Shown in pieces: positions 1 through 64,000 of a DNA stretch of 64,000 nt. Location of the stretch: NCBI RefSeq assembly GCF_916618755.1, contig NZ_CAKAKB010000003.1, forward strand, positions 620,001-684,000, given 5' to 3'. How positions within the stretch are numbered: position 1 is the stretch's first letter; every line of letters begins with the position of its first letter. Below the pieces are notes generated by a model that saw nothing but the letters and a program-made list of their open reading frames with translations, did not search any database and was not told the origin of the DNA. Source of the stretch: Actinotalea sp. Marseille-Q4924. Lineage in GTDB: Bacteria > Actinomycetota > Actinomycetes > Actinomycetales > Cellulomonadaceae. Position numbers and translations under genes: made by a program.

Positions 1-489
1 GAAGGCGCCGAAGATCCGGCCCCGCAGCTCCAGGGCGTCGTCGATGCTCTTCATGCCCGGCGCGTAGCGCGCGAAGTGGTCGTTCCCGAAGTAGGACTGG
101 CCCGCGCCCGCGGCGACCACCAGGCTGTCGTAGGACGTCGTCGTCGTGCCGCCGGGCGAGGTCGAGGTGACCTGCCTCCGGGCCAGGTCCACGTCCGTCA
201 CCGTCCCCAGGAGCACGCGGGCGTTGCGCTGGCGGCGCAGCACGTCCCGCGTGGCGGGAGCCACCTCTCCCTCGGACAGGATGCCCGTGGCCACCTGGTA
301 GAGGAGGGGCTGGAACAGGTGGTGCCCGGTCGCGGCCACCAGGGTGACCTTGACCCGGCGGTCGCGTGCCAGGGCGCGCGTGGTGAACAGCCCGCCGAAG
401 CCGGAGCCCACGACGACGACGTGGTGCCGGCCGTGCCTGCCCCCGGCGGAGCGGTCGGACGGGGCGCCCGGCGTGCCCGGTGCGTGCAT
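1..489 (-). CDS. NAD(P)/FAD-dependent oxidoreductase, NDH-2 type (partial, N-terminal 163 residues)
   Basis: The start codon is an ATG at 489 and the frame stays open to the window edge, so the C-terminal part lies outside. The translation shows a Rossmann FAD-binding motif GSGFGG at about residues 28-33, then a segment reading HHLFQPLLYQVATGILS, which is characteristic of type II NADH dehydrogenases and related pyridine nucleotide-disulphide oxidoreductases. Members pass electrons from NADH to quinone at the inner face of the membrane without pumping protons. A carotenoid or sulfide:quinone oxidoreductase relative cannot be excluded from the N-terminus alone. It is divergent from the phosphodiesterase gene that follows. 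Confidence 0.8.
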   Translation of the reverse strand, partial: MHAPGTPGAPSDRSAGGRHGRHHVVVVGSGFGGLFTTRALARDRRVKVTLVAATGHHLFQPLLYQVATGILSEGEVAPATRDVLRRQRNARVLLGTVTDVDLARRQVTSTSPGGTTTTSYDSLVVAAGAGQSYFGNDHFARYAPGMKSIDDALELRGRIFGAF

Positions 490-578
490 GAGAGTCTCCT
501 CGCGTCGGTCCTCCGACCGTAGGTCGGACGGCGGTGCCCCGCGCGACGGGGAGCCATGCGCCGGGAGGAGGGGTGGGG

Positions 579-1121
579 ATGGCGTCCGAGGGTCCGGGCG
601 GCGCGTCGGTCCGGGTGCTGCTGCTGGCGGACACGCACTGGCCGCGGCGTGCCCGAGAGCTGCCCGAGCCGGTCTGGGCGGAGGTGGACCGCTGCGACGT
701 CGTCGTGCACGCCGGGGACTGGGTCGACGTCCGGCTCCTCGACGCCCTCGAGGAACGGTCGCGCCGTCTCGTGGCGTGCTGGGGCAACAACGACGGCGCC
801 GCGCTGCGGGCACGCCTGCCGGAGGTCGCCCGCGTGACGCTGGGCGGGGTCCGGGTCGCCGTGGTGCACGAGACCGGCCCCGCTGCCGGACGGGAGCGTC
901 GTGCCGACGAGGCGTACGGGTCCGACACGGACCTCCTCGTCTTCGGTCACAGCCACATCCCCTGGGACTCGACGACGCCGTCCGGGCTGCGCCTGCTCAA
1001 CCCGGGGTCCCCGACGGACCGCCGTCGCCAGCCGCACGCCACGTTCATGACCGCGCGCGTCGGCGCGGACGTGCCGGGACGTGCCGAGGTGACGCTGCAC
1101 CCGCTGCCCCGCCGGACCTGA
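579..1121 (+). CDS. Metallophosphoesterase, YfcE/MJ0936-type phosphodiesterase
   Basis: A 180-residue calcineurin-like phosphoesterase. The dimetal-site motifs appear in order: DTH (residues 18-20), GDW with D47, GNND (69-72), H97 in HETG and GHSH (123-126). This spacing matches the small YfcE/MJ0936 phosphodiesterase family, whose physiological substrates are mostly unknown. The ATG at 579 was chosen because GGAGGAGGGG lies just upstream; an in-frame ATG at 534 has no such site and would add 15 low-complexity residues. The next gene, pxpA, starts about 30 nt downstream on the same strand, but a functional link is not implied. Confidence 0.85.
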   Translation: MASEGPGGASVRVLLLADTHWPRRARELPEPVWAEVDRCDVVVHAGDWVDVRLLDALEERSRRLVACWGNNDGAALRARLPEVARVTLGGVRVAVVHETGPAAGRERRADEAYGSDTDLLVFGHSHIPWDSTTPSGLRLLNPGSPTDRRRQPHATFMTARVGADVPGRAEVTLHPLPRRT

Positions 1122-1151
1122 CGCGCGCGACGACCGACGGGGGGGTCTGCC

Positions 1152-1931
1152 GTGCCGAGGTGCGAGGCTGGGGCCGTGGACCTCAACAGCGACGTGGGTG
1201 AGTCCTTCGGGGCGTGGCGGATGGGTGACGACACCGCGGTGCTGCCGCACGTGTCCAGCGCCAACGTGGCGTGCGGCTTCCACGCCGGGGACCCGCCGAC
1301 CGCCCGGACGACCTGCGCGCTCGCCGCCCGGCACGGCGTCGTCGTCGGCGCGCACGTGTCCTACCGCGACCTCGCCGGGTTCGGGCGGCGCTTCCTGGAC
1401 GTGGAGCCCGCCGAGCTCACCGACGAGGTCGTCTACCAGATCGGGGCGCTGCAGGCGCTGGCCCGGTCCGCCGGGACGGCGGTGCGCTACGTCAAGCCGC
1501 ACGGCGCGCTGTACAACGCGATCGTCCACCACGAGCAGCACGCGGCCGCCGTCGTCCGGGCGGTGGTGGAGGTCGACCCGACGTACCCGCTGCTCGCGCT
1601 GCCGGGCAGCGCCGTGGGACGACTCGCGGAGCGCGCGGGCCTGCGGGTGGTCCTCGAGGCCTTCCCCGACCGCGGCTACACCGCGGACGGCAGGCTCGTG
1701 CCCCGGACGGCGGCCGGCGCGGTGCTGCACGAACCCGCGGACGTCGCCTCGCGTGCGGTGCGCATCGCCGTCGACGGCACCGTCCCCACCGCCGACGGCG
1801 GCACCGTGCGGCTCGACGTGGAGAGCCTCTGCGTGCACGGGGACACGCCCCGGGCGGTCGCCGTCGCCGCGGCGACGCGTGCCGCGCTGGACGCCGCCGG
1901 GGTACCGGTGTCCGGCTTCCTCCCGCCGTGA
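1152..1931 (+). CDS. pxpA: 5-oxoprolinase subunit PxpA (LamB/YcsF family)
   Basis: PxpA works with PxpB and PxpC in the ATP-dependent hydrolysis of 5-oxoproline (pyroglutamate) to glutamate in the cytoplasm. The family signature [12 protein letters not shown] is at the N-terminus, followed by [20 protein letters not shown] and VKPHGALYN, all typical of the LamB/YcsF fold, and length is normal (about 250). The GTG at 1152 gives 259 residues; a second GTG at 1176, directly before DLNSDVGE, would give 251 and is equally plausible. The stop overlaps the start of the fused pxpBC gene by 4 nt (GTGA), indicating translational coupling. Confidence 0.93.
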
Positions 1932-3580
1932 GCGAGCGCGCGCGGACCACCGGGCGCGTCCTGCCGGTGGGGGATCGTGCGCTCCTCGTGGAGTGCGACG
2001 GGTCCGCCGATGCCCTGGTCCTGTGGCGCCGCCTGCACCGGGAGCCGCCGTGCGGTGTCGTGGAACCGGTCGTCGCCGCACGCACGGTGCTGGTCCGCGT
2101 CGCGGAGGGCAGGCAGGACGCGGTGCGGTGCCTGCTCGAGGAGATCCTGGGCGAGGGTGCCGGTGACGAGGGTGCCGGGACGGGCGCGACCAGCGGGACC
2201 GCGCCCGTACCGCAGCACCGCGAGGTGGTCGTCGAGACCGTCTACGACGGCGAGGACCTGACGGAGGTGGCCGCGCACCTCGGCTGGAGCGTCGAGGAGC
2301 TCGTCGCCCGCCACGGCGCGACGGGCTGGACGTCGGCCTTCCTGGGGTTCGCGCCGGGGTTCGCGTACCTGCGGTCGGATGCCCGGTGGCCCGACGTGCC
2401 GCGGCGCGCGTCACCGCGGACCCGCGTGCCGGCGGGGAGCGTGGCGCTCGCCGGACCGTGGTCGGCGGTGTACCCGTCGGCGTCCCCGGGCGGGTGGCAG
2501 CTCGTCGGGCACACCGACGCGCCGGTGTGGGACGTGGGACGTGCGGAACCGGCGCTGCTCCTGCCGGGGACCACGGTCCGGTTCCGGCCGGTGCGGGAGC
2601 GCGCGAGGGTGGGGTGGGCCGAGCACGCGGCCCCGCCCGCCGGGCCGGCCGACGTGGCGACTCCACCGGCCGGCCCGGCCGGCGTGGCACCCCGGCCGGC
2701 CCTGGAGGTCCTGGGCACCGGTCCGCTGTGCCTCGTGCAGGATCTCGGCCGGCGGGGGTACCTCTCCCTCGGCGTCCCGACCAGCGGAGCGCTCGACCGG
2801 CGTGCTGCGGCCCGCGCGAACCGGCTGGTCGGCAACACCCGCGCGCAGGCGGTGCTCGAGGTCCTGCTCGGTGGCCTGGCCGTGCGCGCGCTCGCAGACG
2901 TCGTCGTCGCGGTGACCGGGGCTCCGGCGCCGGTCACGCTCCGCCTCGCCGACAGCGCCCTGGTGCGGCCGGGACCGGGACGCCCCGTCCTCGTCCCGGA
3001 GGGCGCGGAGCTCCACCTCGGTGCACCCGCGACCGGCCTGCGCACCTATCTCGCCGTGCGGGGTGGCCTCGACCTCCCCCTCGTCCTCGGCAGCCGCGCG
3101 ACGGACGTCCTGTCCGGTCTGGGCCCCCCACCCCTCCGTGCCGGCGACGTGCTGGGCGTGCTGCCGCCGCCGGGGGAGGCGGTCCCCGCCGGGGTGGACG
3201 ACTCGGCGTACGACGTCCCACCCGGTCCCGAGCACCAGGTGCGCGTGCTCCCCGGACCACGCGCGGACTGGCTCACCCCTGGTGCCCGCGCCCTCCTGCA
3301 CGCGCACGCGTGGACGGTGACCGACCGCTCCAACCGCGTGGGTCTGCGGCTCGCCGGTCCGGTGCTGGAGCGGGCCGAGACGTCCGAGCTGGCGAGCGAG
3401 GGCACCGTGCCCGGTGCCGTCCAGGTGCCCCCGGAGGGCCAGCCGGTGATCTTCCTCGCCGACCACCCCGTCACCGGGGGCTACCCCGTCGTCGCCGTCG
3501 TCGTCGACGCCGACCTCGACGTGCTGGGACAGGTCCGACCGGGGGAGCGGCTCCACCTCGTCGCCGTGGAGCCCGACTGA
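1928..3580 (+). CDS. Fused 5-oxoprolinase subunits PxpB-PxpC (KipI-KipA fusion)
   Basis: A 550-residue protein combining two subunits usually encoded separately. Residues about 10-225 are the PxpB/KipI (AHS1) half, with the hallmark GFAPGFAYL near residue 140. A Pro/Ala/Gly-rich linker ([17 protein letters not shown]) follows. Residues about 257-550 are the PxpC/KipA (AHS2) half, opening with QDLGRRGY and GVPTSGALD and carrying SNRVGLRL and [17 protein letters not shown]. With PxpA encoded immediately upstream (4-nt overlap) all three activities needed to open 5-oxoproline are present. The older urea amidolyase/allophanate hydrolase naming of AHS domains applies less well, since no biotin domain is present. 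Confidence 0.9.
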
Positions 3581-3669
3581 CCGGCCGCCGCGCTTGCGGT
3601 GACCGCCGCCGGGTGGTGGCGTGGTTGCGCCCGGTGAGCCAGCCGATGCCGGACGACCGAGGAGGACCG

Positions 3670-4536
3670 ATGACCGCCACGGCGGAGCAGGTGACCGACG
3701 CCATCACCTACCACGGCGAGGGGCCGTGCTGGTGGCCCGGATGGGGCGGCCTGCGCTGGGTCGACATGCTCGCCGGCGACCTGCTGACGCTCCGGCCGGG
3801 CGGACGGGTCGACCGGCTGCACGTCGGCGAGGTGGCGGCCTTCGTGCGGCCGCGGACGGCCGGCGGCTACATCGTGGCCGTGGAGCGGGGCATCGCCCTC
3901 GCGGACGGGCCCGACGACGTCCCGGTGCCGCTGCCCCCTCTGTGGGACGACGCCGGCGTGCGCATGAACGACGGCGGGTGCGACCCCGAGGGGAACCTCT
4001 GGGCCGGCTCGATGGCCTACGACGCACGCCCCGGCGGCGGGGACCTGTGGCGGGTGGACACGCGTGGGCGGGGGGCCGTCGTGCTGCGCGGGACGACCAT
4101 CGCCAACGGCATCGCGTTCCCGTCCGACGGCGGGCCGGCGTGGTTCAACGACAGCGGTGAGGGCAGGACGGACCGCCTGCGGCCCGGGACCCCGCGGTGG
4201 GCCGACGTGGGGCCTGAGAGCCTCGACCGGTCGACGGTCCACCGCCCGGACGACGGGGTGCCGGACGGTCTCGTCCTCGACGCCGAGGGGTGCGTGTGGA
4301 CCGCCCTGCACGGGGCGGGCCGGGTGGTCCGGCTCTCGCCCGACGGCGCGGTGCTCGACGCGGTCACCGTGCCGGCCCACCAGGTCACGGCCTGCACCCT
4401 GGGCGGCGACGACCTCCGCGACCTCTACATCACGACGTCGCGCGAGAACCTCGAGGAGCCCGAGGCGCAGGCGGGCGCCCTCTTCCGGGTGCGGGTGGAC
4501 GTGCCGGGCGTCCCGGTGCTGCCGTTCGGGGGCTGA
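3670..4536 (+). CDS. SMP-30/gluconolactonase/LRE family protein
   Basis: A 288-residue six-bladed beta-propeller of the regucalcin/gluconolactonase family, which hydrolyse sugar lactones or related esters with one divalent metal. Expected metal ligands are visible: E in GEGPCWW near residue 17, N in TIANGIAFPSDG near 148 and D in GVPDGLVLDAEG near 199. The family motif RMNDGGCDPEGNLWAGSMAY and the C-terminal PFGG are present. The ATG at 3670 follows a strong GAGGAGG site. The substrate cannot be deduced; no sugar operon surrounds it. Transcription probably ends at the hairpin directly after the stop. Confidence 0.88.
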   Translation: MTATAEQVTDAITYHGEGPCWWPGWGGLRWVDMLAGDLLTLRPGGRVDRLHVGEVAAFVRPRTAGGYIVAVERGIALADGPDDVPVPLPPLWDDAGVRMNDGGCDPEGNLWAGSMAYDARPGGGDLWRVDTRGRGAVVLRGTTIANGIAFPSDGGPAWFNDSGEGRTDRLRPGTPRWADVGPESLDRSTVHRPDDGVPDGLVLDAEGCVWTALHGAGRVVRLSPDGAVLDAVTVPAHQVTACTLGGDDLRDLYITTSRENLEEPEAQAGALFRVRVDVPGVPVLPFGG

Positions 4537-4538
4537 GC

Positions 4539-4588
4539 CCACGACGACGGCGGGTGGCCCCGTGGGGGCCCGCCCGCCGTCGTCGTGG
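4539..4588. terminator. Bidirectional intrinsic terminator hairpin
   Basis: Positions 4539-4554 and 4573-4588 form a perfect 16-bp stem; the loop itself contains a second GGCCCC/GGGGCC pairing. It lies between the convergent SMP-30 gene and the His-rich small gene and would serve both. There is no clear T-tract, as is common in high-GC actinobacteria. Confidence 0.75.
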
Positions 4589-4620
4589 TGCGCTCCGGAC
4601 TGCGGGTCCAGAGCGTGGCG

Positions 4621-4875
4621 TCAGCCGAGGTGACCCTCGCCGCGGTGTGCGCCGCGGTCGTGGTCATGGTCGTGCGCATGGTCGTGGCCGTGGTGGTCGT
4701 GGTCGTCGTGGGGCACCGTCGAGCCGGGCTGGGGGCCCGGAGACGGAGCGCCGTCGATCGGGTTGGCCGCGTGCGAGGGGTCCGTCAGGGGGTCGATGAT
4801 CTCCGGGGGGTTCTCCTCGCGCCCGCCGCCCGGGTTCGTCGTGCCGGTCACCGGCACATCGCGGTGGTGGTCCAT
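4621..4875 (-). CDS. Small histidine/aspartate-rich protein, function unknown
   Basis: An 84-residue hydrophilic protein with no signal peptide or membrane segment. The N-terminal half is Pro/Gly/Asn-rich (for example NPPEIIDPLTDPSHAANP). The C-terminal third is an alternating His-Asp tract (HDDHDHHGHDHAHDHDHD) that could chelate Zn, Ni, Co or Mn. The ATG at 4875 is preceded by GGGAGGA at a suitable distance, which argues that it is a real gene. I do not recognise a named family. A metal store or chaperone is a guess from composition alone. Convergent with the SMP-30 gene, with a shared terminator between them. Confidence 0.6.
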   Translation of the reverse strand: MDHHRDVPVTGTTNPGGGREENPPEIIDPLTDPSHAANPIDGAPSPGPQPGSTVPHDDHDHHGHDHAHDHDHDRGAHRGEGHLG

Positions 4876-4931
4876 GGTGGTCCTCCCGTCGTCCGCGTGC
4901 GCCCTCGGTCTCGGGCGCACGACGTTCACGA

Positions 4932-5378
4932 TCAGACTGTGCTCGTCGGTGCGTTCCCGCAAGCGGGGGCGGGGTCGCGGAAGGTGCAGTCGGTCGCCAG
5001 TCTGAGCCACACGACCTTGCCGCCGGTCGTCCGGTCGCGCTCGACACCCCAGTCCTCGCAGAGCCGCTCGACCAGTCGCATGCCGTGCCCACCGAGGTGG
5101 GCCGGCCGCCCGGCGTCCACCACGGGGGCGTCCACGCTGCTGTCCGCGACCTCCATGCGCAGGACGGACCCCTCGGCACGGACCGCGACGCGCACGACGC
5201 CCCCCGGACCGCCGAACTTGACCGCGTTGGTGATCAGCTCGGAGGCGAGCAGCTCCACGACGGCCAGCGTGCGGGGTCCGACGCCGAGCTCCCGCGCGGC
5301 GCCGACGGCGAAGGAGCGACCGCGGCGGATCGAGTCGCCGGTCGCGTCGAACGTGACCTGCTGGAGCGGAGCCTGCAT
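4932..5378 (-). CDS. ATP-binding protein, RsbW-like anti-sigma/serine kinase fold (HATPase_c_2)
   Basis: A 148-residue single-domain GHKL ATPase. The N-box ELITNAVKFG lies near residues 67-76 (E and N bind Mg-ATP), the G1 box is the VADSS segment, and HGMRLVERL plus GGKVVWLRL form the G2 region and final strand. Stand-alone proteins of this type in actinobacteria act as anti-sigma factors or regulatory kinases and can inhibit a SigF-like factor. No sigma factor or anti-anti-sigma gene is adjacent, so the partner is unknown. An AGGC-type site (CCGAGGCCCC) precedes the ATG. Confidence 0.8.
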   Translation of the reverse strand: MQAPLQQVTFDATGDSIRRGRSFAVGAARELGVGPRTLAVVELLASELITNAVKFGGPGGVVRVAVRAEGSVLRMEVADSSVDAPVVDAGRPAHLGGHGMRLVERLCEDWGVERDRTTGGKVVWLRLATDCTFRDPAPACGNAPTSTV

Positions 5379-5462
5379 GGGGCCTCGGGTCGGGGAGGGG
5401 AGGGCTCCAGCACGCTAGCAGAGGGCCGGACGCCCGGGGCGCGGAGGAGGCCGGCTCCGGTC

Positions 5463-6890
5463 TCAGGCCTGCCGCGCGGCGCCGGCCTCGCGCCCCGGTC
5501 CCTCGATGCCGGCCTCGCCGGGCGGCGGGGCACCGACGTGGTCGTGTCGCCGGTGAGGGTCGTCCGTGGGCACCTCGCCGGCACCTGCGTCGACGCGGTC
5601 GGGGCCGGTCGAGGCGGTGCGCGCGGTGATCGGGCGCACGAGCAGCCGTGTGATCCGCCGGTTCTGGACCTCGGTGACGACCACCTCCTGCGTGCCGACG
5701 ACGACGACGTCGCCCTCCACGGCGAGCCGCCCCAGCCGGTCCAGCACGAAGCCGGCCGCCGTCTCGTACGGTCCGTCCTCCAGCTCGACGCCCGTCCGCT
5801 CGGAGAACTCCTCGATGGTCAGGCCCGCGTCGATCGCCGTCGGGCCGCCGGGCAGGTCGTCACGCCTGTCGTCGAGGTCGTACTCGTCCCGGATGTCACC
5901 CACGAGCTCCTCGACCAGGTCCTCGAGCGTCACGATCCCGTCGGTGCCGCCGTACTCGTCCACGACGACGGCGATGTGGATCCCCTCACGCCGCATCCGC
6001 GACAGGGACGGCAGGACGCGGTTCGTCGACGGCAGGTGCAGGACCTCGCGGGCGAGGCGGCGGACCGTCGTCGTCGCCGGTGCGCCGAGCAGGTCACGGA
6101 CGTGGAGGAAGCCGATGACGTCGTCGAAGTCCTCGCCGGTCACCGGGTAGCGCGAGTACGGCTTGTCGCCGACCTCCTGGACCGCCTCGGCCACCGTGAG
6201 GCGGGCCGGGAGGAAGGCCACCTCACCGCGAGGGCGCATGACCTCGCTCAGGGAGCGGTCGGCGGCGTCGAAGACGTCGTTGAGGATGCGTCGCTCGTCG
6301 TCGGCGAGGCCCTCGTGCGCGATGACGAGGTCCCGCAGCTCCTCGTCGGTCATCTCCTCGGACGTCGCGCGCGGGTCGCCGCCGAGGAGCCGGATCACGG
6401 CGTTCGTCGAGACGGACAGCAGCCAGATCACCGGCCGCATGAGCCCGGCGAAGCGGTCCAGGGGCGGTCCGACGACGAGCGCGACCGTGCCGGCGCGCTG
6501 CAGCGCGAGGCGCTTCGGCACGAGCTCGCCGAGCACGAGGGAGAGGTACGCGATGACGAGGGTGAGGGCCACGAGCGCGACGGGCTCGGAGGCGCCGGAG
6601 GGCACCCCGGCCTCCTCGAGCACGGGGACGAAGTCCGGCGCGAGGGTCGAGGCGCCGTAGGCCGCGGAGAAGAACCCCGCGACGGTGACGCCGATCTGGA
6701 CGGCCGCGAGGAACCGGTTCGGGTTGCGGGCGACGGCGGCCACGCGTGCCCCGCGGTGGCCCTGCTTCTCCAGCCGGTTGACCTGGCTCTCCCGGAGCGA
6801 GACCAGGGCGAGCTCCGTGCCGGCGAAGACACCGCCCAGCAGGATGAACCCCAGGACCAGCGCGATGTTGGTCAGCGTGTCCTGGTCCAT
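5463..6890 (-). CDS. CNNM/HlyC-CorC family transporter-like protein (DUF21-CBS-CorC_HlyC)
   Basis: A 475-residue membrane protein. The N-terminal DUF21 domain holds several hydrophobic segments, starting with LTNIALVLGFILLGGVFAG and including a stretch near residues 65-90 and two around 125-175. It is followed by a cytoplasmic CBS pair (MRPRGEVAFLPARLTVAEA; VVVDEYGGTDGIVTLEDLVE) and a C-terminal transporter-associated HlyC/CorC domain with AGFVLDRLGRL. CNNM/CorB relatives export Mg2+ in a Mg-ATP-regulated way; the historical name hemolysin is misleading. The last 60 residues are a poorly conserved tail. Start at ATG 6890. Confidence 0.9.
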   Translation of the reverse strand: MDQDTLTNIALVLGFILLGGVFAGTELALVSLRESQVNRLEKQGHRGARVAAVARNPNRFLAAVQIGVTVAGFFSAAYGASTLAPDFVPVLEEAGVPSGASEPVALVALTLVIAYLSLVLGELVPKRLALQRAGTVALVVGPPLDRFAGLMRPVIWLLSVSTNAVIRLLGGDPRATSEEMTDEELRDLVIAHEGLADDERRILNDVFDAADRSLSEVMRPRGEVAFLPARLTVAEAVQEVGDKPYSRYPVTGEDFDDVIGFLHVRDLLGAPATTTVRRLAREVLHLPSTNRVLPSLSRMRREGIHIAVVVDEYGGTDGIVTLEDLVEELVGDIRDEYDLDDRRDDLPGGPTAIDAGLTIEEFSERTGVELEDGPYETAAGFVLDRLGRLAVEGDVVVVGTQEVVVTEVQNRRITRLLVRPITARTASTGPDRVDAGAGEVPTDDPHRRHDHVGAPPPGEAGIEGPGREAGAARQA

Positions 6891-7098
6891 GCCGCACCCC
6901 CTCGGGTGAGCGGTGGCCCGCTCGGTCGGGGGGTGCCGGGACTGCAGGGATCATCCATGGCACGAGTGAACGAAAACCAGGGGCTCCACGTCAAACGGTG
7001 AGGCCCCTCGGCAGCACGTGACGGCCGGTGGCCCTCCGCGCGACCGGCACTCCCTGAGGAACTGTGGACACCCGCGTGCCGATGATCGACGGGTCACC

Positions 7099-7104
7099 TA
7101 TCCT
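7099..7104 (+). promoter_or_regulatory. Candidate -10 element (TATCCT) for the first terC
   Basis: TATCCT lies about 60 nt before the proposed start, in the 274-nt interval (6891-7164) between the divergent CNNM-family gene and terC. No convincing -35 is visible, and this interval lacks the GGGGAGTA motif that marks the manganese riboswitch before the second terC. Confidence 0.4.
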
Positions 7105-7164
7105 CGACGGGCCGTTCCGGGCGTGCCACGCCGGCCGGCCCGCCCCGACGACCAGGAGATGCCC

Positions 7165-8262
7165 GTGCTCGCTCTCGAGACGTCCCCCGTGCCCGGATCC
7201 GGGATCACCTCGGTCGCCGACCCTCTCCTGTGGGGTCTGACGATCGCCGGCGTGCTGGCGCTCCTCGTCATGGACTTCGTCATCACGCGCAAGCCCCACG
7301 AGGTCTCCATGAAGGAGGCCGTGGGCTGGAGCGTCTTCTACATCGCACTGCCCCTGACGTTCGGAGCCTGGATCTGGGCCCGGTTCGGTTCCCAGACCGG
7401 CGTCGAGTACCTCACCGGCTACCTGGTGGAGAAGTCCCTGTCGGTCGACAACCTGTTCGTGTTCATGCTGCTGCTGTCGGCGTTCGCGGTCCCCGCAGCC
7501 CTGCAGCAGCGTGTCCTGCTCTTCGGCATCGCCGGGGCGCTGGTCCTGCGCGGCATCTTCATCGCGCTCGGCGCCGCCGTCCTGGCGAACCTCTCCTTCG
7601 CGTTCCTGATCTTCGGTGCCATCCTGCTCCTCACGGCGGTGAAGATCCTGCGCGACCAGCTCTCCGAGGGCAGCCATGACATGGACGTCTCGGAGATGCG
7701 GTCCGTCAAGCTCATCCGTCGCTTCATGCCGGTGACCGACGACTACCGCGGCCCGCGCCTCAGCGTGCGTGAGGACGGCAAGCGCATGCTCACGCCGCTC
7801 GCCGTGGTGGTCACCGCGGTGTTCGCCACCGACGTCGTCTTCGCCGTCGACTCCGTCCCGGCCGTGTACGGCATCACGGGCGACCCGTACCTCGTCTTCG
7901 CGACGAACGCGTTCGCCCTGCTCGGCCTGCGCGCCCTCTACTTCGTGCTCCAGGGCGCGCTGAGCAAGCTCGTGCACCTCGGGTACGGCCTGGCCGCGAT
8001 CCTCGGGTTCATCGGCGTCAAGCTCGTGCTGCACTGGGCGCACGGGGTGTGGCCCGGCGTCCCCGAGATCCCGACCGTGCTGTCGCTGCTCGTCATCCTC
8101 GTGGTGCTCGCGGTCGTCACGGCGACCAGCCTCTACGCGACGCGCGACGTCGAGGACCCCCAGGGCTCCGCGCACCTCGCCGAGCCGGGTCACCGCCGTG
8201 ACCACCACGACGCCGGGACCGCCGCCGACGACGCCGCGCCGGGCCGCGACCGGCGAGCCTGA
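7165..8262 (+). CDS. TerC family integral membrane protein (first copy)
   Basis: A 365-residue polytopic protein of the TerC/Alx family, linked to tellurium resistance and, in characterised bacterial members, to Mn2+ export. Family motifs are VEKSLSVDNLFVF near residue 90, FATDVVFAVDSVPAVYGIT and FVFATNAFALLGLRALYF-like segments; membrane-embedded Asp residues in these motifs are the likely metal ligands. AGGAG at 7154-7158 sits 6 nt before a GTG at 7165, whereas the ATG at 7159 directly abuts it, so GTG is preferred. The C-terminal tail is His/Asp/Arg-rich (HRRDHHDAG). A paralogue lies at 28188. Confidence 0.9.
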   Translation: MLALETSPVPGSGITSVADPLLWGLTIAGVLALLVMDFVITRKPHEVSMKEAVGWSVFYIALPLTFGAWIWARFGSQTGVEYLTGYLVEKSLSVDNLFVFMLLLSAFAVPAALQQRVLLFGIAGALVLRGIFIALGAAVLANLSFAFLIFGAILLLTAVKILRDQLSEGSHDMDVSEMRSVKLIRRFMPVTDDYRGPRLSVREDGKRMLTPLAVVVTAVFATDVVFAVDSVPAVYGITGDPYLVFATNAFALLGLRALYFVLQGALSKLVHLGYGLAAILGFIGVKLVLHWAHGVWPGVPEIPTVLSLLVILVVLAVVTATSLYATRDVEDPQGSAHLAEPGHRRDHHDAGTAADDAAPGRDRRA

Positions 8263-8383
8263 CGGTGCGGGCGGGGTGCGGACGACGCGCCCCGTCGGTG
8301 GGCGGCCCGTGCATGCCGGCACGGGATGCCGCCGCCACGCGGGCGTGCTGGGATGGTGATCACGTCGATGCGGAGGAGGCACC

Positions 8384-8725
8384 ATGCCGGACCTGGTCGC
8401 GATGGGCCGCCAGCACCTGGACCTGGCCCGGGCGGGGGAGCACGGCCGCAGCGCCGAGATGCTCGTCCACGACGGCGTGCTGCGGCAGACGGTCATCGCC
8501 ATCGTGGGCGGGGGCGAGCTCGGTGAGCACAACTCCCCCCATGCCGCGAGCATCCAGGTGCTCCTCGGTCGGGTCGAGGTCACCGGGCAGCCCAGCACGG
8601 TCGTCGAGGAGGGCCACCTGGTCGAGCTGACGCACCAGCGGCACGCTGTCACCGCCCTGGAGGACAGCGTGTTCCTCCTCACGACGGTGACCGGCCTGGA
8701 GGCGGATCAGATCGGCCGCGCGTGA
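8384..8725 (+). CDS. Cupin-domain protein
   Basis: A 113-residue single-domain small beta-barrel. The pattern GELGEHNSPHAASIQVLLGRVEV followed by VVEEGHLVELTHQRHAVTALEDS fits the two cupin motifs, with His residues in both as possible metal ligands. Similar small cupins are of unknown substrate and can be regulatory or isomerase-like. A strong GGAGGAGG precedes the ATG at 8384. It stands alone between terC and the minus-strand hydrolase. Confidence 0.75.
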   Translation: MPDLVAMGRQHLDLARAGEHGRSAEMLVHDGVLRQTVIAIVGGGELGEHNSPHAASIQVLLGRVEVTGQPSTVVEEGHLVELTHQRHAVTALEDSVFLLTTVTGLEADQIGRA

Positions 8726-8735
8726 CTGCGGGCGG

Positions 8736-9407
8736 TCAGTGGCCGTCGGGCGTCGTCGCAGCACCGCGAGTCACACGGGCGCGGAGCCACGGCTCGACCG
8801 CGGGACCGATGGCCGCGACGCCCTTGCGCAGGGAGTGGTCTCCGTCGACGACCACCACCTCGACGACGCCGCCGGCCGGTGGGCGGCCGAAGGGGTCCGC
8901 GGCGCCCTGGACGACGAGCACGGGGACGCGCACCGCCGCGAGCTCGTGGAGCCGGTCCGGCGCGCCCGCCTTGCCCGGTGGCCGCACGGGGAACGCGAGG
9001 CAGAGCACGCCGATCGCCCCGGTCGCGTCGGCCGTGCGACACGCGACGCGGGCTCCGGAGGACCGCCCCCCGACGACGAGCGGGAGGCCGGCGACCGCAC
9101 CTGCGCGCAGGGCGGCGACGACGTCCTCCCAGGCGGCGTCGAGCGTCGGTGCCCGCGGGGGCACCCGCTGCCCGCGCACCCGGTAGGGCTGCTCCACCAG
9201 CGCGACGCGGTACCCGGCGGCGACGGCGATCCGCTCCACCTCGACGAGATCCGGGGCCTCCACCGTCCCACCGGCGCCGTGGCCCAGGACGAGGGCGGCA
9301 CGGGCCTCGGCGTCGCCGGGGCCGAGATGCACCCGGGCGGTGCCGTGGCGGGTCTCGACCTCGAGCACCGTCCGACCGCTGTCCGCGCCCTGCGCCGTCG
9401 TCGCCAC
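8736..9407 (-). CDS. Alpha/beta hydrolase (KANL3/Tex30-like family)
   Basis: A 223-residue serine hydrolase fold. The oxyanion-hole segment LVLGHGAGG is near residue 43, the nucleophile elbow GRSSGA near residue 114, the acid in VVQGAADPFG and the catalytic His in DGDHSLR, giving a complete triad. The Tex30/KANL3-like subfamily fits by length and by the HGAGG motif; the substrate is unknown. A GGAGG site precedes the GTG start at 9407. The tRNA-Leu gene lies 17 nt upstream on the same strand. Confidence 0.82.
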   Translation of the reverse strand: MATTAQGADSGRTVLEVETRHGTARVHLGPGDAEARAALVLGHGAGGTVEAPDLVEVERIAVAAGYRVALVEQPYRVRGQRVPPRAPTLDAAWEDVVAALRAGAVAGLPLVVGGRSSGARVACRTADATGAIGVLCLAFPVRPPGKAGAPDRLHELAAVRVPVLVVQGAADPFGRPPAGGVVEVVVVDGDHSLRKGVAAIGPAVEPWLRARVTRGAATTPDGH

Positions 9408-9423
9408 GTCGTCCTCCGTCAGG

Positions 9424-9497
9424 TGCCCCGAGTGGGATTCGAACCCACACTGGATCGGGTTTGAGCCGAACGCCTCTGCCGGTTGGGCTATCGGGGC
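9424..9497 (-). tRNA. tRNA-Leu (anticodon CAA), class I-like shape
   Basis: A 74-nt cloverleaf: acceptor stem GCCCCGA/TCGGGGC with A73, D arm with a three-pair stem and long loop as in leucine tRNAs, anticodon loop CTCAAAC (anticodon at 9461-9463) and T arm GTGGG-TTCGAAT-CCCAC. The variable loop is only 5 nt (CCAGT), whereas bacterial tRNA-Leu normally has a long variable arm. The top of the anticodon stem has a U-U mismatch. The 3' CCA is not encoded. Confidence 0.82.
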
Positions 9498-9591
9498 CTG
9501 ACGGCGCAGCGCCCGGACCCGTCATGCCGGTGAGACGACGATCACGGGTCCGCTCCGCAGGGCGCTCTACGCAGCCCGCGGAGGTCGGCAC

Positions 9592-9597
9592 TAGGCT
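9592..9597 (+). promoter_or_regulatory. Leaderless-type -10 (TAGGCT) of the ANTAR regulator
   Basis: TAGGCT ends 7 nt before the GTG at 9605 and there is no Shine-Dalgarno sequence, so the mRNA probably begins at the start codon itself. Confidence 0.6.
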
Positions 9598-9604
9598 AGC
9601 GCGC

Positions 9605-10285
9605 GTGACCGACAGCGACGTTCCGCAGACCCCCGAGCGCGACCTCCTCACTGAGGTCGGCACCGCATCCGACGCGGCTCCCGAGGCCGCGCCCACCGGT
9701 GAGCGCCCGCGTCGTCGCGCCGTCGTCGTCGAGGACGAGGCGCTCATCCGCATGGACGTCGTGGAGACGCTGCGGGATGCCGGCTTCGACATCGTGGGGG
9801 AGGCCGGCGACGGCGAGACCGCGGTGGCACTGGCGGTCGAGCTCCGTCCCGACGTCGTCGTCATGGACGTGAAGATGCCGGTGATGGACGGCATCACCGC
9901 CGCCGAGAAGATCGGCAAGGAGCACGCCGCCCCGGTGGTCCTGCTGACGGCGTTCTCCCAGACGGAGCTCGTGGAGCGCGCGCGCGACGCCGGTGCCATG
10001 GCCTACGTCATCAAGCCGTTCACGCCCGCGGACCTCCTGCCCGCCGTCGAGATCGCTATCTCGCGGTACCGGCAGATCAGCGCGCTGGAGGAGGAGGTCG
10101 CGGACCTCGCCGAGCGCTTCGAGACGCGTAAGCGCGTCGACCGGGCCAAGGGCCTGCTCATGACGAAGATGGGCCTGACGGAGCCGGAGTCCTTCCGGTG
10201 GATCCAGAAGACCTCGATGGACCGGCGCCTGACCATGCGTGAGGTGGCGGACGCGGTCATCGAGCAGGTGGGCGGCGGCGCCTGA
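9605..10285 (+). CDS. ANTAR-domain response regulator (PdtaR-like)
   Basis: A 226-residue two-domain regulator. After about 38 variable residues the receiver domain starts (AVVVEDEALIRMDVVETL), with phosphoacceptor D88 in VVVMDVKMP and the conserved K in YVIKPF. The C-terminal ANTAR domain (about 160-222) contains RVDRAKGLLMTKMGLTEPESFRWIQKTS, a fold that binds paired hairpins in RNA and causes antitermination once the receiver is phosphorylated. PdtaR of mycobacteria has the same layout and a comparable polA-side location. The cognate kinase is not in the window. Start at GTG 9605 because of the -10 just upstream. Confidence 0.92.
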   Translation: MTDSDVPQTPERDLLTEVGTASDAAPEAAPTGERPRRRAVVVEDEALIRMDVVETLRDAGFDIVGEAGDGETAVALAVELRPDVVVMDVKMPVMDGITAAEKIGKEHAAPVVLLTAFSQTELVERARDAGAMAYVIKPFTPADLLPAVEIAISRYRQISALEEEVADLAERFETRKRVDRAKGLLMTKMGLTEPESFRWIQKTSMDRRLTMREVADAVIEQVGGGA

Positions 10286-10518
10286 CGCACGGGCTGCGCC
10301 CGGCACGGGCGACGCGCGGGGCTGCGCCCACCGAGGGGCGTAGGCCTCCGCAGGCCGCTGACCAGCATGTGGGACCTACGTCACAAGTCGGCAACGGCTC
10401 GATTTGGTACCGCGGGTTTCACCAATCGGACACGGTTCAGGGGTACTTTTCGTCCACACAGTTCACCGTGGGCGACGAGATCCGCGGTGATCACCACCTG
10501 GAACGAGGGGTGCCCCGA

Positions 10519-11808
10519 ATGAAGAGAACCACCCACACGGCTCGAGCAGCGGCGCTCGCCGGTGCCGTCGCGCTGGTCCTCGCCGCCTGCGGCGGCGGCG
10601 ACGGCGAGGCGGAGGAAGGCGACGGCGGGACCGACAGCGGGGAGGCGTCCGGCGAGGGCGGCGGCGACGGCGAGCCGCTCGTCATCGGTTCGCTCCTGCC
10701 GCAGACCGGCTCGCTGGCCTTCCTGGGCCCGCCCGAGATCGCGGGCGTGGATCTGGCGATCGAGGAGATCAACGAGGCCGGCGGCGTGCTCGGGCAGGAC
10801 GTCGAGATCATCCACACCGACTCCTCCGACGCGGACAACGCCGAGGTGGCGACGCAGTCCGTCACGGACCTCCTGAGCCAGAACGCCCAGGTCGTCATCG
10901 GTGCGGCGTCGTCGTCCGTGACGCTCAACGTCGTCGACGACGTGACGGGCGCCAACGTCGTCCAGATCTCGCCGGCGAACACGGCCACCGCGCTGAGCGG
11001 CTACTCGCCGTTCTATTTCCGCACGGCGCCGTCCGACCTCATCCAGGGCAACGCGCTGGGCAACCTCATCGTCAACGACGGTCACGCGAACGTCGCCTTC
11101 CTCGTCTTCAACGACGACTACGGCATCACGCTGCGCGACGTCGCCAAGGAGACGATCGAGGGAGCAGGCGGCACGGTCACCTACGGCAACCCCGGTGAGG
11201 AGTTCGACCCGGCCTCCGACGACGTCATCCCGTCGGCCGTCACCGCGGCCCTGGCCACGAACCCGGACGCGATCGTCATCATCGCCTTCGACCAGACGCG
11301 GCTCATCGTCCCGCAGCTGGCCGCAGCGGGCTTCGACACCTCCAAGCTGTACTTCGTCGACGGCAACCTGTCGAACTACAGCGAGGAGTTCGAGCAGGGC
11401 ACGCTCGACGGGGCCCAGGGCACGCTGCCCGGTGCCTTCCCCGACGAGTCCTTCCAGGAGCGCCTGCTCGGCATCGACCCGGACCTCAACGACTTCTCCT
11501 ACGCGGCGGAGTCGTACGACGCCACGATCCTCGCCGCGCTGGCGGCGGTCCGTGGCGGTGCCACCGACGGCGTGACCATCCAGGAGAACCTGGCGTCCGT
11601 CTCCGGTGCCGAGGGCGGGACGGAGTGCACGGGCTTCGCCGAGTGCGCCGAGCTGCTCGAGGGGGGCGAGGACATCGCCTACCAGGCCGTCTCGGGTGCC
11701 GGCCCGTTCAACGAGGACAACGACCCGTCCTCGGCGTTCGTCGGCATCTACAAGTACGGCGCCGACAACACCTACGAGTGGGTCAAGGCGGAGTTCGGCG
11801 AGCTCTGA
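10519..11808 (+). CDS. Branched-chain amino acid-type ABC transporter substrate-binding lipoprotein (LivK/Peripla_BP_6)
   Basis: A 429-residue lipoprotein. Signal sequence MKRTTHTARAAALAGAVALVLAAC has a lipobox (LAAC) with acylated Cys at residue 24, followed by an acidic Gly-rich linker. The mature domain starts VIGSLLPQTGSLAFLGPPEI, typical of type I periplasmic binding proteins for leucine/isoleucine/valine, amides or urea. AQVVIGAASSSVTL and ISPANTATAL mark the ligand-binding cleft. The permease and ATPase genes lie convergently on the opposite strand (11991-16170), so receptor and channel are transcribed separately. Start ATG 10519; the actual ligand is not determined by sequence. Confidence 0.9.
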   Translation: MKRTTHTARAAALAGAVALVLAACGGGDGEAEEGDGGTDSGEASGEGGGDGEPLVIGSLLPQTGSLAFLGPPEIAGVDLAIEEINEAGGVLGQDVEIIHTDSSDADNAEVATQSVTDLLSQNAQVVIGAASSSVTLNVVDDVTGANVVQISPANTATALSGYSPFYFRTAPSDLIQGNALGNLIVNDGHANVAFLVFNDDYGITLRDVAKETIEGAGGTVTYGNPGEEFDPASDDVIPSAVTAALATNPDAIVIIAFDQTRLIVPQLAAAGFDTSKLYFVDGNLSNYSEEFEQGTLDGAQGTLPGAFPDESFQERLLGIDPDLNDFSYAAESYDATILAALAAVRGGATDGVTIQENLASVSGAEGGTECTGFAECAELLEGGEDIAYQAVSGAGPFNEDNDPSSAFVGIYKYGADNTYEWVKAEFGEL

Positions 11809-11842
11809 TCGCCGAGCGCTCCACCGTCTGACAGCGCACCAC

Positions 11843-11876
11843 CGACGGCCCGGCCGGGACACCGGCCGGGCCGTCG
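11843..11876 (+). terminator. Intrinsic terminator after the binding-protein gene
   Basis: A 15-bp perfect GC-rich stem (11843-11857 with 11862-11876) closed by a GACA tetraloop lies 35 nt after the stop codon. No long T-tract follows. Confidence 0.75.
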
Positions 11877-11938
11877 TGCTGTCACCACCGGCTCCCCCCA
11901 CGACGTCGGCGTCGTGCCGGCGTGCGGCCCGCCGGCAA

Positions 11939-11984
11939 CGACGACGGCGCCCCACCCCGGGCAGGGGGCGAGGCGCCGTCGTCG
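11939..11984 (-). terminator. Intrinsic terminator after livF
   Basis: Positions 11939-11951 pair perfectly with 11972-11984 (13 bp), with a further CCCC/GGGG pairing in the loop. It lies 6 nt beyond the livF stop on the minus strand and would end the livHMGF transcript. Confidence 0.72.
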
Positions 11985-11990
11985 TGCGGG

Positions 11991-12815
11991 TCAGGAGGGG
12001 TCAGGCGTGGCCGGGCGGCGCTCCTTGTTGTGACCGGAGGCGCTCTCCACGTCGGCCGCGAGCGTGCCGAGGTAGAGCTCGATGACCTTCGGGTCGTTCA
12101 TGAGATCGCGGCCCGACGCGGTGTACGCGTTCCGGCCCTGGTCCAGCACGTAGCCGCGGTCGCAGATCTGCAGGCACCGGCGGGCGTTCTGCTCGACCAT
12201 GATGATCGAGACCCCCGTGCGGTTGATCCGGCGCGTCCGCAGGAACGTCTCGTCCTGACGGACCGGGGAGAGGCCGGCCGAGGGCTCGTCGAGCAGGAGC
12301 ACGGACGGCTCCATCATGAGGGCGCGCGCCATGGCGACCATCTGGCGCTCGCCTCCCGACAGCGAGCCGGCGCGCTGCCTGCGCCGGTCACCCAGCGTGG
12401 GGAACAGGTCCACCATCGCCTCGAAGCGCTCGGCGAACTTCCGGGGGCGCTGGAAGCCGCCCATCTGGAGGTTCTCCTCGATCGTCAGGGTCGGGAAGAC
12501 GTTGTTGTTCTGCGGGACGAAGCCGACGCCGCGGTGCACGAGCGCGTCCGCGCGCATGTTGGTGATGTCGTCGCCGCCGAGGGTCACGCGGCCGCTGCGC
12601 ACCGTGACCAGCCCGAACAGTGCCTTGAGCAGCGTCGACTTGCCGGCGCCGTTGGGCCCGATGATCCCGATCAGCTCACCCTGGTGCAGGTCCAGGTCGC
12701 AGCCGTTGAGGATGTTCACGCCCGGCAGGTACCCCGCGACGATGTCGGAGGCCCGCAGGAGGAGCTCGCCCTCGCGACGCGGTGCGGGGGCGGGGGAGGG
12801 GTTCGTCGCCGTCAT
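11991..12815 (-). CDS. livF: ABC transporter ATP-binding protein LivF
   Basis: One of two ATPases of the Liv-type importer, 274 residues. Walker A is GPNGAGKS near residues 53-60, the signature LSGGERQ near 153, Walker B VLLLDEPSAGLSP near 170-182 and the H-loop is replaced by the VEQNARRCLQICDRGYVLDQG segment typical of LivF. The N-terminal 18 residues and a C-terminal Arg/Pro tail are unconserved. It overlaps livG by 4 nt and is the last gene of livH-livM-livG-livF. Confidence 0.93.
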   Translation of the reverse strand: MTATNPSPAPAPRREGELLLRASDIVAGYLPGVNILNGCDLDLHQGELIGIIGPNGAGKSTLLKALFGLVTVRSGRVTLGGDDITNMRADALVHRGVGFVPQNNNVFPTLTIEENLQMGGFQRPRKFAERFEAMVDLFPTLGDRRRQRAGSLSGGERQMVAMARALMMEPSVLLLDEPSAGLSPVRQDETFLRTRRINRTGVSIIMVEQNARRCLQICDRGYVLDQGRNAYTASGRDLMNDPKVIELYLGTLAADVESASGHNKERRPATPDPS

Positions 12816-13735
12816 CGCTGCTCCTCCTGGTGGGCGCGCTCCTCGGCGGCGGCCTCCTCCTCGAGCTGCTTGGCGACCGACTCGTCGAGCAGCCGGTCGT
12901 CACCCAGGTCCGTGTCGTGGTGCGCGCCGAGGTAGGCGTCGACGACGGCGGGGTCGGCCATGACGGAGCCCGGCGGGCCCTCGGCCACGAGGCGGCCCTC
13001 GGCCATGACGGCCACCCAGTCGGAGATGTGCCGGACCATGTGCATGTCGTGCTCGACGAAGAGCACCGTGGTGCCCTCGTCGCGCAGGGCCTGGATGTGT
13101 CCCAGGAGCGACTGGGTGAGGGCGGGGTTCACGCCGGCCATCGGCTCGTCCAGCATGACCATGGTCGGGTCGCTCATGAGCGCCCGAGCCATCTCCAGCA
13201 GCTTGCGCTGGCCGCCGGACAGGCTCCCGGCGAAGTCGTCACGCTTCTCGTGGAGCTTGAACCGTTCGAGCAGCTCCTCCGCCTTGGCGGTGATCTCCTT
13301 CTCGCGGGCGCGCCACAGCGGTGGGACGAGGGCCTTGGCGAGGCTCTCGCCCGGCTGGTCCTTCGCCCCCAGACGCATGTTCTCCATGACCGTCATGCGG
13401 CTGAGCGCCTTGGTGAGCTGGAACGTCCGCACCATCCCGGCCTTGGACACCCGCGCGGCCGGGACGCCCGCCAGCGAGCGGCCCTCGAAGGTCCAGGACC
13501 CGCTGTTGGGCTGGTCGAAGCCGGTGAGCAGGTTGAACAGGGTCGTCTTGCCGGCGCCGTTCGGTCCGATGAGCGCGGTGATCGTGCCCCGCTGGACCTC
13601 GATGTGCTTGACGTCGACCGCCGTCATGCCGCCGAACCGGCGGGTGACCTGGTCGGCGACGAGGATGGCGTCAGGCTTGGGGGCGCCGGGCGTGCGGGGG
13701 ACGGTGGCGAGCGCCGTGATGGCCTCAGCGGACAT
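12812..13735 (-). CDS. livG: ABC transporter ATP-binding protein LivG
   Basis: Second ATPase of the Liv-type importer, 307 residues. Walker A GPNGAGKT near residue 57, the LivG-typical VRTFQLTKALSRMTVMENM, signature LSGGQRKLLEMARALM, Walker B MVMLDEPMAGVNP and H-loop VEHDMHMVRHISDWVAVM are all present. The C-terminus carries an extra 45 residues ending in an acidic Glu/Ala helix (QLEEEAAAEERAHQEEQ) not found in shorter homologues. It overlaps livM by 11 nt and livF by 4 nt. Confidence 0.93.
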   Translation of the reverse strand: MSAEAITALATVPRTPGAPKPDAILVADQVTRRFGGMTAVDVKHIEVQRGTITALIGPNGAGKTTLFNLLTGFDQPNSGSWTFEGRSLAGVPAARVSKAGMVRTFQLTKALSRMTVMENMRLGAKDQPGESLAKALVPPLWRAREKEITAKAEELLERFKLHEKRDDFAGSLSGGQRKLLEMARALMSDPTMVMLDEPMAGVNPALTQSLLGHIQALRDEGTTVLFVEHDMHMVRHISDWVAVMAEGRLVAEGPPGSVMADPAVVDAYLGAHHDTDLGDDRLLDESVAKQLEEEAAAEERAHQEEQR

Positions 13736-14711
13736 TGATCGCCAGCTCCTTCTTGTCGCCGAGGATGCCCTGTGGTCGGAAGATCACCAGGAGCATGAGC
13801 GTCACGCCGACGATGATCCAGCCGAACTGCTCGATCTGCGCCGTGGACATGACCGAGCCGGGGATGGTGGCGCGGCCGACGACCCGGATGAGCATGAGCA
13901 CCGACCAGAACAGCATCGCACCGAGGACGGGGCCGAACACGGTCGCGGCTCCCCCGAGGAGCAGGATCGTCCAGACCCAGAACGTCATGGGGCGGCCCAT
14001 CGAGTCGGGCTGCACGGCCCGCGGCAGCACGTACAGGATGCCCGCGACCGAGCCGATGACACCGCCGAGGATGAGCGCCTGCATCTTGTAGGCGTACACG
14101 TTCTTGCCGAGCGAGCGCACCGCGTCCTCGTCCTCGCGGATGCCCTTGAGCACGCGCCCCCATGGGCTGCGCATGAGGCGCCAGACGAGCAGGCACGCCA
14201 GCGCCACGACCACCCACGCCACCACCCGCAGCCACCAGCTGTTGGAGAAGCTGTTGGAGTAGGTGAACGGGCCCAGCGTCGTCGTGCCGTCGCCGAACGG
14301 CGACAGCGCGTGGAAGGTCTCCTTGTAGCTGTCGCCGCGCAGGCCCGACGACGCTCCGGTGACGTCGGTGAGCGCCGTCGAACGCCCGACGATGCGCACG
14401 ATCTCGGCGGCCGCGATGGTGACGATCGCGAGGTAGTCGCCCCGCAGCTTGAGCGTCGGGATGCCCAGGATGAGGGCGAAGAGCGTCGAGCAGGCGACCG
14501 CCACGAGGAGCGCCGCCCAGATGGGCATGCCCGCGATCGTCGAGACGGCGAAGCCGTACGCCCCGAGCAGCATGAACCCGGCCTGGCCGAAGTTCAGGAG
14601 ACCGGTGAGGCCGAAGTGGATGTTGAGGCCGATCGCGGCGAGCGCGTAGGCCGCCGTCGTCGGAGCGAAGAGCTCGCCCGCGACGGTGGTGAGGATGCGT
14701 TCGAAGTCCAT
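13725..14711 (-). CDS. livM: ABC transporter permease LivM
   Basis: A 328-residue permease, one half of the membrane channel with LivH. Motifs include ALAAIGLNIHFGLTGLLNFGQ near residue 23-43, the hydrophobic VGSVAGILYV region and the LivM C-terminal segment VVIFRPQGILG. About eight to ten membrane spans are apparent. The EAA-like loop LKGIREDEDAVRSLGKNVYAYK couples to the ATPase. It begins 10 nt after livH ends and is part of the same transcript. Confidence 0.93.
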   Translation of the reverse strand: MDFERILTTVAGELFAPTTAAYALAAIGLNIHFGLTGLLNFGQAGFMLLGAYGFAVSTIAGMPIWAALLVAVACSTLFALILGIPTLKLRGDYLAIVTIAAAEIVRIVGRSTALTDVTGASSGLRGDSYKETFHALSPFGDGTTTLGPFTYSNSFSNSWWLRVVAWVVVALACLLVWRLMRSPWGRVLKGIREDEDAVRSLGKNVYAYKMQALILGGVIGSVAGILYVLPRAVQPDSMGRPMTFWVWTILLLGGAATVFGPVLGAMLFWSVLMLIRVVGRATIPGSVMSTAQIEQFGWIIVGVTLMLLVIFRPQGILGDKKELAINVR

Positions 14712-14721
14712 GCTGACCGCC

Positions 14722-16170
14722 TTATCCGATCCGCTCGGCCCGGCCGAGGATGCCCTGGGGCCGCAGGAGCAGCACGAGGATGAGGATGACGAGTGCGCCG
14801 GCGTACCTCATGTCCGACGGGATGACGAGGTTCGACATCTCCACGACGAGGCCGATGACGAGGGACCCGACGAGCGCCCCGAAGGCCGTGCCGAGGCCGC
14901 CGAGCGTCACCGCGGCGAACATGAGGAGCAGGATCGTCGCGCCCATGTTCCACGCCGTGGCGTTGAAGTAGAGCCCGAGGAAGACGCCGCCGAGGGCTGC
15001 GAGCGCGCCGCCGATCGTCCACACGAGCCGGATGATCCGGTCGACGGCGATGCCGGAGGCCGCGGCGAGCGCCGGGTTGTCCGACACCGCGCGGGTGGCG
15101 CGCCCCGTGCGCGTCCCGACGAGGAAGTACGCGACACCGCCGAGGACGAGGAGGCCGACGACGAGGCCGACGAGGGATTGCGTCGTGATGAAGACGGGCC
15201 CGAGGTTCACGGTCGACGGGTTGGCCGTGACGATGCGCAGCGAGCCACCGCCGAAGAAGAACTGGAAGACGTACTGGGCCGTGATGGCGAGGCCGATGGT
15301 GACGATGAGCTGCTGGGTCAGTCCGACGCGCCGCTTGCGCAGCGGTTTCCACATGCCCGCGTCCTGCACCCAGCCCGCGAGCGCCCCGACCGCGACGGCG
15401 AGCACGACCGCCGGGACGAGGGGGAGGCCGACGACCTGGACGAAGACGAAGGCCGCGAGCCCGCCGAGCGTGACCATCTCGCCATGGGCGAAGTTGCTCA
15501 GCCCCGTCGTGCCGAAGATGAGGGAGAGGCCGACGGACGCGAGCGCGAGGAGGGTGCCGAACACGAGGCCGGCCATGGCCTGCTGCGCGACGCGTGCCCA
15601 CGTGATCGACGACCCGCCCGAGCCGCCCTGGGTGGGCGTGTCGAGACCGGGCTCGCCCCCTCCCGCCGCGGGTGGTGCGGCGGGGTCGTCGGTGCCGCCC
15701 TCGGCGGGCGGTGCCGTCGGCCCGCTGGGTGCCGACGGCTCACCCAGCGGGAAGAGCGCACCGGCCGACGAACCGAGGGTGACGGTCACCGCGCGCGGGT
15801 TCGCGGCAGGGTCCCGCAGCGACTCGCCCTCGGGGAGCGTCGCCTCGTCGACCGCGACCTCGTACGTGCCGGCCGTCGCGACCTCCGCGAACCATCGGCC
15901 GTCCTCGCCGGTGACGGCCGTGGTCTCCTCCGGTCCGGTGACCGAGAGCTCGACGCCGACGGCCGGCTCGCCCGCCGCCGTGCGGATCGTCCCGTTGAGG
16001 CAGGCCGTGGTGGGCGTCGGGGAGCAGCTCGTGACGGCCGCCGTCGCCGGTGGGGCGAGCACGGTGAGGAGGGTGCCGAGGAGCAGGAGCAGGCCGGCGA
16101 TCAACGGTCCGCCCCGGGCCGCCGTGCGCGAGGCCGGGGGCCTCGTCCGTGGGGTCGCTGCAGGTGGCAC
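14722..16170 (-). CDS. livH: ABC transporter permease LivH with N-terminal secreted-type extension
   Basis: A 482-residue LivH about 190 residues longer than usual. Residues 20-48 form a signal-like hydrophobic segment (GGPLIAGLLLLLGTLLTVLA, then PPATAA). A small beta-rich domain (about 50-140: CLNGTIRTAAGEPAVGVELSVTG, GEDGRWFAEVATAGTYEVAVD) resembles carboxypeptidase regulatory-like or Cna-B folds. A Pro/Gly/Ala linker follows. The permease core starts near residue 190 (AQQAMAGLVFGTLLALASVGLSL) and has SNFAHGEMVTLGG and ends RPQGILGRAERIG. The GTG at 16170 has GGAGGG upstream; an in-frame ATG at 16293 would add 41 Arg-rich residues and lacks a binding site. Confidence 0.85.
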   Translation of the reverse strand: MPPAATPRTRPPASRTAARGGPLIAGLLLLLGTLLTVLAPPATAAVTSCSPTPTTACLNGTIRTAAGEPAVGVELSVTGPEETTAVTGEDGRWFAEVATAGTYEVAVDEATLPEGESLRDPAANPRAVTVTLGSSAGALFPLGEPSAPSGPTAPPAEGGTDDPAAPPAAGGGEPGLDTPTQGGSGGSSITWARVAQQAMAGLVFGTLLALASVGLSLIFGTTGLSNFAHGEMVTLGGLAAFVFVQVVGLPLVPAVVLAVAVGALAGWVQDAGMWKPLRKRRVGLTQQLIVTIGLAITAQYVFQFFFGGGSLRIVTANPSTVNLGPVFITTQSLVGLVVGLLVLGGVAYFLVGTRTGRATRAVSDNPALAAASGIAVDRIIRLVWTIGGALAALGGVFLGLYFNATAWNMGATILLLMFAAVTLGGLGTAFGALVGSLVIGLVVEMSNLVIPSDMRYAGALVILILVLLLRPQGILGRAERIG

Positions 16171-16481
16171 CTGTGCCCTCCGTCTGCCGTGCGCTCTCGC
16201 GCTCGTTCGTTCCACGGGCGTCCGTGCCCGTGTCGGGTCCCGCGTCGCCCCGCCTGGGCGGCGAGCGGCAACGATAGGCAATCCGGATGTCATGGACGTT
16301 TCACGACGTGGAGAGGATGCCAGGTGAACGGGCCGTAGGACACCACCGTCTCGGTGGTTCGCCTCTCAGGTGCTCTCACCCAGGGCCTCACTTCCCTCGG
16401 GCGGCGCGCACCGTTATCTTTTCGTCATCTCCCGGGCATTCCCCCCGACCGCCCGGGTCCCTGTGCCGAAGGAGGACACCC
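16171..16481. other. Divergent intergenic region between livH and the GNAT gene
   Basis: About 310 nt with no gene I can support. It must hold the livH promoter (minus) and the GNAT promoter (plus). A 7-bp hairpin with a 3-nt loop lies at 16342-16358, and TTATCT at 16414-16419 is a weak candidate -10 for the GNAT gene. The relatively AT-rich patch around 16411-16430 is the best promoter region. No riboswitch class could be matched. Confidence 0.5.
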
Positions 16482-17216
16482 GTGCGTCCAGGTGTCGAGG
16501 TGCGACCTGTCGAGCCAGGAGACGTCGAGGGCGTCCTGACGCTCGTCCAGACGGCTCGTGCCGAGTCCTCCGTCGGCTCGCAGGTCTGCAGCGGCGAGCG
16601 CGACGCCCTCCGCCGGCAGCTCGGCACGCTCACGGCCGTGCCCGGCGGCACCGTCCTGGTCGCGGTGTGCGAGGGCGACGTCGTGGGGCTGCTCCTGGGC
16701 CGAGTGACCCAGCCCAACCTCTTCACCGACAGCGCGAGCCTCGCGGTCGACGTCGTCTACGTGGTGGCGTCCCACCGTCGGCGGGGCGTGGGCCGCGCCC
16801 TCATGCTGGGTGCCACCGAGGTGGCTCTGGCCGCGTCCGCCGAGCACGTCTACGTGGCCCCGCTGCCGGGTGCCCGCGGGATGCAGCGGTTCGTCGTGCA
16901 GCTGGGCTTCGCCCCGGCCGCAGCCCACCGGGTGGCGACCGCGGCGGCCCTGCACCGCCGCCTGACGCACGACGCGCCCGTGGCCCGCCGCTCGCCCCGA
17001 CGCATCGAGGACCTCATCGCCCGCCGGCGGGAGAGCCGCCGGCGCGAGGGCGGGTCCACGGAGCCGGAGGCGTCACCGAAGCACGGCCACGCCACGGCGG
17101 TCCTGGGCGACGTCGTCGAGCCGGCGGCTCAGCCGCCCCGCCGGGCGATCAGCAGGCAGGTGAGCCGCGCGGTGCAGACGCGCTTCGACCTCGAGTCCTC
17201 CACGACCACCTCGTAG
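16482..17216 (+). CDS. GNAT family N-acetyltransferase
   Basis: A 244-residue protein whose first 160 residues form a GNAT fold: VEVRPVEPGDVEGVLTLV at the start, VDVVYVVASHRRRGVGRALM carrying the acetyl-CoA pyrophosphate-binding R/Q-x-x-G-x-G/A pattern (RRRGVGRA), and QRFVVQLGFAPA at the end of the fold. The remaining 80 residues are basic and disordered (RRIEDLIARRRESRRREGG). AAGGAGG at 16469-16475 lies 6 nt before the GTG at 16482. Its 3' end overlaps the convergent thioesterase gene by 88 nt, so the last ~29 residues may not be conserved. The substrate is unknown. Confidence 0.83.
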   Translation: MRPGVEVRPVEPGDVEGVLTLVQTARAESSVGSQVCSGERDALRRQLGTLTAVPGGTVLVAVCEGDVVGLLLGRVTQPNLFTDSASLAVDVVYVVASHRRRGVGRALMLGATEVALAASAEHVYVAPLPGARGMQRFVVQLGFAPAAAHRVATAAALHRRLTHDAPVARRSPRRIEDLIARRRESRRREGGSTEPEASPKHGHATAVLGDVVEPAAQPPRRAISRQVSRAVQTRFDLESSTTTS

Positions 17217-17593
17217 GTCGCCGTCGTGGCGCCGAGGTGCACGGCGGTCGCCGTGCCGGTGACCACGCCGTCCCGGGGGCCGCGGTGGTGGCTGGCGCCG
17301 ACCTCGACGCCGACCGCCTGACGGTCTGGGCCTGCGTGGAGCATCGCCCCGAAGGACCCGAGGGTCTCCGCCAGCACCACGGAGGCGCCCCCGTGGAGCA
17401 GTCCGTACGGCTGCGTGTTCCCCGCGACCGGCATGGTGCCCACGACCCGCTCCGGGCCCGCCTCGAGGATCTCGATGCCCATGCGCTCCATGAGGGTGCC
17501 CGCGAGGGACGCGCGCACCTGGCCCAGGGCGTCCGGCGCGGACGGTGCGGGGGCTGCGGCGGAGGTGCCCGCGGCGGCTGGCGTGTCGGTCAT
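17129..17593 (-). CDS. Hotdog-fold thioesterase, PaaI family
   Basis: A 154-residue acyl-CoA thioesterase-like protein. The PaaI hallmark is GLLHGGASVVLAETLGSFGA near residue 65, with G-x-x-H-G-G and the catalytic acid in AETLGS, followed by VGVEVGASHHRG. It probably hydrolyses aromatic or short acyl-CoA thioesters. The start ATG at 17593 is only 19 nt from the polA start on the other strand, so both use overlapping promoter DNA. Its C-terminus overlaps the GNAT gene. Confidence 0.87.
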   Translation of the reverse strand: MTDTPAAAGTSAAAPAPSAPDALGQVRASLAGTLMERMGIEILEAGPERVVGTMPVAGNTQPYGLLHGGASVVLAETLGSFGAMLHAGPDRQAVGVEVGASHHRGPRDGVVTGTATAVHLGATTATYEVVVEDSRSKRVCTARLTCLLIARRGG

Positions 17594-17599
17594 GCCCGC

Positions 17600-17605
17600 T
17601 AGGTT
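17600..17605 (+). promoter_or_regulatory. Leaderless-type -10 (TAGGTT) of polA
   Basis: TAGGTT ends 7 nt before the GTG start of polA at 17613; no ribosome-binding site is present. On the opposite strand CAACCT (17606-17601) is 7 nt before the thioesterase ATG, so the same few bases may serve both directions. Confidence 0.6.
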
Positions 17606-17612
17606 GGCACCC

Positions 17613-20297
17613 GTGACTGACCAGGCGCGAACCCGGCCCCTCCTGCTCCTCGTCGACGGCCACTCGATGGCCTACCGGGCGTTCTTCGCACTGCCGGCGG
17701 AGAACTTCTCGACCCGCACCGGTCAGACCACGAACGCGGTCTACGGGTTCACGTCCATGCTCGCGAACCTGCTGCGCGACGAGGAGCCCACGCACGTCGC
17801 CGTGGCCTTCGACGCCGGCCGGGTGACCTTCCGGACGGAGGAGTACCCCGCGTACAAGGGCACGCGCGACGCGACCCCTGCGGAGTTCAGCGGTCAGGTG
17901 CCGCTCATCCGGGAGATCCTCGACTCGCTCAACGTCACCACGCTGCAGAAGGAGGGGTTCGAGGCCGACGACGTCATCGCGACCCTCGTCACGCAGGCGC
18001 AGGCGGCCGGGATGGACGTCCTCGTCTGCACCGGCGACCGCGACGCCCTGCAGCTCGTGGCCGGCGACGTCACGGTCCTGTACCCCCGCAAGGGCGTCTC
18101 GGACCTCGTGCGGTTCACGCCCGCCGGCGTGGAGGAGAAGTACGGCGTGCCGCCGGAGTCCTACCCCGACCTCGCCGCGCTCGTGGGCGAGACGAGCGAC
18201 AACCTGCCGGGCGTGCCCGGCGTCGGTCCCAAGACGGCGGCCAAGTGGATCACCACCTACGGCGGGCTCGACGGGGTGCTGGCGGCGGCGTCGACCATCA
18301 CGGGCAAGGCGGGAGAGAGCCTGCGCGCCTGCGCGGACCAGGTGCGGGTCAACCGGCGGCTCAACGGTGCCGTCCGCGACGTGGAGCTGCCGGTCGCGGT
18401 CGGCGACCTCGGGGTCCGGCCGTGGGACCGCGAGGCGATGCACCGCGTCTTCGACGCCCTGGAGTTCCGCACCCTGCGGGAACGCCTCTTCGCGATGGTG
18501 CCGGAGGACGTCGTGGAGGCCGAGGGCTTCCGCCTCGACGTCGTGGTCCCGGCGCCGGGCGAGCTCGGGGGGTGGCTCGCGGCCCGGCGCGGTCGCCGTC
18601 TGGCGCTCGAGGTCGCCGGGACGTCGGCGCCCACTCGCGGCGACGCGTGGGCCCTCGGGCTCGCCGACGGCGCGGACCACGCGGTCGCCCTCGACCTCGC
18701 CGACCTCGGCCCGGAGGACGAGGCGTCCCTGGCGGCCTGGCTCGCCGACGAGCAGGCGCTCAAGGCGGCCCACGGCGCCAAGGACGTGTGGCACGCGCTC
18801 GCCGGTCGCGGCCTGCCGCTCGCCGGGGTCACGGTCGACACGCTGCTCGCGTCGTACCTGTGCCACCCGGACCAGCGGTCGTACGACCTCGCCGACCTGT
18901 CGATCCGGCACCTGCACCGCGAGCTGCGGACCGAGGACGAAGGTGACGGCGCCCAGGGCGCCCTGGACCTGTCCGTCGACGGCGGACCGCCGCACCAGTC
19001 CACGGCGCTGCGCGCGGCGGCCGTCGCCGAGCTCGCCGAGGTCCTCGAGGGCGAGCTCGAGGACCGGGGCGCTCGTCGCCTGCTGGCCGAGGTCGAGCTC
19101 CCGCTCGTCGACGTCCTCGCGCGGATGGAGCAGGGGGGCATCGCCGCCGACCGCGCGTACCTCGACGGGCTGGAGGGGGAGTTCGCCGCGGCCGTGGCCG
19201 ACGCGGCGGCGGAGGCCTACGCGGTCATCGGCCGGGAGGTGAACCTCGGCTCGCCCAAGCAGCTGCAGGAGGTGCTCTTCGACCAGCTCGCGATGCCGCG
19301 GACGAAGAAGATCAAGACCGGGTACACCACCGACGCGGCGTCGCTCACGGACCTCTTCGAGCGCACGCAGCACCCGTTCCTCGCGCACCTGCTCGCGCAC
19401 CGGGACGCGTCGCGGCTGCGGCAGACCGTCGAGGGTCTGGTCCGGTCCATCGGTGACGACGGTCGGATCCACACGACGTTCCAGCAGACCATCGCGGCCA
19501 CGGGGCGGCTGTCCTCGACGGACCCCAACCTGCAGAACATCCCCATCCGCACCGAGGCGGGCCGCCAGATCCGCCGCGCCTTCGTCGTCGGAGAGGGCTA
19601 CGAGACGCTCCTGACGGCGGACTACAGCCAGATCGAGATGCGGATCATGGCGCACCTGTCGGGGGACGCGGGTCTCATCGCGGCGTTCCGCTCGGGGGAG
19701 GACCTGCACAACTTCGTCGGGTCCCGGGTGTTCGGCGTGCCGACGGACCAGGTCACGCCGGCGATGCGATCCAAGATCAAGGCCATGTCGTACGGCCTCG
19801 CGTACGGCCTGTCCGCGTTCGGCCTGTCCAAGCAGCTCTCGATCCCGGTGTCCGAGGCCTCCGGACTCATGGAGGACTACTTCTCGCGGTTCGGCGGCGT
19901 GCGTGAGTACCTCGGCGGCGTCGTCGACGAGGCACGGCGCAGCGGCTACACCGCGACCCTGCTCGGACGCCGCCGCTACCTCCCGGACCTCACCAGCGAC
20001 AACCGCCAGCGCCGCGAGATGGCCGAGCGCATGGCGCTCAACGCACCGATCCAGGGCAGCGCGGCGGACATCATCAAGGTCGCGATGCTCGGTGTCGACG
20101 AGCAGCTCCGCGCGGACGGCCTGCGATCTCGCCTGCTCCTGCAGGTCCACGACGAGCTGGTGCTCGAGGTCGCGCCGGGGGAGCGCGAGGCGGTCGAGGC
20201 CCTCGTGCGCGACCAGATGGGTCGGGCGGTCGAGATGTCCGTGCCCCTGGACGTGTCGGTCGGCGTCGGCCGCAGCTGGCACGAGGCCGGGCACTAG
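17613..20297 (+). CDS. polA: DNA polymerase I
   Basis: An 894-residue PolA for Okazaki fragment maturation and repair synthesis. Residues 1-300 are the 5' nuclease (LLLLVDGHSMAYRAFFALP, TGDRDALQLV, GVPGVGPKTAAKW). The central 3'-5' exonuclease-like region lacks clear catalytic acidic motifs, so proofreading is probably absent as in other actinobacteria. Polymerase motifs are intact: A (TADYSQIEMRIMAHLSGD), B (RSKIKAMSYGLAYGLSAFG) and C (LLQVHDELVLEV). GTG 17613 is preferred to upstream starts because of the -10 element 7 nt before it. The 3' end overlaps the convergent methyltransferase by 4 nt. Confidence 0.97.
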   Translation: MTDQARTRPLLLLVDGHSMAYRAFFALPAENFSTRTGQTTNAVYGFTSMLANLLRDEEPTHVAVAFDAGRVTFRTEEYPAYKGTRDATPAEFSGQVPLIREILDSLNVTTLQKEGFEADDVIATLVTQAQAAGMDVLVCTGDRDALQLVAGDVTVLYPRKGVSDLVRFTPAGVEEKYGVPPESYPDLAALVGETSDNLPGVPGVGPKTAAKWITTYGGLDGVLAAASTITGKAGESLRACADQVRVNRRLNGAVRDVELPVAVGDLGVRPWDREAMHRVFDALEFRTLRERLFAMVPEDVVEAEGFRLDVVVPAPGELGGWLAARRGRRLALEVAGTSAPTRGDAWALGLADGADHAVALDLADLGPEDEASLAAWLADEQALKAAHGAKDVWHALAGRGLPLAGVTVDTLLASYLCHPDQRSYDLADLSIRHLHRELRTEDEGDGAQGALDLSVDGGPPHQSTALRAAAVAELAEVLEGELEDRGARRLLAEVELPLVDVLARMEQGGIAADRAYLDGLEGEFAAAVADAAAEAYAVIGREVNLGSPKQLQEVLFDQLAMPRTKKIKTGYTTDAASLTDLFERTQHPFLAHLLAHRDASRLRQTVEGLVRSIGDDGRIHTTFQQTIAATGRLSSTDPNLQNIPIRTEAGRQIRRAFVVGEGYETLLTADYSQIEMRIMAHLSGDAGLIAAFRSGEDLHNFVGSRVFGVPTDQVTPAMRSKIKAMSYGLAYGLSAFGLSKQLSIPVSEASGLMEDYFSRFGGVREYLGGVVDEARRSGYTATLLGRRRYLPDLTSDNRQRREMAERMALNAPIQGSAADIIKVAMLGVDEQLRADGLRSRLLLQVHDELVLEVAPGEREAVEALVRDQMGRAVEMSVPLDVSVGVGRSWHEAGH

Positions 20298-21106
20298 GCC
20301 CCGGGGGGCTCCGACCGCGCGACGAAGACGGCCGTGCCCGGGATCCGCGCGCCGCGCAGCGGGCTCCAGCCGCCCCAGGTCCGGCCGTTGTCCGGCGGCC
20401 ACTCCGGCTCCACGACGTCCACCAGCCGCAGCCCGGCCGCGGTGACCCCGCGGACGTGGTCGCCCACGGTCCGGTGGTACTCGGCGTAGGCCACGGCGCC
20501 GTCGTCGTCGACCTCGACGTACGGCGTGCGGTCGAAGTAGGACCGGGTCGCCGTGAGACCGCGCTCGCCGGGGTCGTCCGGGAACGCCCAGCGGACCGGG
20601 TGCGTCACGGCGAACACCCACCGGCCGCCGGGGCGCAGGACGCGCGCCACCTCGCGGTGGACCGCGTCGGCGTCCGGCACGAACGGGATCGCTCCGTACG
20701 CCGTGAAGACGACGTCGACGGCGTCGTCGGCGAGCGGCAGGCGCCGGGCGTCCGCCTGGAGCAGCGGCGTCGTCGTGCCGGCGACCGCGTCGAGCCGTCG
20801 GGCGGCCGCCAGCATCCCCGCCGAGACGTCGCTGGCGACCGCGTCGACGCCGCGTGCACGCAGCCAGCGCGTGCACTGGGCGGCGCCCGCCCCGACCTCC
20901 AGGACACGGCGTCCGTCCAGGTCGCCGAGGAGCCCCGCCTCGTCCTCCCGCAGGCCCTCCGGGCACCAGCGGAACTCGGCGACACCGAGGTCGTCGCCAT
21001 GCTCGTCCAGGTACTCCTCGGCGTGGCCGTCCCACCACCGGCGGGCCGCGCGCCCGTCGTCGTCGGCCGGCTGGTACCCGGCTCGTCCGAGCCCTGGCGC
21101 GTCCAT
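20294..21106 (-). CDS. Class I SAM-dependent methyltransferase
   Basis: A 270-residue methyltransferase with motif I VLEVGAGAAQCTRWL near residue 70, an acidic end of strand 2 in AVASDVSAGML, motif LQADARRLPLADDAVDVVFTAYGA and RVLRPGGRWVFAVTHP, all typical of the Methyltransf_11/UbiE-like class. An N-terminal segment ARRWWDGHAEEYLDEHG is common in actinobacterial members. The methyl acceptor is unknown. It lies convergent to polA with a 4-nt overlap and is leaderless-looking (GAGACT ends 6 nt before the ATG). Confidence 0.85.
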   Translation of the reverse strand: MDAPGLGRAGYQPADDDGRAARRWWDGHAEEYLDEHGDDLGVAEFRWCPEGLREDEAGLLGDLDGRRVLEVGAGAAQCTRWLRARGVDAVASDVSAGMLAAARRLDAVAGTTTPLLQADARRLPLADDAVDVVFTAYGAIPFVPDADAVHREVARVLRPGGRWVFAVTHPVRWAFPDDPGERGLTATRSYFDRTPYVEVDDDGAVAYAEYHRTVGDHVRGVTAAGLRLVDVVEPEWPPDNGRTWGGWSPLRGARIPGTAVFVARSEPPGA

Positions 21107-21149
21107 GGGGACAGTCTCGCGGGGTTCTCACGGTGAACCACCTGCCACC

Positions 21150-21466
21150 GGGCCCTCCACACGATCTACCGCACCATCGAGGAGCCGCTGCGGGCGCACG
21201 AGGTGGGGTCCGGCGCGCATCGCCGCAACCGGGTCCACCTGCTCGCCGACCTGCAGCACCGGCTGGGGCTGTCCTACCTCTTCATCAGCCACGACCTCGC
21301 CGTGGTCCGGCAGATCGCCGACCAGGTGTGCGTCATGGAGCGGGGTCGGATCGTCGAGCAGGGCACCGTCGACGACGTCTTCGACCGCCCGCAGCAGGAC
21401 TACACCCGGGCGCTCCTCGACGCGATCCCCGGCGGCCGGCTGGACCTCGGGCCCCAGGCGGCCTGA
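21150..21466 (+). pseudogene. Remnant of an oligopeptide-type ABC transporter ATPase
   Basis: The open frame reads TIYRTIEEPLRAHEVG, then directly ADLQHRLGLSYLFISHDLAVV and continues to PQQDYTRALLDAIPGG. In intact Dpp/Opp ATPases about 100 residues with the signature and Walker B lie between these two segments, and Walker A lies before them. Here both are missing, and an in-frame stop precedes the first segment. The C-terminal part (H-loop SHDLAVVRQIADQVCVMERGRIVEQG) is well kept, so decay is probably recent or the fragment is a cassette scar. It lies between the methyltransferase and pfkA. A GTG at 21203 could start an 87-residue product but it could not hydrolyse ATP. Confidence 0.78.
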
Positions 21467-21529
21467 CGCGTCGCCGTCGGTGCAGCGGTGCGGGGGACCT
21501 CCGCCCCGTCGACCCGCTGACGGCGCCGC

Positions 21530-21535
21530 TAGGGT
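21530..21535 (+). promoter_or_regulatory. Candidate -10 element (TAGGGT) of pfkA
   Basis: TAGGGT lies 54 nt before the pfkA GTG; TCGACC at 21509-21514 is a weak -35 match with a short 15-nt spacer. Confidence 0.4.
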
Positions 21536-21589
21536 GGTCGCGGCGCATCGCGGCGCCGGCCCCCACCCCCGTCCCTGAAGGAGAGCGTC

Positions 21590-22615
21590 GTGCGCGTCGG
21601 ACTGCTGACAGGTGGGGGTGACTGCCCGGGCCTCAACGCCGCGATCCGTGCCGTGGTCAAGCACGGCGAGGGCACCTACGGCCACTCCATCATCGGGTTC
21701 CGCAACGGCTGGCGCGGGGTCGTCGAGGGCGACGTCATGCCGCTGGGCCGCCAGCACATCCGCAACGTCCTTCCCGTGGGCGGGACGCTGCTGGGCACGG
21801 CGCGGTTCCACCCGAACGCGGAGGACGGCGGCATCGACGCCGTCCTGTCGACCCTCGAGGCCGAGCGCATCGAGGCGCTCATCTGCATCGGCGGTGACGG
21901 CACGCTGCACGCCGCCAGCAAGGTCGCCGACGCCGGGGTGAAGATCGTGGCGATCCCCAAGACCATCGACAACGACGTGTCCGGGACGGACCTGTCGATC
22001 GGCTTCCACACCGCGGTGAACATCGCCACGGAGGCCATCGACCGCATCCACACGACCGCGGAGAGCCACAACCGGGTCATGGTGGTCGAGGTCATGGGCC
22101 GGCACGCGGGCTGGATCGCGATCAACGCCGGCATCGCGGGCGGGGCCGAGCTCGTCCTCACGCCCGAGGACCCGTTCGACATCGACCAGGTCGTCAAGTT
22201 CCTCAAGCACCGCCACCGCGCGCACGCGAACTTCTCGATCGTCGTCGTCGCCGAGGGTGCCGAGCCGCGCCGGGGCGGGTCGATGGACTTCACCACGCAG
22301 CTGGGCCGGTTCGGCGAGATCGTGGCGGGCGCCGTGGGTGACCGCCTCGCGCACGAGATCGCCGAGCGGACGGGCTTCGACACGCGCGTGACGATCCTCG
22401 GTCACGTGCAGCGCGGCGGCTCCCCGACGCCGACCGACAGGATCCTCGGCAGCCGCTTCGGGGTGGCGGCGATCGACGCGGTCGTCGAGGGCCGCACGGG
22501 TGTCATGACCGCCCTGCGGGGCGAGGACGTCGTCCTCGTGCCGCTCAGCGAGGTGGCGGGCAAGCCGAAGCGGGTCCCGCCCGACCTCATCCGCACCGCG
22601 CAGGTCCTCGCCTGA
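21590..22615 (+). CDS. pfkA: ATP-dependent 6-phosphofructokinase
   Basis: A 341-residue phosphofructokinase for the committed step of glycolysis. GGDGTL places Gly at position 104 and PKTIDND places Lys at 124. In this family Gly104 goes with ATP use and Asp104 with pyrophosphate; Lys124 is otherwise typical of the PPi-type/group III enzymes, so this is the mixed actinobacterial ATP-PFK type seen in Streptomyces. Other motifs are GGDCPGLNAAIR, GFHTAVNIATEAIDRIH and EVMGRHAGWIA. AAGGAGAG precedes the GTG start. The enzyme is probably not allosterically controlled like the E. coli one, which is inference. Confidence 0.95.
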   Translation: MRVGLLTGGGDCPGLNAAIRAVVKHGEGTYGHSIIGFRNGWRGVVEGDVMPLGRQHIRNVLPVGGTLLGTARFHPNAEDGGIDAVLSTLEAERIEALICIGGDGTLHAASKVADAGVKIVAIPKTIDNDVSGTDLSIGFHTAVNIATEAIDRIHTTAESHNRVMVVEVMGRHAGWIAINAGIAGGAELVLTPEDPFDIDQVVKFLKHRHRAHANFSIVVVAEGAEPRRGGSMDFTTQLGRFGEIVAGAVGDRLAHEIAERTGFDTRVTILGHVQRGGSPTPTDRILGSRFGVAAIDAVVEGRTGVMTALRGEDVVLVPLSEVAGKPKRVPPDLIRTAQVLA

Positions 22616-22628
22616 CGTCCCGGGCCTT

Positions 22629-22658
22629 TTGACCCTCGTTTCGCCTCCGGCCTAAGAT
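22629..22658 (+). promoter_or_regulatory. rpsA promoter (-35 TTGACC, -10 TAAGAT)
   Basis: TTGACC at 22629-22634 and TAAGAT at 22653-22658 are separated by 18 nt, the best housekeeping promoter match in the window. It implies a leader of about 150 nt before the rpsA ATG. Confidence 0.65.
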
Positions 22659-22772
22659 GGCCGGTGGCGTGACGCGTCCTGCGCCGGATCCTGTCCGTTC
22701 GTGCGTCGCACCGCCGCGTGTGGAGCGTCCCCGGGGCCTCCTCGTCGCGCAGGCACGTCTTCACCAGCACGT

Positions 22773-22800
22773 TCCCTGTCCGCACTACTCCCTGTCCGCA
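22773..22800 (+). repeat. Tandem 12-nt direct repeat in the rpsA leader
   Basis: TCCCTGTCCGCA occurs at 22773-22784 and again at 22789-22800, separated by 4 nt, just upstream of the GGAG ribosome-binding site of rpsA. Confidence 0.7.
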
Positions 22801-22817
22801 TCGGAGCTCGAAACTCA

Positions 22818-24335
22818 ATGACCATCTCCACCCCCGCCAAGCCGACGACGCCGCAGGTCGCGATCAACGACATCGGCACCGCCGAGGACTTCCTCGCCGC
22901 GATCGACGCGACCATCAAGTACTTCAACGACGGCGACATCGTCGAGGGCACCATCGTCAAGGTCGACCGCGACGAGGTCCTCCTCGACATCGGCTACAAG
23001 ACCGAGGGGGTCATCCCCTCGCGCGAGCTCTCGATCAAGCACGACGTCGACCCCGACGAGGTCGTCAAGGTCGGCGACGCGGTCGAGGCCCTCGTGCTCC
23101 AGAAGGAGGACAAGGAAGGCCGCCTGATCCTGTCCAAGAAGCGCGCCCAGTACGAGCGCGCCTGGGGCACGATCGAGAAGATCAAGGAAGAGGACGGCGT
23201 CGTCACCGGCACCGTCATCGAGGTCGTCAAGGGCGGCCTCATCCTCGACATCGGCCTGCGCGGCTTCCTCCCGGCGTCGCTGGTCGAGATGCGTCGTGTG
23301 CGCGACCTCCAGCCGTACGTCGGCAAGGAGATCGAGGCGAAGATCATCGAGCTCGACAAGAACCGCAACAACGTCGTCCTGTCGCGGCGCGCGTGGCTCG
23401 AGCAGACGCAGTCGGAGGTCCGCTCCACCTTCCTGCAGACCCTGCAGAAGGGCCAGGTCCGGCCGGGTGTCGTCTCCTCGATCGTCAACTTCGGCGCGTT
23501 CGTGGACCTCGGCGGCGTGGACGGGCTCGTGCACGTCTCCGAGCTGTCGTGGAAGCACATCGACCACCCGTCCGAGGTCGTCGAGGTCGGCCAGGAGGTC
23601 ACCGTCGAGGTGCTCGACGTCGACTTCGACCGGGAGCGGGTCTCGCTGTCGCTCAAGGCGACGCAGGAGGACCCGTGGCAGGCGTTCGCCCGGACGCACG
23701 CGATCGGTCAGGTCGTGCCGGGCAAGGTCACCAAGCTCGTCCCCTTCGGTGCGTTCGTGCGCGTCGAGGACGGCATCGAGGGCCTCGTGCACATCTCCGA
23801 GCTCGCCGTCCGGCACGTCGACCTGCCCGAGCAGGTCGTCAACGTCGGTGACGAGACGTTCGTCAAGGTCATCGACATCGACCTGGAGCGTCGCCGCATC
23901 TCGCTGTCGCTCAAGCAGGCGAACGAGGGTCTGGACCCGCACAGCGAGGACTTCGACCCGGCCCTGTACGGCATGGCCGCCGAGTACGACGACAAGGGGA
24001 ACTACAAGTACCCCGAGGGCTTCGACCCGGAGACCAACGAGTGGCTCGAGGGCTACGAGACCCAGCGCGAGGCCTGGGAGGCGCAGTACGCCGCCGCCCA
24101 CTCGCGCTGGGAGGCGCACAAGAAGCAGGTCCTCGAGGCCATCGAGGCGGACGCGCAGGCCGCGACGTCCAGCAGCAGCACGAGCAACAGCAGCAGCAGC
24201 AGCGGCGGCGGCGGTCGCGCCGACGCCGGTCCGTCCACCGCGTCGAGCTACTCCTCGGCGGCCGAGCCGGTCGGTGGCACGCTCGCCTCGGACGAGGCCC
24301 TGGCGGCCCTGCGCGAGAAGCTCACGGGCAACTGA
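22818..24335 (+). CDS. rpsA: 30S ribosomal protein S1
   Basis: A 505-residue S1 with four S1/OB domains: about 35-110 (DIVEGTIVKVDRDEVLLDIGYKTEG), 120-190 (GVVTGTVIEVVKGGLILDIGLRGFL), 205-275 (RPGVVSSIVNFGAFVDLGGVDG) and 290-360 (PGKVTKLVPFGAFVRVEDGIEG). It helps bind mRNA to the 30S subunit. After a Glu-rich helix the C-terminus has a Ser/Asn/Gly low-complexity tract (SSSSTSNSSSSSGGGG), then a short helix ASDEALAALREKLTG that is typical of actinobacterial S1. The ATG at 22818 has GGAG 9 nt upstream. Confidence 0.97.
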   Translation: MTISTPAKPTTPQVAINDIGTAEDFLAAIDATIKYFNDGDIVEGTIVKVDRDEVLLDIGYKTEGVIPSRELSIKHDVDPDEVVKVGDAVEALVLQKEDKEGRLILSKKRAQYERAWGTIEKIKEEDGVVTGTVIEVVKGGLILDIGLRGFLPASLVEMRRVRDLQPYVGKEIEAKIIELDKNRNNVVLSRRAWLEQTQSEVRSTFLQTLQKGQVRPGVVSSIVNFGAFVDLGGVDGLVHVSELSWKHIDHPSEVVEVGQEVTVEVLDVDFDRERVSLSLKATQEDPWQAFARTHAIGQVVPGKVTKLVPFGAFVRVEDGIEGLVHISELAVRHVDLPEQVVNVGDETFVKVIDIDLERRRISLSLKQANEGLDPHSEDFDPALYGMAAEYDDKGNYKYPEGFDPETNEWLEGYETQREAWEAQYAAAHSRWEAHKKQVLEAIEADAQAATSSSSTSNSSSSSGGGGRADAGPSTASSYSSAAEPVGGTLASDEALAALREKLTGN

Positions 24336-24373
24336 CCCGGTCCCGGTCCGTCCACGGACCGGTGCCGCGGTGA

Positions 24374-24411
24374 ACGACGGGCCGACCACCTCCGGGTGGT
24401 CGGCCCGTCGT
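24374..24411 (+). terminator. Intrinsic terminator after rpsA
   Basis: A perfect 17-bp stem (24374-24390 with 24395-24411) with a TCCG loop lies 39 nt after the rpsA stop, between rpsA and the coaE promoter. Confidence 0.8.
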
Positions 24412-24432
24412 CGTCCCCGGACCGGGAGCGGC

Positions 24433-24438
24433 TAGGGT
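24433..24438 (+). promoter_or_regulatory. Leaderless-type -10 (TAGGGT) of coaE
   Basis: TAGGGT ends 7 nt before the GTG at 24446; no ribosome-binding site is seen. It follows the rpsA terminator, so coaE-pcp is its own unit. Confidence 0.6.
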
Positions 24439-24445
24439 CCACGGT

Positions 24446-25081
24446 GTGCTGAGGATCGGGCTCACGGGCGGCATCGCCGCGGGCAAGTCGGTCGTCGCGC
24501 GCCGGCTCGCGGAGCTGGGCGCCGTCGTCGTCGACTACGACGCGCTCGCCCGGGAGGTCGTCGCGCCGGGCACGCCGGGGTACGCGGGCGTGGTCGAGGC
24601 GTTCGGGCCCGAGGTGGTGACGCCCGCCGGGGACCTGGACCGCGCCGCGCTCGCCGGGGTCGTCTTCACCGATGCGGCGGCGCGCGCACGGCTCAACGCG
24701 ATCGTGCACCCGCTCGTCCGGGCGGCCGCGCGTCGACGCGAGGAGGAGGCGGTGGCCGGCGGTCGGTCCGTCGTGGTGCACGACATCCCGCTCCTCGTCG
24801 AGACCGGGGACCCCGCCGCGTTCGACGAGGTCGTCGTGGTCGAGGCCCCCGCGGACGTGCGGCTGGCCCGGCTGGTGGAGGGACGCGGCATCGCGGAGGA
24901 GCAGGCACGCGCCCGGCTCGCCGCACAGGCCGGTGAGGAGGAGCGCAGGGTCGCCGCCACCGTGCTCCTCGACGGCTCCGGGACCGTGGAGCACCTCGCG
25001 GCGCAGGTGGACGCCCTCTGGCTGCGGTGGGTCGACCGGACGCCCGACGCCGGCCCCGGTGCGGGCGAGGCGGGCACGTGA
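24446..25081 (+). CDS. coaE: Dephospho-CoA kinase
   Basis: A 211-residue P-loop kinase for the last step of coenzyme A synthesis. Walker A GGIAAGKS is at residues 8-15, followed by [16 protein letters not shown] (substrate loop with the catalytic Asp), [11 protein letters not shown] and [12 protein letters not shown]. The usual CoaE length is about 200; some actinobacteria have a C-terminal UPF0157 fusion, which is absent here. The gene overlaps pcp by 4 nt (GTGA). Confidence 0.94.
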
Positions 25082-25740
25082 CCCGGACGGTCCTGGTCAC
25101 CGGGTTCGAGCCGTTCGGCGGTCGCCCGGTGAACGCCTCCTGGGAGGCCGTCTCCCGACTCGGCCGTCTCTGGCGCGGCCCCGAGGAGCTGGTCGTCGAC
25201 CGGCTGCCGGTCGACTTCCGCGCCGCTCCGGACCGCCTCCGGGCGCTGATCGCCGAGGTGGCGCCGGACCTCGTGGTCTGCGTCGGCGAGGCAGGCGGCC
25301 GGCAGGTCGTCTCCGTCGAGCGCGTCGCGCTCAACCTCGTCGACGCCCGCATCCCCGACAACGCCGGCGCGGCGCCGGTCGACGAACCCGTCGTCCACGG
25401 CGGGCCGACGGCCTACCTGTCCTCGTTGCCCGTCAAGGCGTGCGCGGAGGCGGTCCGCGCCACCGGTGTGCCGGCGGAGGTCAGCCACTCCGCGGGGACC
25501 TTCGTCTGCAACGCCACCTCGTACGCGCTGCTCCACGCGCTGGAGGAGGTAGGTCCGCCCGGCGACGCCGGCGCGCCCGGTGCCGTGCGTGGCGGCTTCG
25601 TCCACGTGCCCACGGCCCTGGAGGGCTCGGCCGACGCCGACGAGGACGCCGCACGCCTCGCGCGGGCTCTCGCCGCGGTGGTCCGCGCAGCGCTCGACGC
25701 GCCGGTGGACCTGTCGACCAGCGCGGGGAGCCTCGACTAG
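25078..25740 (+). CDS. pcp: Pyroglutamyl-peptidase I (pyrrolidone-carboxylate peptidase)
   Basis: A 220-residue cysteine peptidase (family C15) that removes N-terminal pyroglutamate from peptides. The N-terminal motif [18 protein letters not shown] is present. The catalytic triad is visible: E in [11 protein letters not shown] in [15 protein letters not shown] and H in GGFVHVPT. The product, 5-oxoproline, is the substrate of PxpA/PxpBC encoded at 1152-3580. The start GTG overlaps the coaE stop, so the two are co-transcribed although not metabolically related. Confidence 0.93.
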
Positions 25741-25784
25741 GGCGAGGCGCCGACGGGCCGCCCGGTCGTGTCGGTGGTCCGACG

Positions 25785-25790
25785 TACCGT
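25785..25790 (+). promoter_or_regulatory. Leaderless-type -10 (TACCGT) of uvrB
   Basis: TACCGT ends 6 nt before the uvrB ATG at 25797. No ribosome-binding site and no LexA-type palindrome are seen in the 56-nt gap from pcp. Confidence 0.5.
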
Positions 25791-25796
25791 TGTCCC

Positions 25797-27926
25797 ATGC
25801 GTCCCGTGACCGACCTGCAGCGCCGCGTCGCCCCGTTCGAGGTGGTGTCGGACTACCAGCCCTCCGGCGACCAGCCCCGGGCCATCGAGCAGCTCACCCG
25901 CCGCGTCCGCGCGGGGGAGAAGGACGTCGTCCTGCTCGGAGCGACCGGTACGGGGAAGTCGGCGACGACGGCCTGGCTCGTGGAGCAGCTGCAGCGGCCG
26001 ACGCTGGTGATGGCGCACAACAAGACCCTCGCCGCGCAGCTCGCCACGGAGTTCCGCGAGCTGCTGCCCAACAACGCGGTCGAGTACTTCGTCTCGTACT
26101 ACGACTACTACCAGCCCGAGGCGTACATCGCGCAGACGGACACCTACATCGAGAAGGACTCCTCCATCAACGAGGAGGTGGAGCGGCTGCGGCACTCCGC
26201 CACCAACTCGCTCCTCACCCGTCGGGACGTGGTCGTCGTCGCGTCGGTGTCGTGCATCTACGGCCTGGGCACGCCGCAGGAGTACGTGGACCGGATGGTC
26301 CGGCTGGCCGTCGGCGACGTCATCGACCGGGACCAGCTCCTGCGCCGCTTCGTCCAGATGCAGTACGCGCGCAACGACATGGCCTTCACACGCGGGACCT
26401 TCCGCGTGCGGGGCGACACGGTCGAGATCATCCCGGTCTACGAGGAGCTCGCCATCCGGATCGAGATGTTCGGGGACGAGGTCGAGTCGATCCAGACGCT
26501 GCACCCGCTGACCGGGGAGGTCCTCCGCCAGGAGCAGGAGACCTTCGTCTTCCCCGCCTCCCACTACGTCGCCGGACCGGAACGCATGGAGCGCGCGGTC
26601 GGGAGCATCGAGGCCGAGCTGGAGGAGCGCCTCGCGGAGCTGGAGCGCCAGAACAAGCTCCTCGAGGCGCAGCGGCTCCGGATGAGGACGACGTACGACA
26701 TCGAGATGATGCGCCAGGTCGGCACGTGCGCCGGCATCGAGAACTACTCCCGGCACATCGACGGCCGTGCGGCGGGCACCCCGCCGCACACGCTCCTGGA
26801 CTACTTCCCCGAGGACTTCCTCCTCGTCATCGACGAGTCCCACGTGACGGTCCCGCAGATCGGGGCGATGTACGAGGGCGACATGTCGCGCAAGCGGGCC
26901 CTCGTCGAGCACGGGTTCCGGCTGCCCAGTGCGATGGACAACCGACCGCTGCGCTGGGAGGAGTTCGTCGAGCGCATCGGGCAGACGGTCTACCTCTCCG
27001 CCACCCCGGGGCCGTACGAGCTGTCCCAGTCCGACGGCGTGGTGGAGCAGATCATCCGGCCGACCGGCCTGGTGGACCCCGAGGTGGTCATCAAGCCGAC
27101 CCGCGGGCAGATCGACGACCTCCTCGAGGAGATCCGCGTCCGTGCCGAGCGCAACGAGCGGGTGCTCGTGACCACGCTGACCAAGAAGATGGCCGAGGAC
27201 CTCACCGACTACCTGCTGGAGAAGGACGTCCGGGTGCGGTACCTGCACTCGGAGGTCGACACGCTGCGGCGCGTGGAGCTCCTCCGCGAGCTGAGGATGG
27301 GCCTCTTCGACGTGCTCGTCGGCATCAACCTGCTGCGGGAGGGCCTCGACCTGCCGGAGGTGTCGCTCGTCAGCATCCTCGACGCGGACAAGGAGGGGTT
27401 CCTGCGCTCAGGCACGTCCCTCATCCAGACCATCGGGCGTGCGGCACGCAACGTGTCCGGCGAGGTCCACATGTACGCCGACACGATCACGCCCTCCATG
27501 GCGCAGGCGATCGACGAGACCAACCGGCGGCGCGAGAAGCAGGTCGCGTACAACCGCGAGCACGGCATCGACCCGACGCCGCTGCGCAAGCGGATCAGCG
27601 ACGTCACCGACATGCTCGCGCGGGAGGACATCGACACGGCTCAGCTCCTCGAGGGCGGTTACCGCAACCCCGGCAAGGGGACGGGCAGGGGCAAGGGCAA
27701 GGGCCGCGCGCCGGTACCCGCCGGCGGTGTCGGCGGCGAGGGCGACAGCCCGCGGGCCCGGATGGCCGCGGTCCCGGCCGGCGAGCTGGCGGAGCTCATC
27801 CAGGAGCTCTCCGAGCAGATGCACGGGGCCGCGGCCGAGCTCCAGTTCGAGCTGGCCGCCCGTCTCCGCGACGAGATCTCCGGGCTGAAGAAGGAGCTGC
27901 GCGACATGCAGGCTGCGACCGCCTGA
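25797..27926 (+). CDS. uvrB: UvrABC excinuclease subunit B
   Basis: A 709-residue damage-verification helicase-like subunit. Walker A GATGTGKS is at residues 48-55, the beta-hairpin region [20 protein letters not shown] near 103-122 and the DESH box in [12 protein letters not shown]. Helicase motif [17 protein letters not shown] and [15 protein letters not shown] are intact. The C-terminal UVR domain ([21 protein letters not shown]) is preceded by a Gly/Lys linker ([16 protein letters not shown]). The ATG at 25797 fits both the family N-terminus and the -10 just upstream. Confidence 0.97.
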
Positions 27927-28052
27927 CCTCTGCCGGGGTGGGGCTCGGCGCTCTCGTGGCAGGGCTTCTCAAGGGACTCGCAGCCCTCCCGGGACCGGGC
28001 GCACCTCACCGCGAGCAGAGCGCGGGGTCCGCTGCGGGTCTATGCTCACCCG

Positions 28053-28183
28053 GTTGGAGGGGAGTACTCCCGCCGCGGTGGCATCGTCATCACGGCTGAC
28101 GTGACCGTCAGCCCGGTGCGCCGGTCCGGCCCTCAGGGGCGGGCGGAGGAGACCTCCGGTACCCCGATCTCTCGTACCGGAGG
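28053..28183 (+). ncRNA. yybP-ykoY manganese riboswitch upstream of terC
   Basis: The conserved GGGGAGTA loop (28059-28066), ATCGTCATCACGG segment (28082-28094), a 7-bp variable hairpin (28094-28100 with 28107-28113) and the 3' GGAGGAGACC match the yybP-ykoY family (Rfam RF00080), which binds Mn2+ and often precedes terC genes in actinobacteria. P1 pairs GGAGG 28056-28060 with CCTCC 28153-28157. The same CCTCC can instead pair with the terC Shine-Dalgarno in a perfect 10-bp hairpin (28153-28162 with 28174-28183). The two folds exclude each other, predicting translation switched ON by Mn2+. Confidence 0.88.
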
Positions 28184-28187
28184 TTCT

Positions 28188-29318
28188 GTGGACGTCCCCC
28201 TGTGGGTCTGGCTCGCGACTGTCATCGGCGTCCTCGCCCTGGTCGTCTTCGACTTCTTCGCGCACGTGCGGACCCCGCACGAGCCGACGTTCCGGGAGTC
28301 GGCGATCTGGTCGACCGTGTACATCGCCCTCGCCATCGTGTTCGGACTCGGCCTCATGGCGGTCGCCGGCACGACGTCCGGCGGCGAGTACTTCGCCGGC
28401 TACGTGACGGAGAAGAGCCTGTCCGTCGACAACCTCTTCGTCTTCCTCATCATCATGACCAGGTTCGCGGTGCCGCGGCCGTACCAGCAGAAGGTCCTGC
28501 TGGTGGGGGTCGCGATCGCGATCGTGCTGCGCGGCCTGTTCATCTGGGCGGGCGCCGCGGCGATCGAGCAGTTCTCGTGGGTCTTCTACCTGTTCGGTGC
28601 CTTCCTGGTGTACACGGCGGTGAAGCTCGCCCGCGAGAAGCACGACGAGGACGCGCCCGCCGAGTTCAAGGACACCCGGCTGCTGCGGCTCGTCCGCCGC
28701 GTCGTACCGTCGACCACCGAGTACCACAGCGACCGGCTCTGGGTGCGCAAGGCCGGTCGGCGGGTGGCCACACCCATGCTCATCGTGATGATCGCCATCG
28801 GGTCGACCGACCTGCTGTTCGCGCTCGACTCGATCCCGGCCATCTTCGGGCTCACGAAGGAGCCGTACATCGTCTTCACGACGAACGCCTTCGCGCTCCT
28901 CGGGCTGCGGCAGCTGTACTTCCTCCTCGGCGGCCTGCTCCAGCGGCTCGTGTACCTGTCCCAGGGCCTCGCTGTGATCCTCGGCTTCATCGGCGTCAAG
29001 CTCGTCCTCGAGGCGCTCCACACGAACGAGCTGCCGTTCATCAACGGCGGTGAGCACGTCGAGTGGGCGCCCGAGATCCCGATCTGGCTCTCCTTGATGG
29101 TGATCCTCGGCACCCTCACGGTCGCCACGATCGCCAGCCTGCTCGCGACGCGCCGCCGCGAGCAGCACGTCGAGTCCGTCGCGGAGCAGGGCGACCTCAG
29201 CCGCCAGGGCGTCGACCCGGAGTCGGCAGGCACCCCGGTCGCCGAGGCGCCCCTGAGCCACTCCGCGCGGGTCAGCCGGCTCGGCGACGCGACGGACGAG
29301 CGGGACGCGCGCGACTGA
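28188..29318 (+). CDS. TerC family integral membrane protein (second copy, riboswitch-controlled)
   Basis: A 376-residue TerC/Alx-type protein, a likely Mn2+ exporter given the riboswitch. Motifs are TEKSLSVDNLFVF near residue 78, GSTDLLFALDSIPAIFGLT and FTTNAFALLGLRQLYFLLGG, with conserved membrane Asp residues. About seven to nine membrane spans are apparent and the C-terminal 60 residues are charged. The GTG at 28188 is the real start: GGAGG at 28179-28183 is 4 nt upstream, while the in-frame codons before it are riboswitch sequence. It is about as long as the copy at 7165 and clearly paralogous. Confidence 0.92.
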   Translation: MDVPLWVWLATVIGVLALVVFDFFAHVRTPHEPTFRESAIWSTVYIALAIVFGLGLMAVAGTTSGGEYFAGYVTEKSLSVDNLFVFLIIMTRFAVPRPYQQKVLLVGVAIAIVLRGLFIWAGAAAIEQFSWVFYLFGAFLVYTAVKLAREKHDEDAPAEFKDTRLLRLVRRVVPSTTEYHSDRLWVRKAGRRVATPMLIVMIAIGSTDLLFALDSIPAIFGLTKEPYIVFTTNAFALLGLRQLYFLLGGLLQRLVYLSQGLAVILGFIGVKLVLEALHTNELPFINGGEHVEWAPEIPIWLSLMVILGTLTVATIASLLATRRREQHVESVAEQGDLSRQGVDPESAGTPVAEAPLSHSARVSRLGDATDERDARD

Positions 29319-29344
29319 CCGGCGTCGGCGCCGCCCGGGAGCCC

Positions 29345-29668
29345 CTACGCGAAGGCGCCGGTGACCAGCTCCCACTCGCGGACCGTGCGCGACGCGATCA
29401 GTCCGGCCCCCCGGAACGGGTCGTCGTCGAGGATCCGCAGGGCGGCCTGCGCGCTGTCGGCACGGAGCAGCAGGAGCGCGCCGGGCGCTCCGGGCTCGCC
29501 GGGAGCGGCGGCGCCGTCGTCGGTCAGCGGCTCGCCGCGCAGCGGGCCGCTCGCGAGCAGGACCCCGTCGGCGTGGAGCCGTCCCATGAAGCTGCGGTGC
29601 GCGGGCCGGCCGGCGTCGAGGACACCGGGCCTGGAGTCGTAGCGGTACTCGATCGCGTAGATGGGCAC
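29345..29668 (-). CDS. YciI-like protein (YCII family)
   Basis: A 107-residue dimeric ferredoxin-like fold protein. It starts VPIYAIEYRYDSRPG and has AHRSFMGRLHADGVLLASGPLR, matching the YCII pattern with a conserved His (residue ~22) and Asp in HADG, then DDPFRGAGL and REWELVTG. YCII proteins are of mostly unknown catalysis; some act as hydrolases or dehalogenases. The GTG at 29668 has CACACT ending 6 nt upstream and no ribosome-binding site, so it may be leaderless; a longer in-frame start at 29779 adds unconserved residues. Convergent with terC. Confidence 0.85.
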   Translation of the reverse strand: MPIYAIEYRYDSRPGVLDAGRPAHRSFMGRLHADGVLLASGPLRGEPLTDDGAAAPGEPGAPGALLLLRADSAQAALRILDDDPFRGAGLIASRTVREWELVTGAFA

Positions 29669-29820
29669 GGGACCAGTGTGACGTGCCGGCGCCGCCGGGG
29701 ACGCCGGCTCGGCGTGCATCTCGTCGCTCTGAGCCGTAGCGTCTGAGCGGTGCCCTGCGCGAACCGGCGGCACCGCCATGATCGGCCGGACGAGGTCGGC
29801 GCGGGACGAAGGAGAGGGAC

Positions 29821-31185
29821 GTGACGCCAGGGCCTGTCGACGTGGCCCACGGCGTCGTCCTCGACGGGCGGTACCGCATCGAGGACGTCGTCGGCCAGGG
29901 CGGCATGGCGACCGTGTACCGGGCGCACGACGAGGCGCTCGGCCGCGACGTCGCGGTGAAGCTCTTCCCTCCCACGCCCGACTCGGACGAGGTGCTCCGG
30001 CACCAGGCCGAGATCAAGGTGCTCTCGCAGATGAACCACCCGGGCCTCGTCGCCCTCCACGACGCCGGCTCGGCCTACGCCGGGGGCCCCCTCCAGCAGA
30101 CGTACATCGTCATGGAGCTGGTGCCGGGGCCGACGCTCGCCGACCTCCTCGCCACGGGTCCGCTGACGTCGACGCACACCGCGCGGATCGGGCGTCAGCT
30201 CGCCGAGGCGATCGCGACCGTGCATGCCGCCGACGTCGTCCACCGTGACATCAAGCCCGCCAACATCCTGCTCGTCGAGCGCGCCTCCGCGGTGCGCGAG
30301 GCGCCGGACGCAGCCCTGACGACGGGCCCGATCGTCAAGCTGGCGGACTTCGGGATCGCCCGCTTCGCCGACGGCGCCCGGCTCACGATGACGGGGACGA
30401 CGCTGGGCACGGCCACCTACCTCAGCCCCGAGCAGGCGACGGGGGCGGGCGCAGGTCCGCCGACGGACGTGTACGCGCTCGGCCTCGTGCTGCTCGAGTG
30501 CCTGACCGGCCGCAGGGCCTTCACGGGCACCGTCGCGGAGGTCGCGGCGGCGCGCCTGACGACGGACCCGCCCATCCCGCCCGACGTCGGCCCGGAGTGG
30601 ACCGCCCTGCTCCAGGGCATGACCGCGCGGGAGCCGGAGGCGCGGCTCACGATGGTCGAGGCGGCACGTCGTCTCGGTGCGCTCGCCGGGGCCGGCCGTG
30701 GCACCGGCGCTGCCGAGCAGGCCGTGCTCCTCGCCCCGGCGGCGCCGGGGATCGTCGTGCCGGGGGACGCCGACGGGACGGCGCCGCACCGCATGGGGAC
30801 CGACACCGGCCCGGCAGCCATGCACGCCACGCATGCCCCCGCCCCGTCGCGCCGCGACCGGCGCGCGGCGGCGGGGACCGTCCAGCGGCCCGGGCGAACG
30901 GACCACGACCCGGACGCCACCGGGCGGACCCAGCCGATCCCGCTCGTGCCCGCGTCGGTCCCACCCGCGACGGCCCGCGGGCGCGCGGGCGCGCGTGCCC
31001 GGCAGACCGTCCGGCGGCGCTGGGCGATCCTCGTGGCGGTCGCCGTGGTGCTGCTCGCCTCGGTGGCCCTGGTGATCGGTCTCGCGGCCGGGGACCGCGG
31101 TGCCTCCGAGCCGCCGCCGTACCCGGCCGTCGAGGGCGAGCTCGGTGAGGTCCTGGAGGACCTGCAGCGGAGCGTCGAGCCGTGA
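29821..31185 (+). CDS. Membrane-anchored Ser/Thr protein kinase (PknB-type Hanks kinase)
   Basis: A 454-residue kinase. Kinase domain about 14-285: glycine loop GQGGMATVY (25-33), catalytic Lys47 in VAVKLF, HRDIKPANILL, DFG in LADFGIARF and the activation segment TMTGTTLGTATYLSPEQA. A Pro/Arg/Ala-rich juxtamembrane stretch follows, then one membrane span (about 401-424) and an extracytoplasmic tail of only ~30 residues (AVEGELGEVLEDLQRSVEP) without PASTA repeats. GAAGGAGAG precedes the GTG at 29821. The next gene, a lipoprotein, overlaps it by 4 nt and may be its extracytoplasmic partner (inference). Confidence 0.92.
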   Translation: MTPGPVDVAHGVVLDGRYRIEDVVGQGGMATVYRAHDEALGRDVAVKLFPPTPDSDEVLRHQAEIKVLSQMNHPGLVALHDAGSAYAGGPLQQTYIVMELVPGPTLADLLATGPLTSTHTARIGRQLAEAIATVHAADVVHRDIKPANILLVERASAVREAPDAALTTGPIVKLADFGIARFADGARLTMTGTTLGTATYLSPEQATGAGAGPPTDVYALGLVLLECLTGRRAFTGTVAEVAAARLTTDPPIPPDVGPEWTALLQGMTAREPEARLTMVEAARRLGALAGAGRGTGAAEQAVLLAPAAPGIVVPGDADGTAPHRMGTDTGPAAMHATHAPAPSRRDRRAAAGTVQRPGRTDHDPDATGRTQPIPLVPASVPPATARGRAGARARQTVRRRWAILVAVAVVLLASVALVIGLAAGDRGASEPPPYPAVEGELGEVLEDLQRSVEP

Positions 31186-31811
31186 GCCGCGTCGGGATGC
31201 GCCACCGGACGGCCGCGGTGCTGGTGGCGGCCGCGACGGCCCTGGCCGGCTGCGGCGCGCAGCCTGTGGACCTCGCCGCCGACGCGGCGGCGCGGCTCCA
31301 GGAGGCCGTGTGGTCCGTGTCGTCGGCGGCCGCGCAGGGACGCCACGACGCCGCTGCGGCAGCGCTCGCCCGCGTGAGGTCCGAGCTCGACGTGGCGGTC
31401 GAGGACGGTGACATCTCCGTGCAGCGGTACCGCGCGGTCGACGAGGCCCTGCGCGCCGTGGAGGCCGAGCTGACCGCCGTGCGGGAGGCGGTCGCGTCCC
31501 CGGCGGACGACGACGCAGCTGCCGAGGCCCCGGTGGCCGAGGAGCCCGGGACCGAGGTGGTGGAGCCGGTCGTGCCGGTCGACCCGGCGCCGCCGGCCCC
31601 GCCGGCACCGGCCCCCCAGGCGCCGGCCGACGAGGACGCGCAGCAGGGCAACGAGGGGAACCAGGGCAACGGCGTGGGGCCGGACGGCAACCGCGGGCGT
31701 GGCGGCGGTCAGGGCGGCTCCGGCAAGGGTCAGGGGCGCTCGCCGGCCCACGCGCCGGGGCAGTCGCCGGTCCACCCCTCCGGCCAGCGGGGTCCCGCCG
31801 GGCGGGAGTGA
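31182..31811 (+). CDS. Putative lipoprotein coupled to the Ser/Thr kinase
   Basis: A 209-residue exported protein. The signal MRHRTAAVLVAAATALAGC has a lipobox LAGC, placing acylated Cys near residue 24. Residues ~28-105 are a helical domain rich in Ala/Glu/Arg (DAAARLQEAVWSVSSAAAQG, ALARVRSELDVAVEDG). The second half is disordered: an Ala/Pro/Glu run, then Gly/Asn/Gln/Ser-rich repeats (NEGNQGNGVGPDGNRGRGGG). No known family is recognised. The 4-nt GTGA overlap with the kinase gene indicates coupled translation. It may anchor in the membrane and interact with the cell wall. Confidence 0.72.
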   Translation: MSRVGMRHRTAAVLVAAATALAGCGAQPVDLAADAAARLQEAVWSVSSAAAQGRHDAAAAALARVRSELDVAVEDGDISVQRYRAVDEALRAVEAELTAVREAVASPADDDAAAEAPVAEEPGTEVVEPVVPVDPAPPAPPAPAPQAPADEDAQQGNEGNQGNGVGPDGNRGRGGGQGGSGKGQGRSPAHAPGQSPVHPSGQRGPAGRE

Positions 31812-31821
31812 GGCCGGCGTC

Positions 31822-32523
31822 TCACCAGCCGCGGCGCCACCACTCGGCACGGTGCGGGCGCTCCGCCCCGAGCGTCGTGTCGCGACCGTGGCCGGGGTAC
31901 ACCCACGTGTCGTCCGAGAGGGTGCCGAAGACGCGCTGCTCGAGGTCGGTCATGAGCGTCCGGAACGCGGCCGCGTCGGCCGTCTTCCCCGGTCCTCCGG
32001 GGAACAGGCTGTCCCCGGTGAACAGGTGCGCGCGGCCGGGGACCGCGTCGGGGCCGGCTCCGCGGGCGGGCTCGCGGTACAGGAGCGCGAGCGAGCCGGG
32101 CGTGTGCCCGCGCAGCGCCACGACCTCCAGGACGACGTGGCCCACCGATACGAGGTCGCCGTGGTGCAGCCGACGGTGCACCGCGGCGGGGACGGCGGCC
32201 GCGTCGTCCGCGCCGCACGCGTGGTGCGCGCCGGTCACGGCCAGCACCGACTCCAGGGCACCGACGTGGTCGGCGTGGCGGTGCGTGGTGACGACGGTGC
32301 TCAGCCGGGCCGTGGGGGAGCCCTCCCTGATGAGCGCCAGCAGCCGGTCCGGCTCGGCGGCAGCGTCGACCAGCAGCTGGTCACCGCCGACGCGGGAGGT
32401 CAGCAGGTAGGAGTTGTTGTCCATCGGCCCCACGGAGAGCTTGCGGATCACGACCTCGTCGAGGACGCGCGCCTGCGGCGGCCCGCCCGGGACGACGTCT
32501 CCGGTGTAGCTCATGGCGTCCAT
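31822..32523 (-). CDS. MBL-fold metallo-hydrolase (glyoxalase II-like)
   Basis: A 233-residue metallo-beta-lactamase fold hydrolase. The metal motif [11 protein letters not shown] is near residue 79-89; further ligands are in [26 protein letters not shown] and [12 protein letters not shown]. The layout resembles hydroxyacylglutathione hydrolase-like enzymes common in actinobacteria, which may process mycothiol or other thioesters (inference). ATG 32523 follows GAGGAG; a longer in-frame start at 32607 adds 28 unconserved residues and would cut into the uvrA promoter region. Convergent with the lipoprotein gene (10-nt gap). Confidence 0.88.
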
Positions 32524-32599
32524 CGTGCTCCTCGTGGGGCGCCGGCGCAGGGGCCGCTCGTCCCGGCCGTCGACGGCTGAGGACGGGCTGGGTGTGACA

Positions 32600-32615
32600 T
32601 CGAACACTTGTACGA
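32600..32615. promoter_or_regulatory. LexA-type SOS box upstream of uvrA
   Basis: TCGAAC-ACTT-GTACGA matches the actinobacterial LexA operator TCGAAC-N4-GTTCGA at 11 of 12 positions. It overlaps the candidate -35 (TTGTAC, 32608-32613) of uvrA, a position suited to repression. Confidence 0.75.
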
Positions 32616-32636
32616 CAGTCGGCGGGCACGTACGAT
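32608..32636 (+). promoter_or_regulatory. uvrA promoter (-35 TTGTAC, -10 TACGAT), leaderless
   Basis: TTGTAC at 32608-32613 and TACGAT at 32631-32636 have a 17-nt spacer. The -10 ends 6 nt before the GTG at 32643, so the transcript should start at or beside the start codon. Confidence 0.65.
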
Positions 32637-32642
32637 GCTGCG

Positions 32643-35504
<2,862 letters not shown>

Positions 35505-35506
35505 GG

Positions 35507-36016
35507 TCAGCCGACGGCGCCCTGGGCCACGCGGGAGGGGGCGGCGTCGAGGCGGACCGGGAAGTTGACGGAGCGGGCGATGAAGCAGTGCTCGTGGGCG
35601 CGTGCGTGCAGGCCGGCGAGCTCGCCGTCGGTGACCGTCCGGCCGTCGTCGCGCAGCGGCCCCGCGAGCGTCACGCACGGCCGCAGGACGACCTCGCGGA
35701 ACTGGCCGTGGCCGGCGCCCTCGACCCGCATCGTGCCGGTGGCGCGGTCGGTGTAGCCGACGACGACCACGCCGTCCGCCGACGCGAGGTGGAGGAACCA
35801 GAGCATGTGGCACTGGGCCAGCGCGGCGACCAGGAGCTCCTCCGGGCTGAACCGCCCGGGGTCGCCGCGGAAGGCGGGGTCGGCGGAGCCGAGCAGCGGC
35901 GGCTTGGACCCGATCCGGACCTCGTGGTCCCGGGAGTACGCGGTGTAGCTCGTCGTGCCGGACTCGCCCGCACCGGTCCAGACGACGTCGGCTGTGTAGC
36001 TGTGCAGGAGTCCCAT
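35507..36016 (-). CDS. OsmC family peroxide/peroxiredoxin-like protein
   Basis: A 169-residue OsmC/Ohr-fold protein that would reduce organic or fatty acid hydroperoxides through two cysteines. The first redox Cys is in [16 protein letters not shown] and the second in [15 protein letters not shown]. The segment [19 protein letters not shown] is the family hallmark. TAGCCT ends 6 nt before the ATG at 36016 with no ribosome-binding site, so the mRNA is probably leaderless. It is divergent from uvrC and convergent to uvrA. Confidence 0.9.
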
Positions 36017-36022
36017 CTGCCG

Positions 36023-36028
36023 AGGCTA
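36023..36028 (-). promoter_or_regulatory. Leaderless-type -10 (TAGCCT, minus strand) of the OsmC gene
   Basis: On the minus strand TAGCCT ends 6 nt before the ATG at 36016. Confidence 0.55.
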
Positions 36029-36136
36029 CCGGCCGCACCGGCGTGCGCCCAGGACCGGCGCGGAACCCCGTCGGGCAGGAGCCGTCCTCGGCGGCCACCG
36101 GCGCGGTCGTCGTCCGGGTCTGTCGGTGCGGCGAAC

Positions 36137-36142
36137 TAGGCT
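36137..36142 (+). promoter_or_regulatory. Leaderless-type -10 (TAGGCT) of uvrC
   Basis: TAGGCT ends 7 nt before the ATG at 36150; no Shine-Dalgarno sequence is present. This supports ATG 36150 over starts further upstream. Confidence 0.6.
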
Positions 36143-36149
36143 CGTGCGC

Positions 36150-38258
36150 ATGGCCGATCCCGCCACGTACCGTCCGCGACCCGGCCAGGTCCCCGACTCT
36201 CCCGGCGTGTACCGCTTCAAGGACGAGCACGGCCGGGTGGTCTACGTCGGCAAGGCCAAGAGCCTCCGCTCGCGGCTCGCCAGCTACTTCCAGGACCTCT
36301 CCGCGCTGCACCCGCGCACCCAGCAGATGGTCACGACCGCGGCGTCGGTGGAGTGGACGGTCGTGGGCACGGAGGTGGAGGCCCTCGCGCTGGAGTACTC
36401 CTGGATCAAGGAGTTCGACCCCCGCTTCAACGTGAAGTACCGGGACGACAAGTCCTACCCGTACCTCGCCGTGACCCTCGGCGAGGAGTACCCCCGGGTC
36501 CAGGTGATGCGCGGCCGGAAGCGGCCCGGGACCCGCTACTTCGGCCCGTACGCCCACGCCTGGGCCATCCGCGAGACGGTCGACCTGCTGCTGCGGGTCT
36601 TCCCGGTCCGCACGTGCAGCGCGGGCGTGTTCCGTCGCGCCAGGCAGACGGGCCGGCCCTGCCTGCTCGGGTACATCGACAAGTGCTCGGCGCCGTGCGT
36701 CGGCCGGGTGAGCGAGGCCGAGCACCGCACCCTCGCCGAGGACTTCTGCGACTTCATGGCGGGGGAGACGGCGCGCTTCACGCGTCGCCTCACCGCCCAG
36801 ATGAGGGCGGCCGCCGCGGAGATGGACTACGAGCGGGCGGCCCGCCTCCGGGACGACATCGGCGCCCTCGAGCGGGCGACCGAGAAGAACGCCGTCGTCC
36901 TCGCCGACGGCACCGACGCCGACGTCTTCGCCCTGGTCGGGGACGAGCTCGAGGCGGCCGTGCAGGTCTTCCACGTCCGGGACGGGCGCATCCGCGGTCA
37001 GCGGGGCTGGGTCGTGGAGAAGGTGGAGGACATCACCGACGCCGAGCTCGTCGAGCACCTCCTGCAGCAGGTCTACGGCGACGAGGGCGGCTGGTCGGCC
37101 CCCGAGCGCGACTCCGGGGGTGCGCGGCGCCCGGAGCAGGTGCGGGTCGCCGAGAGCGCCGTGCCGCGCGAGGTCCTCGTGCCGGTCCTGCCGCCGGACG
37201 TCGAGCAGGTGACGGCGTGGCTCAGCGGCGTGCGGGGCTCGCGCGTCCGGGTCCGCGTGCCGCAGCGCGGCGACAAGCGCGACCTCGCCGAGACGGTGCG
37301 GCGCAACGCGGAGCAGTCCCTGGTGCTGCACCGCACCCGACGCGCCGGCGACCTGACGACCCGGAGCCAGGCGCTCCAGGAGCTCCAGGAGGCGCTGGAC
37401 CTGCCGACGGCGCCGCTGCGGATCGAGTGCTACGACATCTCGACCACGCAGGGCACGCACCAGGTGGGGTCCATGGTGGTCTTCGAGGACGGCCTGGCGC
37501 GCAAGGGGGAGTACCGCAGCTTCGTCGTCCGCGGTGCGGACGGGGAAGGCGCCCGGGACGACACCGCCGCGATGTACGAGGTGATCACCCGGAGGTTCCG
37601 GCGCTACCTGCAGGAGCAGGAGGAGTCCGGGGACCTGCCCCTCGGCGAGTCCGACGACGACGTCCTGCCGCACCCGTCGCCGGGACGGGAGGTGTCCGCC
37701 GAGGCCCGTCGGCCCGGCCGGTTCGCGTACCCGCCGCAGCTCGTCGTCGTGGACGGGGGGCCGCCGCAGGTCGCGGCCGCCGCCCGCGCCCTGGCGGACC
37801 TCGGCATCGACGACGTCGCCCTGTGCGGCCTCGCGAAGCGGCTGGAGGAGGTCTGGCTGCCGGGGGCGGACTACCCGGTGATCCTCCAGCGCAGCTCCGA
37901 GGGCCTGTACCTGCTCCAGCGCGTCCGCGACGAGGCGCACCGGTTCGCCATCCGGCACCACCGGTCGCGCCGGAGCAAGAGCATGACGGTGTCTGCGCTC
38001 GACGGCGTACCGGGCCTCGGCCCGTCCCGCAGCGCGGCGCTGCTCAAGCACTTCGGCTCCGTCAAGAGGCTCCGTGCCGCGACCGTGGAGGAGATCGCGA
38101 CCGTCAAGGGCATGGGGGCGAGGACGGCGCAGGCCGTGGTGGACGCCCTGCAGCGCGAGGGCCGTGCCGACCAGGACGGTCCCGACCGGAACGGTGCCGA
38201 CCACAGCGGTGGAGGCCGCGGCACCCGCCAGGACGCGCCTGGCATGCTGGAGGCATGA
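36150..38258 (+). CDS. uvrC: UvrABC excinuclease subunit C
   Basis: A 702-residue endonuclease that cuts both sides of the lesion. The GIY-YIG nuclease occupies about 10-100 ([31 protein letters not shown]). A Cys cluster ([32 protein letters not shown]) may hold an Fe-S or Zn site. The UVR motif is [20 protein letters not shown]. The RNase H-like nuclease holds IECYDIST and [11 protein letters not shown]-terminal helix-hairpin-helix pair ([35 protein letters not shown]) follows. It overlaps rapZ by 4 nt (ATGA). Confidence 0.97.
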
Positions 38259-39193
38259 GCTCGGAGCCGCCCACGACCACCGTCCCGTCCGGCATCCCGG
38301 TCCTCGAGGCGACGACGCCGACCCCGCGGGGAGAGCTGCCCGAGCTGCTGCTCATCACCGGCATGTCGGGCGCCGGTCGCAGCCGGGCCGCCGCGGTCCT
38401 CGAGGACCTCGACTGGTACGTCGTGGACAACCTGCCACCGCAGCTCCTGCCGCAGATGGTGCGGATGATGAGCGCGGCACACGGGGCGGTCCACCGTCTC
38501 GCGGCCGTCGTCGACGTCCGCGGACGGGAGTTCTTCCGCGACCTCGTCGAGGTGATCGACGGCCTCCGCGAGTCCGGCTTCCCCTACCGGCTGCTGTTCC
38601 TCGACGCGTCGGACCCGGTGCTGGTCCAGCGGTTCGAGGCCGTCCGGCGCCCCCACCCGCTGCAGGGTGAACGCCGGATCCTCGACGGCATCGCCGACGA
38701 GCGCGAGCTCATGCGCGGCATGCGTGAGCGCGCGGACATCGTCATCGACACCACCGAGCTCAACGTGCACGACCTCGCCCGCGAGGTGCGCGCGGCCGTG
38801 ACCGGGGGCGAGGGCGACGCGCTGCGGGTCAACGTCCTGTCCTTCGGCTTCAAGTACGGCCTGCCGCTCGACGCGGACCACGTCGTCGACGTGCGGTTCC
38901 TGTCCAACCCCTACTGGATCGGCGAGCTGCGCCACCTCACCGGGCGGGACGAGCCCGTGCGCGACTACGTGCTGGGCCTGCCCGGCGCGTCGCTGTTCGT
39001 CGAGCGGTACGTCGACGCCCTCGAACCGGTGCTCGCCGGCTACGAGACGGAGGACAAGCGGTACGCGACGGTCGCCGTCGGGTGCACCGGGGGCAAGCAC
39101 CGCTCCGTCGCGATCTCCGAGGCCGTGGCGGCCGCGCTCCGGCAGAGGGGCCACCGCGTCGTCGTGTCGCACCGCGACCTGGGGCGGGAGTGA
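38255..39193 (+). CDS. rapZ: RNase adapter RapZ family protein (YvcJ-type nucleotide-binding protein)
   Basis: A 312-residue P-loop protein. The P-loop is [11 protein letters not shown], with Arg where most P-loops have Lys; this variant is usual in actinobacterial relatives. It continues [18 protein letters not shown], then [14 protein letters not shown]. The C-terminal domain has [33 protein letters not shown] and [14 protein letters not shown]. coli RapZ guides RNase E on a GlmZ RNA; in actinobacteria the role is less clear. It sits in the conserved uvrC-rapZ-yvcK-whiA order, with 4-nt overlaps on both sides. Confidence 0.94.
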
Positions 39194-40191
39194 CGGGCCC
39201 CGCGCCGGGGCTGCACCCCGGTGGTGTGGGCCCGGCCGTCGTCGCTCTCGGTGGTGGGCACGGGCTCTCCGCGAGCCTGTCCGCGCTCCGGCTCATGTCC
39301 GACCGCCTGACGGCGGTCGTCACCGTCGCCGACGACGGCGGCTCGAGCGGCCGGCTCCGGCAGGAGATGGGCGTGCTCCCGCCGGGGGACCTCCGGATGG
39401 CGCTGTCGGCGCTGTGCGACGACACCGACTGGGGCCGCACCTGGCGCGACGTCCTCCAGCACCGGTTCACGTCCGACGGGTCGCTGGACCAGCACGCCGT
39501 CGGCAACCTGCTCATCGTCGCGCTGTGGGAGCTCCTCGGGGACACCGTCGCCGGGCTCGACTGGGTCGGCCGGCTGCTCGGCTCGCGCGGTCGCGTCCTG
39601 CCCATGGCCGCGGTCCCGCTGGCCATCGAGGCGGAGCTCGTCGACACGGTCGACGGTTCCGAGCGCGTCACGGTCGTGCGGGGGCAGAGCCATGTCGCCA
39701 CCGCCGCCGGCCAGGTCAGGTCCGTGCGGCTCCTGCCCGCCGAGCCGCCGGCGTGCCCCGAGGCGGTCGCGGCCGTCGACGCGGCGGACTGGGTCGTGCT
39801 CGGCCCCGGCTCGTGGTTCACGTCCGTCATGCCGCACCTCCTCGTGCCCGAGCTCTCCGCGGCGCTGCACCGCACGGCCGCACGACGCTGCCTCACCCTC
39901 AACCTCTCCGCGGAGACGGGGGAGACCCCGGGGATGCGCGCCCACGACCACCTCGTCGCCCTCCGGCGGCACGCCCCGGACCTCCGCATCGACGTCGTCG
40001 TCGCCGACCCGAGCGCGATCGACGACGTCTCCGCCCTCCAGGACGAGTGCGCCGCCATGGGAGGGCACCTCCTCCTGCGCCAGGTGCGGGTCGGCGACGG
40101 CACGCCGTGCCACGACCCGCTGCGGCTCGCGGCGGCCTACCGCGACGCCTTCGAGGGCTTCCTGGGCGACATCGGGACGAGGGCGCGGTGA
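39190..40191 (+). CDS. Gluconeogenesis factor YvcK/CuvA family (2-phospho-L-lactate transferase-like)
   Basis: A 333-residue protein with the YvcK signature [18 protein letters not shown] near residue 15-32, [15 protein letters not shown] and [12 protein letters not shown], then [13 protein letters not shown] and [19 protein letters not shown]. YvcK/CuvA proteins bind UDP-sugars and are needed for growth on gluconeogenic carbon and for normal cell shape. The GTG at 39190 overlaps the rapZ stop by 4 nt. No direct evidence here for enzymatic activity. Confidence 0.93.
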
Positions 40192-40207
40192 TGGCAGGAT
40201 GACGCCC

Positions 40208-41188
40208 ATGGCGTTGACCGCACAGGTGAAGGACGAGCTCGCCCGTCTCCCCGTCGACAAGACCTCCCACCGCAAGGCGGAGGTGTCGGCGACCCTGCGG
40301 TTCGCCGGTGGCCTGCACATCATCTCCGGCCGCATCGTCATCGAGGCGGAGCTGGACACGGGGGTCGCCGCGCGGCGGCTGCGCCAGTTCGTGGCGGAGG
40401 TCTACGGCCACACGAGCGACGTCGTCGTCGTCAGCGGCGGCGGCCTGCGGCGGGGCACCCGCTACGTCGTCCGCGTGGTCAAGGACGGCGAGTCGCTGGC
40501 GCGTCAGACCGGGCTCCTCGACAACCGTGGCCGGCCCGTCCGCGGCCTGCCGCCCCAGGTGGTGTCGGCGGGGACGGGGGAGGCGGAGGCCGCCTGGCGC
40601 GGGGCGTTCCTCGCGCACGGCTCGCTCACCGAGCCGGGCCGGTCGGCCGCGCTGGAGGTGACGTGCCCCGGACCGGAGGCCGCCCTCGCGCTCGTGGGCG
40701 CCGCGCGGCGGCTGGGGATCGCCGCCAAGGCCCGAGAGGTCCGGGGCGTGGACCGCGTGGTCATCCGGGACGGGGACGCGATCGGCGCGATGCTGACCCG
40801 CCTCGGCGCCCACGACGCGGTGCTCGTGTGGGAGGAGCGGCGCATGCGTCGGGAGGTCCGCGGCACCGCGAACCGCCTGGCCAACTTCGACGACGCGAAC
40901 CTGAGGCGGTCCGCGCGCGCGGCCGTCGCGGCGGGTGCCCGCGTGGAGCGCGCCTTCGAGATCCTCGGCGAGGACCTGCCCGAGCACCTGCGCGAGGCCG
41001 GGATGCTGCGGCTCCAGCACAAGCAGGCGTCCCTGGAGGAGCTGGGTCAGCTGGCCGACCCGCCGCTGACGAAGGACGCCGTCGCCGGTCGCATCCGGCG
41101 GCTCCTCGCCACGGCGGACAAGAAGGCCGCGGAGCTGGGTCTGCCGGACACCGAGGCGGGCCTGACGGCCGACATGCTCGACGTCTGA
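40208..41188 (+). CDS. whiA: DNA-binding protein WhiA
   Basis: A 326-residue regulator conserved in Gram-positive bacteria. The N-terminal degenerate LAGLIDADG-like homing-endonuclease domain begins [16 protein letters not shown], with [15 protein letters not shown]. The C-terminal helix-turn-helix region has [20 protein letters not shown] and [20 protein letters not shown]. In Streptomyces WhiA acts with WhiB in sporulation septation; in others it affects division. ATG 40208 matches the family N-terminus; an ATG 9 nt upstream is also possible. Last gene of uvrC-rapZ-yvcK-whiA. Confidence 0.95.
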
Positions 41189-41204
41189 GCCGACCGGCAC
41201 GATC

Positions 41205-41227
41205 GGTCCCCGCCCAGGTGGGGGGCC
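41205..41227 (+). terminator. Possible terminator hairpin after whiA
   Basis: A 7-bp GC-rich stem (41205-41211 with 41221-41227, one G-T pair) lies 17 nt after the whiA stop. It is weaker than the other hairpins in the window. Confidence 0.45.
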
Positions 41228-41298
41228 GTGAGAAAGCAGCACGTCCTGCGGCGTCGCTGCCGGACGAACGTCCCGACGACGCGCGTGTGCCCGCCGTG

Positions 41299-42435
<1,137 letters not shown>

Positions 42436-42472
42436 CCGTCGTCCGTCCTCCGACGAGCACCGCACGATGACC

Positions 42473-42520
42473 GACGTCCGCGTGCGCCGCAGCCCCGAGC
42501 CCGCGGCGCACGCGGACGTC
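42473..42520 (+). terminator. Long perfect hairpin between gap and pgk
   Basis: An 18-bp perfect stem (42473-42490 with 42503-42520) with a 12-nt loop. It could terminate part of the transcripts or protect the gap mRNA 3' end, giving gap more mRNA than pgk-tpiA. No T-tract follows. Confidence 0.65.
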
Positions 42521-42557
42521 GTCGCGTCCGCCCCCTGACAGACACCGAGGAAGGCAC

Positions 42558-43769
42558 ATGAAGACCATCGACGACCTGGGCGACCTGCGCGGCAAGCGCG
42601 TGCTGGTCCGCTCCGACTTCAACGTCCCGCTGGACGGCAGCACGATCACCGACGACGGCCGCATCCGCGCGGCGCTGCCGACGCTCCAGAAGCTGATCGA
42701 CGCCGGTGCCCGGGTCGTGGTGACGGCCCACCTCGGGCGGCCCAAGGGCGCTCCCGATGCCAAGAACTCCCTCGCCCCGGTCGCGGTCCGGCTCGGTGAG
42801 CTGCTCGGCGTGCCGGTCCGCCTGGCCGAGGACACGGTGGGCGAGTCCGCTCGCGCCACGGTGGAGGGCCTGGCCGACGGCGAGGTCGCGCTCCTGGAGA
42901 ACATCCGCTTCGACGCGCGTGAGACCTCCAAGGACGAGGCGGAGCGCTCTGCGCTCGCCGACGACCTCGCCGCGCTCGCCGACGCCTACGTCTCGGACGG
43001 TTTCGGCGTCGTCCACCGCAAGCAGGCGTCCGTCTACGACGTGGCGCTGAAGCTGCCGGCCGCCGTCGGCGGGCTCGTGCTGTCCGAGGTGAGCGCGCTC
43101 CGTCGCGCCACCGACGACCCCGAGCGGCCCTACGTCGTCGTCCTCGGCGGGGCGAAGGTGTCCGACAAGCTCGGCGTCATCGCGAACCTCCTGACCAAGG
43201 CCGACCGTCTGCTCATCGGTGGCGGGATGGTCTTCACGTTCCTCGCGGCCAAGGGCTGGTCGGTCGGCACCTCGCTGCTCGAGGAGGACCAGGTCGAGAC
43301 GGTGAAGGGCTACCTCGCCACGGCCGAGGAGCGCGGCGTGGAGATCGTGCTGCCCACCGACGTCGTCGTCGCCGACGCCTTCGCCGCCGACGCACCCCAC
43401 GACGTGGTGCCGGCGGACGCGATGCCCGACGGCCGGATGGGCCTGGACATCGGCCCGGAGTCCGCCGAGCTGTTCGCGGCGAAGATCCGTGACGCGCGGA
43501 CGATCGTGTGGAACGGACCGATGGGCGTCTTCGAGTTCGAGGCGTTCGCCGCCGGCACCCGGGCGGTGGCCCAGGCCATGGTCGACGCCGGCCGGGACGG
43601 CGCGTTCTCGATCGTCGGCGGTGGCGACTCCGCCGCGGCCGTCCGTCAGCTCGGCTTCGACGAGGCGGGCTTCGGGCACATCTCCACCGGTGGTGGGGCG
43701 AGCCTGGAGTTCCTCGAGGGCAAGGAGCTCCCGGGTATCGCGGTCCTCGAGCAGAAGACGGAGAAGTGA
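42558..43769 (+). CDS. pgk: Phosphoglycerate kinase
   Basis: A 403-residue kinase that makes ATP from 1,3-bisphosphoglycerate. N-terminal substrate motifs are [13 protein letters not shown] and [12 protein letters not shown], then [13 protein letters not shown]. The nucleotide domain has [38 protein letters not shown] and the C-terminal [13 protein letters not shown] with [25 protein letters not shown] precedes the ATG. Stop is 2 nt before the tpiA ATG. Confidence 0.97.
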
Positions 43770-43771
43770 CG

Positions 43772-44569
43772 ATGGCGACGGTCCGCACCCCGCTCATGGC
43801 GGGCAACTGGAAGATGAACCTCGACCACCACCAGGCCACGCACCTCGTGCAGAAGCTGGCGTGGACGCTCAAGGACGCGAAGCACGACTACTCGGCCGTC
43901 GAGGTCGCCGTGCTCGTGCCCTTCACGGACCTGCGCTCCGTGCAGACGCTCGTCGACGGCGACAAGCTCGACCTCGTGTACGGCGCGCAGGACGTCTCCG
44001 CCCACACGGAGGGCGCCTACACCGGCGAGATCTCGCCGGTCATGCTCGCCAAGCTGGGCGTCACGTACGTCGCCGTCGGCCACTCCGAGCGCCGCGAGTA
44101 CCACCGCGAGGACGACGCGCTGTGCGCGGCGAAGGTCCGGTCGGCGTTCGGCCAGGGCATCGTGCCGATCCTCTGCGTCGGAGAGGGCCTGGACGTCCGC
44201 AAGGCGGGCGAGCAGGTCCCGTACACGCTGGCGCAGCTCGACGGTGCCCTGGAGGGGCTGCCCGCGGAGCACGCCAGCCGGATCGTCGTCGCGTACGAGC
44301 CGGTCTGGGCCATCGGCACCGGTGAGGTCGCCACCCCGGAGGACGCGCAGGAGGTCTGCCAGGCCATCCGTGAGCGGCTGGCCGAGCTGTACTCCCGCGA
44401 GGTCGCCGACGGCGTCCGCGTCCTGTACGGCGGCTCCGTGAAGTCCGGCAACGTCGCTGCGATCATGGCGCAGCCGGACGTGGACGGCGCCCTCGTCGGT
44501 GGCGCGAGCCTCGACGCCGAGGAGTTCGCCAAGATCGTCCGCTACCAGTCGCACAGCACGGGCCTCTGA
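43772..44569 (+). CDS. tpiA: Triosephosphate isomerase
   Basis: A 265-residue TIM barrel. [15 protein letters not shown] carries the substrate Lys, [11 protein letters not shown] the electrophilic His, [19 protein letters not shown] the catalytic Glu and loop 6, and [11 protein letters not shown] the phosphate site. The ATG at 43772 follows GGAGAA; a GTG at 43766 that overlaps the pgk stop is an alternative. Last gene of gap-pgk-tpiA, closed by a terminator 9 nt downstream. Confidence 0.97.
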
Positions 44570-44578
44570 TCGACGCCC

Positions 44579-44610
44579 GTCGGCCCCCGTCCGGACGGGC
44601 GGGGGCCGAC
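44579..44610 (+). terminator. Intrinsic terminator after tpiA
   Basis: A 14-bp stem (44579-44592 with 44597-44610, one G-T pair) with a GGAC loop directly follows tpiA. Confidence 0.78.
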
Positions 44611-44662
44611 GCGTGCCACGCCCGAACCGGTGACGCGTGCGGGTTGCCCGCCCCGCGTCGCC

Positions 44663-44668
44663 TATCCT
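44663..44668 (+). promoter_or_regulatory. Candidate -10 (TATCCT) of secG
   Basis: TATCCT lies 56 nt before the secG start, downstream of the tpiA terminator. No strong -35. Confidence 0.45.
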
Positions 44669-44723
44669 TGAGCGGGCGCCCGCCGGTGCCCTGCTGCCGC
44701 ACGAGTGAGGAACAGACGAGTTC

Positions 44724-44966
44724 GTGGACGCCCTGCGCATCATCCTTCAGGTCCTGCTGGTCCTCTCCAGCTTCCTCGTCATCGTTCTCGTGCTCCTGCA
44801 CAAGGGCAAGGGAGGCGGCCTGTCGGACATGTTCGGCGGCGGCATCTCGAGCGGTGCGGGCAGCTCCGGCGTGGCCGAGCGGAACCTCAACCGCATCACC
44901 ATCGGCCTGGCCGTCCTCTGGGCGGTCGTCGTCGTGCTCTTGGGCCTGATCCAGCGCGTCAGCTGA
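44724..44966 (+). CDS. secG: Preprotein translocase subunit SecG
   Basis: An 80-residue membrane protein of the SecYEG channel. Two membrane spans are clear: about 5-25 (IILQVLLVLSSFLVIVLVLL) and 56-76 (IGLAVLWAVVVVLLGLI). Between them lies the conserved HKGKGGGLSDMFGGG with GSSGVAERNLNRIT. The usual SecG length is about 75-80. Adjacent to tpiA as in most actinobacteria; rbpA follows 15 nt later and probably shares the transcript. Confidence 0.95.
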   Translation: MDALRIILQVLLVLSSFLVIVLVLLHKGKGGGLSDMFGGGISSGAGSSGVAERNLNRITIGLAVLWAVVVVLLGLIQRVS

Positions 44967-44981
44967 CAACGGAGGTCGACC

Positions 44982-45329
44982 GTGGCGAGCGGTAGTGCAA
45001 TTCGAGGGTCCCGCGTCGGCGCGGGACCGATGGGTGAGGCCGAGCGCGGGGAGTCCGCTCCCCGGTTCTGGGTGTCGTACTGGTGCGCCAACGGCCACGA
45101 GACGCGTCCCAGCTTCTCCGAGGAGGCCGGAGCCGAGGCGCCGGAGACGTGGGACTGCCCGCGCTGCGGCTACCCCGCCGGTCAGGACCAGGAGAACCCT
45201 CCGGCCCCGGTGCGGAACGAGCCGTACAAGACGCACCTGGCCTACGTGAAGGAGCGTCGCACGGACGAGGACGGCGCGGCCATCCTCGACGAGGCGCTCT
45301 CGGCCCTGCGGGCCCGACGGGGCGGCTGA
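44982..45329 (+). CDS. rbpA: RNA polymerase-binding protein RbpA
   Basis: A 115-residue activator found only in actinobacteria, which tethers the primary sigma factor to RNA polymerase and stabilises the open complex. The N-terminal GSAIRGSRVGAGPMGEAERG is nearly invariant. The core domain has FWVSYWCANGHETRPSF and WDCPRCGYPAGQD, carrying the Cys residues of the zinc-like site, and the C-terminal sigma-interaction helix holds TDEDGAAILDEALSALRARR. The GTG at 44982 follows GGAGG. Convergent to pgl. Confidence 0.97.
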   Translation: MASGSAIRGSRVGAGPMGEAERGESAPRFWVSYWCANGHETRPSFSEEAGAEAPETWDCPRCGYPAGQDQENPPAPVRNEPYKTHLAYVKERRTDEDGAAILDEALSALRARRGG

Positions 45330-45405
45330 GCCCACCACGGCTCCGGCCGCGGCGGGCGGCACGGCGGCTGCGGCCGTCGGGCCGGTGCGCCGTGCCCGCT
45401 GGACG

Positions 45406-46194
45406 TCAGTCCGCCGACGGCACCTGGCTCGCCGCCTCGACGTCCAGCAGCCAGAGGGTCCGCCGCCGCCCGAGCGCACCGGCAGCCGGGGTGCTCACGA
45501 TGTCGTCGCCCGCCAGCCCGCGGGCGGCCGCCTCGGCCTTGTCCGCGCCGGCGACGACCAGCCACACCTCGAGGGCCGCCTCGATCACCGGCCACGTCAG
45601 GCTCACGCGTTCCGGCGGCGGCTTCGGTGAGCCGTGCACGCCGACCACGGTGCGGTCCACCACGGTGAGCGCCTCGTGGCCCGGGAAGAGCGACGCGACG
45701 TGGCCGTCGGGTCCCATGCCGAGCAGCAGCACGTCGAACGTGGGGACGGCCGGACCCGCGTCGTCGCCCGGCTCGTGCTCCGCCGCGAAGCTCCCGAGCT
45801 CGGTGGCATAGGCCTCCGCGGAGTCCTCGGGCGTCGCGATCCCGGGGGCGTCCGCCGCCGGCATGGCGTGGATGTTCCCGGCGGGGATCGGCAGGGCTTC
45901 CAGGAGCGCCTCGCGGGCCTGCGTCTCGTTCCGGTCCGGGTGCCCCGTGGGCAGGAACCGCTCGTCGCCCCACCAGAGGTGCACGCCGGTCCAGTCGACG
46001 GCGTCCCGCAGCGGCGAGGTGGCGACCTCGCGCAGCGTCCGGATGCCCACCGTGCCGCCGGTGAGTCCGACGTGCAGCGGTCGGTGCGTCGCCTGGCCGT
46101 CGAGGAGCAGCAGGAGGAGCCGGGCCGCGGTGGCGGACGCGACGGTGGCGGCGTCGGGGTGCACGACGGCGAGCCGCCCTGGTCGTGTCGTCAT
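45406..46194 (-). CDS. pgl: 6-phosphogluconolactonase
   Basis: A 262-residue DevB/NagB-like hydrolase for the second step of the oxidative pentose phosphate pathway. VGLTGGTVGIRTL corresponds to the sugar-phosphate loop, VHLWWGDERFLPTGHPDRNE holds the family DERF motif, and LLLGMGPDGHVASLFPGH the catalytic loop with His. The last gene of tkt-tal-zwf-opcA-pgl; it overlaps opcA by 4 nt. Confidence 0.94.
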   Translation of the reverse strand: MTTRPGRLAVVHPDAATVASATAARLLLLLLDGQATHRPLHVGLTGGTVGIRTLREVATSPLRDAVDWTGVHLWWGDERFLPTGHPDRNETQAREALLEALPIPAGNIHAMPAADAPGIATPEDSAEAYATELGSFAAEHEPGDDAGPAVPTFDVLLLGMGPDGHVASLFPGHEALTVVDRTVVGVHGSPKPPPERVSLTWPVIEAALEVWLVVAGADKAEAAARGLAGDDIVSTPAAGALGRRRTLWLLDVEAASQVPSAD

Positions 46195-47105
46195 CGGTCG
46201 ACCCTCTCCAGCCCGATGGTGAGCACCTCGCCGAACACCTCGTCGGGGTCAAGTCGCCGCAGGTCCTCGGCGACGCACTCGGTCAGCTGGCGCAGCGGCA
46301 TGGACACGCGCCGCTCCGGCTGACCGGGCTGCTGCAGGGTCGCGACACGACCGTCCGGCCGGTCGATGACGACCGGCCCGCTGCTGCGCTCGAGCTCCAC
46401 CCGCGTCACCGCCTCCGCGTCGAGGGTGACCACGTCCACGGGGCAGTCCAGCGACTCCGCCAGCCACGCCGCCAGCAGCCACACGCTGGGGTGCCGTCCG
46501 GAGCCGTGCACGGCGGCGCGGGTGACCGGCTCGTGCGGAGGCTGGTCCAGGGCCGCGGCGAGGAGACCGCGCCAGACCGTCAGCCGGGTCCACGCGAGGT
46601 CCGTGTCCCCGGCGGCGTAGGCCGCCCGGAGCCGGCGCAGGGCGTCCCGCGGCTCGGCGCAGCGGACCGTGTCGGTGATCCGTCGCTGCGCCATCCGGCC
46701 GAGCGGGTGCTCGGCGGGCACGTCCGGCATCGAGTCGGGCCACCAGACGACGATCGGCGCGTCCGGCAGGAGGAGCGGCATGACCAGGGTGTCCCCGTGC
46801 GCGAGCATCTCGCCGGACGCGCGGAGCACGACGACCTCGCTGGCACCCGCGTCGCCGCCGACGCGGATCTGGGCGTCCACCCGGCCGTGCTCGCACCGCT
46901 GGTCCTCGGCCAGGACGATCACCCGGCAGGGGTGCTCCCGGCTCGCCGCGTTGGCGACGCCGACGGCGTCCTCGAGGTGGTCCGCCGCCACCTCCACGAG
47001 CAGCGTGAGGACCCGTCCGAGGGCGACCGCGCCGCCCTCGTCGCGCAGTCGGAGCAGCGCCTTCGCCACGGCGGACGTCGTCGTGTCGGGCATGTCGTGG
47101 ATCAT
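46191..47105 (-). CDS. opcA: Glucose-6-phosphate dehydrogenase assembly protein OpcA
   Basis: A 304-residue protein found next to zwf in actinobacteria and cyanobacteria and needed for full G6PDH activity or assembly. Motifs are AASREHPCRVIVL, LPDAPIVVWWPDSMP and HPLGRMAQRRITDT, then WTRLTVWRGLLAAALDQPP. GGAGG lies 7 nt before the ATG at 47105. Downstream of zwf with a 40-nt gap and overlapping pgl by 4 nt. Confidence 0.95.
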   Translation of the reverse strand: MIHDMPDTTTSAVAKALLRLRDEGGAVALGRVLTLLVEVAADHLEDAVGVANAASREHPCRVIVLAEDQRCEHGRVDAQIRVGGDAGASEVVVLRASGEMLAHGDTLVMPLLLPDAPIVVWWPDSMPDVPAEHPLGRMAQRRITDTVRCAEPRDALRRLRAAYAAGDTDLAWTRLTVWRGLLAAALDQPPHEPVTRAAVHGSGRHPSVWLLAAWLAESLDCPVDVVTLDAEAVTRVELERSSGPVVIDRPDGRVATLQQPGQPERRVSMPLRQLTECVAEDLRRLDPDEVFGEVLTIGLERVDR

Positions 47106-47145
47106 CGTCGTCCTCCGTCGCTGGGCACCGCAGGCACCGTCCCGC

Positions 47146-48687
47146 TCATGGCCGGCGCCAGCTGCGTCCGTCGCGGGCCATCATCGCGTCCGCCGACTCC
47201 GGCCCCCACGTCCCCGAGCGGTAGGGCTCGGGCCGGCCGTTCTCCGCCCAGTACGCCGTGATGGGGTCGAGGATGCGCCAGCTGAGCTCGACCTCCTCGT
47301 GGCGGGGGAACAGCGGCGGGTCACCGAGCAGGACGTCGAGGATGAGCCGCTCGTAGGCCTCGGGGGACGACTCCGTGAAGGCGTGCCCGTAGCCGAAGTC
47401 CATCGTGACGTCGCGGACCTCCATCGCGGTGCCGGGGACCTTGGAGCCGAACCGCATCGTCACGCCCTCGTCGGGCTGGACGCGGATCACCAGCGCGTTG
47501 TTGCCCAGCTCCTCCGTCGCCGTCGACTCGAACGGCAGGTGCGGTGCCTTCTTGAACACGACGGCGATCTCGGTGACGCGCCGGCCGAGCCGCTTGCCGG
47601 CCCGCAGGTAGAACGGCACCCCGGCCCAGCGCCGCGTGTCGATGTCGAGCCGGATCGCCGCGTACGTCTCGGTCGTGGAGTCCGGGCCGATGCCCTGCTC
47701 GTCGAGGTACCCGACGACCTCCTCCCCGCCCTGCCACCCGGCGGCGTACTGGCCGCGGGCCGTGTGACGGGCCAGGTCCTTGGGGATCCGGACCGCCGAG
47801 AGCACCTTCTCCTTCTCGGCGCGCAGCGCGTCCGCGTCGAAGGAGACCGGCTCCTCCATCGCCGTCAGCGCGAGCAGCTGCAGGAGGTGGTTCTGGATGA
47901 CGTCGCGTGCGGCGCCGATCCCGTCGTAGTACCCCGCGCGGCCGCCGATGCCGATGTCCTCGGCCATCGTGATCTGCACGTGGTCGACGAAGTGCGCGTT
48001 CCAGATCGGCTCGAACAGCTGGTTCGCGAACCGCAGCGCCAGCATGTTCTGGACGGTCTCCTTGCCCAGGTAGTGGTCGATGCGGAACACCGACTCGGGC
48101 TCGAAGACCTCCGAGACGACGTCGTTGAGCTCCCGGGCGCTCGCCAGGTCGTGGCCGAACGGCTTCTCGACGACGACGCGCCGCCACGCCCCCTCAGGCT
48201 GCTCCGACAGGCCGGAGCGGGCGAGCTGACGGCAGACGAGAGGGAACGCGCTTGGCGGCACGGACAGGTAGAACGCGTGGTTCCCGCCCGTGCCCCGCTC
48301 CGCGTCCAGCTCGGCGACGGTCGTGCTGAGCCGGTCGAACGCCGCGTCGTCGTCGAACTCGCCCTGGACGAACCGGATGCCCTCCGCGAGCTGCTTCCAC
48401 GTGGTCTCCCGGAACGGCGTCCGGGCGTTGGCCTTGACCGCGTCGTGGACGACCTCGGCGAAGTCCTGGGTCTCCCAGTCGCGGCGTGCGAAGCCGGTGA
48501 GCGCGAAGCCCGGGGGGAGCAGCCCCCGGTTGGCCAGGTCGTACACCGCCGGCATGAGCTTGCGGCGTGCGAGGTCTCCCGTGACGCCGAAGATGACGAG
48601 GCCGCAGGGGCCCGCGATCCGGGGCAGTCGGCGGTCCCGCGGGTCGCGCAGCGGGTTGAGCTCCGCCGTGACGGGGCTGGGGCTCAC
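47146..48687 (-). CDS. zwf: Glucose-6-phosphate 1-dehydrogenase
   Basis: A 513-residue enzyme, the usual length, giving NADPH and 6-phosphogluconolactone. The coenzyme motif is [15 protein letters not shown] near residue 30. The active-site signature [15 protein letters not shown] carries the substrate-binding Asp-His and Lys, preceded by [14 protein letters not shown]. The C-terminus has [21 protein letters not shown]. The GTG at 48687 overlaps the tal stop by 4 nt (GTGA). Confidence 0.97.
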
Positions 48688-49838
48688 TCGGCGCTCTCCC
48701 CGTCCTGGCCGGTGCCCCGCAGGCCCTCCGTCACCGTCTGCAGCAGCTCGGCCCAGCTGGCCTCGAACTTCTCCACGCCCTCGACCTCGAGCTGCTCGGT
48801 CACTGCGTCCAGGTCGATGCCGACGGCGGCCAGGCGCTCCATCCGGGCGGCGGCGTCGTCGTACGCGGTGGTCACGGTGTCGCCGCGGACCTCGCCGTGG
48901 TCGGCGACGGCCTCGAGGGTCTTGCCGGGCATGGTGTTCACCGTGTCCGGCGCGACGAGCTCGTCGACGTAGAGCGTGTCGGGGTACGCGGGGTCCTTGA
49001 CCCCCGTCGACGCCCACAGGGGACGCTGGACCTGCGCGCCGGCGGTGGCGAGGCCCTGCCACCGGGGCGAGGCGCACACCTCCTCGAAGTACTTGTACGC
49101 GAGGCGCGCGTTGGCGATCGCCGTGGTGCCCCGCAGGTCCGCCGCCTCGGGGCTGCCGATCGCGTCGAGCTGCGGGTCGACGGCCGCGTCCACGCGCGAG
49201 ACGAAGAAGGACGCGACGGACTCGATCGTGGTGAGGTCGAGGCCCTTCGCCCGGGCCTGCTCCAGGCCGTCGAGGTAGGCGTCGACCACGGCGCGGTAGC
49301 GCTCCAGCGAGAAGATGAGCGTGACGTTCACGCTGATCCCCTCCGCGATGGCGGCGGTGATCGCCGGCAGGCCCTCCACGGTCGCGGGGATCTTGATGAA
49401 GAGGTTCGGGCGGTCGACGGTGGCCCACAGCCGGCGGGCGGCCGCCAGCGTGCCGTCGGTGTCGCGCGCGAGCCGCGGGTCGACCTCGAGGGACACGCGG
49501 CCGTCCCGGCCGGTCTCCTGGTGGACCGGGGCGAGGAGGTCGCACGCCTCGCGGACGTCGTCGGTGGTGATGGCGAACACGGCCTCGTCGACGTCCGCCC
49601 CGGACGCCGCGAGCTCGCGGAGCTGCTCGTCGTAGGCGTCGCCCTTCGACAGGGCGGACGCGAAGATCGTCGGGTTGCTGGTCACGCCGACGACGCCGCG
49701 CTCGTCCACGAGCCGCTGGAGCTCACCGGTGCGCAGGAGCTCACGGGACAGGTCGTCGAGCCAGATGGCGACACCCGCCTCGCTCAGGCGGGTGACGGGG
49801 GCGGGGGTGGTACCGGCTGCTGCGGTCTGCTCGGTCAT
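48684..49838 (-). CDS. tal: Transaldolase
   Basis: A 384-residue class I aldolase of the non-oxidative pentose phosphate pathway, in the longer Tal subgroup typical of actinobacteria and cyanobacteria. [20 protein letters not shown] is the N-terminal signature. The Schiff-base Lys lies in [16 protein letters not shown], followed by [15 protein letters not shown] and [15 protein letters not shown]. The AGGAGGA site precedes the ATG. Overlaps zwf by 4 nt. Confidence 0.97.
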
Positions 49839-50007
49839 CGTTCCTCCTGCGGTGAGGTGGTGTCGCCGTGCACGGTCCGGACGGTGTGCGTCGGCTGCGG
49901 GACGGTCGGTGCGGGTGGACGTGCCGGCGAGGTGGACGCGGACGGTGGGGCGGGCCGGGCCTGCGACGTCGGGCCGGGGGCGGCTGCCCGCCCCCGGCCC
50001 GGCGTGC

Positions 50008-52176
50008 TCAGCGGTCCGCCGTGCCGCCCTCGGTGGGGCGGGGCGGGGAGCCGGGCGTGGCGGACGCGGCGCCCGCCAGCGACTCCCGGGCCGCCGTGAC
50101 GACCGCCTCGGGGGTCAGCCCGAACTCCCGGAAGAGCGTCTTGTAGTCCGCCGAGGCGCCGAAGTGCTCGACCGAGATCGTGCGGCCGGCGTCGCCGACG
50201 AGGTCGCGCCACCCGAGGGAGACGCCGGCCTCCACCGAGACACGCGCGCGCACCATGGCGGGCAGCACCTGCTCGCGGTACTCGTCGGGCTGCTCGTCGA
50301 ACCACTCGCGGCAGGGGACCGACACGACGCGGGTCGGGACGCCGTCGGCCTGGAGGGCCTCCCGGGCGGCGACCGCGATCTGCACCTCCGAGCCCGTCGC
50401 GAGGAGGATCACCTCGGGCGTGCCGCCCGCGGCCTCCGCAAGGACGTAGGCGCCGCGCGCCACGCCGTCGGCGGCCGCGAACGTGTCGCCGTCCGCCGCG
50501 CCGTCGCCGCGCTCGAACGTGGGGACGTTCTGCCGCGTCAGCACGATGCCGGCCGGGTTCGACGTCCGCTCGAGCACCGTCCGCCACGCCCACGAGACCT
50601 CGTTGGCGTCGGCGGGCCGGACGACGTCCAGGCCCGGGATGGCGCGCAGCGCGGCGAGGTGCTCGATCGGCTGGTGCGTCGGGCCGTCCTCGCCGAGGCC
50701 GATGGAGTCGTGCGTCCAGACGAACGTCGTCGGGATCTGCATGAGGGCCGCGAGCCGGACGGCGGGCCGCATGTAGTCCGAGAACACGAGGAACGTCCCG
50801 CCGTAGGGCCGCGTGCCCCCGTGCAGCGTGATCCCGTTGAGGATGGATCCCATCGCGTGCTCACGGATGCCGAAGTGGAGCGTCCGGCCGTACGGGTTCC
50901 CCTGCCAGCTCTTGGTGGAGCGGTGCGTGGGGATGAAGGAGGGCTCGCCCTCCATCGTCGTGTTGTTGGACTCCGCCAGGTCGGCGGAGCCGCCCCACAG
51001 CTCGGGCAGGACCGGCGCGAGTGCGGTGAGGACCTTGCCGGACGCGGCGCGGGTCGACACCTCCTTGCCGCCCTCGAAGACCGGCAGCGCGTCGGACCAG
51101 CCGGCCGGCAGCCGGCGCTCCGCGAGCCGGTCGAAGAGCTCCGCACGCTCGGGCTGGGCCGCGCGCCACTGCTGAAACGTCTCGTCCCAGGCGGCGTGCG
51201 CCTCGCGACCGCGGTCCACGACGCCACGGGCGTGGGCGAGCACCTCGTCCTCGACGACGAACGACGCCTCCGGGTCGAAGCCGAGGAGCTCCTTGAGCGC
51301 CGCGACCTCCTCCGTGCCGAGCGCGGAGCCGTGGATCTTCCCGGTGTTCTGCTTGGTCGGCGCCGGGTACCCGATGATGGTGCGCAGCGCGACGATGGAG
51401 GGTCGGCCCGTCTCCTCACGGGCCGCGCGGAGGGCGGCGTCCAGCGCGGGGACGTCCTCGTGGTAGCCGTCGGCGCCCTCGGTCCAGTCCACGCGCTGCG
51501 TGTGCCAGCCGTAGGCCGCGTACCGCGCGAGCACGTCCTCGGTGAACGCGACGTCCGTGTCGTCCTCGATCGAGATCTTGTTGTCGTCGTAGATCACGAC
51601 GAGGTTGCCGAGCTCCTGGTGGCCGGCGAGCGACGACGCCTCCGACGTCACGCCCTCCTGGAGGTCGCCGTCGGACACGATGGCCCAGATCGTGTGGTCG
51701 AAGGGGCTCTGCCCGGCCGGCGTCTCCGGGTCGAAGAGCCCGCGCTCGCGCCGGGCGGCCATCGCCATCCCGACGGCCGAGGCGAGCCCCTGGCCCAGCG
51801 GACCGGTCGTGATCTCGACACCGTCCGTGTGCTTGTACTCCGGGTGGCCCGGGGTCCGCGAGCCCCAGGTCCGCAGGGATGCGATGTCCTCCAGCGTCAG
51901 GTCGTAGCCCGACAGGTAGAGCTGGAGGTACAGCGTCAGGGAGGAGTGGCCGGCTGAGAGGACGAAGCGGTCTCGCCCCGCCCAGTGGGAGTCGCTCGGG
52001 TCGTGCGCGAGGAGCTGCTGGAAGAGCAGGTACGCGGCCGGGGCCAGGCTCATCGCCGTCCCGGGGTGGCCGTTGCCGACCTTCTGCACGGCGTCCGCGG
52101 CCAGCACCTTGAGGGTGTCGACGGCGCGCCGGTCCAGGTCTGTCCAGGTCAGCTCGTCGGTGGGGGGCACGTTCAC
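50008..52176 (-). CDS. tkt: Transketolase
   Basis: A 722-residue thiamine diphosphate enzyme. [20 protein letters not shown] and [14 protein letters not shown] start the Pyr/PP domain. The ThDP motif is [20 protein letters not shown], with substrate residues in [13 protein letters not shown]. The pyrimidine domain holds [16 protein letters not shown] and [12 protein letters not shown]. The C-terminal domain has [12 protein letters not shown]. The GTG at 52176 has AGAGG 4 nt upstream; the in-frame start at 52227 would add 17 residues without a site. First gene of tkt-tal-zwf-opcA-pgl; a 169-nt gap separates it from tal. Confidence 0.97.
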
Positions 52177-52266
52177 AGGACCTCTTTCCCGCCCGGGATC
52201 GTCCGGGCCATCAGCCTCGGCCGGCACCGGCCGAGTCGTCGTCTGTCGCGTCGAGCACCGTGGTCG

Positions 52267-52272
52267 AGACTA
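52267..52272 (-). promoter_or_regulatory. Candidate -10 (TAGTCT, minus strand) of the tkt operon
   Basis: TAGTCT on the minus strand would give a leader of about 84 nt before the tkt GTG at 52176. The -35 is weak. Confidence 0.4.
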
Positions 52273-52415
52273 CTCAGCGTCCCACCGTCAGGACGGGCGT
52301 GCCGGTTGGTGGGACGACGCCGCCCGGGCGACGGTCCTCAGGGCGCCTCGGCGTGCGCGGTGCCCGGTGACCGCTGTCACCTGAGCCGGGCCGCTGACCA
52401 GCGCGCCGTGGCCCT

Positions 52416-52421
52416 TACCAT
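52416..52421 (+). promoter_or_regulatory. Candidate -10 (TACCAT) of ctaB
   Basis: TACCAT with CTGACC 16 nt upstream lies in the tkt-ctaB divergent gap. If used, the ATG at 52420 would be upstream of the transcript start, which supports the GTG at 52459 as start. Confidence 0.45.
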
Positions 52422-52458
52422 GGGTGGAGCACCCCCGACCGAACGGAGCCCCCGCACC

Positions 52459-53424
52459 GTGCTCAGAGCCAGCCCGGCCCCGGTCGAGCGGACGCCCGTG
52501 ACGCCTGCCTCCGGGGACGGGACCACCGGTCCGCGCAGGCGGTGGGGCAGGGTCGGTGCGTTCGTGGCGCTGACGAAGCCGCGGATCATCGAGCTCCTCC
52601 TCGTGACCACCGTGCCCACGATGGTGCTCGCCGAGCGCGGCATGCCGTCGATCTGGCTCGTGCTCGCGACGCTCGTCGGAGGTGCCGCCTCGGCGGGGTC
52701 GGCGAACGCGCTCAACTGCTACATCGACCGGGACATCGACCGCGTCATGCACCGCACGAAGCGGCGACCCCTGGCGACGGGCGAGGTCGGTCCGCGGGAG
52801 GCGCTGGTCTTCGGGTTCGCGCTCGGCGCGTTCTCCCTGGTCTGGTTCGCGCTGACCGTCAACGTCCTCTCGGCGGCCCTGGCCCTCGGCGCGATCGTCC
52901 TGTACGTCGTCGGGTACACGATGATCCTCAAGCGACGGACGCCGCAGAACATCGTCTGGGGCGGGGTGGCCGGCTGCATGCCGGTGCTGATCGGCTGGTC
53001 GGCGGTGACCGGCAGCCTCGCGTGGGCCCCCGTCGCCCTGTTCGGCGTCATCTTCTTCTGGACGCCCCCGCACTACTGGCCGCTCTCGATGCGGTTCCGC
53101 CGGGACTACGCCGCGGCCGGCGTCCCGATGCTGCCGGTCGTCGCCTCGGACGTGCGCGTCGCCCGGGAGATGCTCGCGCACACCGTCGCGATGGTCGCGT
53201 CCTCGCTGGCCCTCGTGCCGCTCGCCGGGATGACGTGGGTGTACACGGCGGTGGCCGTCGCCCTCGGCCTGTGGTTCGGCGGAGCGACCGTGGCGTTCGC
53301 GCGCCGTGCGGGCAGCCGCCGGCCCGGTGTGAAGCTGCGCGAGATGTCGCTGTTCCACAAGTCGATCACGTACCTGACGCTGCTGTTCGTCGCGGTGGGC
53401 GTCGACCCGTTCCTGCCCCTGTGA
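52459..53424 (+). CDS. ctaB: Protoheme IX farnesyltransferase (heme O synthase)
   Basis: A 321-residue UbiA-family prenyltransferase that makes heme O for cytochrome oxidase. The first Asp-rich motif is [20 protein letters not shown] near residue 85-105; the loop [17 protein letters not shown] and the second motif region [15 protein letters not shown] are typical of CtaB. About nine membrane spans are apparent. The start is uncertain: GTG 52459 (GGAG 10 nt before) or ATG 52420. It is divergent from tkt, an arrangement common in actinobacteria. ctaA and the suf genes, often nearby, are absent here. Confidence 0.95.
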
Positions 53425-53441
53425 CCGGGCCCTGACGCCGG

Positions 53442-54449
53442 ATGGTCGGGGGAGGGCGCAGCGCGGCGCCGCACCAGGAGCGCGGGACACCGGGGGCCGT
53501 CGAGGGCCCCGAGGTCCCGGCGGCGCTGGGCGACGCGCTGCGGACCTACCTCGACCACCTCGCCGTCGAACGCGGCCTCTCGGCCAACACGCTGTCCGCC
53601 TACCGGCGTGACCTCACCCGCTACCTGTCCTTCCTCGCCGGGCGCGGTCTGGGCACCCCCGCCGAGGTGCGGGAGCACGACGTCCGGGACTTCGTGGTCG
53701 ACCTGAGGACCGGGCACGACGGCGCCCGCGGGCTGGCGGCGTCGTCGACCGCGCGCGTCGTCGCCGCGGTGCACGGGTGGCACCGCTTCTGCGCGATGGA
53801 GGGCATCAGCCACGACGACCCCTCCCGCGGCGTGCGGCCGCCGGCCCGGCCGCAGCGGCTGCCGAAGGCCCTCTCCACGGACGACGTCGAGCGCCTCCTC
53901 GAGGCCGCCGGCCTCGGCGACGGTCCCGTGCCGCTGCGGGACCGGGCGCTGCTGGAGCTCCTGTACTCGACCGGCGCGCGGATCAGCGAGGTCGTCGGCC
54001 TGGACGTCGACGAGCTCCACCTGGACCCGGCCGCGTCGTCGGTGCGGGTCTTCGGCAAGGGCAGCAAGGAGCGGGTCATCCCGGTGGGCTCGTACGCCCG
54101 CGAGGCGGTCGAGGCCTATCTGGTGCGCGGCCGGCCGGCTCTCGCGGCCGCCGGGCGGGGAGGGCCGGCCCTCTTCCTCAACACCCGGGGCGCGCGGCTG
54201 AGCAGGCAGAGCGCCTGGGCGGTCCTGCGGCTCGCCGCCCAGCGGGCCGGCATCGCGCGGGCCGACGACGTGTCCCCGCACACGCTGCGGCACTCCTTCG
54301 CCACCCACCTGCTGGCCGGAGGTGCCGACGTGCGCGTGGTGCAGGAGCTCCTCGGGCACGCCTCGGTGACGACGACGCAGATCTACACGCACGTGAGCGT
54401 CGACACGCTGCGCGAGGTGTACGCGGCGGCTCATCCCAGGGCCCTGTGA
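53442..54449 (+). CDS. xerD: Site-specific tyrosine recombinase XerD
   Basis: A 335-residue recombinase for resolving chromosome dimers at dif. The N-terminal SAM-like domain (about 25-115) is [20 protein letters not shown] with [14 protein letters not shown]. The catalytic residues are in order: R in [14 protein letters not shown] in [13 protein letters not shown]-x-x-R in [15 protein letters not shown] in [16 protein letters not shown], with Tyr in IYTHV. The first 25 residues are unconserved and the true start may be later. Follows ctaB by 17 nt. Confidence 0.94.
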
Positions 54450-54487
54450 CGCGGCGCGCGTCCCGCGTCCGACGGGGGTCGCTGCTG

Positions 54488-54493
54488 TAGCCT
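54488..54493 (+). promoter_or_regulatory. Leaderless-type -10 (TAGCCT) of parA
   Basis: TAGCCT ends 6 nt before the GTG at 54500; no ribosome-binding site is seen. Confidence 0.6.
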
Positions 54494-54499
54494 CGGCGC

Positions 54500-55375
54500 G
54501 TGAGACGCCAGGCCCCGGACGACCTCGACACCCCGCTGACCGACCCCGTCGGCCGGCCGCTGCCCGAGTTCCCGGACCCGGCTCCGCTGTCGGCCCACGG
54601 GCCGGCCCGCATCATCGCGCTGTGCAACCAGAAGGGCGGCGTCGGCAAGACGACGACCACCATCAACCTCGGCGCCGCGCTCGCCGGGTACGGCCGCCGC
54701 GTGCTCGTCGTCGACTTCGACCCGCAGGGCGCCGCGTCCGTCGGCCTGGGGACCAGCCCGCACGAGCTGGACCGCACCGTCTACAACCTGCTCATGGAGC
54801 GCGGCACCGACTGCCGCGAGATGGTGCGGGGGACGTCGGTCGAGGGCCTGGACCTGCTGCCCGCCAACATCGACCTCTCCGCCGCGGAGGTGCAGCTCGT
54901 CGGCGAGGTCGCCCGGGAGTCGATCCTCAGCCGGGTCCTGCGGCCGGCCGAGGAGGAGTACGACGTCATCCTCGTGGACTGCCAGCCGTCGCTGGGTCTG
55001 CTGACCGTCAACGCGCTCACCGCGGCGCACGGCGTCCTCATCCCGCTGGAGTGCGAGTTCTTCGCGCTGCGCGGCGTGGCGCTGCTGGTGGAGACCGTCG
55101 ACAAGGTGCGCGACCGGCTCAACCCGCGGCTTCAGGTCGACGGGATCCTCGCGACCATGCACGACCCGCGCACCCTGCACTCGCGCGAGGTGCTGGCCCG
55201 GGTCCACGAAGCCTTCGGCGACCAGCTCCTGCACACCGTCATCGGTCGGACCGTGAAGTTCCCCGACTCCTCCGTGGCGGCCGAGCCGATCACCTCCTAC
55301 GCGCCGAGCCACCCGGGCGCCACGGCGTACCGCCAGCTCGCGCGCGAGCTGGTGGCGCGTGGCGATGCGGCCTGA
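54500..55375 (+). CDS. ParA family chromosome-partitioning-like ATPase
   Basis: A 291-residue Walker-type ATPase. The deviant Walker A is CNQKGGVGKTTTTINLGAAL with the signature Lys, followed by VVDFDPQGAASVGLG, VILVDCQPSLGLLTVNAL and IPLECEFFALRGVALLVE. It lies beside scpA-scpB rather than beside parB, as the second ParA of mycobacteria does, so it is probably a condensin-associated or orphan ParA and not the main origin-segregation ATPase. The GTG at 54500 follows a -10 element. Overlaps scpA. Confidence 0.94.
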   Translation: MRRQAPDDLDTPLTDPVGRPLPEFPDPAPLSAHGPARIIALCNQKGGVGKTTTTINLGAALAGYGRRVLVVDFDPQGAASVGLGTSPHELDRTVYNLLMERGTDCREMVRGTSVEGLDLLPANIDLSAAEVQLVGEVARESILSRVLRPAEEEYDVILVDCQPSLGLLTVNALTAAHGVLIPLECEFFALRGVALLVETVDKVRDRLNPRLQVDGILATMHDPRTLHSREVLARVHEAFGDQLLHTVIGRTVKFPDSSVAAEPITSYAPSHPGATAYRQLARELVARGDAA

Positions 55376-56243
55376 GGGCCCCCAGGACCCTGAGCCGACC
55401 GGGACCGCCGCGCGGGCGGGCGGGGCTGCCTTCGAGGTGCACCTCGACAACTTCACCGGTCCGTTCGACCTGCTCCTGGGCCTCATCGCCAAGCACAAGC
55501 TCGACATCACCGAGGTCGCGCTCGCGCAGGTGACGGACGAGTTCATCGCGGCGGTCCGCGCGGCGGAGGCCGGCGACGAGCCGTGGGAGCTCGGCCGGAT
55601 CAGCGAGTTCCTCGTGGTCGCGGCGACGCTGCTGGACCTCAAGGCGGCACGCCTGCTCCCCGCGGGCGACGTGGAGGACGCCGAGGACCTCGAGATGCTG
55701 GAGGCGCGGGACCTCCTCTTCGCCCGGCTCCTGCAGTACCGGGCGTACAAGGACGTCGCCGCACGGCTGGCCGAGCAGCTGGAGCAGCAGGCGCGCAGCC
55801 TGCCCCGCGCGGTGGGCCTCGAGCCGCACCACGCGGCCCTGCTGCCCGACCTCGTCCTCGAGATCGGCCCGTCGGAGCTCGCGATCCTCGCTGCGCACGC
55901 CCTGCGGCCGCGCGTCACGCCGACCGTCGACATCGGCCACCTGCACGCCCCGGCCGTGAGCGTCCGGGAGCAGGCGGCGATCCTCGTGGACCGCCTGCGC
56001 CGCTCGGGCTCGGCGGCGTTCCGGACGCTGGTGCAGGACGCGGACTCCACCCTCGTCGTCGTGGTGCGGTTCCTCGCGGTCCTCGAGCTCTTCCGCGAGG
56101 GCGCGGTCGCGTTCGACCAGGTCAGCCCGCTGGGCGACCTCACGGTGCGCTGGACCGGCGGCCAGGACGGCGACGTCGAGGTCACCGACGACTACGACGA
56201 CGCGGCGGAGCCGGCCGTGAGCGCGCAGGAGGGACAGGGATGA
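55359..56243 (+). CDS. scpA: Segregation and condensation protein A (kleisin)
   Basis: A 294-residue kleisin that bridges SMC heads. N-terminal FEVHLDNFTGPFDLLLGLI with KHKLDITEVALAQVTDEF is the family signature; the middle has WELGRISEFLVVAATLLDLK and YRAYKDVAARLAEQLEQQ. The C-terminal winged helix holds RFLAVLELFREGAVAFDQ. The GTG at 55359 lies in the parA 3' end; an ATG at 55365 is equally possible. It overlaps scpB by 4 nt (ATGA). Confidence 0.93.
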   Translation: MAMRPEGPQDPEPTGTAARAGGAAFEVHLDNFTGPFDLLLGLIAKHKLDITEVALAQVTDEFIAAVRAAEAGDEPWELGRISEFLVVAATLLDLKAARLLPAGDVEDAEDLEMLEARDLLFARLLQYRAYKDVAARLAEQLEQQARSLPRAVGLEPHHAALLPDLVLEIGPSELAILAAHALRPRVTPTVDIGHLHAPAVSVREQAAILVDRLRRSGSAAFRTLVQDADSTLVVVVRFLAVLELFREGAVAFDQVSPLGDLTVRWTGGQDGDVEVTDDYDDAAEPAVSAQEGQG

Positions 56244-56929
56244 CGACCCAGGACGACGCCACGCAGGACACCCGCGAGCGCGTCACGGCGGACCACGTCG
56301 CGGACGGCGCGGGACCCGCGCCGGACGAGCTGGCCTTCGACGTGGAGCAGCTGCCCGGGGGCGCTGCGGCGGCGCTCGAGGCGGTGCTCATGGTGGCGGA
56401 CGAGCCGATCCCGGCCGTCCGGCTCGCGACGGCGCTCGGTCTGACGACGGAGCGCGTCGAGGCGCTCCTGAGCGGCCTCGCGGAGGAGTACGCGGGCGTC
56501 GACGGGGGCCGTCCGCGGGGCTTCGTGCTGCGCCACGTCGCGGAGGGCTGGCGGTTCTACTCGGCCACGGCGCACGCCGACGTCGTCGGGCGGTTCGTCC
56601 TCGACGGACAGACGGCCCGGCTCACCCACGCCGCGCTCGAGACGCTGGCGGTCATCGCCTACCGGCAGCCGGTCACCCGGGGTCAGGTCTCGGCGGTGCG
56701 CGGGGTCAACGTCGACTCGGTCGTGCGGACGCTCGTCGCCCGTGGCCTGGTGGCGGAGCAGGGCACGGAGCCCAGCGGTGCCGTCCTGTACGGGACGACG
56801 TCGTACTTCCTGGAGCGCCTGGGGATGACGAGCCTGGACGAGCTGCCCCCGCTCGCGCCGTACCTGCCGGACCTCGAGGGGTTCGACGTCGACGGTGACG
56901 GGCGTCGCGACGCGGGAGGAGAGGGCTGA
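56240..56929 (+). CDS. scpB: Segregation and condensation protein B
   Basis: A 229-residue protein with two winged helices that forms the SMC-ScpAB complex. Core motifs are AALEAVLMVADEPIPAVRLA, GFVLRHVAEGWRFYSA and LTHAALETLAVIAYRQPVTR, then GVNVDSVVRTLVARGLV with TSYFLERLGM. Residues 1-40 are unconserved and charged. AGGAGGGACAGGG precedes the ATG at 56240. Confidence 0.95.
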   Translation: MTTQDDATQDTRERVTADHVADGAGPAPDELAFDVEQLPGGAAAALEAVLMVADEPIPAVRLATALGLTTERVEALLSGLAEEYAGVDGGRPRGFVLRHVAEGWRFYSATAHADVVGRFVLDGQTARLTHAALETLAVIAYRQPVTRGQVSAVRGVNVDSVVRTLVARGLVAEQGTEPSGAVLYGTTSYFLERLGMTSLDELPPLAPYLPDLEGFDVDGDGRRDAGGEG

Positions 56930-57131
56930 TGGCACAGGGTCGTGGTGCAGGAGCACGGGGGAACGCGGGCGGGAGCCCGGGTGCGGCTCGGACCGGGGGC
57001 ACCGGTGGTCGTGCCGGCGGGCAGGGGAGCGGGGCACGCGGGACCGCCGCAGTGGCCGTGCCGGGGGTGCGGGTGGCCGTCCGCCCCGTCCCGCACGCGC
57101 CCCGTCCCGACCCGCCGAGCCCCCGCGCGAC

Positions 57132-57866
57132 GTGCACGACCCGGACGGCGTGCGGCTGCAGAAGGTCCTCGCCACCGCGGGCCTCGGCTCGCGACGCAAG
57201 TGCGAGGAGCTCATCAGCGACGGCCGGGTGAGCGTCGACGGCGTCGTCGTGCGCGAGCTCGGCGTCCGGGTCGACCCGCGCGGCGCCACCATCCACGTCG
57301 ACGGGATGCGCCTGCAGCTCGACACGTCGCTGGTCACCCTCGCGCTCAACAAGCCCGCCGGCGTCGTGTCGACCATGCACGACCCGCAGGGGCGGCCGTC
57401 CCTCGCCCCGTTCGTGGCGGACCGCGCGGAGCGGCTGTTCCACGTCGGGCGCCTCGACGCGGAGACCGAGGGCCTGCTGCTCCTCACGAACGACGGCGAG
57501 CTCGCGAACCGCCTGGCCCATCCCGCGCACGGCGTCCTCAAGACCTACCTCGCCACCGTGGAGGGCAGCGTGCGACCCGGCGTCGGGGCGCGCCTGCGCC
57601 GCGGCGTCGAGCTCGAGGACGGTCCTGTGGTGGTCGACGGGTTCCGCGTGGTCGACGCGACGCCCGGGGCAACGATGGTCGAGGTCGTGATCCACGAGGG
57701 TCGCAACCGCGTGGTGCGTCGCCTCTTCGAGGAGGTGGGCCACCCGGTGACGCGGCTCGTGCGGACCCAGGTGGGCCCGATCCGCCTCGGCGACCTGCGT
57801 CCGGGGCGCACGCGGGTGCTGGGCCGCGAGGAGCTGGGCCGTCTCATGGCGGACGTGGGCCTGTAG
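57132..57866 (+). CDS. rluB: RluB-type pseudouridine synthase (23S rRNA), N-terminus in a different frame
   Basis: The complete conserved part is in this frame: an S4 domain (VRLQKVLATAGLGSRRKCEE, GRVSVDGVVV) and the RsuA/RluB synthase domain, with catalytic Asp in HVGRLDAETEGLLLLTNDG and KTYLATVEG, VIHEGRNRVVRRLFEEVGHPV. The GTG at 57132 gives 244 residues but has no ribosome-binding site. The natural start with a strong site is ATG 56929, which touches the scpB stop and reads a Gly/Arg-rich extension (GRGAGARGNAGGSPGAARTG) in another frame. Ancestral protein probably joined both, so either a base was lost, or the assembly has an error, or the GTG is used. Confidence 0.85.
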   Translation: MHDPDGVRLQKVLATAGLGSRRKCEELISDGRVSVDGVVVRELGVRVDPRGATIHVDGMRLQLDTSLVTLALNKPAGVVSTMHDPQGRPSLAPFVADRAERLFHVGRLDAETEGLLLLTNDGELANRLAHPAHGVLKTYLATVEGSVRPGVGARLRRGVELEDGPVVVDGFRVVDATPGATMVEVVIHEGRNRVVRRLFEEVGHPVTRLVRTQVGPIRLGDLRPGRTRVLGREELGRLMADVGL

Positions 57867-57955
57867 CGGTCGCCGTCGCGCCGTGCCGCCGCCCGGCGGT
57901 CGGTCCCGCCGCGCTCACGGGCCGGTCGGCCCGGGTCGGCGCCGACGACGGCCGG

Positions 57956-57961
57956 TAGTCT
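57956..57961 (+). promoter_or_regulatory. Candidate -10 (TAGTCT) of aroH
   Basis: TAGTCT lies 41 nt before the aroH GTG; the transcript would include the GGAGGAGG site, so this one is leadered. Confidence 0.5.
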
Positions 57962-58002
57962 CGCGCCGTCCCGCAGGCGGCGGGACGTGGAGGAGGTGCA
58001 CC

Positions 58003-58365
58003 GTGACCGTCCGCGCGATCCGTGGGGCGACCCAGCTCGACCGGGACGAGCGGGAGCACCTGTTCGAGCGCACCGGCGAGCTGGTCCGCGAGGTGCTGCG
58101 CGCGAACGACCTCGCGGTCGACGACCTCGTCTCGATCCTCTTCACCTGCACCCCGGACCTGCGCAGCGACTTCCCCGCCGCGGCCGCGCGCGAGATGGGC
58201 ATGGGCGACGTCCCCCTCATGTGCGCGGTCGAGATCGACGTCCCGCAGGCCCTGCCGCGGGTCGTGCGGCTCATGGCCCACGTCAACGTCGACCGCCCCC
58301 GCACCGACATCCGCCACGTCTACCTGCACGGCGCGACCGTGCTCCGCAAGGACCTCGCGCAGTGA
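58003..58365 (+). CDS. aroH: Chorismate mutase, AroH type
   Basis: A 120-residue enzyme converting chorismate to prephenate. Active-site residues are in place: Arg in VRAIRGATQL near residue 6, Glu in MCAVEIDVPQALPR near residue 76, Arg in LPRVVRLMAHVNVD and Tyr in HVYLHGATVLR. This is the Bacillus AroH trimeric fold rather than the AroQ helical type. GGAGGAGG precedes the GTG. It overlaps tyrA by 4 nt, so the two steps toward tyrosine are coupled. Confidence 0.95.
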   Translation: MTVRAIRGATQLDRDEREHLFERTGELVREVLRANDLAVDDLVSILFTCTPDLRSDFPAAAAREMGMGDVPLMCAVEIDVPQALPRVVRLMAHVNVDRPRTDIRHVYLHGATVLRKDLAQ

Positions 58366-59522
58366 GCGTGCCCGGGAACTCCTCGACGCCAGGGACGGGA
58401 CCGGCGCCCGCGGCCACGCGCGGTCCCGTGCGGATCGTCGGGACGGGTCTGCTGGGCACGAGCATCGGGCTGGCCCTGCGCGCCCACGGGGTGGATGTCG
58501 TCCTGCACGACCCCTCGCGCACGACCGCGGTCCTCGCCCGGGACGTCGGCGCGGGCCGCCTGGCGACCGCGGACGACGCCCCCCGGCTCGTCGTCGTCGC
58601 GGCGCCCCCCGACGTCACGCCGGACGTGGTCCTCGCCGAGCTGGCCGCGCACCCGGGCGCGGTCGTCACCGACGTCGCCAGCGTGAAGAGCGCGGTGCTG
58701 GCCGAGCTGGAGCGGTCCGGTGCCGACCTGGCGCGCTACGTGGGCTCCCACCCGATGGCGGGCTCGGAGCGGTCCGGGCCGACGGCGGCGCGGGCGGACC
58801 TGTTCGCGGGCCGTCCGTGGGTCGTCGTGGGGTCCGGGGCGTCGAGCCCGCAGGCGGTGCTCGCCGTGCGCGACCTCGCCGCCGACGTCGGCGCCGCACC
58901 GGTCATGCTCGACGCGCGCGCTCACGACGACGCCGTCGCCCTCGTCTCCCACGTCCCCCAGATCGCGGCGTCGCTGGTCGCCGCCCGTCTCGCCGACGCG
59001 GACCCGGCGGCGCTGGCGCTCGCCGGGCAGGGCCTGCGGGACGTCACGCGCATCGCCGCGAGCGACCCGGGGCTGTGGACCTCCATCCTCGCCGCCAACG
59101 CCGAGGCCGTCGTGCCGGTGCTGGACGTGCTCCGCTCGGACCTGGACCGCCTGCTCGGCGCGCTGCGGCACGCCGCGGTGGCCCGCGACGCCGAGTCCGT
59201 GGTCGCCGGGGCGCTCGGCACGGTCGCCGAGGCCATCGCGGCCGGCAACGCCGGCGTGAGCCGGGTCCCGGGCAAGCACGGCGGCATCCGGCGGGCGTAC
59301 GACGTCGTGACCGTGCTCGTGCCCGACCGGCCCGGCGAGCTGGCGCGGCTCCTGGCGGAGGTCGGCGCCGCCGGGGTGAACCTCGAGGAGCTGCAGCTCG
59401 AGCACGCGCCCAGCCAGCCGGTCGGCCTGGCGTCGCTGTCGGTGCTGCGCGGGCTCCGCGACACGCTGGAGCGCGCGCTGACCGAGCGCGGCTGGCGCCT
59501 GGCAGGATCCTCCGGCGGATGA
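58362..59522 (+). CDS. tyrA: Prephenate dehydrogenase with C-terminal ACT domain
   Basis: A 386-residue enzyme of tyrosine synthesis. The Rossmann motif VRIVGTGLLGTSIGLALRAH is near residue 23, then VVTDVASVKSAVL and GSHPMAGSERSGPTAARADLF with the catalytic His, and HDDAVALVSHVPQIAASLVA. The C-terminal ACT domain (about 310-386: VVTVLVPDRPGELARLLAEV) indicates feedback control, probably by tyrosine. GTG 58362 overlaps the aroH stop; another GTG lies 6 nt later. It overlaps cmk by 4 nt if the ATG at 59519 is used. Confidence 0.94.
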   Translation: MSVPGNSSTPGTGPAPAATRGPVRIVGTGLLGTSIGLALRAHGVDVVLHDPSRTTAVLARDVGAGRLATADDAPRLVVVAAPPDVTPDVVLAELAAHPGAVVTDVASVKSAVLAELERSGADLARYVGSHPMAGSERSGPTAARADLFAGRPWVVVGSGASSPQAVLAVRDLAADVGAAPVMLDARAHDDAVALVSHVPQIAASLVAARLADADPAALALAGQGLRDVTRIAASDPGLWTSILAANAEAVVPVLDVLRSDLDRLLGALRHAAVARDAESVVAGALGTVAEAIAAGNAGVSRVPGKHGGIRRAYDVVTVLVPDRPGELARLLAEVGAAGVNLEELQLEHAPSQPVGLASLSVLRGLRDTLERALTERGWRLAGSSGG

Positions 59523-59557
59523 CACCCACCCGTCCCGCACCCCACGAGGAGGCTGCC

Positions 59558-60286
59558 GTGCCCCACCCGGACACCGGAGGCGCCGGTCGTCCCGTCGTCG
59601 TCGCCGTCGACGGACCGTCCGGCTCCGGGAAGTCGAGCGTGTGCCGGCGCGTCGCCGCCGCGCTGGGCCTGGCGTACCTCGACACCGGGGCGATGTACCG
59701 CGCGGCGACGTGGTGGTGCCTCGAGCGCGGCGTCGACCTCGCCGACGAGGACGCCGTCACCGCGGCCGTGCGGGACATGCCGCTCGAGGTGGGCGTGGAC
59801 CCCCAGGCCCCCACGTTCACGGTCGACGGCACGGACGTGGCGGCCGCGATCCGCACCACCGCGATCTCCTCGGTGGTGAGCCGGGTGGCGATGAACCTCG
59901 AGGCGCGCGCGGACCTCGGCACCCGCCAGCGGGCCGTCATCGGCGCCGAGCGGGGACCCAGGGGGTGGAGCGGCGGCCGCGGCGTCGTCGTCGAGGGCCG
60001 CGACATCACCACGGTGATCGCACCGGACGCGGACGTGCGGATCCTGCTCACGGCGAGCGAGGAGGCGCGCCTGGCGCGCCGGGCCTTGGAGGTCCACGGC
60101 AGCGCGGACACGGCGAGCGTGGCGGCGACGCGGGACCAGGTGGTCCGACGCGACGCGCAGGACTCCACGGTCGTGGACTTCCTCACCGCCGCCGACGGCG
60201 TCGTCACCGTCGACTCCTCCGACCTCGACCTGGAGCAGACGGTCGACGCGGTCCTCGCGGTGGTCCGCGAGGTCGCGGCGCGGTGA
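59558..60286 (+). CDS. cmk: Cytidylate kinase
   Basis: A 242-residue CMP/dCMP kinase. P-loop VAVDGPSGSGKSSVCRRVA is near residue 12-30, then LDTGAMYRAATWWCLERGVD (NMP binding) and VVVEGRDITTVIAPDADVRI. The lid and C-terminal RDAQDSTVVDFLTAADGVVTVD are intact. The GTG at 59558 has a strong GAGGAGG 5 nt upstream; an ATG at 59519 that overlaps the tyrA stop would add 13 residues and is the main alternative. Confidence 0.94.
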   Translation: MPHPDTGGAGRPVVVAVDGPSGSGKSSVCRRVAAALGLAYLDTGAMYRAATWWCLERGVDLADEDAVTAAVRDMPLEVGVDPQAPTFTVDGTDVAAAIRTTAISSVVSRVAMNLEARADLGTRQRAVIGAERGPRGWSGGRGVVVEGRDITTVIAPDADVRILLTASEEARLARRALEVHGSADTASVAATRDQVVRRDAQDSTVVDFLTAADGVVTVDSSDLDLEQTVDAVLAVVREVAAR

Positions 60287-60304
60287 GCACCCGATGAGCG
60301 CCCG

Positions 60305-61009
60305 ATGAGCGCAGCGAGGGCGACGACCGGCGGGGGCCTGCCCGTCCCGTCGGAGTCCGGCCCCCGGTGGTCGCGCCAGATCGGCCGCTTCCTGGCCCAC
60401 GTCGTGTGGGACACCGAGGTGCTCGACGCCCACCACGTGCCCCTGGACGGGCCGGTGATCATCTCCGCCAACCACATCGGGTTCGTCGACGGCCCGCTCG
60501 TGCACGGGGTGGTCCCGCGCGGCACGCACATCCTCGTCAAGGAGGAGATGTTCCGCGGTCCGGTCGGGTCCGTCCTGCGCGCAGCCGGGCAGATCCCGGT
60601 GGACCGCCACGGGGGCCGTCCGGCGCTCGCCGCAGGGCTCGGTGTGCTGCGGCGCGGCGGCGCCGTCGGGATCTTCCCCGAGGGGGTGCGCGGGCGCGGC
60701 GACGCGACCCAGGCGCGCGCCGGCGTCGCGTGGCTGGCCGTGAACTCGGGAGCGCCCGTGGTGCCCACGGCGGTCCTCGGCACGCGGCGGACCGGCGAGG
60801 CCGTCGGGCACGTGCCCGGGCTGCGGCGCCGGCTCGTCGTGGCGTTCGGCACGCCGGTCCACCTGGACCGCGCCCCCGGGGTGAGCGGTCGTCAGGTGGT
60901 GGCGGAGGCGCACGAGGTGCTGCGGGTGACCCTCGCGGAGCACGTTCGGGCGACCGTCGCCCGGACCGGGCTCGTGCTGCCGGACGACGCCCCGCTCGGG
61001 GACGGCTGA
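60305..61009 (+). CDS. 1-acyl-sn-glycerol-3-phosphate acyltransferase-like (PlsC family)
   Basis: A 234-residue membrane-associated acyltransferase. The catalytic HX4D motif is in [14 protein letters not shown] near residue 58, the glycerol-phosphate-binding region in [20 protein letters not shown] near 123, and [17 protein letters not shown] follows. The location between cmk and der is that of the PlsC-like gene in many actinobacteria, where it acts in phospholipid synthesis. Starts 18 nt after the cmk stop. Confidence 0.9.
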
Positions 61010-61076
61010 GCCTCGGCGCCGCGGGCGTGAGGGCCCGGTTCGTCGTCGGGTGCCGCGGCAGGGGAGGATGGACCCC

Positions 61077-62726
61077 ATGACCGACCAGCCCCACGCCGAC
61101 CGCACCCAGCTCGACGAGCCCCGCCCCGCCGCCGAGGAGCTCGCCGACGCCGCGGGGCTGACCGGCGCGCCCGCGGACCCGCACGAGGCCGCGGGCCTCG
61201 ACGGCGAGGGTGCAGGCGAGGACGGGGACGCCGAGGACGACGAACCGTCCCTCGAGCCGACCTCCGCGCGGGCCGGCGCGGAGACCGACGACGACCTGGT
61301 CCGCGCGCAGTCGCTGCGGGCCGGCCTGGAGGACTACGACCTCTCGGGCGAGGACCTGGCGCTGCTGGACCACCCCGGCGAGGGCGACGCCGACGCGGCG
61401 CCGAAGGGCCCGCTGCCGGTCCTGGCCGTCGTCGGGCGGCCGAACGTCGGCAAGTCCACGCTCGTCAACCGGATCCTCGGTCGCCGGGAGGCTGTCGTCG
61501 AGGACACGCCCGGTGTCACCCGGGACCGCGTGAGCTACCCGGCGGAGTGGGCGGGCACCGACTTCACGCTCGTGGACACCGGCGGCTGGGAGGTCGACGT
61601 CGCCGGCATGGAGGCGCGCGTCGCGGAGCAGGCCGAGGTGGCGATCGAGCTGGCCGACGTCGTGCTGTTCGTCGTCGACGCGACCGTGGGCCCGACGGCG
61701 ACGGACGAGAAGGTCGTCCGCCTGCTGCGCAAGGCGAAGAAGCCGGTCGTGCTGGCCGCCAACAAGGTCGACGGGCCCCGCCAGGAGTCCGACGCTGCCG
61801 CCCTGTGGAGCCTCGGCCTCGGCGAGCCGCACCCCATCTCGGCGCTGCACGGCCGCGGCACGGGTGACCTCCTGGACGCCGCGGTGAAGAAGCTGCCGGA
61901 GACGGCGCAGTTCGGGGGGGTGCTGCGCCCGGAGGGTCCGCGGCGCGTCGCGCTCGTGGGCCGGCCGAACGTCGGCAAGTCCAGCCTGCTCAACAGGCTG
62001 GCCGGCTCGGAGCGCGTCGTCGTCGACGCCACGGCCGGCACGACCCGGGACCCGGTCGACGAGCTCATCGCCCTCGGCGGCAAGCCGTGGGTGTTCGTGG
62101 ACACCGCCGGCATCCGCCGGCGCGTGCACCAGACCAAGGGCGCGGACTTCTACGCGTCGCTGCGCACGCAGGCCGCGATCGAGAAGGCCGAGGTCGCTGT
62201 CGTGCTCGTCGACGCGAGCGTGCCGATGACGGAGCAGGACACGCGCGTCATCCAGCAGGTCATCGACGCCGGCCGCGCGCTCGTCATCGCGTACAACAAG
62301 TGGGACCTCATGGACGAGGACCGCCGGCCGTTCCTCGAGCGCGAGATCGAGCAGGACCTCGTGCAGATCCAGTGGGCACCGCGCGTGAACCTGTCCGCGC
62401 AGACCGGGTGGCACAAGAACCGGCTGGTACCGGCGATCGAGCGCGCGCTCGACTCGTGGGACACCCGGATCCCCACGGGCCGGCTCAACGCGTTCCTCGG
62501 CGAGATGGTCGCGGCGCACCCGCACCCGCTGCGCGGCGGCAAGCAGCCGCGGATCCTCTTCGCGACGCAGGCGGACACGCGGCCCCCGCGGTTCGTCATC
62601 TTCGCGACCGGCTTCCTCGAGGCCGGCTACCGCCGGTTCATCGAGCGGCGCCTGCGGGAGACGTTCGGCTTCGAGGGCACGCCGATCTCCATCTCGGTGC
62701 GGGTGCGGGAGAAGCGCAAGCGGTGA
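61077..62726 (+). CDS. der: Ribosome biogenesis GTPase Der (EngA)
   Basis: A 549-residue tandem GTPase for 50S maturation. Two G1 loops, [16 protein letters not shown] and [16 protein letters not shown], with [29 protein letters not shown] in domain 1 and [40 protein letters not shown] in domain 2. The C-terminal KH-like domain has [21 protein letters not shown]. An acidic 110-residue N-terminal extension (ASP/GLU-rich, for example [19 protein letters not shown]) is not part of the core. ATG 61077 is 9 nt from GGGGAGG. Overlaps the next gene by 4 nt. Confidence 0.96.
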
Positions 62727-63856
62727 GCACGGCGTCGGCGGGGCGTCCAGCGGCGTCGCCGTCGGGCGTGGCCCAGCGTCCGGTGCTGCTGCGCTGGGGC
62801 ATGCCGCGCGACCCCGCGGCCTCGCGACACCTCGCGGCGTTCCTGGTCACGACCGTGGCGAGCGTCCTGCTGACGCGGGCCTTCCTCGCCGCCGCGGGCT
62901 ACCCGCAGATCGGTGGCGGTGGCCTCCACGTCGCGCACGTCCTGTGGGGCGGCCTGCTCATGGCGCTCGCCTTCGTGCTGCTGCTGTCCTTCGCCGGGCC
63001 GGTGGTGCGACCCCTGGGCGCCCTCGTCGGCGGGGTCGGCTTCGGCCTGTTCATCGACGAGATCGGCAAGTTCGTCACGTCCGACAACGACTACTTCTAC
63101 GAGCCGACGGCCGCGCTCATCTACGTGACCGTCGTCGCGCTGGTCCTCATCGCCGAGGCGCTGCACGGGCGGCGACCGCACCGGCCGGAGGAGTACCTGG
63201 CCGGGGCGGCGGACCACGCGGTGTCGGGGCTGACGGGCGGCTTCACCCCACGGACGCGGGACGAGGCGCACGGCCTCCTCGAGCGCGCCGGCGACGTGCC
63301 CGGTGCGCAGGAGGTGCGCCGGCTCCTGGACGAGATCGAGGAGGACCACGCCGAGCTGCCGAACGTCGTCGACCGCAGCGCCGCGCTCGTCGTCACGGGC
63401 TTCCGACGGCTCGTGACGGCGCGGTGGGTGCCGTGGGTGACCGTCGGCGCCCTCCTGCTGGCCACCGGCGCCGGGGTGCTGCAGGGGCTGCTGGCGTGGT
63501 CCAGCGGCACGGACGTCCCGGGGTGGATGCTCGTGGCGCTCGTCGTGAGCGCGGGGGTGTCGACGCTCGTCGCGCTGGTGGGGCTGGCGGTCGTCCGGCG
63601 GAACCGGCCACGGGCGTACCGGCTGTTCCGGCGCGCGGTGCTCGTGAGCCTGCTGGTCACGCAGGTCTTCGTGTTCCGGCTGCAGGAGTGGGCGGCGACG
63701 GCCGGACTGCTCGTCGACCTCGTGGTGCTGGGTCTCGTCGTCGCCGAGCTGAGCCAGATGGAGGCGGCCGAGGCACGCCGCGAGGCGGCGGCGAGGGAGG
63801 CCGAGGACGCCCGCGCGGCGGGCACGGCGTCCGACGGCGGGCCGGAGGTGCGGTAG
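62723..63856 (+). CDS. Polytopic membrane protein of unknown function
   Basis: A 377-residue protein with two membrane bundles: about four spans at 37-57, 69-90, 96-112 and 128-146, then a soluble region (about 150-225) with two short helical stretches ([21 protein letters not shown]), and about four further spans at 228-248, 257-280, 291-310 and 315-332. The C-terminal tail is a charged Ala/Glu helix ([20 protein letters not shown]), possibly a coiled coil. The motif [22 protein letters not shown] is striking and conserved-looking but I cannot name the family. The GTG overlaps the der stop by 4 nt. Confidence 0.75.
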
Positions 63857-63859
63857 AGT
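63854..63859 (+). promoter_or_regulatory. Candidate -10 (TAGAGT) of tRNA-Pro
   Basis: TAGAGT overlaps the stop codon of the membrane protein gene and ends 22 nt before the mature tRNA 5' end. Confidence 0.45.
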
Positions 63860-63881
63860 ATCGGCGGCTCGACGAGCCGTT

Positions 63882-63955
<74 letters not shown>

Positions 63956-63971
63956 CAGTGAAAGAGCAGGT

Positions 63972-64000
63972 CAGAGGGCCGTTCCGCTTCCGCGGAGCGG
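63972..64000 (+). terminator. Likely tRNA-Pro terminator, at the window edge
   Basis: CCGCT at 63988-63992 can pair with AGCGG at the very end of the window in a GC-rich hairpin with loop TCCGCGG; the sequence is cut at 64000, so the call is tentative. Confidence 0.35.

Follow-up and report, generated by a model that had tools for sequence, protein, structure and literature searches.

The leader of the terC gene in Actinotalea sp. Marseille-Q4924 is very probably an alx-type yybP-ykoY Mn2+ riboswitch operating as a translational ON switch, in which the strand CCUCC at 28153-28157 would be exchanged between helix P1 of the aptamer and a hairpin covering the Shine-Dalgarno (SD) sequence. As judged from sequence comparison, the core loops are common to the relatives of this leader and to the E. 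coli alx leader, and P1 and the SD-covering hairpin compete for CCUCC. The window, that is, the whole stretch of DNA analysed, comprises 64 kb of the forward strand of contig NZ_CAKAKB010000003.1 (620,001-684,000; assembly GCF_916618755.1); positions given below are those of the window, and the leader and terC lie on the forward strand.

The terC gene (28188-29318), starting with GTG, encodes a membrane protein of the TerC/Alx family, as evidenced by its matches to the Pfam family TerC (PF03741, E 2.6e-51) and to the NCBIfam family TIGR03718 (short name R_switched_Alx; 386.9 bits, over the cut-off of 246.4). Upstream of the aptamer, TATGCT (28041-28046) is a probable -10 box on account of its placement in relatives, a TANNNT motif starting 12-18 nt upstream of P1 in 59 of 71 distinct relatives, compared with 0-3 in eight control windows. 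The terC mRNA would thus probably start at about 28053. A strict two-hexamer sigma-70 scan of 27900-28300 yielded no promoter.

Architecture of the proposed aptamer

The best 80 of at least 551 related TerC loci were taken, and the core GGAGTA...GTCANNACG...GAGACC was found in 75 of these 80; the regular expression for the core was absent from five (L067, L080, L086, L094, and L099), with L094 carrying a GAAGACC version by eye. Pattern searches of 197 genomes returned 16 for the pattern ending TCGTCATCAC and none for that ending ATCATCAC. The 75 TerC loci and 15 of the 16 pattern matches (the window included) made up a 90-locus set, which was reduced to 64 by collapsing near-duplicates, and 62 sequences (without L030 and L074) were aligned as alignment A1, comprising the window, seven pattern matches, and 54 TerC loci. 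One row of A1 (L081) comes from a MAG labelled Chloroflexia, and no row is labelled Proteobacteria. A covariance model, R1, was built from these 62 sequences of terC-type leaders, and a second alignment, A2, comprised the 90 model-aligned loci (86 distinct rows).

R1 matched the window at 28053-28159 with 92.2 bits (E 3e-17; the window sequence is one of the model's 62 rows), delineating a putative alx-type yybP-ykoY aptamer of three helices, P1, P3, and P4. P1.1 pairs GGAGG (28056-28060) with CCUCC (28153-28157), the shared switching strand, which would serve either as the P1.1 3' strand or as the anti-SD, and P1.2 pairs CUCC (28067-28070) with GGAG (28145-28148), as indicated by pairing and covariation. 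Between P1.1 and P1.2, the window sequence contains the internal loop L1, GGAGUA (28061-28066)/GAGA (28149-28152), both strands of which were invariant in A1; GGAGUA is present in E. coli alx, and GAGACC, a part of the regular expression, was also found in E. coli mntP and alx. The 5' strand of P3.1 (28076-28080) pairs with 28119-28123 to form the weakest helix, and is followed by loop L3 (28081-28093) with GUCAUCAC and by the P3.2 hairpin (28094-28113), an 8-bp stem read from the sequence, the outer three pairs of which were 95.7% paired in A2. For the P4 hairpin (28124-28144), the three outer pairs were 96.1% paired in A2. The L3 motif GUCANNACG recurred in 90 of 90 regex matches, as the regex demanded, and since L1, L3, and GAGACC belonged to the search pattern, their invariance is partly circular.

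Across the 90 loci, only two P1.1 combinations occurred, GGAGG/CCTCC (48 loci) and GAAGG/CCTTC (42 loci); the regex had constrained the 3' strand at no more than its first two C. P1.2 was UUCC/GGAA in 24 loci, CCCC/GGGG in 19, UCCC/GGGA in 16, and CUCC/GGAG in 14, and more rarely CGCC/GGCG (2) or GCCC/GGGC (1); 14 combinations were imperfect. On A1, P1.1 was paired in all 62 sequences (second pair GC in 32 and AU in 30), and 96.8% of the P1.2 cells were paired, with UA, CG, and GC as pair types. The three-helix plan is backed by pairs, P3.1 being paired in only 67.4% of cells on A2 (57.0% on A1, where it is misaligned), with two-sided changes at all five of its pairs on A2. Over the whole of A2, 89.2% of cells were paired and none of 500 shuffles reached any of five measures, statistics that lean in the structure's favour because A2 was fitted to the model structure. 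RNAalifold, applied to a plain MAFFT alignment, recovered P1.1 and P1.2 and missed P3 and P4; a CGU/ACG hairpin that it proposed in L3 was set aside as nearly invariant and hence uninformative.

For the yybP-ykoY class, Mn2+ sensing at L1 and L3 and its link to P1.1 have been established (PMC6754395), and the same source gives the L3 counterparts UCA41AUUC (A41, L. lactis) and ACA48UACU (A48, X. oryzae). From its place in GUCA(28089)UCAC of L3, A28089 is the expected Mn2+-contacting adenosine, presumably equivalent to A41 and A48. The L3 adenosine and a Mn-linked gene are found in the E. coli mntP, L. lactis yoaB, and X. oryzae yebN leaders as in the window, whereas the structures from L. lactis and X. 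oryzae have a four-way junction, as described in PMC6754395, rather than the three helices predicted here; a three-way junction was reported for Streptococcus mgtA (PMC9495176). The likeness to E. coli alx extends over L1 (GGGGAGUA...GUGAGACC), L3 (AUCGUCAUUACG), P1.1, P1.2, and P3, with no P2 by eye, and GGGGAGTA, ATCGTCATTACG, and GTGAGACC are, also by eye, shared with the window leader. Read by eye, alx offers the P1 3' strand a partner in a short hairpin (GACCTTGCC/GGCGAGGTC) located well before the start codon, whereas in the window leader this strand pairs directly with the SD. The E. coli mntP leader shares the GGGGAGUA loop, but its L3 is of the ACAUACU type, unlike that of the window leader.

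Competition for the shared strand

The sequence-only reading had proposed that two copies of GGAGG, one at 28056-28060 and the other being the SD at 28179-28183 (start codon GTG at 28188), can each pair with CCTCC at 28153-28157, and that the second pairing belongs to a perfect 10-bp hairpin. The coordinates proved exact, and the sequence contains the perfect 10-bp stem CCTCCGGTAC/GTACCGGAGG (28153-28162/28174-28183) with a loop of 11 nt, in which the inner stem GGUAC (28158-28162) pairs with 28174-28178 and the 3' arm (28174-28183) ends in the SD. A 10-bp hairpin by itself is not rare in the window, where mismatch-free stems of 10 bp or more (loop 3-20) begin at 43 positions, compared with 1-15 in ten dinucleotide shuffles, and 28050-28220 has a folding energy only modestly below that of shuffled sequences (z -2.11; equalled by 4 of 200). 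The hairpin rises above chance because it is conserved in relatives.

For 74 of the 75 TerC loci with the core (L084 being left out for its length), folds were computed for the P1 3' strand together with the sequence extending to the start codon; in 71 of them, four or all five bases of this strand were paired, mostly with an SD of GGAGG or GAAGG. The stem was tallied over 65 distinct loci, with six duplicates collapsed and L041, L045, L085, and L088 left out for having no pairing at the first base. Positions 1-6 were paired in all 65, and positions 6-10 in 65, 59, 62, 47, and 50, respectively. The pair types were CG 31, TG 25, and TA 9 at position 4; GC 49, AT 15, and GT 1 at position 6; and, among the 62 loci paired there, TA 40, GC 11, CG 7, TG 3, and AT 1 at position 8. 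As the arms come from minimum-energy folds, the variety of pair types, and not the pairing itself, constitutes the evidence. The base at position 4 is also the one that changes in step with the P1 5' strand, so that a single strand stays complementary to both of its partners. The proposed mutual exclusion of P1 and the anti-SD hairpin is supported by their single shared strand and by the conservation of both pairings with compensated variation. The description of the switch as unusually clean was overstated, since the twin GGAGG for one CCTCC occurs in 31 of the 65 distinct relatives, the rest having CCTTC.

Folding with ViennaRNA, which includes no metal and no tertiary contacts, favoured the OFF fold by 8.8 kcal/mol over 28053-28190, and by 15.5 and 18.6 kcal/mol for transcripts reaching 28220 and 28260, respectively. 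In transcripts of the window leader ending at 28157-28181, where the SD arm is still incomplete, the P1.1 probability did not exceed 0.07; it reached 0.5 in 20 of 75 relatives, among which the ON fold costs a median of 9.5 kcal/mol (range 0.6-31.6). Given this preference for OFF without metal, the ON state would need metal, L1/L3 contacts that the calculation does not credit, or kinetics; equilibrium folding as the sole account of the ON state fails, the OFF fold being energetically preferred.

At high cellular Mn2+, the metal would bind between L1 and L3 and hold P1 together, so that CCUCC would stay in P1, the SD would be free, and TerC would be made. At low Mn2+, CCUCC would pair with the SD and terC translation would be off. 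TerC may in turn lower free Mn2+, via efflux and/or via Mn2+ loading onto exported proteins. TerC proteins have been linked both to Mn efflux and to Mn loading of secreted enzymes (PMC10550928), and the export of Mn2+ assumed in the sequence-only reading is therefore just one possibility.

Family assignment, distribution, and downstream genes

The Rfam 15 model RF00080 gave no match in the window at its gathering score (45 bits) and none over 27900-28300 even at E ≤ 10. The absence of an Infernal match above threshold had been named beforehand as refuting the riboswitch reading, and at face value this result would do so. Across the whole genome of the window, RF00080 returned nothing above 12.5 bits, and among 20 relatives searched with Rfam 15 at E ≤ 5 no family was matched, RF00080 included. 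As positive controls, the E. coli K-12 mntP leader scored 41.6 bits with RF00080, below the 45-bit cut-off, and the E. coli alx leader (L100:2574-2699) was not matched at E ≤ 10. Both E. coli K-12 leaders have been assigned to the yybP-ykoY family (PMC9603457). Since RF00080 misses E. coli alx too, the test is non-diagnostic for alx-type RNAs, and it was dropped as the deciding test of membership. In 14 control genomes, RF00080 matched nine at E ≤ 10, three at E ≤ 0.01, and two over the cut-off, Corynebacterium glutamicum being matched at E ≤ 10 only and not at E ≤ 0.01. R1, which contains no Proteobacteria-labelled row, recognized the E. coli alx leader with 40.9 bits (E 1e-7 over 6,502 bases, by a rough calibration), and the same search gave no match for E. 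coli mntP. Of the yybP-ykoY (RF00080) identity proposed earlier, the alx-type class is supported by comparison, and the RF00080 label was not confirmed with Rfam 15.

The leader of C. glutamicum cg2157 (terC), likewise an actinobacterial terC leader, was annotated as RF00080 with an older Rfam (PMC3890552), Table 2 of that source giving a score of 49.13 bits and a transcript start, mapped by RNA-seq, no more than 6 nt from the motif. Rfam annotations of Corynebacterium leaders precede the present work (PMC3890552, PMC3890534, PMC4046766), and Mn2+ riboswitches in Corynebacterium and Streptomyces are named in a background sentence of PMC8164766. As the older Rfam had marked the C. glutamicum terC leader, the kind of switch was already known; what may be new is the direct exchange between P1 and the SD across Actinomycetota, together with the current Rfam model's blind spot.

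Two surveys with stricter filters covered what appear to be the same 296 Actinomycetes genomes. At E ≤ 0.01, R1 had matches in 199 of these (in 77 of the 115 genera and 189 of the 267 good assemblies), whereas RF00080 had matches in 11 and over its cut-off in none. Since eight rows of R1, the window's included, came from this 296-genome sample, model and sample are not fully independent. R1 was also run on 119 genomes drawn from the phylum; 30 had a match at E ≤ 0.001, and 20 of these belong to classes other than that of the window. Downstream genes were assigned for 90 loci, consisting of the 30 best R1 loci and 60 picked places (86 distinct, with four duplicates), and encoded TerC in 83, GDT1 in two, an uncharacterised family in three, and neither in two. 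A further 20 loci, picked from the 119-genome draw with weak matches and second copies favoured, preceded GDT1 (8), TerC (5), P-type ATPase (5), one doubtful ATPase (L225, where the ATPase match lies farther downstream and the nearest gene encodes SAICAR synthetase), and one unmatched gene (L226), whose product matches a Na/Ca exchanger below the cut-off. GDT1 was confirmed with Pfam in five examples and the ATPase in two. Proteins of the TerC, UPF0016, and P-type ATPase families have been described as Mn exporters or Mn-linked (PMC13274385).

In the genome of the window itself, a second copy (L132:1226-1341, corresponding to G000:C2:172225-172340; 70.3 bits with R1) is located upstream of a TerC paralog (1363-2448) and has a similar possible anti-SD hairpin, CCTCCGGTC/GACCGGAAGG, with one mismatch by eye. 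All ten GDT1-linked copies examined (L144, L150, L215, L217, L218, L219, L220, L222, L223, and L233) carry a different L3 type, GACAYACUG in nine and GACACACCG in L150, which resembles the E. coli mntP loop ACAUACU more than it does the terC type. The aptamer was also present upstream of the uncharacterised family in L137:371-1234, L145, and L189 (genomes G106, G168, and G239, sharing one genus label, g7); the proteins have 288 aa in L137 and 291 aa in L145, and that of L137 had no match in Pfam and NCBIfam. In L178, an R1 match precedes a gene whose 160-aa product has a C-terminal GreA/GreB domain (PF01272), an unexpected target; by eye, P1 is CAAGG/CCTTG there, and an arm CACAAGG lies close to the SD. 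A strong R1 match of 71.7 bits at L142:226-334 is without TerC, GDT1, or a similar gene downstream, and a 104-aa ORF in L142 had no match in Pfam. In the window, an additional weak R1 match at 33327-33428 (22 bits) was regarded as chance because it lies inside the long ORF 32643-35504.

Alternative readings and implications

It is improbable that the same aptamer fold responds to a signal that is not Mn2+ alone, be it Ca2+, another transition metal, or alkaline pH. Such a signal would fit the E. coli alx and mntP reporters, which respond to alkaline pH besides Mn (PMC9603457), the Streptococcus mgtA member, which according to a review binds Ca2+ more tightly than Mn2+ (PMC9495176), and the P-type ATPases downstream in five of the 20 further loci together with the weak Na/Ca exchanger match below the cut-off. 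However, most examined matches precede TerC or GDT1, families tied to Mn (PMC13274385), and the leader has the L3 adenosine to which the preference for Mn is ascribed. Even less probable is a conserved RNA acting mainly via transcription termination, intrinsic or Rho-dependent, with the SD hairpin as a by-product. Members of the yybP-ykoY class reportedly control either transcription or translation (PMC6754395), E. coli mntP is also Rho-regulated (PMC11647493), and in L225 the P1 3' strand can, by eye, form a terminator-like hairpin with a T run, perhaps a transcriptional platform using the strand in the same way; yet no intrinsic terminator-like site was found in 27900-28300, and 71 of 74 terC loci retain the anti-SD pairing. 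A role of the SD hairpin as a fixed brake or RNA thermometer with no ligand is highly improbable: the OFF fold is indeed very stable alone, but this explanation would account neither for the covariation of P1 and the match to alx nor for the R1 matches upstream of GDT1 and ATPase genes.

Beyond the preferred reading of the terC leader as a translational Mn2+ switch, a wider proposal can be put forward tentatively, namely that Actinomycetota harbor a large branch of Mn2+ riboswitches that is nearly invisible to the current Rfam, swaps a 5-nt strand between P1 and the SD with near-identical partner strands, and in some genomes governs genes not yet linked to Mn, such as those for the ~290-aa protein and the GreA-like protein. 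A Mn2+ switch of this type would place TerC under Mn2+ control in a large bacterial class. The Rfam 15 Manganese model misses the alx type, as reflected by its 11 matched genomes versus 199 for R1 among 296 at E ≤ 0.01, and a rebuilt or split Rfam family would mend the annotation and point to new Mn-linked genes.
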